Shown here piece after piece: positions 1-64,000 of a stretch of DNA of 64,000 bases. The notes beneath the pieces are model-generated. The model was given only the letters and a program-made list of their open reading frames with translations. It did no database searches and was not told the DNA's origin. Each line of letters begins with the position of its first letter. The stretch's first letter is position 1. This DNA comes from Apostichopus japonicus (Eukaryota; Echinodermata; Holothuroidea; Aspidochirotida; Stichopodidae): NCBI RefSeq assembly GCF_037975245.1, contig NC_092580.1, positions 7,104,501 to 7,168,500 on the forward strand, given 5' to 3'. The translations under genes and the position numbers were made by a program.

Positions 1-1172
1 CTCTGGTTTCCCCAATTCAACTACAGCAGCTAGTGTCCACCCCCCCCCCCACCTTAAAAGTAATACCTTACAACCCCTCTTCTTTCCCCCATTCAGCAGC
101 CATTCAGCAGCTAGCACCCCTCTCCTTCCTAATACACTCATCATTGTAACACCTAGTGCCCCATTTCTACCCCACTCAACTGTGACACCTACCTCTCTCC
201 TTCTCCCACTTCAGAATGACTTGATTTTTTTAATCTCCATGTCTCATAGCTTTGACTGGGTAGCCCCTGGGTGCATTTGCGACATACTTTTTAAAATGCA
301 GAACCATTTTATCAACCAACACATTAAAGGTCCATGACATAGTATACCGGTACCGACAATCTGGCCATCTGTCAATATCTTATTTTTCCCTGACAAAACA
401 TATATAACTAATATGAAAACTGCTCAGGATTTCCCGACCCGTTACTACATTTGAGTGAGCACAGACGATGTTATTAACCGTAATCTGTTAAGTAACATAT
501 TTATTGAGCCGTGCAAACGGACGCCAGGTCGCTCGTTTACTATAACCCTTCCCGAAACACAACCTGTTTAGTGAACATAATCATAATTAAATCACTTCCG
601 AAATAAACTCATTTTGTTTACTTTAGAAGGTTTATCGAGGCTGTTCATGTCTCTGGAAATGTCGAGTTCCTGTCGGCTGTAATGGAGATTTATAGCTCAT
701 TCCAATTGTAATACAAAAACATAACTGGGCCACGTTAAATGTCATATGAACTTAAATTTGCAGGTCAGAACGCCGGTACAGCCACGCGTGACTTGGACAG
801 ATTCAGTGTTAAATATATGTTAGGCACCATGGTTACTTTAATTTCAACCAAACTTGGCCCAAATTTCTGGATAAGATTCATGCACCTCATACACTCACCC
901 CTCCTCCTCCGCCCACACCTCTTCTCCCTATTTTGCCTAAACTTATTTGTTATATTTGGCTATGTGAAGGCACGTTAGTGGGAATTAGTCTTCCCATATA
1001 TGCAAGTTATTAACACGGTATTGAATTCGCAACGCAAACCTACCCCCACCCCTCCCCACACGTGCATCAGAAGCGGTTTGCGAACATCATACTGGTATCA
1101 TACTTAAAACGATAGATGCTTTCTCTTACTTTCCTAAACTTTATCTTTGATGTTTTCTCCTCCCTCTCTTAG
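1..1172. other. intergenic or upstream intron, no gene recognised
   Basis: This stretch lies upstream of the first visible Kazal exon and is probably intron or 5' flank of that gene. It holds a C tract near 43-52 and low-complexity C/T-rich sequence up to about 210. A 79-codon open frame at 739-978 has no family features and no matching splice sites that I trust. No signal-peptide exon for the Kazal gene could be identified here. Confidence 0.4.
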
Positions 1173-2648
1173 AATGTTACGAGAACTGCCCAGACATGCT
1201 CTTCCCCGTGTGCGCCAGTAACCACGTGACGTATCCATCCCTGTGTCATTACGGAATAGCAAACTGTAAAGACAGCAACGTAACTTATGAATATTCCGGA
1301 CCGTGTCTTAACACTACAGCAGGTAATTACAGAAGACAATCTTAATTCAAACAAATTAGACCAATAAATAGAAGATCTAATCCTGCAAAATTTCATGGAA
1401 TATTTGAAGTTACACTGAAAGTATAAGTTAGCAGTTTACCTTTGAGACGACCCTACATCGCCACAATAACATCAGCGCTCCGAGATCATGTCCTGAAAAA
1501 TGTATCGTCAAACACTTCTTTATATGTTATCTTAATCGTCTTGTCTCTAAGCACCACTGAACATTGCTTGGGACGATCACCACGGCCCAAAGCTTTTGCC
1601 TACCGCTGGGACTTAACGTTGAATTTCATATGACCTCAAGAGAGACAAATGTGTGTTAATCTTTTTAAGTGGACGAATTAATAAAAAAAAATTGCATGAA
1701 CGAATGTCAAAAGTGGTTAAGTACTTACCCACCGTGGAGATCAAAATAATGGTTAAAACCCGAAATAAAACGGTAACTTTGTATAGCCATAACTGTCCAG
1801 CAATAGACAAATGTCAAATGATCAACAGGAAAACACGGCTGAGGAAAAGCCTAGACCCTCCCTGACAACTAAGCCCAACTTAGCACATCCCATAGTTCAA
1901 TTTCTATGGCCCATCCATAATTCGAAAAGATATTATGCCTACTTTAAATTTGAAGGAATGATACCGTGTCCTATAACCCATTACTGAACCGTACTTTAAC
2001 CTTCTTCAGTGTATGTTTTTGGTTTTAACATGAAAGTCGCAGTGTCCTCCTCATGAAGAATTTCCAATGGAACTTTTAACTGACGTTTCTCCTGTAAACA
2101 AAACGCATGTATCATGCTGATCAACATGTATCAACTGATCAACATGTATCAACTGATCAACATGTATCAGAATGTTTTTTGTAGGCTACTCCTTTTTCAC
2201 ATTTGTCTTTCTTTCCCGTTAATTTTATAAACTAATGCACAAGTTTATCAGATTTTCTTCAATTTGTACACTTAGCCGATGTAAATTGAGACTAAATCTT
2301 TCTTTATTAACGAAATGTCACCATCTGTTATTCCCATGTTGTCCCATAGTCGCGTCAACTTGACAGCCAATGCCTGCATATACTGATCAAACATATAAGA
2401 TATTCTACTAATAATCCACAGAAATGTCATCGTTCTACAAAACTTTCTTTTTCAATTATCATAATTTATCATGCCCAGATCCTTGTGACGCCGAATGTAC
2501 GTTGAGTATGAAACCAGTTTGTGCTAGTAATGATGCCACGTACTTCAACAGATGTTTTTTGACGTTAGCAGCTTGTAAAGACCCAGAGATAGAGTACGTT
2601 AAAGACGGACATTGTAATGCCTCTACAACTAAGAGCACACAAGGCTGA
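1173..2648 (+). CDS. tandem Kazal-type serine protease inhibitor, 3' part (two exons)
   Basis: Two exons each encode one Kazal domain: 1173-1322 (150 bp, phase 1-1, acceptor TCTCTTAG, donor GCAG/GTAATT) and 2479-2648 (acceptor ATGCCCAG, ending in TGA at 2646-2648). Domain 1 has six cysteines with spacing C-3-C-7-C-10-C-6-C-12-C; domain 2 has the same spacing. The 3-residue first gap and 6-residue fourth gap match follistatin/agrin-like non-classical Kazal domains rather than ovomucoid. By family rules the P1 residue is the second after Cys2: Asp in domain 1 (CPD-M) and Leu in domain 2 (CTL-S). A P1 Leu suits chymotrypsin-, elastase- or subtilisin-like targets; P1 Asp is unusual. Family knowledge implies a secreted protein, but the exon with the signal peptide was not seen, so the 5' end lies in unassigned sequence or outside the window. 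The short tail after domain 2 is Thr/Ser-rich. Confidence 0.8.
2117..2170. repeat. 18-bp minisatellite, 3 copies
   Basis: Three near-perfect copies of CTGATCAACATGTATCAA lie head to tail in the intron between the two Kazal exons. Nothing else was recognised in that 1.15-kb intron. Confidence 0.85.
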
Positions 2649-2717
2649 TGGCCTCAACACATGATATTCGGATTTTAAGGTTTATATCATGCAAGAATAT
2701 GTTCCTAATGTACGGTT

Positions 2718-2840
<123 letters not shown>

Positions 2841-4020
2841 CATATTTCCTATCCTTTATGCGTGGAACAATAAGAGGGGGATAATGGGCACACAGGAGGG
2901 AGGATATGGCGCCGTTGTCCGTGATAGCAAGCAGTATGTGGAGGCCCATTTTGAAAATCAGGGATCAACTCAAATTATTTCAACCGCAGAATGGTAACGT
3001 CTTTAATCAGTCTGTTCCTCCCGCAACCCCCACCCCCCCCCCCCCGCCTCCCTCCTCTCACCATACTTGCAGTTTCATAATTAAGAGATGAAACATTTGG
3101 TATGGCTAGGTTAAGAATTAATTTGAATTTACGTTTATGAAAATATGTGTTATTTGTATGGCTCCTAGCAAAATAGTTTGCTAGCAAGCGGCATCTGCAG
3201 CATAGAATGTCGGTTCATTGATATGTTTGTCGTATTTCCAACCACGGGCTTACAAAGTCTAGTATCGTAGAACAGCCGGAGGGGGGGGGGGGTGAAGTGT
3301 GAACAAGAGGGCAAATATGGCATTTCGGACCGTGATTATACGCTCCGCCCGATTACGCCGTGATTAATACATTAAAAGTCGTTGTTTGGTACGCAAGCTA
3401 TGGGTACAACTTAAAATGACAGTTATTTCATATTAGTAAAATGAATTCATCTTATCAGCAAAAACTGCAAGATGCCCTTGTTGAATTCTTTTGTTTTTTA
3501 TCATATTGTAGACTAATTAAATTGTAACATTATTACTATGCCATTCACTTTTGATACTTTGTAGATAAAATTAGGAAAACAAACTGTCACAAATAAATCT
3601 AAATATTGTAGATATAGAAAAATTCTTTGTTTTAAATAAATTTCTTCGTTCGTCAAATTTTCTTCATTTCTTTTCTTCTGCTCATTTTTATAAGAACATG
3701 AACGTAAGAGAATATAAATTAATACCAAACACATGAAACTGGAATCTTTTCGAAATGTGTTATTTTCACTTGAAGCCAGTAAGTTGAACAAATCCAAACT
3801 AACTGTTTGGAGTTTCAATGCTATTTGGACTCGATTCCAAGCCTTAGAATATGTCAATTTACTGGACAATTGGTTGAGTCCATCGACAACCGCACACCTT
3901 GAACCACATTTATATACAAGTGCAGCTTCAATTCTCGGTAAATATTTATGATAGGAGTATATGAGTCCATGTTTTTGCTGGTTTGTATAGAGAGAAATTA
4001 TTCTTGAACAACTACTGCTA
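2841..4020. other. intergenic, no gene
   Basis: This stretch holds a C tract (about 3028-3050), a G tract (about 3281-3292) and AT-rich sequence. A 176-codon minus-strand frame (3513-4043) overlaps the LINE tail in antisense. It has no recognisable domain and is treated as spurious. Confidence 0.5.
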
Positions 4021-4325
4021 TAAAACCTGGAAAGTGCTTCCAAATGATATAAAAACTGTTAAATCTTATGTAACATTTAAGCGCAAACTAAAAGCCTACC
4101 TAATTGAAAACTACGCTGACTGAGTATTTATTATCTCATGTTTAGTTATCTCTACTCTTAATTGTTTACCTTCTTTCATTGTTATTTGTTATTTTTTTTG
4201 TCGCTAGCTCGATAAACTACTATTGTTTTTCTAATGTCCTGTTTATACTATACCACTTTGTTCTATTGTTCTTATGTATAGACGAAATAAATGAAATGGA
4301 AAATGATAAAATGAAAAATGAAATG
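3962..4325 (+). mobile_element. 3' end of a non-LTR retrotransposon (reverse transcriptase C-terminus)
   Basis: The frame ending in TGA at 4121-4123 translates to a tail containing TWKVLPNDIK, KSYVTFKRKLKAYL and a stop. This is the W-x-x-LP-x-x-I ... FK-x-x-LK-x-(Y/F)L signature that closes many LINE polymerases (for example the CR1/L2/Jockey groups). Upstream in this frame a stop occurs near 3962, so only about 50 residues survive. Downstream is a T-rich 3' UTR ending in a degenerate AAATGAAATGG repeat at 4285-4325, typical of LINE tails. It is a 5'-truncated, dead copy. The clade cannot be fixed from this fragment. Confidence 0.7.
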
Positions 4326-5407
4326 GGGGGGGGGGGAGTGAAACGATATTGTAAAACTGTCGTTATGAAAATGATAGACAAACTGTAATATGTAGGATTT
4401 TTCAATTTTCTTTTTTTTTATAATATATTACTACAACATGCTGATGCTTAAAAGTAGAAGCAGATATCGAAAACAATATGACGGGGACAACTTGATGCTA
4501 TATAATATTGGATATTAGTCAGGGCAAGGAAGAACTGACGGGCATCTTGGCTCATTCAAAAGTCGCTACTGCCCACTACCCCCCTCCCCCACCATGCACC
4601 AACGGCTTGCCCAGTAAATAAAAGTAAGCGGTCCTCGAGAACCCCCCCCCCCACCTCCTCCTAAGATAAATTGCGATCATTAGCCCGCGTTGTCATTAAA
4701 ATGTAAAAGGCTATTGCACATAATTTTGGAATACATCTTCAAAATCAGTCAAAAATGAATGAATCAAAATGATTCATAAAGGAATGGTTGCTTTGATAGA
4801 GAAAATAAATCAATGATTTAAAAACTCGTTTGGGCGTGCAGATGTGGAAGAAACAAGTTTCTGTAGCAATTGTCAACAACTTAATAAATTTAAAAAAAGT
4901 GTTTAGCTCGGGAATTAAGTTTAAAAAAAAGGTAAAAAGGTCATTAACAGATTGATCTATTGGCTACTTGAGTTTGACCGAATGTAAAATCATTCACCAA
5001 AATTTGGGTCACCGGGCGTAACTTAATACTGAAGGGGTGCTTTCACAACACTGAAAGGAAAAAATGGATTTGATTTTCGATCATTTTTCGTTGTTGAATT
5101 TTAAACCAGATTATCAATTGCGTATCCGACTAGTAATCATCAACTAATATCATGCATAAATTTGCATACATTCCAAACATTTAACATCATTAGCAAAACT
5201 TTGTTATAGTGATCAGTTTAAAATGTTGTATCATCTTTAAGTACAAAGTGAATTGATACGGTCCTTAAAATTATATCAATTATTAAATATCAATGCTCCG
5301 AATCAGTCATTACAAAGTTGATCAAGATCATCTATGTAAAGTGTAGTGCACTGAAAATTCTTTCAGACTTATTTATTCAATGGAAAATGGATTGGTGAAG
5401 CTGTACA

Positions 5408-5930
5408 CCCTCCCCATAAACACGGTAACGAGCCCGTTTCAATGTAGCCGCCATAATTTATTACATATAGAATTGACATAGCGCCACCAATTCTATTGCC
5501 GCACATTATACGTATATGCATACTGGGTTCTCAACTTTTTCGTTTCCAGATAGCCAATTTGATCTATCATATCCTCTGTACGGAGAGCTACGTTGATATG
5601 CTACATTTAGCAAGCTAACACACCAACAGCGCGGCCAACGATAGTCTTTGGTGATTCAGGTCCTGACTCCGGAAATTTTCCAAGAAAAGGAAACAATCAC
5701 CAAAAGCTCGGCTTTCAACGATCCTCCCGAATATCGCGGATGTAGACAAAAAAAGTTCAGATCACAGCAGGTCATTTTCTGTCAAGAATCCTCAAACAAC
5801 ACCAGTGCAGTAAATCCCCTTCATTTCCCCTCCCCCTAAACACACATCCGTGAACGAGCCCCCATTTCATTGTAGCCGCCATAATTTATTACATATAGAA
5901 TTGACATAGCGCCACCAATTTAATTGCCGC
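5408..5930. repeat. pair of ~95-bp direct repeats (5408-5502 and 5828-5930)
   Basis: Both copies share GTAGCCGCCATAATTTATTA, then ACATATAGAATTGACATAGC and GCGCCACCAATT almost without mismatch; the 5' part (CTCCCC.TAAACAC...GAACGAGCCC) is more diverged. They are separated by about 325 bp. Either a local duplication or two copies of a dispersed repeat. Confidence 0.8.
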
Positions 5931-6192
5931 CTGCTATACTCCATGTGGAGTCGACATGAGTCCATCCAAGTGTGAAAAATGTACCATTTAATTTTATTTC
6001 AGTTCATTTATTTGTTATGTAAAGCTGTAGAGTGACCTCTATTTAAATACATTACCAAATAGGAGGCTCTTTTACAAGTAACGTGAAATTCAAGCTGATC
6101 TCTCACTGCTAAAATATGTATGCGGAAAGTGAGTGTCGCCATTGAAAAATAAGTCCTTGGGTAAACTAGAAGTGCATTTGCCTGTCAATGCG

Positions 6193-6535
6193 CAGTATTG
6201 TAGTGCGCATGGAGTGCTTGTAGTATTAGCAGGGAGCTGCTACGTTAGAGTAGCAGCTCCCTGGTATTAGGAAGAACTTTTCGGCTGTTCATGGTGTTAT
6301 TGTTGGGCGGACAACACACCAGGGAGTATAGTCATATTGTAGGTACATACCAAGTGAGGGCGCTTGTGAGCGCCGTGACTGGCTCAGAATAATTTGGCTA
6401 CGCAGCCAACCTCTGAAACTGCAAATGTACAGAGACTATATGAAACTTTTAGTTTCAACGCCTAGTCATTTAGGTATCGTCAAGCTTGGCCAGTAATGCC
6501 AATATAGTAGCGCGCACGCGCACTACGATAATTAT
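6193..6535. mobile_element. MITE-like element with GTAGTGCGC terminal inverted repeats
   Basis: The left end TATTGTAGTGCGC (from about 6196) is matched in inverse by GCGCACTACGATA (ending about 6533), with one mismatch over 13 bp. The interior is non-coding and carries a perfect hairpin near its left end. No transposase is present and the target duplication is unclear (possibly TA). The superfamily is not assignable. Confidence 0.45.
6223..6270. repeat. perfect 14-bp hairpin flanked by 7-bp direct repeats
   Basis: CAGGGAGCTGCTAC at 6230-6243 and its exact complement at 6250-6263 flank a GTTAGA loop. GTATTAG abuts the palindrome on both sides (6223-6229 and 6264-6270), so the 34-bp palindrome looks like an insertion with a 7-bp target duplication. 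Confidence 0.85.
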
Positions 6536-7456
6536 AATGTGCTTGTACCCTTGCTGACATAAGAACATCACCGTACCAGATACTGTATTGCTTATCTCTT
6601 TGGTGTTTACAAAAAAGACAAGCACAATCTTGGGCACAAAATTACAAATTCTCCATCACTGAACTAATTCTATTCTGATGTACACTCATATACAACTAGT
6701 GTGATTTTAAATCCGATCACACCTTTGATCCTTGGTGTGGGTGATTTGAGGTAATATGAGAGAGGGATAGGGGAGGCGCTGGGCGACCGGAATAGGGAAT
6801 AGGGTTCAGTTTGAAGTAGCAAACACTTCGAAGGGCTGTTAAATAGTGTAACTATAGTTTAACGGTCAGCCAACTGCAAATTTACTTCAATGGTGGGTCC
6901 GCTGTGAATTCCGTATCGATTTTTATTTCCACTAAAGGACATATTGTAATTAAAGTTTCTTAATTTTCCAAACAATGGGTACATTTTAATTGGAATTTTA
7001 ATTCTACTTTATTTAAAAGTAAAAAGGGATATTTAAAATGACATTGGGGTATTTTTTAACTACGTATAAATGGAAAAATGTATTTTTACCAATGAGAGCG
7101 ATAAGCCTACTTATTTATCATAAAATGGGCACTATCGTGTTCAAGTTCCCCCAGCTCCGTCACTACTTGGAAGATGAGATCCTCAATCAGCAGTCCCTGG
7201 CGTGATTTGTCCAACCACTTTCTATAAAACTTTGCATTCGAATTGTAAGTAATTAATCTTTGATCAACTACGGTAATTGTTTGTAGCGCCTATAAAGTTG
7301 GCAAGGTAGCACTTCGACGCGGTTTCTAGACTTTCAATATGAACTTTTCTTCATTTCATTTCTGGTCACCTCAGTCTTAAATTAGGGGAATGAAAACAAA
7401 TAGGATTACGCGCCTCGCTTCTCTAGCCCTGAAAATGTGAAATTTTATCTGACAAA

Positions 7457-10400
7457 ATGTCTGCAAGGAGAGGAGAAAACCCTCGTTCAAAGCAAAGGGA
7501 TATATCACAGGAATTTAAAAGCTTTGCAAGTCTCAGTAAGCAGTTGAAGAGCATAATTCACGACTCCAACTCTACACTTACCGAGTTGCGAACGAGTGGT
7601 TCTCTTGTCTGGGATGAAGGTAAACCTTCCAGTGTTATTGTTTCTGTTGATTTATTACGTTAGGATGACGACATTAACGTGATCTTGTTTAGACACTTAT
7701 GTACAGACAAGTCTACATGTTGCATAGGGTAGGCTGGGCCTAAGGTTAATACTTCTAATGATTAGCGAATCTAAAACAGTCACGATCGATAGACTTGAGA
7801 AAAAGTTTTTGACTTTGTTAGTCACCGTAATATTTGATAGGGTGTTCGCTAGGACACACTGTGTAGCTGTAAGCTATAGTACTTACCCTGTAAGCTATAG
7901 TGAAAGTGAGAAAATGTAGGCAGACTGGCTAGACAGTGAAGTTGTGTCGAAATAGTGTACTAACTACTATTTAACTTTAGCCTTAGGCTTGTACTAAGTT
8001 AGCCTTAAAACTACTCGCCCTAAGCATTCTGATGGATACTGGCCAAAACTGTGCTCCTGGGTCCCCTTTTGCTAACTTTGGTCGGTCCGTCAGGTACTGG
8101 TTCTGTGGCCTAGTGCCAGTGGATAAAGGCAGTGGCATTTGAAGCAATGAGGCTTAGCAATCGGGAGGTTCCAGGTTTTGATACTCGCCCGGGTCATAGT
8201 AAGGTGGGTTTTCCATCCAAGAGCAATCTATGGTTTTTGCATCTGAAATTACTTTCTAAAAAAATGGAAGAAAAAAAAAAAATCCAAATTTGAGTAAAAA
8301 TGTTGAAATTGGAAGCCACCCCACTTGTAAGTTGTAATCCATAAGCCCTTGTGGGTTTCTCTCACATTTGTGTTCAATTAAGCATCGTAAAAATAACTAC
8401 TGCTTATTATTATTATTATTACTACAAGTACAAGTGCATTATGCATGCCACCAAAAACTTGCCCTATACAGGCCCTAAGCCTAATATTACTACATACTGT
8501 AGATGCTATTCAGGCATGTGTATGGTAAGACTAAACAAACCGTAATCACTGACTTATACAGCAAGGTTGCTTCTTTTAATTACTTTTTGAAATCAACACA
8601 TGCAATGTTTTCTACCCAAGTTCAGTGATCTACGAAAATTTTTGCTGGATACTGTACAGTACTTCAGCTCTGTAAATTGATGTTGTGTATGTAATGTACT
8701 GTGTAGAATCTGATAAAGTCTTTACAAGCCCGAAAAGCCAAAGGTAGACATCATAAGAAATAGAGGGTCGTACTAATTAGCGTCAACAGGCCCATTTCAC
8801 GACAACTTGTGACAACTCAAGAAAACAAGTTTAAAATACCATCAAATACAATGGTTGTAATCAGAGTGTATCTGGAAACACGTTTAAAACTGACTGGAAC
8901 CATTGTGCATATATATTTTTCACAGGAAAAAATGTTTTTGTCGTAAAAATCGTCAACTTTCTCCGTCCAACAATTGAATACTAAATATGGTATTAAACTG
9001 TAATGCATCAGTGATATAGGCATGAGTGCTGCACTTTTGCTTTGGTTGAGTGTTTGAGTGAAAAAATACAGTTTTTGTCCCGTATGTCATGTAGCATACT
9101 AATTAAGATATAACCCACCTAATGAAACGGTAAAATTTTCTTGTTTTTAATAAACTGTTAGTGTTCAGATGAAAACCAGAAATGATTCTTGTAACCTTCA
9201 GACACATTTACTGTAAGTCTCTGATATAACCTGTATGTCACAGTGGAAGTAGCTTACCTACCCACTACTTTGTTTCAGTGTTGTAGAACACCATTTTGAA
9301 TGACCCAGAATCAGACAGTCAGGACTCAAGGACTTGGATCGAGGGCTAGCACAGGTTCAGCAAAATTCAGTTATGATGATTAAATGTACAGTAACATATT
9401 AAACCAAGTTTTGACACTGATAAATTTTGGCTTTCATCTGAAAGTTATTGAGCTTTAAAGTTTAAACTATATGAAACACTACTGCTCAGACAATTAGTCT
9501 GAGTTTATGATATAGAACATAAAGTGAAGCTTACTTGCTTTTATTACAATGTCACCTTGACATACAAAACCAGTTTATGGCTATCTGGTCTAACCTTTTT
9601 ATATACTTTATATACTTTTAGTAAGTCTTAGTTATATCTCTATGTTCTTTTCAAACTCTTCCCCCCCCCCCCAATGTACTTTTCAAGTCCCCCACAAAAA
9701 TAAGGCAAGGCTTGCAATTTAAACCAACCATCAAGGCCTATCTAACGTAACTCTATTCCAACCTCTGTTCTATACATTGGTATGATTCGGCCAGAATTTG
9801 AAACCCTGTTATTTTTGAATACAAACATACATGTGCTAAAGATGATTGTACTGCTGTAAAAGCTGTTTTCAATTTTTAATTAGTACATTGTTACTTCAGA
9901 AATAAGGTTTACACTGAGATTCAGAATCCTTACATTCAGTCCATGGACTGGGACTCAGAGAAACTACAGATTTTGTCATTTTGAACTATGATGCCTCATA
10001 CATTGATACCAAGAACAATTTGTATACAACTCCTGCTTCAAACAATTAACATCCACGAAAAATGTTGCCCAGGTTGTTAGAGCAAATGTTTGAAAGAAGG
10101 TAGATGGTTGTTGTACCATAGTTAGTTACTTTGTAAATTGTTATTGAACCAAAAACTAACTGTGAATGAACAACAGCAGGAACAAGAACCTATGTGATCT
10201 TGTCTGTACATAGACCAATACTGCAGTCAGTGTATTATTATTATTATTATTATAACACCGTTATTTATATAGCGCATAATCTAGAAGTTCTATGCGCTTT
10301 ACACTTGACCCTGGTCATTGGTAACTTGTCACACCTACACACCAAAGTGTGCACAATTCAAACAATCTCTCCTGGGACACCACAGTACACCACAGCCACG

Positions 10401-13400
10401 TGTCCCCTGGGGGACTTCCCATAGGGTGCAGCTACAAACCGACGCACGCAACTATATTTACAAGTCACCTCGCAAGTCCCCATTTATACACCTGGGTGAA
10501 GTGTAGTCTGTGTATACACAGATAAGAAACCTAACTCCAGTTGGTGAACATTATGTCGTCAGGACAAGCCATTTGCATTTTGTTCAGATTTTTAATTTGA
10601 TATTTCTCAAAGATGGGAGAGTTTTATAACTACTGTAACCTTACAAGACTGAATGACTGAAGGAGTATATATGTAGTGTGGTAATGGTTGTTTGTGGGTA
10701 CTGTAGGTGTGATGTTAGTATATGAGTGACCCTGGGCTGAACTTCATGTGATATTAACTCAAAAAGTGTTCCTACCTGTACAGTAGTCTAGCTTGAAATT
10801 TATGTTTGTTTACTGTAAACAGTATGTAAATCCCATGAGATGATTATAGGAGCCAAGTGTAAATTTTAACTGTGGGTCAAAGTTCACTCGCGATCAATAG
10901 AGATGACAATCCAACACATGTTGAGGTGAATCGAATCAAATCATTTTAATATGTTATGTTTGGCTCTGGTTTCCTTTTATTTTGCTTTTCAAACACACCC
11001 TCTGTCATTTGTCTGTTTCTTGTCTTTGTCTTTTATATTCCTCTGTTACATCTTGATGATAAGTACTACAGTAATATGCTTAAATTCTGCTTGGTTGTGT
11101 TTCTTTTGTTTTGTTCTGTTCTGTTATTTTTTTTATTTGATTCATTCAGCCTTTACTTTATTGCTGTAGTGTATTATCGACCAAGTTAAAAAATGAAAGT
11201 AAAGTAGTCAGTGCTTCAGAAGTTTGATTTCTTTATACATTTCATGTTGTGACATACGTTACAGTACTACTGCCGTACAGTACATGTTTATGTAGTTTTG
11301 TCATGACTGTAGTCATATTCTCTTGTACCTTTCTTTTTGGATCTCAATCAGATTTTAGAATTTTTTTGCACACTGTAAATCAGTTCATGTACAGTAAGAC
11401 TAAACCTGAGGGCACAATTTATTCATAACACTGTGCTATAGTGGAAGTATCCAACATTGCACATTGCTGTCCTATGAATGTACTGTATGCCTCATTATAC
11501 AATGTAAAATCATGCACTGTAGTGTCAAGTATGCATTAATGAACATGTGTCCCTGTGTTTGATTTAAGCTGTTGTGAATTAAAATTGCAGACTTGTAAGA
11601 TGATATTGTCCATTCTTAAACTCTTATACAGTAGTAAAGCTGTGCTGTCCAATCTACAGGTATAAAGTGGCATACAGGCCTTTTTTTTTTATCGAGATGG
11701 TTAAATTTATATCTGGGAGCATAATATTTTTTATGAATTTCACATAAATTGTTTATTTAAATTCTTGCCTATTATGATTGTAAGTAATTCTGTTACTTTC
11801 TTAGTCATATTATGAGTAACTCTATTAGATGTATAACCCAGACGTGCAGACATTGCAGTGCTTGAACAGCATTGACCACCTCAGGAAATGATTCACATGC
11901 AATTGGGTATGGTGTGCATCCATAATGTACTATGCAGTCATTGTGGATATTCATTTGTACTATAGTTGGTGGTAATTATTAATCACTCTGGTTGAGGTTC
12001 ACAGTAGTGTACTGTAGGTGCCTTTGAACTGAACACCTACACTTTGGCCTAGTTTCTTAGTGTTAGTAATACACCCACATACAGTGGCTCTGTGTAGAAG
12101 TTGACAAACTTAGACAATACAGCAGTGTGTTTGTTATTTTATGGACCTGAAATTGGTAGACATTTATAGGTTATTTCACAGTGTTTGAATAAGTGTGCAC
12201 ATATGTACAATACTGTATGTTATTTTTTTAATTTTTATTTATCTCTCTTTGTTGAATTCCCAATTGATGTGAAAGGATTTTAAAGCCTAACATGCTTAGT
12301 TATTAAACCTTGAAGACTACAGTATTCATTCTTACTATAGTACAATAACAGTATTATACTGTAAGCTGTGCTATATATTTATATTATGCTGTGCTTCAAA
12401 ATTTGACACCACTCTGATAAAGGGCACTGCACTGTACATGATGAGCATCACTGATGTAATAGCAGTTTTAGGGCAATATCTGCATATGTGAATAAAATGG
12501 CACAATTGTGGCAACAAATTTCACGTTTACATTCTAAGGGCAACATTTACAGTACAAACAAGTTCCTGTTTATTTAACACTTGTTTCAATGTAATTCAAA
12601 GAATGATAAGAAAAGGAATGCAAAGATAATTTGAGGTATCCCAGGGCTGTTATTTCTGTGATACAATAGGGATTGCTTTTTTATTACTAGACTACTGTAG
12701 AGCTAAATTCTACAGGTATATACTTACAGTAGATTCGGAACGACCTTAAAGATCATTTTAAAGTTTGATACAGTGATGAGAAAGGGCATTGACAGCTCAA
12801 GCTTAAAGTGCATCAAATTGAGCATTTGTACGATGATCATGGTCAATATTTTGAGCGGGCACTCTGGCAAATTTTGTGAAGAAAGGCCACAAATTACATT
12901 TTTTTTTCAACCTGAGTTATTTATGATTTTCATGAATTTCATGATTGATACTGTAATTAAAGTTTACCACTGGATCAGCTAAGTTACTGTAATCATAAAT
13001 GGTCTGAAGAAAATGCTGGTCAGGAAAGCCCAACCTTATTATAACCAACTAGCAGCCTCAAACAACCCTGTCGTGAGGAATTGGACAATGTAATGTCCTG
13101 TGTAGTATTATCCCTTATGAAAATCATTTTAGTGTAATAAATAGTAAGAATTATACACTGCTTGTTTCATTAAGAGATTTGTCAAAACATGTTCAGTTAC
13201 TGTAGTGCATATACTGTATATGTATAAATTTGTACTAATTATGTTTGATTTATTTATTTAAGTTTGATCTGTCTACATCATTTTTCATTTTGATTGATAT
13301 TACAGAATCTCAGAAGAATTTCCATCTCGAAGATTCCGAGCTTAGCTTTGTGAGTAATGTCGTAGCCTCCCAACCGAGGATAGTCATCTTTGGACAGTCT

Positions 13401-16400
13401 TTCGCAGCCAAGGCGACGCTAGCCAACCATCTGCTCGGTGAGGATGTCCTCGGGGTACCTCCGCTAGGAACACAAGATGACAAAGCCTACCGGTTAATCC
13501 GTATCAAGTACGGTCAGAGGAGATGCAGCAGTCTGTCCTTACAGGAGAGCTTTGAGCTCATCGATCACAATAGCATGAACTTACAGGATCGGGATTGGCA
13601 GACCATTCCAGAATGGCAGGTACGCATCCACTCGGAGGGGCGATCCAAGGATCCCGCTTCAAATGCCATCGCCGATGTGACATTAAACAAAACCTTGCTG
13701 TCGTACAACGTACAGATAGTGATATCACCACATAACCTGACCGGATCGAACGTACAGAGAACATTTGAAAAGTGCGTCGGCAGTGGCTTACCCATAATAA
13801 TGTACGCTTTAGATGGTGACAGTCTTACTAGAGAGTGTCAGAATTCACTCTTAGATTTAAGGGCAGCTGCGCACGAGTACCCCCTCTTGTTTGTGGACTG
13901 CTGTTTGAAGTATCGCCCCCAGATTCGATTGCCGCCGAGGAAATCTTTAGATTACTCGTCCAGCGATTCTCAGAGTCCAGAGGATTGCGAAGATGACTCT
14001 GCTTACGATACAGATGAGGTGGGAGCTAAAGCGGGCACTCCAAACTTAAATTCAGGGAGGGGGTCAAATGGTGGTGACGCTTACCGTCAGTCATCCTTGA
14101 TGTCGCAGCTGAGGAACTTGGGTTTCCTCAGCGACGTCAATTTTGAATCCAAGTCAAACCAACACCTGCTGTCCAGTCGCTTTGAAAACATACACAACGG
14201 TCCCGGGGTCGTGCAATCAATTCACTATATACTGCAGTGGTACCTGGTACAGTCTGCATCTTTCTTACACAGACTTCACTTAAAGTGTATGAACATGTTC
14301 ATAATGTCTGCATTTGACATGCAGAGAGACATCTTGATAACACCAAAGAGACTGGAGTTTGCCAAGAAAAGGGAAGCAGAACTGTTTGAATCTCTGAAGG
14401 GTCTTGCCGAGGAGAGGCAAGTTGCCATCAGTGAGATGATCAGAGATACCGTGGAGTCTATGGAAAATGAGCTGGTAGAAGAGGCTGTCAAATGTGAGTT
14501 GAGAGGTACGTACAAATTACATAAATATATTCAGTACTATATACTTATACAAATATCAGCTGGCCCTGGAAGGATCAATCACACAGATTTAAGAGTTGAG
14601 AGGTACGTACAAATTACATATAAACAGTATATACTTCAAATAACAGCTGGACCTGGAGTCATCAACGACACAGATTTAAAAGTTAAGAGGTACGTACAAA
14701 TTACATATACAGTACTATATACTTCAAATAACAGCTGGACCTGGAGTCATCAACCACACAGATTTTCCTCGTGCACTCTGAAAGTCTCTGCATCTCTTCC
14801 TCCAGAGAAGTATTTTTTTCACAGCCTCTCAGCTCTGTTTTTTATTGTACACTATACATTACTACTGTACCATGTTCTTTTCGAATTTGAATGAAAAATC
14901 CTGAGGATTGTTGAGAACTTCTTCCACCAGTTTTGGTTTTTCTTCTCTCATTTTCTTTTATATATTTTTGCATGAAATGTAGATATCGAAGAAAGTCAAG
15001 AAATAGAAGGTATCTCGCAGAGTAAAGCTGTGAAGCAGTGCACCCAACAGATAAAAGACCTTGTTCTGACCAGTCTTAGAGCTGCGGTAGTGGAGAGGCT
15101 GGTCAGCACTGTGGATCGTCTCCAGGACAGCTACCTGGGTACCCTGGAGAGATGCTTGCAGAGTTTAGAGGCAGAGGGTGACAAGGACTCTACTTCATCT
15201 ACAAGTCACGCTCTACAAAAGGTGAGAGTTTAACGTGTATTTAAGTTTAATTCCGTTTATCTGCATACCCATTGGAGATTTCTTGACACAAACGAGCAAA
15301 TACTTTTCATACTGGAGTATACAAACTTTTTAGCAATTTATTAAATTTTTATGAAATGACTGGGAACTACCTGTATACACAGTGGAAAATCAAGAGTTGG
15401 GTTACATTGAATATGTTTAAAAGAAGAATTTATCTTCTAAAATCCAGCTAAGTTTTTTTGAGCATCAAGTGAAAACTGTAATAGACAAGAATCACTTTAA
15501 AAGAAGACATTTCTTGCATTTCACCAGGATGGTTTGAATGCGCCCACCTTTCACCAGTCAAATATATATCTCCTGTGGACATTTAAAACTGAATTGCAAC
15601 TGTTCAGGGATTTTGAGAGTATGCACTTAACAGTTTAATCAAAGTTTCCAGCTGTGTTTGTCTGCACCATACGATCAGTCATCTTGTATGTACCGTACAT
15701 GTGGTCTTACAATACATGACTCACAGAGCTTAGCTACCGTATGTTGTGTGTACGAGGGTTGCTGTATGTTTAAGCAAGATATATCATTTTACCAGTCTCT
15801 GTTGACACTCAGATGTATGATAACAGTAAATATGTGGAGGTTTACAACACTGTCCTATGATTACTGTATCATTAATACCCTCATTCCAAGATAACATAAT
15901 ATATGACTGGACAAAGTTGAATCACCTGTTGTCACCTTGGTTTGTCTGTTGCTTTTAACTATATTTATATCAATGCTGTGCAATTTTGTGTGTGATGACT
16001 CCTGTTCCTACTACCACTTTCCCCCCTCCCCGCTCTCTTCTCCCTCCATTCCCCCTCCCCAACCCCACCCTCACAAAAAAAGAAGAGGAAAACCAAAGGA
16101 AAGGAAAATGTTGTTTATTACCAGGATGCTACAGAGATACTGTACATGTGCTAACTATTCCTAATACAGCAGAGCAGTTTGACCTTTGACATTTCAGTCA
16201 TGTTTACCTGAAGGTACTGTAGCCATATAGATGAATTAATAGTGACATTGGTCCTGAAGCAAATTATGTACTGTATTCAATATTCATGTACAGTTTCCGA
16301 AATTTATTGCAGAACTAATAGTGTTAGCGTTTTTTTTAGTGTTCTGCAATCTGCATTGCAGTTTGGTGGTGATGAATTTTGTTTTAATTCCCACAAGGGG

Positions 16401-19400
16401 AATGTAACAACATTTTGTATATATAACTGCATTAATATTCATGCAGCCTTCCATTTGTGTTACAAACCCATAGTTTAAGTATGTCATCATGCTCACACAT
16501 ACTGTAATACTACTACTGTACCATACTGGGAAGCCTGCTACTACTGTAAGCATTGGTTCATCATGCCGATTAGTTGTATGCTGCGAGAGGCTGTTTAAAA
16601 GTCAGTTGATCTCCTCAATTGCCCAGAGCTGTTCCAGCTGTCCTCTGCGAAATCCGCACACTAATATCATTTACTATGTAAAAGTGCGTGTTGTATGGAC
16701 ATCAGTCCTTATATAGGACCTGTCTTTCATTGAGCTTTTAATCACTGATGCCATGTTTTTTAACCAATTTTAGCTCAAAGGAAAACAGGCTTACGGTAAT
16801 ATGCTGAGTATGGTAGATACGTATTGACAAAAGAAAAAGGTTTTCTACCTTTTTGCCCCATCGCTTTGTCCCTGGATTTAGGATGGAATCACACTTGTTT
16901 GTTCAAGTTCACTCTTTCATATAATGAATAGCATACTGTATGCATACAACAGAGTTAATTACTGAGTTCACTGTGGGGTCATTCCAACTGTTGCAATATT
17001 ATTACTTAAGATGTTAATCACACAAAACAAGAAGTGAAAGCAAGAGGGTAAGGATGGTGAAGCATAAGAAACAATGTTTTATCAGGGAGGGGGGGTGGGG
17101 CGGGGGTGGGGGGGGGGGGGGTGGAGGGAAGGTGGAGATGAGGGCTTGTGGGGTGGGGTTCAAGACATCAACATCTAAGTCTGTACATTGTACATATATT
17201 TGGAACATTTAGTACAGTCCAGGAGTTCAGTAACCTCGTGTTAGATTGCAATGTCAGTATTAAAACTAAAACAAGCGACAAATGATCAAGAGATTTAAAT
17301 GCTGAAATTGTATTAATGAGTTAATTAAACAGATCAATTAATGACAGTAATTGCCCATTAAACAAGATCCTTAAAATAAAATTATCAATGTCCAGAGGAA
17401 ATGTTGTTTCTGTAAATGTTCCTGTCTGTGTTATAGTCAATATACAGGAAGGAAGACCCTCAGTGAACTGTTTATGTAATGTACATGGTTACAGTATAAC
17501 TACTGTAGCCTACTGTAGTACTTAACTACTGTAGGTTATAGGCTTTACTAAGTACATTACTGCAGTATTCATACACCCAAAGTGATCAACCGACATTCAA
17601 AGTTTGAACTGTCATGTTTTAACATAAATGAAGAATCATTTGTATCACAGGTTAGATATATAAACAGGTAATAAAAACTGTAAAGTGAAATAGGTGTTGG
17701 TTTACACTCCATCCATATTGAATCCACGAAGCCATCTAGAGAGACAGTTAGCAGTATATTCAATGCCCTGAGACTATATACTCCATCCATATTGAATCCA
17801 CCTAGTTCATATGGGGAGACCACATTTTTGAATGTGGGTTGTTTCGATACTTGGAAGTGGACACAGTTTTGATGGTAGTCACCACTACAGTCTACAGTAA
17901 CATACAGAGAGGTCGATAGGCCTAGCTTTCTCAAGACGGGCATCTAGAATGGTCGAGTTGTTCGCCTCTTCTAATTTGGCCGTTGTCATTTACGTCAAAC
18001 TATATGACCAAAAAGTCCAACAGAGACTGACCCAAGATGAAGGATACCACATAAAAAACAAGTTCTTAAATATTCTATGACATTACTAAACCTTGCAACG
18101 CCGTTCTCTCCACAAACAGGCAATGAGCGCTAAAGGCAACACTCGCAGGATAAAGTGTAACCTGCAGAGACTATTCGTGGCAAAGTAGCGTAAATGCAAG
18201 TTATATATTTGTTGTACCATGATTGATATTGATAATTGTAGAGACAGAGCAAAGATATGAAATTAGGAATCGAAATTAGAACTTCCAGTATTGAGATACT
18301 GCGTCATTGATGCTCTTGTCTAGGGTTTGTTTGTACCTCAAGTTTTACACTAAACCCAGTTTGAATCCAGGTGAAACGGCATTGTTCATTGTTCATTGCA
18401 TCTGTAGTTGTACTACAATATTATGATGCTGTACAGGGTGATTAGTTCAATGGCATACTTGTGCAACTGTGTTCTGATGTTGAGAACTTCTGCTTCTTTT
18501 GTTTGAATATTTAAACAATATACTGTATCAACAAAAGTCAAAAGCTCATGTTAGCAGTACATGGTATACCCGTATGCACAGTGTTTACTCTCTATACACA
18601 AATGTACACAGTTTATTGGAGTTAAGTACCTAGGTAAACTGCAATGAGTATACAGTTAATATGTACTACACAGACTATGCACATGTATGCACATGAATGC
18701 ACATTAATGTACATGATGATACAGTACAGCATTAATGTACTGTAGGTTGCATGGACTATATCTACCTGTCTTATGAACAAATTCCCTTCAGTTTTTTGTT
18801 TGACTATGAACTTTAATGTTATGTACATTGTGTAGTACTTAACTGTAAATGCCTTGAACTACATTGTGTATTGCAAAGTACCTACAGCACTAGGTGAACC
18901 CTATAGTATCAGTGTACACAGAGACTACATAAGTACTATGTTACAAATTTTAATGTTATTTATTTTGTCACAAATTTAGGGTAAATTGATCAAATCTGAC
19001 AAGCGCGCCTCAAAGTGAGATGGACATCTAATGGTCTTTCGTATCTGGGTGATTTTGATTGATTTTCCAGCCATGTTGATTGATGAGCCCCTGCTGTAAG
19101 GAACTGTTCTCAAACCTTAAAGGTGTGAAATGTACACAGATGGAAGAAGTTGTAGTTTTAGTGTTCAGTAATGCATCCAAATTCACTTTCTGACCTGTAT
19201 CCTCCTGTATAGAGGTTTATTTCTTTGCCCATTCCTTGTTGTTTTAATGTACATTCTTTTCACAATGTTTTTGTTTTGTTCTCCTCTCCTCTCTCCGTAA
19301 CAGATTCTTAATTCAGCCTACCAGATAGAGGTCAGCGTCAGATCCAGCTCGTCGGTTGTCAAGGTGTTCTTTGAGAGAATGAAGGAGGTGGGTATTCAAT

Positions 19401-22400
19401 CATCAATTTTGATAATAAAAATTAAAATCAAAGATCATAAATATATTCTGCTATCTCCCTCTCCCTTGGTTACGTAGTAAAATGAGATTTTTACATAGTA
19501 AAGTTCATGTATTATGAGGACTTAAAAGTTGGCTGCCTGTTTGTTGTGAAACAAGAAACATGCAACTATTAAGCTAATGTACATGATAAACAATTAATAA
19601 TCAACGTCCTTATTCCTAGAATGAACACTTTTATCATATATTAGCAAAAAAGTTGTTAGCTAGAAGAGGAACAGGAAGAGGAACAGGATCAGGAGAGGGG
19701 GGGGGGGCACAAAGGAAAGCCAAATTGAATAAGAAAAATAAAGGTTCTAATAGCAGAGATGAAAATATCGGTGGGCAATACAAATACAGAACAATGTAAA
19801 AATAGTGTGTGTGTGTAGAGACATTCTTTCACAGGTAATAGGAAGTCGATATGATGTAAGAATTGGAAATGTGAAGGGCAACAAAAATCAGCACACGTAC
19901 ATAGAAACAGCAGAAACAGTCAGTAGCGTAAAAGTTACAAGCAGGGTACTAACACCAAAAATGGTTTGGGAATTATTAGTTTACATTAGAATCAACAGCT
20001 GACAGCCTTGGAAATTATCACATTTACTGTCTATATTGTGAACAGGCGTAATTTAAATGTGTAGCCTGGAGGATAACTTTTACAGCAGACAACCAAAGAT
20101 ATTTTTAGGTTTTTAGGTTAATTAATTATGAATATCCAAAACTAATCAAGTCTGCAGGTCAGACAGTCCATGTTGGAGAGGTAAAAACCACCAACATCCC
20201 CTAAATATGAGTCTTTTACAGTTCACATGCATTATTGTTAACAGCCTTGTAAACTTTGTCGCGTGCAAGAAATTTGCATTCACCCGGAGTAGAAATCTGC
20301 TGCTTACAGAAAGCAAAACTTAATTTTCGAAGTATAAATGGCATGTAATTGGTTTTGTTGATAATAGGTTTGAGAGTGAGACATTGAATAAGCTTTGGCA
20401 TTGAACTCTATACAGTAATCTGCAGTTAATAATACATTTAAAAATGTCTCATGTTAAGTAATTTATGAAGAAGAAATGTGTTTATTCAAGATATCGTTAG
20501 TTTTATTGCCCTTCTTTATAGCACTAGCTGATTTGATATCATAACGGACTGTGCTTTACGTACAAACCAAATCTAACCAATATGTCATGTGTAAACTGTT
20601 GTAAATTTTGAGTACTTTCGAGTATTTTGTCGCGGCCAAACGGCTGAAACTACTGTGTAATAGCTAGCAGCTAGCTTTTATCAGTTAATCACATTTTGGT
20701 CACTGAAAAGTCAACGCAACAGACTGCAGTATTAACAATGAAAGAAGGAAAGAAGACAAAACACAAATGATTTCTTTGTGAAACGACAAGAAGATTAATG
20801 CAGTCATTAGACATGAAATTAGGACCACATATTTGAAATAAAAAATCTATACCAAGCAAAAGTGTACTTGAATATGTTTCAATATTTTTGTCTAGATTCA
20901 TATGCAATCTTTGAAGTAATCCCATTAAATCAATCCTGCAAAATTCTCTTAGCTCATAATATTGTGTACTGTACAGTAGGTTCTCTCTTAAAAAAATTTC
21001 CATCCTTGCATGGAATAAGAAATCAAACAGCATTGTAACTCATCTGTTTTATACTCTGAAAAATATTGTGAAATTTGATAACAATGCCATTCTTTCATTG
21101 AGCAGGAACATAGTATTTGAATATTATAACAGGAATATTTAAAACCGGCAGGTTGTTTGCCTGGCTGGGTAACCGTTTAGTGGTAGTCCCTTTAGTTATT
21201 GTGAGGTAGATGATTTCCTTCCATCCATATTGATTGTGCAATGTCATTGTATGCTGAGCTAATACAGTATATATAGATAGTCTAGGCCTTGACCTGTCTG
21301 CTATCAGTAACAACAGTGTGTATTACGTGCCTGTTGAGGGTACTGTGCTTTGTGGTGTCGTGGTCAACCGTGCGGTCGGTCTGGGTCATTGTTGACCACC
21401 TTAGCAGCTCACGCAATCACTTTGAACTTGACCGCTGAAGCCCGAATATATAGTACAACTCATTCAAAAGTGTAGCTACAGTGGATAGTGTAGAGTTTTA
21501 AGATAAACAGCTTTATTTTCCAAATAAAGCTGATTGTATCAAAGTTGTAACTGTTCTTTGCTGCAGAAACACTTACAGCCTGTACACTAGATGAAGAACT
21601 GTGTACATACATGAACATTATGTAGCATTACTGTATGTAGCAAAGACCACCCCTTGTAATACATAAATCTAACTATATATATATCATGGATTTACTTCAT
21701 GGTCTGCCTTTATATATAAATAACAAGGAATTCCAGAAATGGCAACATTTATAATTTCAAGGAAACCTTAAAGTAGAACGATAGTATTCACGCAGGTGAA
21801 AGTGCTCTGTTGTGCTCTTCACTGTAAGCAGGTTATTTGGTTAGAACTTGTTTATTTGCAAGTGGCCATGTTTTACTTACTGTAGGACAGTGTTACTCCA
21901 AATAAGTGATAGTTAATAGTTAACTACAATCAGAAACCCAAGTATGGGGATATATGGAACTTATATTGCAAGTTGTGCAAGCCCTGTCAGCACCCACAAT
22001 GTAGCAGTGTTCAGGCAAAGGGCTCTGGAAAAAACATAGTTTGTTGCAAATAAATGCGATAAAAATCTACAAATGCTGTACTGCGTAATTAAAGTACATT
22101 GATTTTATGTACAGTATAGCAGGTATTCTTAGAAAATATAAGAACCTTTGGTTTATATGAAATGTAAACATGCTATGAAGCTGAAATGTATTTAATTAAG
22201 CATTCTCACCTTTATTTCCTCAGATCTTGCAATCTATGAAGCCATTTAAAGCTCCGCCTTCTCTGAATGAGGAGTGGAAGAGGAAGGTCGCATCTACCAT
22301 GATCGACAATTTGGATAATCAAAAACTCGCCAAGAGCCTTTGTTCACAGGTAGAACAACTCCTCTTCCAACTAATCCTCAAAAAATATGTAAGGGGGAAG

Positions 22401-25400
22401 AAGAGGAAGGTTCTGGGGTGTGGCATGCTCTGTCAGTGAACCCCCCAACACATCCATCCCCCCCCCCTCTCCCGCATCTCCTGTTCATTTCAAATTTACC
22501 ATTTTCAAAGACCTGCACATGCTAGTTTCATCTGAATTGCATTGACTCTGCAGTAGGTCATTGGTGGTAAAGTGGTACCAGTTTGAGGTAGATTAGAGTG
22601 TATAGTATGGTGACTGTTACAGTATGTATCATTGCTTGGGTACAGTAATTCCCATGCACACGTCTATCTTTAAGGACAGTAAAGTTTGAACAGTACAGCC
22701 TGTCTGATTGGCTCGACCACCAGCAAGCCCCTCTCGTGATATCTCAACATCACCTTGGGAAATTGTCTCACAGTGAGGATCAGGACAACAACTTTATTAA
22801 GGGTTTTTAAGGGTTTTGTCATTTTGTTGTCATTGTAAAGCACTTTTGAACATGCTTAAGCATGAAAAGAGCACTATATAAATTTGGTAAATAATAACAA
22901 TAATAATAATTAATTGCTTCATATTGCTCCCAAAATATTCCATTAAATTGGCTTTTGATTAAATATTGGAAATTCTTATTGAAAATCATTCAAGCATCTA
23001 ATAGTGATATATACCTTACTTAGTTATGCACTTGACAAACTAGAGGTTGAGGTAAACTGTGTAACACAGTATTGCAGTAACTATAGTTCATAGTTACAGC
23101 TTGATAACACATAAAGCAATAGATCTTTTCCTGTACTACTGTAACAGAAGTAGGTTTCTCTTTATTGGCCCTATGTTGACACCATATATACTGTGCTGCA
23201 CAGACATTGCTTCTATGAATAATAGTGTTCCAGATTAATGTAATAGTTGTGCTGTATACCAGGTTCCTCGCCGCCCACTCACTCCCACTCAACCATCAAA
23301 GCAGCTTCTTTAGAAGAGGCTGCAGAATTTATGCTAGGTTTGCAGATCTAGATTTTGTGTGAAGTGTTGTTAGTTTTCCAAACATTTTGTTACGGAAAAA
23401 ATCTGGCAAGGAATCAGTAACTAAAGCCTGTTGGCTCTCCGGTAACAGTTTGTACAAATCAAATTTTGATTAATGCTAGGAATATTTCATAACATTGCTG
23501 CTGGAGTAGAAACTGTAAAAAATGACTTTATTTACCGTGGAACTTTGTTCCAAACATTCTCAGCAAAAGTTTGTCCCATTTGAATTAAAATTGGTAATTT
23601 TCAATAATGAAGCCATTAATACATAAATGAACTGATATTGTCAAAATGCAATTAATATGAATGAAGACTAGACGTAGAGGGCAGCATGTTGTTACGCTGA
23701 AAATGACATTTAAAAGCATGCATTGTTTATTTAACAGCCCAGCAGATTTATCAAGGCCAATTTACTCTTGTACTGTGCTTCTCTAGTTTCTTTCTGCAAA
23801 ATACTTCCTTGTTATGAACAAATACATCTCATGATTTATGTAATGTTGTTTTTTGTGCTTAATCATTCACGTATAGATATTTTTATTCTCACAGCTCTAT
23901 ATATTATAGAGAAAAACTATATGTACTACAAAAGCAATTAAAAAATAAGCAAAATTAGAGAAATAAGGTATGACTCATAATTGAGAAATAAGGTATATAG
24001 TGTTTTAGAAAATTAGTGGAATTTTCCCTGGGACCTTCTGCAGCAACACTTGGCAGTGGAATGGGAAATACAGCACAAAAAGAAGATGCAGTTGTGCAAA
24101 GTGGTGAGATTGCTAAACAAATACTCACAAAATTTGATAACTAAATGATTCCCTGACTTGAACAGTTCTATTAAAGCCAAGATATCCTAGTTATAAAGTT
24201 TTATGGTCTTGTAAATGCCATTAACGGTGGTTCGTCCTTGATTGTTTACAAATTTGAAAAAGTCCAAGGGACCTAACACAGGAACTAAGTCCCTTGGAAT
24301 TTCCTTATAGTAGATCAGATCGGATGATAGCTACAACAGAAGGTATGGTAGTAACCTCCTTGTCTTTCCTTTAAACCTCTTCTTGCCCTAATCTATTTGG
24401 GTAAACCCCCCCCCCCCCCGCCCTCCCCCCAAAAGAACAACTGTCGTAGCTCCTCGGCTTTCAAAACAGTCGTCATCTTCTCAAAATATCTTTTAGGAAA
24501 CTGATTAATTTACACCCTCTTTTGATCTTTCTTTATTTTAGTTTAAAAGTCGTCTTCAGAATTCCCACGAGTCATTCCTTTCATCACTACGGCAACTAGA
24601 GGTCAAACATTCGGGTCGTTTGGAGAAGACAGAGGAGAAGAGGATGAAAGTGCGAAAGCACCACGCACCTGTCCTGGCCAGATTAGCTCTAGAGAGCACT
24701 TCATTCAAAGATAAAGTTTTACATGGTTAGTTGGAAGTGATATGTTATTAGAGATGTGTCTCTCCTGGTTAGACTAGCTCTAGAGAGCACTTCATTGAAA
24801 GATAAAGTTTTACACGGTTAGTTGGAAGTGATACATAATTAGGGATGCATTTCTCCTGGTTAGACTAGCCCTAGAGAGCACTTCATTCCAAGATAAAGTT
24901 TGATACCATTAGATGTGGTTTTATACCATTAAATGTGGTTTGATACCATTAGCTATGGTTTTATTCCATTAGTTATTGTTTCTTACCATTAGATGTGGTT
25001 TGATACTATTAGCTATGGTTTTATTCCATTAGTTATACCATTAGCTATGGTTTTATTCAAGAAATGGGGACTTTATAATCATAGTCCCTCATTAGTAGCA
25101 GGATCAATTTTTCATAAAGCCTGCATCATATTTGTCGGAGCCAGCCAGCAATATAGTGGAGGATGACCTGCCTCGTTCAGTTGCATCGATAGTTCAATCT
25201 GTTAGTTTCTTTGGAGAAGTTTGGGACCCTGGAACTAGATTTATAGGTAGCTTGAGAAGGAGGGAAACACTTAGTTCGTTGCTGTGTCAAATAAGAAAAG
25301 CTGCAACAGCAGCTGCCAAATCTGGCAGTAGTAAGGATGAATCAATATCTCATTTAGTGGTGCTTCGTTCTCTTTCTGTATGACATAATTTGAAATCTTT

Positions 25401-28400
25401 TGGTGTTTTTTTCTAGGAATGCCGAAGCTAGAGCGAGAGATTGGCAGAGGGCAGTACGGTGTTGTGTATTCTTGCAAGTCCTGGGGAGGCCTGATGCACT
25501 GTGCAGTCAAATCAGTGGTCCCTCCCGACGACAAGCATTGGAACGACCTCGCTATGGAGTTTCATTACACAAGGTTTGAACATTTTGTATAAGGAATAGT
25601 GTCGTCTTTTTCATCACCCCCACCCCTCCACCACACCCACCCCAACCCCTCCACCACCCCCAAGCCTTCACCACCCCCAACAGCTGTAGAATTTATGTAT
25701 AGATTGTATCTAGAGACTAACTTTACTTTACGATCACAGTTTACTATGTGATTAACTTTGATGATGAATTATGCTCATTCAGCAAAAAAAGTTTGTTTCT
25801 GTGAACAATTTTTTTGCTAAATTTGAGGTTAACAAAAACAGGGTCGTTTCATCATTTCATGCTGTCATTGAACGTGCAAAAAGTCCTGCAAAGGCAATTT
25901 ATTTTAAATAGAAAATGTATTTTCTAAATGGGTTTTAGCTTTTTGGCATTTACGACTTTAGAAAGTTTGCTATTTGGATTCATAACAAGAATAGAACAAG
26001 GAGAGAACCCTTTAAAACTGTGAGGTAAATGTTGTCTCTTGAAAGAGAAAGTGCCACCGATCTGAAGTGGTCATGCACAAATGGATTTAAAGTTCTGTTG
26101 AACTTCGGATGAATCATCTTTCCTGTTACTTGAAATAACTGATAAAACTTAACCTGAAAGACGTGAAAATTGCAATGACGTAAAAAGATAGAGAAACAGA
26201 GAAAGTGAAAGTTATTTTTAGCAATTGGCATCGGGTCTCTTTTATGTGAATCTAATTAATGTTGTTAATTATTAATCCGTTAACCTTTTGTTTTCATTTC
26301 GATACTGTTTTGGGTCTTTCTTAGTTCGCAATTAGACAGTTTCTCTTTCATTCTGCTTACATATATAGCTTTCTTTAAGTGTGCAGTTCATTCAATAATA
26401 TCATCCTGATTCTGGAAGAATGATGAAACAATATTACTCATATTAAAAAACAAATAACAAGAAATTACTTATATAAAACAAGAAGGGACAACAAGCTACA
26501 CATATAAAACAACAACAATTACTTATATAAAACATCAACAAACAACAAATTACTTTTATAAAACAACAAACAACAAATTACTTATATGAAACAACAAATT
26601 ACTCCTATAAAAGTTTCCATCCAGGATCTTCTTGACAGGCAAACTGAAGTGAAATCACTAAGGCCATATTTGAAATAGACAGGCAATTTGATTGGACCAT
26701 TGAACAATGAATAGAATAAAATAAACAGAACAAAGGGCACAGTGAGATGAATAGAAGCAGGAAGTGATAGGAGAGCACGAGATTAAAGGGGAGCTAAACT
26801 CTACAGATGGATGTAACCATGAGAATTAAATAGAGAAGGAGGAGAATCAGGAGAAATAATGAATGATGGGGATGAGGAAGGATAAATATTTGTGGTTGTT
26901 GTTGATAGACATGGTGTGTGGTGAGGAAGGAGGGGGGGGGGTGTGGATAGGCTGGGGGAGGGGATTGATAGGTTATTCTCTTTGTGGATTTTGGACTATG
27001 AAGTTGAATCATGGTGGGAAGTTCTTGCATCCATAATGGTTCCCTGTAGAGGCTAATTGTAGCAGGGCTGATACTTAAAGATTGAGAAGTCCACAATGAA
27101 AGAGAACATGATCAGCAATGTACTTAACAATCTGTAACTCATGCAAACCCCGTCATTGACACACCCCAGTAGAATTTTATTTAAATTTAAATGTTTCACT
27201 TAAACAGAACATCTGTGAAATATTCTGCCAGCAAAGATTTCAAAAGAATATAAGATTCATTTTGCTGGTTTTTTGATACTTGCATGCTTACTTGAACATT
27301 TAATACAAAGATCAAATTAAAAATAATTTGCTACAAAATTTAAAGCCAAGAGGCTACATCTTTCTGTTTCAGCTATAAACATGTAAACAAACACTTGTAT
27401 GCCATTTACAGGTTTTGCCTCAGCAGATAACAACACTTACATTGCCATCATTCATAACTTGTCTCGATAAAGAATCCACTTGAGCTTTGGAAATTGAAAC
27501 AAAATTGAGTGGATCGATAACAAATTAAGTAACTACTTCCACTCTTAAAGTTAACATCTAAAATCAATGGTTAATTGCACTTCATACTTGGTATGTGGAT
27601 CCTGTTATTGTTAGAAGTACCTTATTTTGGGGGTCTGGCTTTTAGCTCAGCTCTTTCCTTTCTGCATGTGTTAGTTAGCTCGTATCACCTCTTTTGATTC
27701 CTGTGAAGGCTGTACTTAAGACCCTCAGCACAGCAGGGGGGTTTTGAATGGATCAAGGGTGCCTTGAATGGATCAAGGGTGCAGTTATTGACATTGGGTA
27801 CTGAAGAGGAGGGAACCTAATGGCTATAGGATGTATGATAATCATTCTAACAACTGGACCATGCTCCATTTCCTTATAAGATCTGAACTGACAGTTATAG
27901 TTTCTTTTAATAAATGGACTTATATGACACTTTTAAAAGGATGTTGATCCTATGGATTCTCCACTGTAATCAGAAAATGCATCATGTGCAGCTCTCAATG
28001 GTGAGCTGACCCAGCAAGGAAGATCACAGATAGTAATGTGAATGGCAGGCACCCTACAGATGACATTCCTTTACACTTTATTATGCAAGGGTATACCAAA
28101 GAGTGCTTTAATGTTACCTGTTGTGCTGTACTCTACTGAGCTGTGACCTCACACTATAGTGAAGGTCGTAGTAAAATTGTCACAAATAAGCTGAAACGTC
28201 TCATATGAATTATTGGTATAATATTTTTATTCGTAAAATTTGATTTGTTTGAAGATCCATCCCAGCCCACAAGAGGATAGTGGCCATTGCTGGTTCTGTC
28301 GTGGACCAAGGTTACGGAGGAGGGGGGTGTTCCTTGGCAGTCCTACTGATCATGGAGAGGATGCAGAGGGACCTCCACACGGGTATCAAGATGGGCCTGG

Positions 28401-30519
28401 ACCTACCCAGCCGTTTACAGGTGGCCCTGGATGTGGTTGAGGGGATCAGATACCTGCACAGTCTTGGCCTTGTACATAGAGATATTAAATTAAAGAATGT
28501 TCTGGTGAGTCCCAACAAACATGTGCTGAAATTAAAGGGATTAAAAACCGAATCTGAAGGATTCACTGCTTGATGAAAGTTAAGTCACTTTGACCTTTGT
28601 TTAGAAAGATATTGGAATGCATTACTGTCCTCATCCATAATGTGGTGCATTTTATGTGCCTGGTGCCTTTCACAAAATTACGAACAGGCTGCTATTTTTG
28701 TTAAATTTGCAGCTATCTTAAGCATTACTTCAAGAAGGAAAAAACTTAAAACAGTAGTTGGCACTGCCGCTGAACAACTGCATAAGTGACATCTCAAGCT
28801 TTAAACTTTGTGAATCATTATGCCTAAAAAGTCACTTTGTATCAGAGTAAATCATCCATGGAAAGTTGATTACTTCACAAGATGATGAGAATTTGTAACC
28901 AAATTTACTGCTATTGAAAAGAAAACAAAGAAATATAGGATGTGGAAGTAAAACGTATGCAAAATGAAGATACAAAGAAATCTATCAATTTATACATCAG
29001 TGCCCCTACATCTGCTTCAAAGATCCCAGAGCCATATCCCTTACTTTATATAATCCTAGATTCATCCCTGCTAGGGGTCACTGTACTTTAACCAGAAAAG
29101 GAAAGGTAACCAGTATTTCAGCAGTTTTGATGTCTCTGTACATTTTGTCTTTTCTTTGCAAGATATAGCAGTTCTAAGTTCATGTAGGTTAAGGTGTAAT
29201 GTTTGAAAGCTCTTGGAGAACAGATTGAATAGATGTTGCTGATGACCTCAGCTCCTCCATGAAACTTGCCGATTTCAAGATTATCATATTTCAATTGCAC
29301 ATAATTCCTGTTTTGTCATTTTCCTCATGTTTCTGTTATATATCTTTTACGTTTTTTTCAGCTTGATGCCGGGGACAGAGGTAAAATCACTGACCTTGGT
29401 TTCTGTAAGCCAGAGGCTATGATGAGTGGTAGCATCGTCGGTACTCCCATCCACATGGCACCCGAGCTATTCACCGGCAGATACGACCACACCGTGGACA
29501 CCTACGCGTTTGGTATCCTCTTCTGGTATATCATTGCAGGACATGTCAAGCTACCTCAAAACTTTGAAAAGTGTCATAATAAAGATCACCTTTGGTCCTC
29601 AGTAAAACAAGGTGAGATTATGATACTAAGACATGTTTTTCTATTTTTTTTGGGAGTAGGTGGGTGGGAGGGGGGGGGGGGGATGGTATGTGTGGATGCC
29701 CTTCATAGTGTTCACCTTAAGAGTGTTGTTAATGTTAGGTACGTCATTTATTTGTTTTGAAAAGATTTCAGGAAAAGTAAACAAACTTCCTCTAGGTAGT
29801 AAGCCTTTTCGAGAAAAGTAAACAAACTTTGTCAAGGAACTGAGCGTAACATGTGGCACAATGAATGACCAGACTAGCAACATATCTTGTACTGAAGAAT
29901 TTACATTGCAAGACATATATGATCATAAATGAAGAAGGTTGTGCACGTTCTTAGTATTATCAACCTTCATTTCTGCTGTCTTAGTTAAGACAGAATATTG
30001 TATTGTGCAGAACTGCAATTCTAAGAGTGCCATTTCTAACAGCCAATCCTACTGAGGATTTAAAATATCGATGTACTCAACTGGACTTGGGCCCAGTCTA
30101 GAGCACTCCAAGTCCTGGACAAGTTCAAGTCCACAAAAATATGGGTCCAAGTACCAGCTCACCCTACAAATGGAGCCCAATAAGTCCTGTTTTCATCCAC
30201 AAATGTTAAGGTTTACCTACTTAGATCCATGACAGGGGAAGCTTCAGTAAGAAGTAGTAAATTGAGATGACAATCAGATTTGAAATGTTTTACATACTAA
30301 TCAGGTACTAGACCGGAACGACTACGGCTGTTTGACGACGAGTGCTGGAACCTAATGGCCAGCTGCTGGGCTGGAGAGATGTCACAGCGCCCTCTACTAG
30401 GAGTTGTCCACGAACAGCTGCAGGAGATACGATGTCGTGCTCTCGAAAGAATCCGACCCAAAGGGAGCATGCCAGACATACAGACAGATCCACAGTTAAT
30501 TAGTTCCAACATTTTATGA
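7457..30519 (+). CDS. DSTYK: dual serine/threonine and tyrosine protein kinase (DSTYK/RIPK5), complete, ten exons
   Basis: Exons: 7457-7619, 13306-14505, 14983-15221, 19304-19387, 22224-22349, 24542-24725, 25417-25573, 28255-28504, 29362-29611, 30305-30519. All junctions are GT-AG with matching phases and give 955 aa, close to the vertebrate protein (about 930 aa). The kinase domain begins at about residue 667: glycine loop IGRGQYGVV (674-682), Lys697 in CAVKS, catalytic HRDIKLKN (792-799), the family-typical DLG (812-814) in place of DFG, then [20 protein letters not shown], a run diagnostic of DSTYK. The first 660 residues are the long DSTYK-specific region, with a degenerate P-loop-like GQSFAAKAT at 84-92. 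Start: ATG 7457 with A at -3. In vertebrates the kinase is linked to FGF/ERK signalling and cell death; here that role is inferred from homology. Introns total about 20 kb. Exons 2 and 6 have duplicated donor regions downstream. Confidence 0.95.
8098..8425 (+). mobile_element. tRNA-derived SINE (family 1)
   Basis: The head GTGGCCTAGTGCCAGTGGAT resembles a Pol III A box region, and GGTTCCAGGTTTTGATACTC about 60 bp later resembles a diverged B box. CGCCCGGGTCATAGTAAGGT follows, and the copy ends in TTATTATTATTATTATTACT at 8402-8421. The arrangement (tRNA-like head, unrelated body, short-repeat tail) is typical of a SINE. An (A)n-rich interruption sits at about 8262-8283. Old copy. Confidence 0.6.
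10228..10501 (-). mobile_element. 5'-truncated SINE (family 2), reverse orientation
   Basis: Read on the minus strand, this matches the SINE at 57.9-58.3 kb from CTTCACCCAGGTGTATAAAT through GGGAAGTCCCCCAGGGGACA to a (TAA/TTA)n tail. The tRNA-like head is missing, so it is a 5'-truncated copy. It lies antisense to DSTYK in intron 1. Confidence 0.8.
14495..14771 (+). repeat. three tandem copies of the DSTYK exon 2 donor region
   Basis: GAGTTGAGAG/GTACGTACAA (the exon 2 end plus intron start) recurs with donors at 14506, 14603 and 14690, giving unit lengths of 97 and 87 bp. Each unit also holds an acceptor-like CAG/CTGGMCCTGGA about 43 bp before the next donor. The exon 2 frame stays open through all copies to a stop at 14894. 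Confidence 0.85.
15222..19303 (+). other. DSTYK intron 3
   Basis: No gene. It holds a G-rich run at about 17086-17128 and frequent TACTGTA words. A 22-bp direct repeat (ACTCCATCCATATTGAATCC at about 17706 and 17781) falls inside a 124-codon minus-strand frame, which I regard as chance. Confidence 0.6.
19388..22223 (+). other. DSTYK intron 4
   Basis: No gene or clear mobile element. It holds a G tract at about 19697-19707 and AT-rich unique sequence. A 114-codon minus-strand frame (20689-21033) shows no family features. Confidence 0.5.
22832..22915 (+). mobile_element. SINE/LINE 3' tail fragment
   Basis: GTAAAGCACTTTTGAACATG, then GAGCACTATATAAATTTGGT and an (ATA/AAT)n tail. This resembles the common 3' end shared by tRNA-SINEs and partner LINEs in marine invertebrates; the reversed fragment at 60.05 kb has the same AAAGTGCTTT...TATATAAATTTTA organisation. 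Sequence upstream to about 22690 may belong to the same element. Confidence 0.55.
24263..24298. repeat. 10-bp inverted repeat, 16-nt loop
   Basis: TCCAAGGGAC at 24263-24272 is complementary to GTCCCTTGGA at 24289-24298. An isolated hairpin in DSTYK intron 5; function unknown. Confidence 0.7.
24672..24900 (+). repeat. 91-bp tandem duplication of the DSTYK exon 6 / intron 6 boundary
   Basis: Units start at TCCTGG at 24672, 24763 and 24854 (period 91; third unit partial). Each begins with exon-like CTAGAGAGCACTTCATT. The first two continue through AAAGATAAAGTTTTACA(T/C)G to GTTAGT donors at 24726 and 24817. Reading past the first donor meets TAG at once (CAT GGT TAG), so only the first donor keeps the kinase frame. 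Confidence 0.9.
24899..25065. repeat. degenerate short tandem repeat, ATACCATTAG-based
   Basis: About seven irregular units of the form TTTRATACCATTAGMTRTGG lie directly after the 91-bp duplication in DSTYK intron 6. Confidence 0.8.
25099..25383 (+). other. unidentified 95-codon open frame in DSTYK intron 6
   Basis: The frame opens after a TAG at 25096 and ends in TGA at 25381-25383. The translation is not low-complexity (for example [17 protein letters not shown]) and has coding-like composition, but I recognise no family. Phase does not fit insertion between DSTYK exons 6 and 7. It may be a decayed mobile-element ORF or chance. Confidence 0.25.
25574..28254 (+). other. DSTYK intron 7
   Basis: No gene. 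Contents: C-rich ACCACCCC tract at 25615-25680, degenerate tandem repeat at 26430-26612, G tract at about 26931-26941, and a 20-bp direct duplication (GAATGGATCAAGGGTGC at about 27747 and 27766). Confidence 0.6.
26430..26612. repeat. degenerate ~25-bp tandem repeat
   Basis: About seven variants of ACAAATTACTTATATAAAAC follow one another with CAACAA spacers. AT-rich satellite-like block in DSTYK intron 7. Confidence 0.8.
28505..30304 (+). other. DSTYK introns 8 and 9 (with exon 9 at 29362-29611 between)
   Basis: Apart from exon 9, I see no gene or complete mobile element. A G tract at about 29670-29682 lies in intron 9. Around 30080-30170 a CAAGTCC-rich stretch resembles fragments of dispersed elements. 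Confidence 0.5.
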
Positions 30520-30883
30520 GGTCAAGCCAAGTCTGGTCAGGTAGTGTTTACATATAGTGATATTCCATTCAAACTATCTCAAACATTGAGAGAAATGGAC
30601 AGACTTACAGAGGACCATGAATCTGTCTTAAGGCCTCTCACACTGCTGTGAAACCAGCAAAGAAAGATATGTCAACTTGTTGAGAAAGAATTCTACCAGG
30701 CTTTAATAGTTACTTTATGCAGCACATGTTTGTGGGTGCTAGCGAAACAGACGGATTGACTGACTGACTGAGACACATTCTACATGTAGATCTGCTGCTG
30801 ATTATGTATTCTGGTTCTAATGACTTTATAAAGTAATATCATTCAGTAGTGATTGTATTATTTGGTGCCTTAACTGAGAAGCT

Positions 30884-31453
30884 TAAAAGGATAGTCCAGA
30901 CCAAAATGATTTTTTGACAGGTTCAAGAAGAACATGAACTTAGTATTTCTGGTGAAATTTGCATTCAATTCCTATGTTTGGTTGTTGAGATATTAACAAT
31001 TTAAATTTTCACCTTTCATAGCTAAAGTGAACTTGAAGCAAACAGGTGTGATGTCATTGTTGCACATTTACAGATAATGTTTATCTTTTAAAATTTGCAT
31101 CTACTTTTCTATTCCAAAAGTTGTTACATTCACAATTATATAAATACACCGCAGGCATTGGATTAATGTGCACTTCACAACTCCTTAAGGCAAACTATGG
31201 CCACCTATCCATTGCAAGGTCAAAACAAAGAACTGGAAAATAAAGAAAAACAAAGCACTCTGTTGACAGTGTGAAACGATTACTTCACACCTGCTTGCTC
31301 CAAGTCCACTTCTGGTGCAAAATTAGATAAATTCAAATGCTAATATCTCGAAAACGGTACATTGGAATTGAGTGGAAGTTTCACCAGCATGCTAAGATTT
31401 TACTTCTCTAAAACATATCAATAAAAACAAATTTGGGCTTGGAGTATCCTTTT
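30884..31453. mobile_element. ~570-bp foldback MITE just 3' of DSTYK
   Basis: The left end TTAAAAGGATAGTCCAGACC is matched in inverse by TTGGAGTATCCTTTTATA at the right end. Complementarity continues inward imperfectly for over 100 bp: CTTAGTATTTCTGGTGAAAT ... ATTCAATTCCTATGT on the left versus the inverse of ACATTGGAATTGAGTGG ... TTTCACCAGCATGCTAAG on the right. No coding content. Starting 365 bp after the DSTYK stop, it may lie in the 3' UTR. An AATAAA sits inside it at about 31239. Confidence 0.75.
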
Positions 31454-32346
31454 ATATTTATAAATCAACTGTTGTATTTAACCGTAGATTTTGTTGATCT
31501 CTTCTTTGATACAAACCTTATATCTGCTTGTATTATTTTAATAAGCTTTAATGTTATTTCATTTCTTTTCGTTGTGATTTGCTTTCCATTCAGAGTTTGA
31601 GGCATTACTTGGATGTGTTGTCAAATGTTTCATCACTTGCAGCAATTCAGCCAGTGGTACCGATATTTATTCAAAGTACGACCTTAGGCGATCAAACTAA
31701 CACACATTGCAAGCTTTTTCATTCAGTGATACATGGTTGGTCATAGATGAATGTGTCTTTCGGAATCAGACACATTTGTCAGCCAGATGCCTTGTTTACA
31801 TGATTATAATTACATGTAAGCCCAGACAAGCAGACATCCATACATAGGTCAACATCATTTATATTTGAAGAAACTGACATTGTCCTGCACCATGATGAGG
31901 TTATTATATATGGAAACATCTTCATATTCAAATGGAAAAATGCTGAAATGCAAAAGAGAAATTGGTTAATATGAAAATGGTGATCACCATGTCCACAAGG
32001 ATCGGTTTGTTAGTGCAGAGTTAACCTGACTAGTGGTTAATTTAAAGGGTAATTGTCATGTGAACTTAGATTATGTAGTGAATTTGATATCATAAACTAA
32101 AATGGTATAACTAAAAATTAACCCGTTTTCCATTACTTCACATGTTGGCGCTCAAGTGAGAAAATGTCTTTATGCAAAAATGGAGTAACTTTAGATTTCA
32201 CATAGTAACTGGTAAACATATTTAATATTTACAGATTAAATAAATTTACTAAAAGTTGTGCATAGTATTCAAAACTAGTTATTTTGGTTAGGCTCAGTAA
32301 CCTTTGAAATCGTGCTTGGGTGTGTGTGTGCGTGTATGTGACGGCT

Positions 32347-32760
32347 AGCTTGTAAAAACGATATCTAAACAAGCACAAGTTGAATCAATTTCGTACTTGA
32401 TAGTTAGATGCCCCATGATGTGTAGATGTGCCCTATTGTTTGTGGTTCCCATATCTAGAATATTAATGAGTGGGCAAGGATTTAATATAACATTCTTAAA
32501 ATGGCAATATCTCTTCAACCATTTGTCTGATTTAGTTCATTCATGTTCTTTGCAACAACAAGTTTACCTCATTAATATTTATAGATGGGTGGGGGTAAAT
32601 AGGAAATTGTCAAAACAGCTTGTAAACATGATATCTCAACAAACACAAAATCAATCAATGTCATTCTTGGTAGGTAGATGTCCCATGATGAGTAGATGTG
32701 CCCTATTGTTCTTGGTTCTCATCTCATGAATATTAATGAGTGGGCAGGTTTAATGTTAAC
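32347..32760. repeat. two ~270-bp direct repeat units
   Basis: GCTTGTAAAMAYGATATCT, AGATGTGCCCTATTGTT and GAATATTAATGAGTGGGCA appear in order at about 32347-32480 and again at about 32617-32750. Further degenerate ATGAATATTAAT.AGT motifs at about 32965 and 33105 suggest that a longer, decayed array continues to about 33.25 kb. Confidence 0.8.
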
Positions 32761-33590
32761 TTTGGTTCATACTGGTTAGGTGAAGTTGGTACATAAGCAT
32801 ATTTTCATGAAGGCTACAACATTATGTCATTGATATTCATCAAATTGTGAGAATGGCTTTTATACAAAAGACAAGAACCAAATATTTCATTGTTTTCATC
32901 CTTATCATATTGGCATTGTCACACCTCATTTATACAATCAACTGTGTTGTCGTTATGTGCATATCATGAATATTAATCAGTCTACATAAAATTCTGAATC
33001 AGATATCTCAGAAAAATAGTATGTCTAATTAGCTTTATCCATGTACTTGGATAATACAATGTAAGTATATAGAAACATGCTTTTGAGATCATAAAATTTT
33101 ACCTCATAAATATTCATGCTTGTGTCTGCTTTTATATTATGTCACTAAATAGGCTTTGTCAACATGATAACTGATTCGTGGTACCTTCCTTTATATGTCA
33201 CTAATTAGTCAATGGATAAGTCTCTTCACATGCGTGCGCAAGTTCATGAATACTAACATGTACTGCTAACAACACTATGAATATGTTCAGGCATTGGAAC
33301 CACTAAACGTTTTCTGGTTGTAGGTTCTAAGTAACCAAGATATTGAAGGGTGTTAAATAAGCTGGTAGGATATCTCAGTGCAGTAACATGCTTGCACATG
33401 AGTGACCATTTTTTAACTTTCTAGCATGTTTGTTTGCTGCAGAAGATTCTGCTAGGACTGAATCATCACTTCCTGGTACTTTGATATATTAACGTGCGCA
33501 AGATTTTTAGATAAGAAGGTTGCTAAGTTTTTTCTCTTTTCTTGGTAATATTAGTGAAAAAACAGAACTCGGTCATTTCCTTCAATATAT

Positions 33591-33741
33591 AGGTTGGACT
33601 AAGATCAGTCTGATATTTAGTTTGGACTAGGATCAGTCTTATATTTAGTTTGGACTAAGATCAGTCTTATATTAAGTTCAGACTAGCATCAGTCTTACAT
33701 TTAGTTCAGACTAGGATCAGTGTGTTATGTTCAGACTAGGA
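33591..33741. repeat. ~31-bp tandem repeat, about five copies
   Basis: Units contain GGACTARGATCAGTCTTATA and TTTAGTT. The last unit is partly decayed. Confidence 0.85.
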
Positions 33742-34097
33742 AGTTGTAGTTCACTCTGACTTAACATTAAAAAATAAGATTCCTTCAATCAATCAATCTG
33801 AGAATAGTCATTAATCAGTCTAAGACCAGTTACAGTAAGTGAGCTAGAGTCAGTAATGTATTAGTAGAGGATTTTATCAACCTCAGACTGAAATCAGTTT
33901 GATATGTGGCCGAAGCCACATTTATGCACTCAAAATTGCTGTGTTTATAATTCGTCAATTGATACAGTTGCAGATTACCTGAGGTCATATTATGCAGCCT
34001 GGGAACAGTATTTAAAAAAATATGGCATTAAATACAGAAGCAGTAAGTTTTGTTAGATTTCCTGATTAATAATGGTAATGGATGACCGAGACCAAAA

Positions 34098-34340
34098 GTA
34101 GGTAATTGTAGCACAGAACTAAAGTACATGAGTATCATGTGAATGGCTAATTGCATGGAAATGCAACTACAGGGTTTAAAGTAGGTACTGTAATTGTAGC
34201 ACAGAACTGAAGTATGTGAGTTCCATGTAAATGGCTAACTGCATGGAAATGCAACTACAGTGTTAAAGTAGGTAATTGTAGCACAGAACTGAAGTACATG
34301 AGTTCCATGTTGATGGCTAATTGCATGGAAATCAACTAAA
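34098..34340. repeat. ~85-bp tandem repeat, three copies
   Basis: Each unit runs GTAGGTA..TTGTAGCACAGAA, then AAGTACATGAGT, ATGGCTAATTGCATGGAAAT and GCAACTACAG. Units start at about 34098, 34181 and 34268. Confidence 0.9.
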
Positions 34341-36066
34341 CGGTTAACAAATATTTGCAAATGATATTTGACAAGTAAAGCTAGACTGAAAATGTAGTAG
34401 TAATTACCAATAATCTATTGACCCTTTTCTGGGCAAGCTCAAGAGGATCAGGCTGGTAGCAGTCTAAATTCAGTTGTATTTGTAGATCTTCAATCGCATT
34501 TGAAGATACTCAGTGAGCACAAGCGTATGCTAGAAAGTAAAAAAAATGGTCACCAATGTGCAAAATTCAACAAGCGAGTTATAGACACTGTTTTGGTTTT
34601 GAAGAGATGGAAGTTATTATGTTGAATACACCTCACAGTGTGCTATTTTTTTAGGCAATAATAGGTGAGCTGTGGAACTACAGTAAGGACACAGAAAGTA
34701 AATATTCTCTTATAATCCTTTAGGTGTGTTATGAAATACTTGAATTTGAGTCATTCTGAGAAGCTGGTTGGACAATAATCTGTGATGGCAGCCAACACTA
34801 TTTAATATAACATGTACAAATGTCTTTTTGACATCAATTGTAGTCTTCCAAATGTTTTAATATGTTAATGAGGGAAGTGCTCTGGTATAGGTAGTAAGAG
34901 AGGTGACCATTCATGCATTATTGAGTGATATATATATATTGATATCCACAATAACTTAGCCATGAACCACCAGAAGGGGCTGTCTCACCTTATACCATAA
35001 AAGATGAATATATTACCTTATGGTCATGAAAATCCACAAACATGTACAGTGTGATACAGTCAAGTAGAAACTCACTGTGTCCAAAACCGTTGATTTAAGT
35101 TTTGGTCGTAAATTATGCAAAAAAAACAAAAATATATGAAATGTAATATATTTTCTATTTAATGCAACAATACTAGCATGGCTCTATGTTATATTATTTT
35201 TATCATTATTATTATGATTATGGTTATCATCATTATTTTTTCTTGTTTTGTCTTTGTTTGTACTGAAATGCCTGCTTTTTGTTTTCAGTGTTTGGTAACA
35301 TGATAACTGCCATATATTTTGTTTATTTTAAGTGCAGCATTCAGCTGATAGATCAGAACATAAAATTGTGAAAAAATTATATGAATTTAATTCGTTAAAT
35401 GGAAAATTTATATCTGATTACTTAATTGGGTCTTGATTTTTATTTTGTTTAGCTCTGTAGGAACTTAAGAAATAAATACAAGACATAAATAATACATATC
35501 TGTAACATTTCTTTCCTTTTTTCTTCACTTTGTTTACTTACTTGCCTCCTTTAAACGTGTTATGTAATGGTTGGATGTCTTTGTTGGCGCTGGTTACTTG
35601 TCAATAGTCACTGGTTACAACCCCCCCTTATGGCTATAATTTTTTGTTGTTGAATATTTGCTTAAAATTTCCTACTTTTCCAGTTACCCTTATGTGTCTT
35701 GCATAAACATGTTTAACATAAGCAATACTTATTACATGTAAAAATTTCAAGAAAAGTATGGTGACATTTAGAGAAAATGACTAAGAAACGTACATACAAA
35801 GAAATCAATCAATTTTATTGTACAATATTTACATTCTTGATTAATGAGGATTGTACCTTTCTGTGCTGATAAAACTTCCAAGATTATTAATGTATTCTTA
35901 TTGCCATGTAAATTCAAATGGAGACACCAGCATCTTGGGTTCATTGTATGAGCTTTAACAGATATGCAGATCTGTTGAAGCCAATACATGTATATATACA
36001 TATGTGTGTGTGTGTGCATATAGATACCAAGTCAAACCTGTACTAAACAAAGAAGATAACTACCAT

Positions 36067-36406
36067 GCATCCCCTCACATCACTACACCACCCATCACTA
36101 CACCTCCCATTACTGCACCAACCATCACTACACCTCCCAACACTACACCTCCCACCACTACATCACCCATCACTACACCAACCATCACTACACCTCCATC
36201 ACCTTACCACACATCCCATCACTACACTACCCATCACTACACCAACCATCACTACACCTCCCATCACCACACCACCCATCACCACCTATCATCACACACA
36301 CAATCACTACACCACCCATCACTACACCTCCCATCACCACATTCCCCATCACTACACCACCCATCACTTTACCTCCCATCACTACACCAACCTTCACACC
36401 CCCAAA
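36067..36406 (+). repeat. 15-bp minisatellite (CATCACTACACCACC), ~22 copies
   Basis: The array is open in two plus-strand frames: one reads ITTPPITTP-like Thr/Pro repeats (frame 36004-36429), the other HPSLHLPSPH. A Thr/Pro mucin-like exon is conceivable, but no flanking exon, signal peptide or splice context supports it. A (TG)n tract precedes it at about 36004-36017. Confidence 0.85.
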
Positions 36407-36582
36407 AGGTAAATATACTACTAGTGTAAATCCAACAGCTTTACAATTATGAATCTGTGTGATATCTTAATATTCATATGTAGGTAGAATGCTAACCATA
36501 TTAACCATAGAGTTTTACGTATGTAACATTCTTTCAAGGCCAGTTTGTATTGAGAGTTCAATGCTTACAAGCCTCACATGAT

Positions 36583-39500
36583 TTAAACATTCGGATTTAA
36601 AACGGTCAATGCCAAGGACCAAGACTCTATAGATATTTTAGCATTCTGGGGCTTCTTGCTACCCTTAGAATCCCCCTTACCCACCACATTACTTGGAATT
36701 CCACCTTGGCAATCGGTCATGGCCGATTCCAAGTCTTGGCCGAAGAGCATCCACTGTATCTTCTTATCTACATCGGAGCTCTCCTCTCCGACGAAGCTGA
36801 GGGAATTGTTGTTCACCATCTCTTCCTCCTTCCCGATAGCTTCTAAAATCGTGAAATTCATGTCAGAGAATTCACTCTTCGTTTGAGAGTGCTTCATCAT
36901 TTGAGAGGTATTCGCCGTCCGGAAATTTGGTTTGGTGATCTTGTCCCGGGATACTTTGAGGACCTTGTGAGCACAATTGTTGATTACGTTCTTATTAATA
37001 TACATGGCTACTTGCAAATCGTTGTGACTGGTCTGTGTCGACATTGTTCGACCTTTCACCCTTATGTTTGAGAGCATGTCGGTGGTGACTATCATGGCCT
37101 TGGACCTTTCATTTGACGTAGTTGCTTTAGCCTTCCCAAGAGGCAGAATGTTGACTTCCCTTTTAACTTCAGGGTTCTGCTTGTTGCCTTGCCCCGCTAT
37201 AATACCGACATGACCTGCTTGATTACTGCGAATTATCTGTGAGAAAATAGAGGAATGGAAGAAAGTAAAATCATAAATTAAACAATTATAAATAATAATA
37301 AGCAATAATCTTGCAGTGCTAGTTATTACACTGCTATTGGTGTTCAAAGTTAGAACACTTTTCCCTTAATTTAGAACATGCAGCTTTCACATGCACTGCT
37401 AGATTGTGTCCTGAAAAAATTGCAGATAGTTACAAAGCCTTAGGAAGTCACCAGTACTGATATACACTTTGGTAGTGTATACGGCAATAAAGGTTGAATA
37501 TAACTGCACAGTATACCCAGGCAGAGATGCTTTTGGATGTAAACCTTTAATGAAACAAAACGGTACGTTTTACTTACATTAATATGGACCCTTTTGATCG
37601 GTGTTGTTGGTTTAGGAGAAGCTGGTACAGAGGAATCTTTGCTTTTGGGAACCTCTGTGGAAAAAGGAAATAAAAAATGAAGAAATGAAATGAAATCACT
37701 TTAACATACCAAGGGACATCTTCTTCAGGAAGGTTAATCTAACATCATCTCCGTGGGTAAGCAGTTTTCAAAACTGACTGCTATTTAACCATTACATTCA
37801 AACCAATTTGGGCTTGAAAATTTACCACAAGAAACAGTCAATTAAATCACACATGATACATTTAGTTCCTAGCTTTATCACATTAAGCAGATCTTAATCG
37901 TTCGCTTTATCCTCCTTAAACCTCCTTATTAAACAGAATTTACTTTCACAACACTGCTTCATTACACACAGAAAACCAATCACAAACCAATGATGCACAT
38001 TTAAGATTTCATATTAATAATAAACCAGGGATATAATGAAAGAAATGCTTAGACTTACCAACAGATTTGACTTTTGCTGGTGAAGACTTCCCTGGTGAAG
38101 AGGGTTGCACAGATGACTTACCAACAGATTTGACTTTTGCTGGTGAAGACTTCCCTGGTGAAGAGGGTTGCACAGATGACTTACCAACAGATTTGACTTT
38201 TGCTGGTGAAGACTTCCCTGGTGAAGAGGGTTGCACAGACTGTAAAAGAGAGATGTATAGTAATTAGTTATTAATGTTACTGCTCTCTACAAGGTTTCTT
38301 GCTTCGTTCTTTCTTTACAATGAGCCATCTATAAGCCAAGTCCAGTACTATGTGGAATCAAAGAAGCTTACAGTAGTTGGAGCCACTTCAGTAATTATAC
38401 TCTACTTGGTCTCTAAACTTGAAATTTGAAAATAGTAGAGAATGTAACATTTATCATATCCTTGATCATGATAATATTCTGGAGGGAGATTTACTTTTAA
38501 AGTTTGATCAATTTTAATTATTAGTAGAGTTCAATAGTTGATATGTAAATTTTATCCAAATTTCTTCTCAAACCCAACAGCTGATTTTTAAAGTCTCATA
38601 GTCTGGACAGCACTATTGCCATAAAATTGGTTTTGATATAAATATGATAATTTTAATGAGAAACACCTTCTGTATTTTTTTTAACAGCAACCAGCTGTGT
38701 TCATAAACTCTCTCACTACTAAGAACAGGTGTACTACTATACAGGTTAGCTGTGTCATCAAAAGGTTTCAAGTAAGTCTACTAAGATCATTCAATTTAAC
38801 CAATCATTATTAAGGACTTTAGAATGTGTTATAACTTACCTTCACTGGGACAGTACTGGGTTTTTTCTTACTACCAGATTCACCTATTAAAACAAAACAG
38901 AGATACAAAATACAATGGTTTAGAGGCCAGCTAAATATTTTTTTTGCTGGGATGACATCAGAGGTAATACCAGTAATCAAACCATGATGGAAAATTGACC
39001 TCAGTCCTTGTAAAAGATAAATCAAGGCCAGTTAAGAAGAGAGGCTCTTCTGTATATTCCATGTCATGATACATACAACACTGTTAATCCTGCAGAGAGC
39101 TAGCTAGTAGTACACTAAACCGTATGGGAAAAAAAAAGATCGTTTAAGATATTGAAATCAATTTCTTCAAACCACACCAACATAGCAAAACTATTTACTG
39201 CATTTAAAGAGTGCAGGAAATTTCAAGGCTTTTGTTTTTTATTGTATGTTGAAGAATTATAAACATACCTGACAATGTTGCTTTGCTAGCCACTACTGCC
39301 TGTTTAAGCTCCTTGAAAACTGATGACGTAGATTGTAAAACGACTGGTTGGCTTCCTCCAGGTGTATTAATCACTTTCGTGGTATGTTCTTGAGAAGTGG
39401 AAATATCCTCAGCGGACGGCTGCACTTCAATCCTCTCTTCCGATTCTTTGTTCTTAGAAGGCGAGGGACTAGTCGAGCTGGATCCCTGATTCTGCACACT

Positions 39501-39986
39501 TTTCTTATTGATATCTGATTTCACTACATCATCCCCATCTGATGGCTTTCCATCGCTCCCTTTCGAAGAATCAGTTATGTCCCCCCTGTCTTGTCCAACA
39601 TCCACATTATCAACTGACTTTTCCGACTCGGCTGTTATTTTCCTATCTTCAGCAGCCTTTGTAGGCTTTCTCTTCTTCTTCCCGCTGAGACCATCCTCCG
39701 GTAATTCTTCCACAGAATTTGATGCTCTCTTACTGGTGTTTCTGGTCGTCCTGGTAACTATTCCCTTGGATTGTCTGGGAGTGTTCTGCTTATGACTCAC
39801 AGTCTTGACAGGTGCGATGTGATCGGATGTACTGGAGCCTCTGGGTGATTTCCTTGGTGCATCCGTGGCCTCCGTCACTTCCTTCTTGACGGTGACGCTC
39901 GTCTCCATTATAAAATCTTTGCCGTAGCGACTGGGCGTGGATGGGGTCCTTCGGGACCTCCGGGTAGATCCATCTCCAGAGGACAT
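36583..39986 (-). CDS. unidentified basic, SP-rich, probably nuclear protein (five exons)
   Basis: Exons on the minus strand: 39269-39986 (ATG), 38840-38883, 38059-38239 (longest form), 37578-37654, 36583-37236 (stop). Junction sequences are canonical (donors GTATGT, GTAAGT, GTAAGT, GTAAGT; acceptors TTTAATAG, TTTTACAG, TTCCACAG, TCTCACAG) and phases match, giving 557 aa. The N-terminus is basic and proline-directed (RRSRRTPSTPSR, PRKSPRG), with a bipartite-like NLS GKKKRKPTKAAEDRK and long acidic/Ser-rich disordered stretches. Exon 3 encodes up to three 21-aa repeats with SPGKSSPAK, reminiscent of S/T-P-K-K DNA-binding motifs. The last 217 residues are less biased and include FSDMNFTILEAIGKEEEM. 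I do not recognise the family. The 5' UTR probably has an intron (TTTAACAG acceptor about 30 bp upstream of the ATG). Confidence 0.75.
38053..38239 (-). repeat. 63-bp in-frame tandem repeat carrying three GTAAGT donors
   Basis: Exon 3 of the minus-strand gene consists of three near-identical 63-bp units. On the minus strand each contains TCTGTTG/GTAAGTC, a perfect 5' splice site; the possible exon ends are 38185, 38122 and 38059. Exon lengths of 55, 118 or 181 bp all leave phase 1, so all three choices keep the downstream frame and give one, two or three copies of the 21-residue repeat. When a donor is skipped, GGT AAG TCA is read as Gly-Lys-Ser. Confidence 0.92.
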
Positions 39987-41645
39987 CTTCAGGGAATACT
40001 AGATCACCTGGAACTGTTAAAGGTTAAAAATATAATTACTACTTTAGTTTAGTAGTAGCAAAGTGAAATGATACCATAATAACTTTGAAAGTCTCCGAAA
40101 TATGTCAGTTAAGTCCATAGTACAAATAATCATTGATGTGCAAAGTGTGTAAGGCTGTACTCAATAAGGCCCACAGCAAAACCTTTGATGATGATGAGGG
40201 TAGTGATTGAAACCTTACTCAAGTTGGGTAGGGAACTAGGTACAGTCTTTCTTGGGGGACATTTTCCTGAGGTATGGCAGTTAATATTGGCAGGTAGGCC
40301 TTCAGTACTATGGTATGTTGATTCATTGGAAGGCTGCCAGAAAGTGTCAGTTTATTTGAATTTTTTGTACTAATACCATTAAAACACAGGGCGACAACAG
40401 CAGTAATATGTTTAGTGCCAGGGAACAAAACACTGGCTCAGCACTTTGTTGACATCAACTGTTCTTGTTATTTGTTAACTAGTTTAATAGTCATCATTGA
40501 AAACACTCAAATGCCTTGGCTAAGCTGACATTTATTATTTGTTTTGTTCTTTACAATGAAATTAAATCTGATTTATAATACATCATGCCCCCACTAGGAA
40601 ATGTGAAGGATAAACCTAAGGATATGAAGGAGGTTCAGATATCCTTGTCGTAAAGAGTAGAATCGACAGGAAGATATATGGATGGGTTCCTCAACTTCCT
40701 CTACCCTGATTTTTTTCGAGTAAGTTGACCTGGGCATTTATTACTTTGAAACCATAATACAGTCCTTTGAAGCACTCTTGACATAAAGCAAAAGAAATTT
40801 ATATTATCATTAAAGGTTCACATGATGGTGTGTGTTGTTTACTTCCTTGCTCTCTGTGCTGAATTTAAATTAAAGTTTCGTTGCTATGGGATACGGAATA
40901 TCTCATAACAAATGCAGTTTATTACAGTAGTTTCACTCATCAAATTTGATTTATGACACTTGGATTAAGACATTTGAAAATGCTGGAATTTATATTTTAT
41001 TTTGTAATTAACAGTAAAATGATAGAATGTCTGGGAAGCAGCATCTACTGTATAGAATCGATTCTCTTTCTAGAAAAGTGTCTTTCTTTCATCAAATGCA
41101 CTTTTATTTAATATGTGGTAAGTTAAGTCAACTTCATGGACATTCATAACAAAATGTACAGGGTGTCTTTTTACAAAAATAGAACATGTCTGATCACTTA
41201 ATTTTATAAACCAATCTTTAATTTACTCATTTGCCAAACGGCTAATTCCGCCAGAAAAGAAGTTCCTTATCTTAAGCAGTGTTGTAGTCAAGTCCTTTTT
41301 TTATATCTGCTTAACAAGTACTTCTGACGACTTCATTTTCAGAATACTACAGTTCAAGTTCTGCTACTTATGATCCAAGTACCAATATCCAAGTATAGCA
41401 CTTTAAAATCAAGGTACCAAGTACAAGTACTGTTTCATCCCAATACTTTTCGAGTACTTCTAGTTTATTTATTAGGCCCATACCACAATGTTATGCAACT
41501 GCTCCATAATGGTCATTGTACATAAGCAAATGATACTGAACAGTTGAATGTGATGCCATTGCTTGGATCTTATTATTTGATATTGAAATGACAATGTGGC
41601 AGTAGCAAACAATGTCATGATGCGTATCGGGGTGTTAGACTAATA
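39987..41645. other. intergenic, 5' flank of the minus-strand gene
   Basis: No gene. Around 41277-41465 sequence beginning CAGTGTTGTAGTCAAGTCC and rich in AAGTACTT resembles a decayed hAT-type element, but I cannot find its second terminus. Confidence 0.4.
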
Positions 41646-42079
41646 CAGGGTTGTCCAACCTACCGCCCGCGGGCCACAGTGCGGCCCGCCGCAAGGTCCC
41701 GTCCGGCCCGCCAGCCTCATTAATTTACAAATGTACTTTTACCCAGGAATTCTTTCTTGATAAGTTTCAGAGATCATTATATCTCAATATGAAGATTGTT
41801 TTGATATCAGAAAGCTTGTGAAGTGTCATTTCCTGCAATCTGGGAGTCTTTTGGGCGATTTTTTTTCTTGTTTGCCACGCGCCAACCTACGGTGGCGCTC
41901 CGCTTGTATAGTAACTTCATTTCCCACACCCCTAACAGACCTCTAGCGGGCCACTGAAATTCGCCGCTCTGGCACGAAACCCTGGATATGCCACGGGCTG
42001 AGCTTGTAGGCTCATGCGGCCCCTCCTTTATCATAATCATTCGAGGTGGCCCTCCTCATCAAAAGGTTGGACAACCCTG
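41646..42079. mobile_element. hAT-type MITE, 434 bp, perfect TIRs and TSD
   Basis: The left terminus CAGGGTTGTCCAACCT and right terminus AGGTTGGACAACCCTG are perfect inverted repeats (16 bp). Both sides carry the 8-bp target duplication GACTAATA (41638-41645 and 42080-42087). Subterminal GCGGCCCGCC-type sequence is typical of this hAT group. Non-autonomous: the internal frames are not transposase. Confidence 0.93.
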
Positions 42080-42087
42080 GACTAATA

Positions 42088-43447
42088 GAAATATTGCAAT
42101 CATTCTACAAGTTGTTTCGCATTTAAGAAACATAAATTACTTTAATGCCTTGATCTACATCTTCATTACAGCCCAAATGTACTGAACTTGGTAATATACT
42201 CAGCTACATGTAGGATAGTACTGCTGGAGAAGATACACATGACTATTGTACTATTATTGAGTAAGACTATGTGGAACTAAAGGACAAGTAAGTTATATAC
42301 TTTAACATTATAGTACTTTCCACAGAGTGAGAGTATTTGCAAAATTTGCTATGAGTTCTATTGTCAGTGAGTAACAAGTATGTTTGAGTAAGTATAAGTG
42401 CAAAACTGATCATAATATTATAGGGAACCTGTCAAAGGTAAAAGGAACAAGTAGGATATTTTACGATATGAATTGGTTAGTAAGTGTTTGTAATGGAACG
42501 CATCTTTAAATTATATGTATCACTCAGGCCTTGCCTACACTATCTTAGATAGCCTACCAATTTAACTACTGCACGTCAACAGCCACATCAGGGGCGATTT
42601 GTGCAGTATTACACAAAGACCAAGACCGTTGTTGCAAGTGCATAGGATCTGTTAGTATTACTATTAGTAATAGCGTAGTAGGCTATGCCTAATTCTAACA
42701 AGGCTAGTACTAACGTTAACTACGCTTAGGCAATGGGCGCCCATGAATGTTGGCTACACAGTAATTACCCTCTAACTTCTTAGCCTATCCTATAATTAGG
42801 CTATTTTGTGTGTCCTGGTTCGTTCGGAACTCATATGTATGGCTGCCTGTGAACTATCGAAGTAGGCTAAGTAGTACAATACAAGACTCCACTACACTTC
42901 TACTATTACACTTACAGTATTAGTGTATGCAAGACCGAACGCGTTAACGTATAATTTGTAAAGCTGCGAACAGTGTTCACTAATTCTAAAGATGTTTCAG
43001 TATAAACCTCTCTTATCAGCGACTTAATCATGGGTGATACGATTCATATACATTTGTAAACATACATTAAATTTCGGTGCTTCCCCGATACTTCAAGTCT
43101 TTGAACGTTGGCGGGAGGTGAGTTTGAAGCTAGAATCTTCCTTTGCCAAGGAGAAATCACCACATGACAAGATAGTAGCCTTTTTAGTTTTCAGTCTTAC
43201 ATTGAACATGGCGTGTAAAACGAAAGCGTATGGCACGCCAATTTGGTAAAAAACAGTCCTCCATTTGCAAAGTAGCTTTATCGTTCGTATTGGATCTGAC
43301 CGGTGGTGCTTAGGCAGGAAGGTGAGGATTCGCGTTAGGCATGTGGGAGCGGGGAAGGGTAGAATGTGTGAAAAGCATGATATAGTTCGAATACTTACTC
43401 TTCCCTGAATGCCAATGAATTCTCACATTGGCACTAAGAAGCTTGTG
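42088..43447. other. intergenic, no gene
   Basis: Mostly unique sequence. TCCCGCC-type sequence on the minus strand near 43110 might belong to a promoter of the divergent minus-strand gene, but this is speculation. A 71-codon frame at 43034-43249 has no features. Confidence 0.35.
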
Positions 43448-43455
43448 AGGGTCGT

Positions 43456-43812
43456 CAAGGGCGTAGGAACCGGGGGGCTGGGGGGGGGGGCGCCAGCCCC
43501 CCAGTGAAAAATGTGGAGGGGCGGAAGTATCATTCCGCCCCCACTTCGCAAGTCAGAAAACCCCTTTTTCAAAAAAATCTCATTTGGAGCACCAAATTGC
43601 ATCTAAGGCCAGGTGCAAATACAAAATTAAGTTTACAAAATGGAGTGGGTGTTGAAGTGTGCTATATTGCACCAAATTGCATCTGAGGCCACCTGGAAAT
43701 GCAAAAAAATCCAAAGGGGGAGAGGAAACCCCCTCCCCTTAGACCCCTCCCCCAGGCCGGCCATCAGTCTTCAGCCCCCCCCCCCACTCAAAAGTACCTT
43801 CCTATGCCACTG
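43456..43812. mobile_element. hAT-type MITE family A, copy 1, 357 bp
   Basis: Starts CAAGGGCGTAGGAAC and ends CCTTCCTATGCCACTG (inverse CAGTGGCATAGGAAGG). The 8-bp TSD is AGGGTCGT at 43448-43455 and 43813-43820, perfect. G/C-rich palindromic subtermini. About 90% alike with the copy at 45.7 kb. No transposase. Confidence 0.92.
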
Positions 43813-43937
43813 AGGGTCGTTATAATTCAGGTAAAAGGAAGAGAATTGTAGGAAGCTAAAACAACTCATAAAAATAATTAGTGGGTCAGTAGTTTTTTTT
43901 ATTTCGTTGTGACTATTGACACGACGTACTTCGTTTC

Positions 43938-44139
43938 TATATATATATATATATATATATATAGGTCACTTTCGGTGATCATGCACTGAAGAAGAGCTAT
44001 AGTTTTGCTCGAAAGCTCTGCAAAAACCAAACATTGGCTGTTTTACTTCCAATCACTTACCTAATTCAATTATTGTATCTCACTCGAGTTCCAGCCTTTC
44101 TCTAAATGCAGCATAGTTGTTTAACAGTTTTCCGTTATT

Positions 44140-44182
<43 letters not shown>
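43938..44182. repeat. two (TA)n microsatellites flanking a dispersed repeat fragment
   Basis: (TA) runs at about 43938-43964 and 44142-44184 bracket a segment with CTGAAGAAGAGCTATAGTTT and GCTCGAAAGCTCTGC. GAAGAAGA...GCTCGAAAGC-type motifs are common at ends of dispersed retroelements in marine invertebrates, but the family is not identifiable here. Confidence 0.7.
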
Positions 44183-44186
<4 letters not shown>

Positions 44187-44923
44187 CCATAAGCTAGCAT
44201 GTGCTTGCCATAAATAACAACATGTACGAGTTAGTACTAACGTTAGTATTTATTTAAGCATGGCCTGGACGTTAGCCCCCAAAAGTATCACCGTATAGCA
44301 ACCACTGAGCCACAGAAGAACAACTTAAACATGGTGTTTAATTTCTTTGAAGGACTTTCTGAGTACATCAAAAAGGTTTCAAAAGATAATTTAGATGTAT
44401 TTGTCATCAAAAAACCCTCGTACGTCGTGTCAATAACAACCCTTATAGAAACGACGAACATCATTGTCAATAGGCCCCACCTTTTTATTTATACTCTAAA
44501 AGACAGTTACTAAGAAAGGAGGGTAAGTCGTCATCACTATACTGCAGAACGTCACTAATAAGAAAGTTATATGGCGCGTTACCGTCATATAAATAGTGAA
44601 TTTCCTTTTAAGAGCATAACAAATTCCACATCACTTACACTTCAGTATTTAAATGCAGGTAAAGAACCAAAACAGACAACCGAAATATACATGTAGACAG
44701 CCTGACAAGTCTTATGTAAACAGGACTTTGATAAGAAAAAGGGGGGGGGAGGGAGAATAGTTTGGTCATGATAATGACATAAATAGCAGGGTAGACACGC
44801 CGACCCTTCCCTTACCTCTGATATGGCAAATTAAGTGAATAAGAGTAACCTGACTACACCCACAGAAACAAAGTTTTCTTTGTCCTTCTTGTTTATGGTC
44901 AATGTACTAACCATGCTCAGAAA

Positions 44924-46298
44924 CATTGGCGGATCCATGGCCTTTGTTTGGGAGGGGCCAAAGTGGCATTAGAGTGATATGGGGGAGGGGTCTAAGGGGA
45001 GGGGGTGCCCCAAAATTTTCTATTGCTGAATGCCCTCAGATGCAATTTGGTGCGACAAAAGTGTACAATGGTGATGTTAATTTACTTCTAAAAAGAATGT
45101 TTCCCAGGTGTAATTTTCTAAAATATTTATAAAACAAAGTTGGCATCATCTTTCTCGAGAAATTTTATTTCTCATATAGGTTATAAATTTCTTACAACCA
45201 GCCTGTAACTGCAAAATGGTGTTAAACTGTAAATCCTCATGCTCATACATTTACATAGCTCCCAACTCTTTTGAAGGCAAATGCTGGTCCATGCCACGAA
45301 TCGCCGTCCTGGGGGAGGGGTATAAGGGGAGGGGGTGTCTCCCTCCCTTTTTGATTTTTTTTGGAATCCTGGTGATGCCTACATGTAAAATGGTGGCACT
45401 TAGAAAGGCTTTTGTCACCCAAAATTTTCTGAGAAATATGCATTTTTTGTGTGTAACATCAATAAATTGAATAGTAGGTGATAATTCATTCTTTCCCGTG
45501 GCATGATGTTCGCTGCTCGCCCCAATGAAAAGAAATATAGACTAATTTGAGGTTCAAATGATGCTGTAAAGGAGGTTTTATACTCTATTATGCTAAATGC
45601 TAAAGAAATGATGGTTGCTAAGTCAAAATTTGATGCAAATTTTTTATGTATACTTGACAATTACAATGCGGATTTTTCGGACGCTTGTGCGCAAGGGCGT
45701 AGGAACAGGGGGGCTGGGGGCGCCAGCCCCCAGTGAAAAATGTGGAGGGGCAGAAGTATCATTCCGCCCCCCGGTTCGCAAGTCAGAAAACCCCTTTTTC
45801 ATTTCCAAATAAGAAAAAAAATCTCATTTGGAGCACCAAATTGCATCTAAGGCCAGGTGAAAATACAAAATTAAGTTTACAAAATGGAGTGGGTGTTGAA
45901 GTGTGCTATATTGCACCAAATTGCATCTGAGGCCACCTGGATATGCAAAAAATTCCAAAGGGGAGGGGGACACCCCCTCCCCTTAGACCCCTCCTCCAGG
46001 CTGGCCATCAGTCTTCAGCCCCCACTCAAAAGTACCTTCCTACGCCACTGCTTGTGCGGGTCAGCGGGTTTGGGTGTTAGCATGCGGGTATAATTCCCGC
46101 GAATTGCAAGTCAGTTGGGAGCTCTGCATTTAATTTTAAACCAGAAAACGAAAAGGTTTAGACTAGTCTACCACTGCTATTCCTCTCGATTTTTTTAATT
46201 TCCAATCATATGATTTAGCGGATGTTCGGAAACACTTTTTGGCTCACCTTTGGGGGGAGGGGGCATGGCCCCCTTGGCCCCCCTTGGATCCGCCAGTG
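44924..46298. mobile_element. hAT-type non-autonomous transposon, 1375 bp, host of a nested MITE
   Basis: The left end CATTGGCGGATCC and right end GGATCCGCCAGTG form TIRs of 12/13 bp. The 8-bp TSD CTCAGAAA is perfect (44916-44923 and 46299-46306). Internal frames are short and encode no transposase. A second hAT MITE (45692-46050) is inserted within it, so this element is the older of the two. Confidence 0.92.
45692..46050. mobile_element. hAT-type MITE family A, copy 2, 359 bp, nested
   Basis: Ends CAAGGGCGTAGGAAC and TTCCTACGCCACTG match the copy at 43.46 kb. The 8-bp TSD CTTGTGCG is perfect (45684-45691 and 46051-46058). It is inserted in the 44.9-46.3 kb element. Confidence 0.92.
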
Positions 46299-46306
46299 CT
46301 CAGAAA

Positions 46307-48745
46307 TATTATTCTAAAATTAATTACATACAAACCATAAAATTCACTCAGTTCTCAAGTTCGTTGCGTACGTATCATGTTTCAAAATCACTGATCGAAC
46401 GGAATGCATATGAAGATGATATATACGTAAATAACGTTTTGTTTTCTACGAAGATACTACCCAATGCATTAATCGTATAAATATAGTGATCAAACCATAT
46501 CCGTAGCCAGGATATGTGTACAGTGCTTCGAATTTCTTGTGAGCTTATTATTAAGAGTACCCTTAAAAATAATGAAAACGAGTTTCATGGAAACAACACA
46601 AGTGATCGACGGTATCTCGTGTTACCTTGATTTATGCTATAGGTTTGAACAACAGCGTATAACACTGACAAAGTCTGACAAATATCCAAAATGGATGTAC
46701 ATACCGACGCAATTCATATCGGTAAAAGGGTTTCCTTCCCCCCACTCCCCTGTTTTCTGCCCGCCCTGTCTGTGAAATATACTTTAAATAAAAGTTAAGA
46801 AAGTAATAAGGATGATTTTTGAAAAATACTTCAATCAAAAGATGACTTGTTTACAAACATGTATAAACTTAGGTTTATATCTTGCACGCATTTATACTCA
46901 TGTACAATAAGGTTCCGCATTAGCTATATCTGAATGCTACAATACATATATACAAAGATAGGGGTGCAGGGACGTTGCGATTCATGGGAGGAATTATCTG
47001 ACTGGGCTTTTCTGTGCCCTTATTTCTCCTCAAGTTTATTATGAAATGAAGAATGCATTTTTATTACCTTGATATTTTGCCGGGGGCCCTTATTGACCCC
47101 GAGGTCCGGGATTGCAAACCCTTTACCACACCTCTCTCTCGTCAAGCCTGGAGGGTTAAGGATACCTTAAGAACTAATATAATTTATAGCGAAAGCATAC
47201 TCGTGCAAAACCTACTTGCTAGCTATACTCCAAGCCTTCACCCCAAAGGTACAGTATTGTCTACAACTTTGGTTACATGTTTTACGACTCCCAGGAAATC
47301 AGCGAAATTGCAAAATATTTGTAAGTCATATTGCCATTAATACAACTGGCTGTATTTAATTATACTAAACTTACATGTTCATATTCCACATTGTAATAAG
47401 CACCCAAGTTGCTTACGCAATAAGCCCTAAAAAGCTTCGTGGAATATGTCACCTCTCACCAAAAGTTTACTGTTTATCAGCAGGCCGGTATGTACGGAAG
47501 TATTTGGGGACAAGCCTGACCCCCACCCCCCCCCCCCCCGGAATAACCTATGTCCCACTTCGGATAGTACGGTAGTAGTGTGATGAGACTAACATTTTTT
47601 ACATTTCAAACTGCTTTCGTAAACTATGTTCAAGCCCAAAATGCCCCGAATTGCACCATTTGTCGTCCAGAATTTCAAGATTTTCCGGGGGCACGCCCCC
47701 AAACCCCTCGGGCATTCGACGCTCGATGCACGTGACCACGTCCCAGCCGGAGTTAATTAAAATGGTTCATTTTTCATAAAATCACCCCACCCCAAAATAA
47801 GCTGTATACGAGTATGATCAGTGACGATGAATCGGGTAGAGTGGGGGGGGGGGGCTGGGCAATGGATGACCTTTTTGCTCTTGACTTCAAAGTCTTTGTT
47901 ACTTGTTCCCTTCTTTGTCTTAAAGCAAATGGCTTTTATTATGACTATGATGTAACGTGCTATAGCGATACTTTACCAGAGTGTATTTTCAAAACAAAAG
48001 ACGTTACCATGGAAACGCGATCTCGAAATCTAAGGTATGTACCTACCTTTAATAAATGAAACTCTAGATTAATGAAACATGAAAAGTCAATATCGGTTAC
48101 TTTAATTAAATGTAAAAGTGTTTCACTGATGTGATCAGAAACAAGTAAACGGTTCCCATCGTTTTGTTTGTATATGTACTTAATTAATGTGTTGGACAAC
48201 AAACCCAAGAACAGTTGTGCGAAAGGGAATAAATATTCTGGCAGTTTAGGTTTTGTATTTAGAAACACTATAACTGATTTATTCGTTACCCGGCGAATAA
48301 CAGTTCTTTGAATTACAGTTTTTCTCCTTAACCATTATTTAGCCTTGAAGTTCTTTCTGATATACAGACAACTTCTGGTCGAGCCGAGTCACGTGACACT
48401 CGAGCACCCGGATTTGGATTAACAATAATAACGACCACGTTAATGCGTATACCGCCTATCAATTGGACAGACCTTTAAATTTAAGCCGGTCGACATGGCG
48501 AAGTTACAGCGAAGACAGTCACAATGGATTCGATAACGCTTAAACGTTTGATCTATATCAAATGAATTGAACTTTCGTCACCAAAAAAACCAAACAAGAA
48601 AAGGAGAAAAAAAAGGGCATTCGCAAAGACTGCAAAACAACATTAACTTGGAGATGTGTTCGGTCACTAAATATGCGGCATGAAACACTCGTGCTTTACG
48701 TATAATACTACGTAACAACTTCTGATCATAATATAACGATAAGAG
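46307..48745. other. intergenic, 5' flank of the GPCR gene
   Basis: No gene recognised; open frames up to 102 codons (e.g. 47053-47340, 47960-48268) show no family features. C tract at about 47526-47539 and G tract at about 47844-47853. A CCGGGGGCACGCCCCCAAAC stretch at about 47685 looks like a DNA-transposon subterminal fragment. Confidence 0.4.
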
Positions 48746-51052
48746 ATGATATCGTTTTATCCTAACATCATGAGCAACCACTCAGTCGAGGAATTTACCA
48801 GAAATAGCACTAAGATGTCTTCGATGTCGACGAGTTTAACATTTAGCATTTCATTTACGATTGTTTATCTTGTTATTTATCTTCCAATCTGCATATCGTC
48901 TATTTTCGGCAACGGATTGGTCATTTTCGCATTTCATCAAAACGAAAATTTAAAAAAGGTTATAAACTATCCTCTCATAAGTTTAGCTGTCAATGATTTC
49001 GCAACCGGAAGTATAGCCCTGCCTCTTCATCTGATTGGTCGTTTAGTCATCAATCCATTCATCTGCAGAGAATCTTCTCGAATGATTTTCTTTCTTCCTT
49101 CTAAGGTGCTATTCTTTTCCTCTGCCCTTCATCTATTCAGTATTGCGATTGGTCGGTAAGTTGTTTATATACTATTAGGTATACCGTATGGCCAAGAGGA
49201 CTATACCTTCCTTCACCCAGTATACATTTCTCTACTCACCCCCAATGCCAACCCCCCCCCCCCCCATCCTCACCACTACCTTTTTTCATGTACGTCTGGT
49301 GGATAAAAAAAAACTACAGCATTGAAGTCGAGGTTCCATATTTTAATGCTCATTGCTACGTTCCCATGCATATGCATGTAAAGGCTATACCCATGCAGGA
49401 CTTCACCAAATACACTGCATTCTTCTGCGGACAAAATTATTCAAAAATTGTATTCGAAAAGCGTATTTCTAGCTCAATTGTCATGGCATTTCACTCATTC
49501 TGCTGTTGGTAGGTTAAGCCGATTAGTGGACTTTATCAAACTATTATCTTTACCATAAACATACTCTGTGAGTACATAAAGTGTCGAACAAAATATGTAT
49601 ATAACAAGAGGATGTGTCTTCAACCACGTCCAACAAAAACCTTGAAGAAAGTATAGCATATAGAGACATCTACAGACCTGTTACATTGATTTCACTATTA
49701 TAGCATGCGTTATGCCGGATGTAAACCTTTCAGAATTACTAAGTGACCGTCGGGATAGGATTAGAGCTGTTGGGAATTGATATAAAAGATTGATTTTCAG
49801 AAGCAGACATCCTCCATGAAGTATGCATCTTCGTTAAGTACGTATAGTTCGCTGATCGTCTCTACGTTAGTTGGACAGAGAGGAAAGGTATATTTGTATT
49901 ACATGGAACGTTCCCTATACTCCCTACCCTAAGATATAGTGGCGTGCACAAGATTTCAAATGTGTGTTTGTGTGTGTGTGTGGGGGGGGGGTGGCAAATT
50001 AAATTCCCAGCCTACTTAATTTAGGCGCATTGACGTTTACGTAAGGGCTTCATGGACCAGGGGAGTGATCTAATTCGTCTCCGACTGAACATTTTGCTCG
50101 AACAGACGAAGGATGTAAGGCTATATACCCTCCTCCTCCTCCATTGCCAGAAGCCCTCCCTTGCAACTCCCCTCTCCCATCTCACAGTACTAATGCGATT
50201 GCGTCGAACGTTATTCCACTGAGAAGCTATTATTATCTCTCTCTCTCTCTTTGTCATTTTAGGTTCATTTCTTTGTTAAAGCCGCTGAGCTATCCCTTGC
50301 TGGTATCTTCGAAGCGGGTTAAAGTAATATTGGCAATACTTTGGTGCATCGTTTTTACTAAGTTTTCACTGATCCTGATTGGAGTTAGTCAAGCTAAAGA
50401 GAACATGATTTGTGACGGAGACAAATATCAATCTCCTTTTGTGTTTTTCATTTTCATACAGTATGCATTTATACTTCCTGTTATTCTCGTTGGAATGTTT
50501 TCCTTATACCTGTTTATGGTCAGAATTGCATTTATTCAACTGTCTCGTCGTCGTCGTCGCCGTGGAAATGTCAGAACTTCTCAACTGGTCAAATTGCGGC
50601 AACTAGAAGCGCGCTCAAAGTTCCGTGGTTCTGTAACCATGGCAATAATAGTGGGGGCGTTTTGTTTTTGCTGGATGCCGACTTCCTTTAAGTATATGTA
50701 CGTATTGTTTAAGAAAGGAAACCTTTCCGCAGATGCTTACAACACGTTGCAATTGATATGTGAATTTCCCGCTTTTCTTAGCGCCATATTGAATCCAATA
50801 ATATATGCCTGTCGTAAGAAGGATTTTCGAGTGGCTTATTGCAAAATATGGAAGAAAATTACACATTCGACAGTAAGGGGTAGCGGCCCTGGTAGGAAAC
50901 AGCATTCACAAATACGAGTATTGAAAGTATGGCAAGTGGATTCGATTTCCATGAGAAGGCCATCCATACTGCCTTCGAATGTGTATAGGGGCAAGAAACA
51001 TTTCAACGGCACTTCCATTGCAGCTGGATCTGGCCCTTCAAATAGTTCATAG
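48746..51052 (+). CDS. rhodopsin-family (class A) G-protein-coupled receptor, two exons
   Basis: Exon 1 is 48746-49155 and exon 2 is 50263-51052 (stop), joined phase 2 through GGTCG/GTAAGT and TCATTTTAG/GTTC; 399 aa. N-glycosylation sites NHS and NST precede TM1 (GNGLVIFAF). TM2 has LAVND (D2.50), TM3 begins with the conserved Cys in NPFICRESS, ECL2 has Cys in MICDGD, TM6 has FCFCWMP and TM7 NPIIYACRKKDFR. ICL3 has a run of six Arg from a CGT/CGC repeat. The intron falls exactly in the DRY position, common in invertebrate class A genes; here the motif is IAIGRF, lacking the acidic 3.49 residue. TM6/TM7 resemble amine/adenosine-type receptors, but the ligand cannot be named. A second in-frame ATG at 48770 could be the start (391 aa). 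Confidence 0.9.
49156..50262 (+). other. GPCR intron
   Basis: It holds a C run at about 49252-49265, a TGTG/G-run at about 49968-49990 and a CTCTCT pyrimidine tract directly before the acceptor. No other content was recognised. Confidence 0.7.
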
Positions 51053-53320
51053 ACACATACGTTGAAATTGACTATATGAGATATCTTATCTGATGGCTGT
51101 GTGGACAACTGCTTTGAAGTGTATATAGGTGGTACTGATAGCGCTTGTTATGTTTCATCATGAGTAGCCTACGGTAACCATTATTGACTTTCTTGCATAT
51201 CATATGGGGAGGGATGGGAGGGGTGAGGGGGGGGGTATGTAATGCTGATGATCTACCTCACTGACCCTTGTACAATTCAACGAAAGGAGAAAGAGAAAAC
51301 TAAGTCGAGGGGTTTTAAAATTAGATCAAGTTCCAGAGCCAATGGATACAACATCATCAAAGAGATGTGATAACATTTCCTCTAAAACCAGAAGAATTCC
51401 TCCATTTTACATAGTTAATCCGCTATACATGGGTGCTCGAATACTTCTCACCGAGGGCCAGAATCACCGTCATTTGAGCAAAAGGACAGAGAAAACTAAA
51501 ATGACCGGTGTGCTTAAACCTCAAGTTATATGAGTCAGCATGTACCCTATTTCACGTGCCGGAGTGGGAAAAAAATCTGATCGGATTGGACTCGCGATTC
51601 CGCCTATCGAGAACCACCACACTCATCTAAAGTGATAATATAGTTTTACTATTTGCGAACCTTATATGTGTCCAAGACTGATGCAATTAAGTCATAACTC
51701 AAACGGAGAAAGGATTATCGAACAAATTGGATCGTGTTTTTTGTTTGTTTGATTCCTCCTGATCTTTACATAAGTTAATCTATACATATATATTCCTAAT
51801 CTTGTATATATCTGCATGCATAGGTCTCTTCCTTAATACCCGGGTATTTGTGAAAATTACCACGGTTAATCGACGACAAGGGCGCCTATATAGACAATCG
51901 GTGTGGATCAATGAGGCCTATATGTGTTCTGAACAAACATGCAACGTTACATCTCTATTATTGCATGCATATCGCATTTATATCAGTATTGTACAAATAT
52001 CATGGTGATTGTTTGCAACTGATTAATATACAATTAATATGAAAAATAGTTAATGTTTGTATAAATTAACTACATCATTTCTGCATCTTAAAACGCTATT
52101 TTGCAGTTTAAACTTGTCACCGTATAACTGTCTACTCCAGAATTTGCTTTACGACGTAGTATGATGGATTTGAATAAGGTGAAGAAAAGGGGAATCTGTC
52201 CGGGTTGTATTGAAATACGGTATATTCGAATATAATAGTGAAAGTTATGCGGATATTGCTTGTGGAGTCATATTTACTCCCTCTCACCCACTGTGCCCTT
52301 CCTCTTCCACCCCATTTCACACAAAACCGTGACATGTATACTTTACTGAAAAATTGTAACCGTTAGTTAGAAACGGTCTCCGGCTTCATTTAATTAATTG
52401 TTGTAATGTTTCAGATTTGTTTTTTTAGCAAAAGGATAGCGAGGTCAATTTTTAGTATAGCATCATGCAACAGAACAGTTTTCCTGTAATGTAATAATAT
52501 TTCCTACATATAGCATTGTAACACATTACATTACATTGTGGAAGCATTAACTCAATAAAAAGTGCAGTTATCAGTATCAATTTCAGTGTTCTCATATTGT
52601 GAAAATTGCTTACTGAGGTATATTTACGTTGCAATGTTCAAGCAGTAATTATTCGTTGATTTTTTTGTTTTCGTTATTTAAGAAATCCCTTAATCAATTG
52701 TGTTCATCTTAGCGACCGTCTCTGCTCAATGAGTTTCCTTTGGAATCATAATACGGTAATACTGGTTGACTGAAAATTTGACTAAATTAACCAAGTTGTA
52801 TTTAACATGTCATTAATATTGCACACCAAACGCAACACAATGCTTACCGCAGCATGCAAAGTATATGATGCATTGCGGGGTGGGTCCCGCCCCTTCACTG
52901 CTTCATTATAGTAACAATAATCATAATCTGAATTTGTGATATTGTATCATCTCTTTCATATGAATGATGAACGTTAAAGACGGATCCAGGATTTTCATAA
53001 GAAGGGTGTGATCCTTGGATCGTTGCCATGCCGACTTCCATGTACAAGATGGGATCTGATGGGGTCGTCCCCCAGAAAGCCAATATGAACATGAAATAAT
53101 GCATTCTGATGCCTATTTATAGGCTACATAAATTATGATAAGGTCTATAATCTCGTATAAATGAAGGAGTGTGTAGATAATTGTACTGTTAAGGTCTTGT
53201 GTGGTGTTGATAAAAAGGGGAATACACAGCCCATACGCCCGCTCTGGATCCGCGCATGGATCATAAGTCACTCAGTTGTGGCTATAGTAATAGAATCAAG
53301 GCTAAATGATTAATATAGGC
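51053..53320. other. intergenic 3' of GPCR
   Basis: No gene. A G-rich run lies at about 51208-51236. A decayed hAT candidate lies at about 52979-53244, with CGGATCCAGG on the left and CTCTGGATCCGCG on the right, but without a matching target duplication. Confidence 0.4.
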
Positions 53321-53613
53321 CAGGCGCGTATGCCAGGAATTTGCCAAGGGAGGGGCAAAACTGTAGAATCGGCATTGCAAACTATCTAAGCGTAGCGCCA
53401 CCATAATTGGCGCGAAGCGCACTAGAAAATTTTGGCTGTAAATGCCTCCCAGATCGCTGGAAATGGCACTTCCCAGGCCTTGTAAGTTGCATCTTAGCAT
53501 TTTCTCTTTTGAAAATACTAGCGATATCATAAAAACATTTAAAATTTAAAAAAAATATATGCCCAAGGGGGGGGCGGCTGCCCCTTCGCCCCCCCCCCTT
53601 GGCTACGCGCCTG
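53321..53613. mobile_element. hAT-type MITE, 293 bp
   Basis: The left end CAGGCGCGTATGCCAGG and right end TTGGCTACGCGCCTG are inverted (CAGGCGCGTA(T)GCCA). Flanks ATATAGGC (53313-53320) and ATTTAGGC (53614-53621) agree at 7 of 8 positions, fitting an 8-bp target duplication. G/C runs next to the right end. No transposase. Confidence 0.8.
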
Positions 53614-53621
53614 ATTTAGGC

Positions 53622-56600
53622 CCATACAATTTCAATCATGATATTATTCATGACGTGTCAGAGTATCTTAAGGAAAAAGTAAAAACAAAAAGAGATGATA
53701 AAGTTTCTTTAGCTATTCCAGTTATATAAGTAGGCTTTGAAAGTTTCATCCATTGTAGGAACTGTTAGTGATATATGTGTGCATACTAGACAAGGTAGTA
53801 CAATCACTTGAATTGATAAGCCTCAGAAGTTCAAGCCACTTCAAGGGTAAATTCTCACAATTTAAAAGTGGCATATATTGCCTCATCTGATATATAACGA
53901 ACATAATATCTGTGGCATAAATGATGTGTCTTAATTCAGGCTTTTTAAGAATTATTACAGGCAACTTTATTATTTTTGTGGTACGTGTATCGTAAAGCAC
54001 TATTTTGAAAGGATATTTTCAACTCACTTATGATGAAGACTGGGGGAGGAGGGGGGGGGCGGGCGGCGTAGTTAGATTCTGCGCTTACCGGAGGGGAGGT
54101 TCTCAGGGAGGCCACTCTGTGTATACGCGCACGCATATACTGGCACACATGTCAACTACCCGCGAAACTCCCAGCATTCATAACGAATGACGAACCAGTA
54201 ATTATCATATAATATTTCATGGGAATATATAAACATGCGTTCAGGCTCTTTCACAATTAAAGGGCCTTTGTTGTTGGAAATTGTTTACTGATTCCGGGTT
54301 CCGAGTCCTCCGCCAAGAAGTTTCCCTGTCACTCTGACTTGAGGCAGAGTGTTGGAAAATGCGACGAATGCAATAAAACCGTGACAGAAAATGGCTTGGA
54401 AAGAACCATATCGACCATGAATACGAAATCATTGGATGAGTCAGGGATATATTTGAATAAAAGATATGTCAGGCTTATATAATAGGAATTAAACATAATC
54501 TTCAATTAGGAACAATAGAAAATTAAAAGCTGTGGAGATATATCTATATAAGTTAAAGACAGCTTCAATATAATAGTGTCAGTGCCGGTTTTCCTAGGGA
54601 AAGCGCGCACTTGATTCACAGAAAAACAGAAAGAAAACAACAACAACAAACAAAGCAACTCGGGAGCTATAATAAACAGTCAAACAGCAGCAACAACACT
54701 GGTTATACATCTGAAGTCCATTAGAACAATTGTAGCATTCTGTTCCAAAACTCCTTGAATACATAACTTGTGATGCGTTATGAAGACTTTGGGTATCACA
54801 AAGTTCTACCCCCCCCCCCCTCCTCTTTCCTTCCCGTCGTCCGTCCTGGTTTTCATGCAGGCTTCTCACCTGTAAGCGTTATATATTTCTAAACAGCCGC
54901 ACTCTTTTTAGCCAGTGGTGTTTTCGTCAATTTAGCCTAAAAGGGATATAATAGTTTGGCAACACAAGCTTAGAAATCAACGCGAGAAATTCTGCAAATT
55001 TAATGGAAGGCAAAGAAAGCTGAATGGTAACAAATCGCAACTCGTATTGGTTTAAATTACCTGTTACTTATTTATGTGTTGGTTTTGAATTGATTCAGTT
55101 TGTTCAATGTTTATTAGTAGGTTGTACTGCTACTGTAATTTGATGTGAAGAAATCACGATTGTAGTAAGGCTTAACGTTAGGCCATATACTTCACACGTT
55201 GCCTATTAACTGTAGCACTTTACTCAACCGATACTCATACTAGTGTAGGTCTAGGCCTAGCCTAAATTCCGAGAGCAATGGCAGAATACACCGCAACGCA
55301 CACCACACACAGGGCTTTTTGAAAATTACAATACATTGTTGTTACAAAGTCAGATACAGGTTGTAGTTGTTTTTAGGTTTTGTTGGTGGTATGAGAAAGG
55401 AATCGGCAGACGAGAAAGTAGACAAAAAGGCAGTGAAATGTACAATGAAATATAAAAGAAAGTTCTGTCCTTGTAATTACATGAAATAATTTTGGTAGGG
55501 TCCAGTGGTGTAGGGTTGGTCTGGCCGCTTGATACATGACTGGTGCTGTTAAGCTGTTTTCCACAGGTAAATACAGTAGTTATAAAAGTTCAGGTAAACA
55601 GGTTAAAGAATACTGATGAATTGCGATAAGACGTTGGTGCTGGGCAGAGTTGCAGGAAATGGAAAAGTGTTGTTACAAGATAAAAAATGCAGGCAGGTTC
55701 ACACGTAACAGCAAGAAGGAATAACCGAAACAGCAGCAGTCGAGGATGAGAGAGGCTGCGTCACTGGAAAGAGGACTAGAGCCACGTGAAACTGTATGTT
55801 ATATAGGGATGACTTAGGTTCAGTCGACCTTAACCGCACCTCGGTAATTAGCATGGTGTAGCTTGACAATAAAGGAATCCAGACCAGCCACATACTTAGA
55901 ACATTGGTAAACACGGTGTACCTAAACAGACAAAAGCAAATTGACTTTCCATAATATTGTATACAACAGGGACTTCTGGTCATAGTCTGTGAGATTCAAG
56001 AGTTGCGGCTATTCTGCAATTTAGCAAAATTATGTTCATTAGGCCTAAGGCCTACTACTTGTGCCAGGTCTATGATTTATTACGGGAAGAGTTGTTGAGT
56101 AATGAAACAACTGACTACTAGTTATGTTTAGTGTTCAACCGATTATACGATAATCGGTTATTACCGATTATTTCATATTTGTGGAACTGGCCTAATATAT
56201 GATTTAGTGTTATTCGCATTACCTAGGACAATACAATCAAAGATGTAAATGAACGATGTAACGTTTCACACTAAAGATTAATGGAGCAAATAAAGAACAC
56301 TAATACATACATGGGGCACTGTACCTTTTACAACAAAAGAGAAAAAAAGAATACCGGCCTTTCAGAAGGTCTCTTATTTGGGTGGAGTCACATTCATGTT
56401 GTTTAACTTATCAACTGCTACAGGAAAAGAATCTTCTGTAATGATTTCCACACTGCAAGTCTAACATAACCAAACAATTTCTAACTGGACAGGTGTATGT
56501 TGCTCTCAAAAACTTTTATGAAGTAAATATTTCTACTGTAATTATTAATGATTTCCCCACTGTGACTTCAGGGAAAAATGTTCTGTTAAGATGGTGTGTT

Positions 56601-57086
56601 GTTCTCAAAAGTGTTTATGAAGTAATATCTAATCATCTAAAAATTGTGGCAACCTTAGAGTTATTCAGTAGTTGAAAATTCATGTCCAAATAATATATTC
56701 ATTTTCAGGACTCAAGTAAAAGTAACGGTCATCGGATCATCTGGTACGACCAAAAGTCACGTTGGTCACCTACAACCCCCTTAGGTTGTCCGATGGATGA
56801 CTAGCTTAACACATAGAATTTTTTTTGGAAACTCCCTGTTCCCTGCCCCGAAAAAGTGATCGGAGCTTGTTGGAATCACCCTCCATTCATATCAGAAACA
56901 ACATAAGAAATAGATCACATTTTGGTACATTCCGTAATGAGGGGAAAATCCTACACTTTAGATGTATGCACACCCCTTTGCATTGTTAACTTTCAGTTAC
57001 CACATTTTGTTAATTAGTAAAGACAGAATGTGCATACTGTACAAATGCACTAATGGATTATTGACATCTTTTTAATTGTATTTCAG
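53622..57086. other. intergenic and RBM17 5' flank
   Basis: No protein gene recognised. G-rich run at about 54043-54066, C run at about 54809-54820. At about 56135-56180 ACCGATTATACGATAATCGG-type sequence recalls the ends of the TE at 60.9-61.6 kb. The RBM17 promoter and non-coding first exon must lie in this stretch or be split across it, because a TTTCAG acceptor at 57086 precedes the start codon by 7 bp. Confidence 0.4.
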
Positions 57087-57093
57087 ATTCACA

Positions 57094-60000
57094 ATGTCAC
57101 TATATGATGGTTTAGGAGTGGACACTGATCCCAAGAAAAATGTTTCATCCCCAGGCAACAAACCAGATGTTTGTAAGTACAGTCTTGTGTGAATTATGTC
57201 AAACTATTATAGTGCTGTTCTATTATTTTCTTCCATGTGAGGGATGAAGCATGGTAAAGATGAGTGCATCTGCTGTTTCTCAGCCCCTAGCAATTCATTA
57301 TTGCATAATTATAATCTGTATACCCAGACTTATAAAACCAACAAACTCTTTGATAATGTCTACCCACGTAGAGAAAGCAGTATCAGACAATGGTACTGTA
57401 AACTCTGTTATGTTGGGGTGCTCTGGTTGAATTAGTTCAAGGCTCAATTATTAAATACATAGAATTAACAGCAGATAAAGAGAAACTCCAGACATATAAT
57501 TGTAGAATATATTTATTTATTCTCTGATAATATTGTTGCTGTGGTGCAGCTCAGGAATAGTGTATCTTAACTGTACTCTCTGAAGTCTGGAATGCTAGTT
57601 CTTCTTCATACTAAAAAACTTCAGTATTTAAGTCATTACAACTTCCTGAGAATGGGGGAATAACCTCTCTGTGACATAAACACTTTGTCACAGACTCTTT
57701 TACTTTTAATTACAAAGGCATATAGAAAAGGGCTATGACTAACCAAAGTTTCATACACATGAGATGCAACAGGTTGTCATCTGTGGTTATAGCATGAAGA
57801 TTTCATGGAATTAAGACAAAGGGGGCTTGTACGACTATGGTGTGGGTGAGGGGTGAATTAACTCGGGAACAGGAAGTGAGTAGTGACTCTTAAGGGCGTT
57901 GTGGTCAAGTGGTTAAGGCAGTGGACTTGTGATCTAAGGATTACAGGTTCGAGCCCTGGCCAGATCATTGCGTTGTGTCCTTGGGCAAGGCGCTTTATCT
58001 CCATTGCCTCTCTTCACCCAGGTGTATAAATGGGGACCTGCGAGGTAACTTGTAAATATAGTTGCGTGCGCCGGTTTGTGGCTGCACCCTATGGGAAGTC
58101 CCCCAGGGGACACGTGGTTGTGGTGCACTGTGGTGCCCCAGGAGAGATTGATTGAATTGTGCACACTTTGGTGTGTGGGTGTGACAAGTTACCAATGACC
58201 AGGGGTTAATAATTATCAGCGCACTGAGACTTAAGTGTGTATTTGCGCTTTATAAGAACTGTGTATTATTATTATTATTATTAAGACAAAGAGGCATGTT
58301 TAAAGTGACATAATGGGGATATAACTACATACTAAATTTCATCCCTTTTGGAATTTTGCTGAAGAATTGAACTGAAGTGAAATTGTAAAGTAAGAAATGA
58401 AAAATAAAAAGGTATACAAAATTGATGAATACTAAGTGGGAAACAAAGAAAATTATCAGAACAGTAAGAGAAGAAATGTGTACATGAAATATAACATAGT
58501 AAACACAATTGTTAGCAAAATCTCGCTAACCTTGCTTTGGAAGGTATCACATGAATTGTTCATCCATAAAATTATACCTTGATTGTAAATTTTAACAATA
58601 ACACTGGGAAAGTTGGTTTGCTTTGGATTACGGTGAAGACTACCATCCAGGCAAGTACAGAATATTTGACATCTGTTATAACGTTAACTTCTCATGCAAC
58701 CTACATTTCTCCTGGGTGAACCAGAATTTCTTCTTGGAAATATACCATTTCTAAAGTCATTAGCTTTGATAACAAGTCTTGACTTTTTCCATATTGTAGA
58801 CACATCCATCAAAACACATATGACACATAAATGAAATATAAAAGTAATATTTAAAAATATGAATCATGAAAACAACGTAAAAACTTTCTCAAAATGACAT
58901 GTACGAGCAAGTAGAACAAAATATTGCAACATAACAGTTTCAACATGACAGTTTCAACCTAACCACTTTAACCTTGAAACCTTGAAACCTCTATGATTTC
59001 TTCATTTTCTCTGAACGAGAAAACAATTGACATAAGATACTCTTGGGATTTCCCCAACTTTAAACTTTGAGTTCATGTAAAGTATCAATGATGTTTGTAC
59101 TACATTACAACTGTGACACTGCAGATTAATTAAAATGAAAATAAAAAACTTAACACACGGCCGGAGAGAACCCAAGACATGGAAAAACCAAATTAGTTTC
59201 AAAGAATTCAGTCTTAAATCCTGTAGAAATAGCTGCTGTCTTTAAGTTAAATTCTACATGTACTAACGTAATAATACGTAATAACTTAATTACAGTTCAG
59301 TTGTTGAACCTAACATCTCAAAATGACATGTACGAGCAAGTCAAACAAAATAGTGCAACATAACAGTTTCAACCTAACCTTGAAACCTCTATGATTTCTT
59401 CATTTTCTCTGAACAAGTAAACAATTGACATAAGATCCTCTCGGGATTACCCCGACTTTAAACTTTGAGTTCAAGTAAAGTATCAATGATGTTTGTACTA
59501 CAGTACATTACAACTGTAACACTGCAGATTAATTAAAATGAAAATGAAAAACTTCACACATGGCCGGAGAGAACCCAAGAAATGGAAACAACAAATTAGT
59601 TTCAAAGAATTCAGTCTTTATATCCTGTAGAATAGCTGCTGTCTTTTAAGTAAAATTCTACAAACTTTCAACTCCATCTTATCTTTTTCTTTGTAGCTGT
59701 CTCTCTATTTCACTACTTGTGTCTTGATACATACACATTTAGAGTTTTGGCTCTCTTCTGTTTTTCCATTTGTAGTTTGGTTCTGACTTTTTTCCATATT
59801 GTAGAAAACTCCATCAAAACACCTATGACACATAAATGAAATATTAAAGGTAATATCAAAAAAATGAATCATGAAAATAACGTCATAACTTAATTACAGT
59901 TCAGTTGAACCTAACATCTCAAAATGACATGTACGAGCAAGTTGAACAAAAGAGTGCAATATAACAGTTTCAACATAACAGTTTCAACCTAACCACTGTA

Positions 60001-63000
60001 ACCTTGAAACCTCTATGATTTCTTCATTTTCTCTGAACAAGAAAATAATAATAAGTAAAATTTATATAGTGCATAATCAGCAAAGCTTCTCAAAGTGCTT
60101 TACAAATGTAAAACCTAAAAACAAATAGTAGCAAAAACCAAAATATTAAATATATAGAACCAATAAGGCAAAAAATATGTAAAAGCCAAAAAGCAACAAT
60201 ATAAAAAACACAACCGTACTAAATGATACTAAAAACAATTGACATAAGATCCTCTCGGGATTACCCCGACTCTGAACTTTGAGTTCAAGTAAAGTATCAA
60301 TGATGTTTGTACTACAGTACATTACAACTGTAACACTGCAGATTAATTAAAATGAAAATAAAAAACTTCACACATGGCCGGAGAGAACCCAAGAAATGGA
60401 AACAACAAATTAGTTTCAAAGAATTCAGTCTCAAATCTTATAGAATAGCTGCTGTCTTTTAAGTAAAAATTCTAGAAACTTTAAACTCCATCTTATCTTT
60501 TTCTTTGTAGTTGTCTCTCTATTTTACTACTTGTGCCTTTATACATACAGATTAAGAGTTTTTGCTCTCTTCTATTTTTTTCCATTTGTAGTACAGTGTC
60601 TAACTGTTGTAACTTGTTTTCATTATAGCTGGCTGGTCCGCAGGCATACGGATGATGCAGTCACAGCTGCGACTCAAGAAAGCTGCCTTGACCGAAGCAC
60701 AGAGGAAAATAAGAGGGGCAACCCTTGCACCGGTTGTTGACTTGAAGAAAGGGAAGTTAGAAGATGATACTAGGCAGCCATCACCAAGGAATCAAGTGTC
60801 CCCAAGGAGACCTGTTCATGGTCCTCCTAGAACAGTTGTAAGCACCCTTCAGTCTCTCTTCAACGTTCGAAATTTATAAAGAGTTTCATTGTCATTAATT
60901 AGTGTTGTGCCAATATTGCCAATACCGATACTACAATCCAGATATCATTAGTAACTCTCATTGCGGATGCTCATTAGTACATTAATGTAGAACCATTTTT
61001 TTCCCGCCCAATAAATTGTTCAGTATGCATGTGCGTATTCTATAACACTAGCCACTTGCCAAGAATTTGTGCAAGCACATAACAGGTGTCAGCGGGATAT
61101 GTTCAGTTTTAATCATGTTGTGTTGACTTTTACAATACAGCGCTAGATGTTGTGTTCACTTGTACAATACATCGCTAGATGTTGTGTTCACTTGTACAAT
61201 ACAGCGCTAGATGCTGTGTTCACTTGTACAATACAGTGCTAGACTGGTCAAATAACTTTTCCACGTGGCGAAGAAAGTACTTTGCTTGTAACGTAAAGTG
61301 ACATGACTGGTCTGTTTACAGATCATTATCTGTAAATATTTCTCAATACTTGCGTCTTCTTTCTGTGCTGATTGGCATATTAACTAATGGCTATCAATCA
61401 AAACTGAGGCCAATGGAATGGGTTTTTTAGGATATATTAATAAATCGTCACAACTACCAAGGTAGCTTTATTGTGATAAAAAAAAAACAATATCGTTTTG
61501 CCGTTATCCGCAATGAGGCTAAATTTTACCGATACGGATATGCCGCCGATATTGCAAATATCGGCTGTTACCGATATCACAAACGAATATTGGCGCGACA
61601 CTATCATTACCCTGGAACCTTGGGGGCTGTGAGATTCCACCCTCTCACCCCCCCCCGTCACCCACCAAACATGCCCACTCAGCAGGCATGCTGAGTGGAC
61701 CTGTAGAACCCATGCATGTTGGCCCTTGCTCTGTAATTGCATTCTTGTCTTGGTCACAAGAACAGACTGACTGCCTTTCATGTGGTAAATTTTTATGGCT
61801 ATGGAAAAATCTCATCAGATAATGTTTAGTATGTGTTAGTTTGATGGTCTGTACTCCCATTCTCAAATAGAAGAATAAATTGTCCTGAATTAGAGTTTTC
61901 AAGGTTGTTTCTAATGTACTTGCAGAAACCATCACCATTTGTAGCAGGAGTTATCGGGGATATAGTCGGTGACGTGTCAGATGAGTACGACCCAGCATAT
62001 CCCAACGAGTATGAGAAGATGTATCGCAGAGTTCGAGAGAAACGTCAAAAAGAGAGGGAAATCGAATGGGAGAAGGAGAGAGAACGTGATGAGAGGTAGA
62101 TTATGAAGGGGAAAATTTTCATTTCTTCAAAAATGATTCACTTTATCAAATGCTGCAATGTCTTGTAGCCCTGATTGTATTAGTGTTACAATCTGTTGTT
62201 GTGCTCTTTTCTAATGATAAGAAAGTTGAGACTCGAAAAAAGTCGTCCTGATTCACTGATGTCGAAATATTAAAAATTTCATCATCAAAAACCTTTTAAA
62301 GGTGTGTATATCTGAGGTACAGCTCAACTGATGTGTAATTTCTCATTGGGCAAGGAGAACTATTACAGAGTTAGTCCCTGAGCTGAACATGCTAGTTTGT
62401 GTAAATCAAGCATACCTTTCATTGCATCTTAGTCCTACGGGAGAATTACTGAAAACCTGAAAAGTGCATGTTAAAATGACATAAGACAACCTGGTGGTTT
62501 GATACACTATAATCAGACTCGGGAGTCACAGATAGGGGAAGGTTGAAATTAAGCTCATTGCAATGAAGAAATGAAAATTTACAAGAAATTGATGTTTTAA
62601 TAATATGACAATTTCTGTGTGAAATTAAATCCTGAATAATAATAATACGTTCTTTGGGAGCAACCTTATAACTGTTACCACAGAGATGTCTTAGTTGGAT
62701 TGCTAGGTTTCAGATGATATAATTATAACATGGCTTTAAAGTTACAACCCAACATTAATGACAGTGTCACGTGTACAGGAGTATGGGAGAAGTAGAAAAG
62801 ATACAACCATTAATTCCAACTGAACTTTACTCTCTGTTTGTTGTATTGACAAATATGTCCGTCTGTTCACATCCTGTTCCCTTATGGCAATAAAATGGCT
62901 GGCCATAGAAACTACCTGCAACAACAACTGGAAAAGGAAAGTTGATATGTTCCGTTGGGTCAAACCAGCAAGTTCTCTTAAAATGTCAGTCCATCTCAAG

Positions 63001-63842
63001 GTCTATAGTAAATAAAAAAAAAACTATGAGCTCACTCTCTAGTCAAAGCTGATGAAATTTGATCAGCTTCAAGCTCTATACAGAGGATACCGCATATCCA
63101 TACTTACATATGATAAAGAGCTACTAAGGCCTATGCCACAATGTCCACACATCATTTTGTGCAGTCAGGCTTCTGTACAGCAAGTTTTAATGCAATTCTT
63201 GTAACTGTTTTACCTGTAATTTTAATTCAAGCAGATGAAAACCTGTCTTGTGACTGTTTCAAATGCAATTTTAATACAATTCAATTCTAAATAAAATAAA
63301 ACTGTTTTTAGTAAACAGCTTATCCACTAGAGACTGTGTAGGAGAATGTGTGAAATTAAGTTGGCCTGACGTTTCGATCCTAGCAGGATCTTCTTCAAAG
63401 GCTAAATGACAAGGGTCATTTAGCCTTTGAAAGAAGATCCTGCTAGGATCAAAACGTCAGGCCAACTTACTTTTATACACAATTCAATTCTAGCAGATGA
63501 TAACCTGTCTTGTAACTGTTTCACCTGCAATTTTAATGCAATTCATGATAACCTGTCTTGTAACTGTTTCACCTGCAATTTTAATGCAATTCATGATAAC
63601 CTGTCTTGTAACTGTTTCACCTACAATTTTAATGCAATTCATGATAACCTGTCTTGTAACTATTTCACCTACAATTTTCAGAAAGCGTCGTGAGCGCGGT
63701 GACCGTGGTGACCGTGGCGGGAGAGATCGAGATCGTGACAGAGATAGAGAGAGAGGAAGGGATAAAGAACGATCCCCACAGGGATTCTCTCGTAAGCCAG
63801 ACAGTGACGATGAGGGAGACAGGGATAGGCCGAGGAGGAGAG
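57094..63842 (+). CDS. RBM17: RNA-binding motif protein 17 / splicing factor 45 (RBM17, SPF45), N-terminal part; gene runs off the right edge
   Basis: Coding exons: 57094-57172, 60629-60837, 61926-62095, 63682-63842, with GT-AG junctions in consistent phases (1, 0, 2, 1), giving 206 residues so far. The start MSLYDGLGVDTD is the conserved SPF45 N-terminus. Next come SGWSAGIRMMQSQLRLKKAA, APVVDLKKG, DEYDPAYPNEYEKMYRR (SPF45 has DEYDP.FPNDYEK) and an RD/RE-rich basic stretch in exon 4 ending in the FSRKPDSDDEGD segment. In the known family the remaining half holds a G-patch and a UHM/RRM that binds U2-associated ULM proteins at the 3' splice site; those lie beyond this window. The product acts in the nucleus in second-step and alternative splicing. 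The ATG follows a 5'-UTR intron acceptor (57086). The exon 4 donor AGAG/GTTGGT is weak, so its exact end is less certain. Confidence 0.93.
57888..58280 (+). mobile_element. tRNA-derived SINE (family 2), near full length
   Basis: The head has an A box (TGGTCAAGTGGTTAAGGC) and B box (GGTTCGAGCCC) in tRNA spacing, at about 57902-57956. A body ending GCGCTTTATAAGAACTGTGT and a (TTA)n tail follow. A 5'-truncated, inverted copy is at 10.23-10.50 kb. TTAAGACAAAG occurs just after the tail (about 58281) and also near 57810, so the inserted unit may start about 60 bp before the tRNA-like head with an imperfect ~19-bp target duplication. Confidence 0.88.
58790..60600. repeat. three tandem copies of a ~400-620 bp unit in an RBM17 intron
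   Basis: Shared landmarks in order: CTCAAAATGACATGTACGAG (about 58892, 59318, 59918), CCTCTATGATTTCTTCATTT (about 58988, 59390, 60011), GTATCAATGATGTTTGTACT, GGCCGGAGAGAACCC (about 59160, 59562, 60377) and ATAGCTGCTGTCTTT. Copies 2 and 3 also share a 3' part ending CTCTCTTCTR...TTTCCATTTGTAG. Copies 1 and 3 share a head, CCATATTGTAGA...CATCAAAACAC. The array stops about 28 bp before the exon 2 acceptor. Confidence 0.9.
60046..60236 (-). mobile_element. SINE/LINE tail fragment inserted in array copy 3
   Basis: Copy 3 is interrupted between GAACAAGAAAA and ACAATTGACATAAG, which are contiguous in copies 1 and 2. The insert, read on the minus strand, contains AAAGCACTTTGAGAAGC and TGCACTATATAAATTTTACT with a (TTA)n end, like the tail at 22.85 kb. 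Only AAAA is a possible target duplication. Confidence 0.7.
60900..61603. mobile_element. hAT-like non-autonomous element, ~704 bp, in an RBM17 intron
   Basis: The left end TAGTGTTGTGCCAATATTG and right end CGAATATTGGCGCGACACTA are inverted repeats with a few mismatches. Flanks TCATTAAT (60892-60899) and TCATTACC (61604-61611) agree at 6 of 8. Subterminal CCGATA-rich sequence appears at both ends. It contains a 32-bp tandem repeat (61128-61250). No transposase. Confidence 0.7.
61128..61250. repeat. 32-bp minisatellite, ~3.8 copies
   Basis: Units ACAATACAGCGCTAGATGTT + GTGTTCACTTGT inside the 60.9-61.6 kb element. Confidence 0.9.
63170..63681 (+). repeat. 48-59 bp tandem array ending in the RBM17 exon 4 acceptor
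   Basis: About six units of the form ATRAAACCTGTCTTGTAACT-GTTTCACCTGCAATTTTAATGCAATTC. The two leftmost (about 63170-63289) are diverged; three exact 48-bp units run from 63497. The final unit becomes the real 3' splice site, CACCTACAATTTTCAG/AAAG. The 48-bp units are 16 codons long and open, reading MITCLVTVSPAILMQF, in frame with the RBM17 exon. The array is split by a 189-bp insertion at 63290-63478. Confidence 0.9.
63290..63478. mobile_element. palindromic element with 14-bp target duplication
   Basis: ACAATTCAATTCTA occurs at 63276-63289 and again at 63479-63492, flanking the insert and splitting the tandem array. Inside, arms 63358-63409 and 63416-63468 are almost perfectly complementary (one substitution, one indel) around a CAAGGG loop; weaker pairing extends to about 63346 and 63483. 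The arm sequence GACGTTTCGATCCTAGCAGG with AAGAAGATCC is of a type often found at ends of dispersed retroelements. A TSD of this length fits target-primed reverse transcription. Confidence 0.8.
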
Positions 63843-64000
63843 GTTGGTATCATCTCATCTTTTGGACATTTCCCAAGTTTCCATGGTTATTCTCTAATAG
63901 TACTTGTAGAGTGAGAAGTTTCCTTCCCTTAGTCACCCTCCCACTTGGGTGACAGTCAAAGGTTAAAGTTTGAAGTTTTCATGCAGATTTTAGATATATG

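Follow-up and report, generated by a model that had tools for sequence, protein, structure and literature searches.

Three identical candidate 5′ splice sites in a 63-bp tandem repeat at an exon-intron border of a predicted Apostichopus japonicus gene

Gene model and repeat array

The window analyzed here, a stretch of 64,000 nucleotides of Apostichopus japonicus DNA located at C20:7104501-7168500 in the assembly, carries on its minus strand a putative gene of five exons, the third of which lies within a tandem repeat. The features of this gene model are given below in the order of transcription, with a slash marking a splice junction.

39269..39986, minus strand: coding part of exon 1, from the ATG at 39986; end in phase 1
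38840..38883, minus strand: exon 2, 44 nt; end in phase 0 (AAG/GTAAGTTA), acceptor rank 3 of 269
38240..38259, minus strand: acceptor of exon 3 (..CTCTCTTTTACAG), outside the duplicated block; rank 4 of 269
38178..38239, minus strand: copy 1, exon 3 (38239-38185) plus GTAAGTC; intron-distal donor
38115..38177, minus strand: copy 2, with the junction A as its first base; exon end 38122 at the middle donor
38052..38114, minus strand: copy 3, with the junction A as its first base; exon end 38059 at the intron-proximal donor
37578..37654, minus strand: exon 4, 77 nt; acceptor rank 1 of 269
36583..37236, minus strand: exon 5, coding through the stop codon; acceptor rank 2 of 269

This five-exon model appears coherent, with splice signals and reading frame in agreement. 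All five GTAAGT words on the minus strand between 40100 and 36500 (3.6 kb) coincide with proposed exon ends, namely the donors of exon 2, exon 3 (three times) and exon 4, and the top four of 269 AG acceptor scores belong to exons 4, 5, 2 and 3, in that order. The acceptors were scored with a crude matrix of approximate frequencies, by which a proposed 5′ UTR exon has an acceptor placed only 19th. The GTAAGT positions and acceptor ranks thus favor the gene model on which the original prediction had built its splicing claim. In the assembly searched (671,581,487 bases, 35 contigs), the exon 1 protein has one match, and the array likewise has one match in these 671.6 Mb. A 15-bp repeat of 21 copies (TRF) at 36078-36397 starts ∼190 bp downstream of the stop codon and probably lies within the 3′ UTR of the gene or immediately after it.

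The array occupies 38052-38239, 188 bp in all, and was reported by TRF with a period of 63, 3.0 copies and 100% matches. A second repeat search returned the same three copies, the only difference being the outermost base of copy 1, counted in the direction of transcription. Three 62-base copies, each consisting of exon 3 and intron positions +1 to +7, are identical on the minus strand and spaced 63 bases apart. On its minus strand, the window contains the sequence TCTGTTGGTAAGTC at three places, which puts exon ends at 38185, 38122 and 38059. Two pairs of GTAAGT separated by 63 bp are present in the window, both in the array, compared with an expectation of 0.02 and with fewer than two in each of 100 shuffles. 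The 63-bp exon repeat with three donors proposed earlier is therefore real, since TRF, the second search and the TCTGTTGGTAAGTC count agree. Its description as perfect applies to 62 bases of each copy, but not to the base 3′ of intron position +7, which varies between the copies (A, A, T).

Exact tandem copies are a classic place for assembly errors, and the predicted protein matches no protein family or solved structure. It would nevertheless be very surprising if the copy number were misassembled, or if the locus were not this gene, given that the 188 bp of the array are far shorter than long reads and that splice signals and frame agree over five exons. A PacBio HiFi assembly of A. japonicus with 671,643,915 bases in 34 scaffolds and a mean read length of 14.7 kb is described in the consulted part of PMC10344927, and is presumably the assembly used here.

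Donor strength, reading frame and predicted protein

The predicted U1 duplex energy of each exon 3 donor is −9.1 kcal/mol, and the base after +7 is without effect on this value, in line with the proposal that the three donors match U1 equally well. These donors rank 4 to 6 by U1 pairing among 216 GT sites; the corresponding energies are −10.6 kcal/mol for exon 2, −8.3 kcal/mol for exon 1 and −7.0 kcal/mol for exon 4. Two GT sites within exon 5 (36685 and 36681) pair with U1 better than the exon 3 donors (−10.0 and −9.7 vs −9.1 kcal/mol), and thus the U1 energy alone neither defines a donor nor proves its use.

With exon 3 ending at 38185, 38122 or 38059, the predicted protein is open over 515, 536 or 557 residues, respectively. 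Exon 3 then measures 55, 118 or 181 nt, differences that could be relevant to exon definition. All three ends are in phase 1, as predicted, and read-through is free of stop codons. Owing to the 63-nt spacing and the phase-1 donor, where G GT AAG reads as sense without an in-frame TAA, every choice and the read-through would be coding. With at least two donors, one acceptor and coherent exons, the arrangement qualifies, at the sequence level, as a set of candidate alternative 5′ splice sites. Such retention of the frame is unremarkable and needs no selection: in a set of 1700 hypothetical tandem duplications across the exon 3 donor, the length is a multiple of 3 in 567, of which 532 (31% of the set) also keep the frame open.

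The 63-nt unit encodes GKSSVQPSSPGKSSPAKVKSV, and each extra unit adds 21 residues, a net charge of +4 and two SPxK sites within a low-complexity basic stretch. The pI of the protein is 9.7-9.9, which bears out the basic character assigned to it earlier, while its nuclear location is a guess from composition. The one-unit protein contains 5 [ST]Px[KR] sites, whereas 2000 residue shuffles averaged 1.1 and only 6 of them reached 5. A Pfam search with the whole one-unit protein gave a single match far under its cut-off (E 0.13), and exon 5 alone gave nothing up to E 0.1. Among PDB sequences, a single match (E 0.28) was regarded as due to chance. AlphaFold2, run on exon 5 without an alignment, yielded a mean pLDDT of 28.9, and a scan of viral contigs with exon 5 found no relative. 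Rfam and ARAGORN gave no matches in the window.

These modules raise the alternative that donor choice acts as a regulated counter, setting the number of SPGK/SPAK modules and, with it, 2, 4 or 6 CDK-type sites derived from the units. Such a role would suit the equality and common phase of the three donors, the two [ST]Px[KR] sites contributed by each unit and the enrichment of these sites in the one-unit protein over shuffles. We regard it as unlikely, however, since the copies are identical over the whole unit and the retention of the donors is therefore no sign of selection. Moreover, the position-dependent preference among competing 5′ splice sites that is described in the consulted part of PMC5585400 implies that one product could dominate.

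Origin of the array and related systems

The copied block extends from the first exon base (38239), give or take one base, to intron position +7; duplication thus took in the exon together with its donor but left out the acceptor. The base preceding each copy is the G of the acceptor for copy 1 and an A for copies 2 and 3, and a T follows the GTAAGTC of copy 3. Both copy junctions consequently read GTC-A-TCT, whereas the upstream flank is G and the downstream flank is T. The junction A is explained most simply if it was inserted or changed once, prior to the second duplication. As it is shared by both junctions and present at neither flank, the array probably grew stepwise.

The absence of differences over 3 × 62 bases limits divergence to at most ∼1.6% per branch (95%), under a star model with no gene conversion. 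The identity of the copies reflects recency or homogenization, not selection: it spans all 62 bases, synonymous positions included, and so provides no evidence of selection on the donors. Very recent duplication and selection for usable donors had been offered as the two explanations of their equality; the duplication does look recent, while selection finds no support in an identity that includes synonymous positions. The interpretation given in the original prediction therefore stands as to equal, frame-compatible donors, a basic protein and a recent-looking duplication, but not as to selection for the donors.

In tandem exon duplication, the copies bear both an acceptor and a donor. The array resembles this class in that the whole of exon 3 was copied. 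It differs in that the acceptor is uncopied (TTTTACAGTCTGTGC occurs once on the minus strand, and the block begins at 38239), and as a result the copies extend one exon instead of forming separate exons.

A closer comparison is provided by the polyubiquitin gene UBC, in which, according to the consulted part of PMC10809524, AGGT at each unit border serves as both donor and acceptor and isoforms vary in the number of units; tissue-specific or feedback regulation was not found in what that part reports. As in UBC-type arrays, splice sites occur here once per in-frame unit, the unit length is a multiple of 3 (63 nt), and splicing could alter the number of encoded units with no shift of frame. However, the unit border of the array is TTG/GTAAGTC rather than AGGT; with no AG before the GT, it is not an acceptor in the dual-specific sense. 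The array has a single upstream acceptor and multiplies donors. It is thus a donor-only relative of tandem-repeat splicing, outside the UBC class.

Intron gain by tandem duplication of an AGGT-containing exon segment, as described in the consulted parts of PMC3443670 and PMC2891723, similarly places splice signals in tandem. In contrast to the cases covered there, the duplicated segment of the array spans an existing exon-intron border and its donor lacks AGGT; formation of a new intron would depend on the latent acceptor, which corresponds to the route termed ‘imprecise’ in PMC3443670. Intron 4 of DOK7 (PMC5585400, consulted in part) likewise has several donors and one acceptor, with possible competition governed by position or SR proteins, whereas the three donors of the array lie in identical stretches of 62 bases, each with an in-frame predicted product. 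No donor-only repeat array of this kind was present in the titles and opening lines of abstracts among the literature matches listed, a weak result in that these cover few subscription journals.

Competition among the donors and genomic setting

The reading we favor, with a probability of roughly 0.55, combines stepwise in-frame duplication with three competing donors, of which the intron-proximal one is usually dominant and the shorter forms are unregulated and near-neutral. A tandem duplication would have spanned the entire 55-nt exon 3 and 7 bases of the adjoining intron, sparing the acceptor, and would then have been repeated in register, leaving a single acceptor ahead of three identical 5′ splice sites. 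These sites probably compete with each other, in a gene that is itself presumably expressed. The main product would usually contain three units, by way of the intron-proximal donor (exon end 38059), with shorter forms made in smaller amounts and without regulation. The protein presumably tolerates the extra 21-residue units, consistent with near-neutrality.

The choice among equal donors would follow position, exon length and bound proteins. Of two identical 5′ splice sites, the proximal one was reportedly preferred (Eperon 1993). In the consulted part of PMC5585400, SRSF1 activates intron-proximal and hnRNP A1 intron-distal 5′ splice sites, and the proximal site of DOK7 is preferred; as this site is also the stronger one, DOK7 offers no clean parallel for equal donors. 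From these effects of SRSF1, of hnRNP A1 and in DOK7, we would expect mainly 38059 to be used.

The same position rules, which favor the proximal site in some settings (PMC5585400, consulted in part), would also suit a constitutive three-unit exon, in which only the intron-proximal donor is used, the upstream GTAAGT words are silent and the array is a coding minisatellite. This alternative is possible, though rather improbable. Read-through of the array is open, and under two of the three folding settings the proximal donor is predicted to be more open than the other two, under the remaining one less so; however, the upstream donors equal the third in U1 pairing, and their full silence would need explaining.

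Each unit also holds an acceptor-like site, CCCTCTTCACCAG/G, a feature absent from the original prediction, which scores 4.50 compared with 4.97 for the acceptor of exon 3 and ranks 6-8 of 269 AGs with the crude matrix. When joined to exon 1, these sites keep the frame (535, 514 and 493 residues), and when joined to exon 2 they break it (333, 312 and 291 residues); frame-compatible products beyond the three are therefore possible. Within the array, the following segment could be removed.

38092..38184, minus strand: candidate 93-nt in-frame exitron, bounded by the copy 1 donor and CCCTCTTCACCAG/G in copy 3; product of 526 aa

It is very doubtful that part of the array is being removed in this way as an intron in the course of its birth, despite the near equality of the acceptor-like and exon 3 acceptor scores, the in-frame 526-residue product and the published route of intron gain by tandem duplication (PMC3443670 and PMC2891723, each consulted in part). 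The acceptor matrix is crude and its frequencies approximate, the neighboring-copy versions, at 30 nt, are probably too short for splicing, and the frame is lost upon joining to exon 2.

The donors may also be affected by local folding. The hairpin predicted for copy 1 has an equivalent in the other copies.

38178..38213, minus strand: predicted hairpin with the copy 1 donor in its 3′ arm

The predicted energies are −9.3 kcal/mol for copies 1 and 2 and −10.4 kcal/mol for copy 3, and the 49-mer is matched in folding by 69 of its 1000 shuffles. Of 1500 GT sites chosen at random, 2.6% have an opening cost as high as that of the donor. Among the 42 GTAAGT words of the window, the exon 3 donors take the top three places for local opening cost, although, being copies, they are not independent cases. 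Their unpaired probabilities have ordinary ranks (29 to 110 of 192) across three folding settings. For the 231-nt region, z is −1.79, and 9 of 200 shuffles are at least as stable. The hairpins are thus a lead of doubtful significance; if they form, the donors would be weaker than U1 pairing suggests. In view of the shuffles that fold as well (69/1000), the ordinary ensemble ranks and the values for the 231-nt region, gating by hairpins was not retained as the main mechanism. A broader scheme appears remote: a phosphorylation ladder on a basic, chromatin-like protein, in which folding of three hairpin-gated donors and SR-protein balance would set the SPxK dose (2, 4 or 6), with an array growing and shrinking between individuals and part-units spliced out via a latent acceptor.

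With three donors that match over 62 bases and lie at 63-nt intervals ahead of one intron, the locus offers a clean natural experiment on the role of position alone in the choice between equal 5′ splice sites, an effect usually studied in built minigenes. It also provides a snapshot of an exon-border duplication that may be harmless because it is in frame, possibly with a repeat-number polymorphism in coding sequence. Should one donor alone be used, the case is an ordinary one; if counter-type use were true, the outcome would resemble UBC, with repeat number set by splicing. As judged here, the structure is real and exact, its origin is ordinary, and the counter is a testable possibility rather than a finding.

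Tandem repeats that contain donor-like words are frequent in this genome. A genome-wide scan for three GGTAAGT words, each 42-72 bp apart, gave 568 + 509 matches, compared with 956 + 465 for the reversed control, and is uninformative on splicing arrays. Among the matches listed (contigs C1 and C2), the triplets are mainly minisatellite-like by eye. Three of the regions, C1:9743704-9746269, C1:11632764-11633928 and C1:11672115-11672823, contain recurring GGTAAGTATATGGACAAT-like 18-bp words and are, by eye, minisatellites dense in donor-like words.

A further tandem array touching a possible splice site is present on the plus strand of the window at 63497-63678, where a 48-bp repeat (3.8 copies, 98%, TRF) adjoins a plausible acceptor, ..TTTTTAG/GAAG.., identified by eye. 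This acceptor opens an Arg/Asp/Glu-rich frame for which Pfam gave no family. Also on the plus strand, the frame at 13239-14894, which may resemble DSTYK, matched no Pfam family at the cut-off and had no PDB match, and the frames at 28253-28573 and 29305-29760 match the protein kinase domain. The frames at 48743-49159 and 50069-51052 (plus strand) match positions 1-83 and 83-260 of the 7tm_1 profile, and together apparently represent a rhodopsin-type receptor split by an intron.
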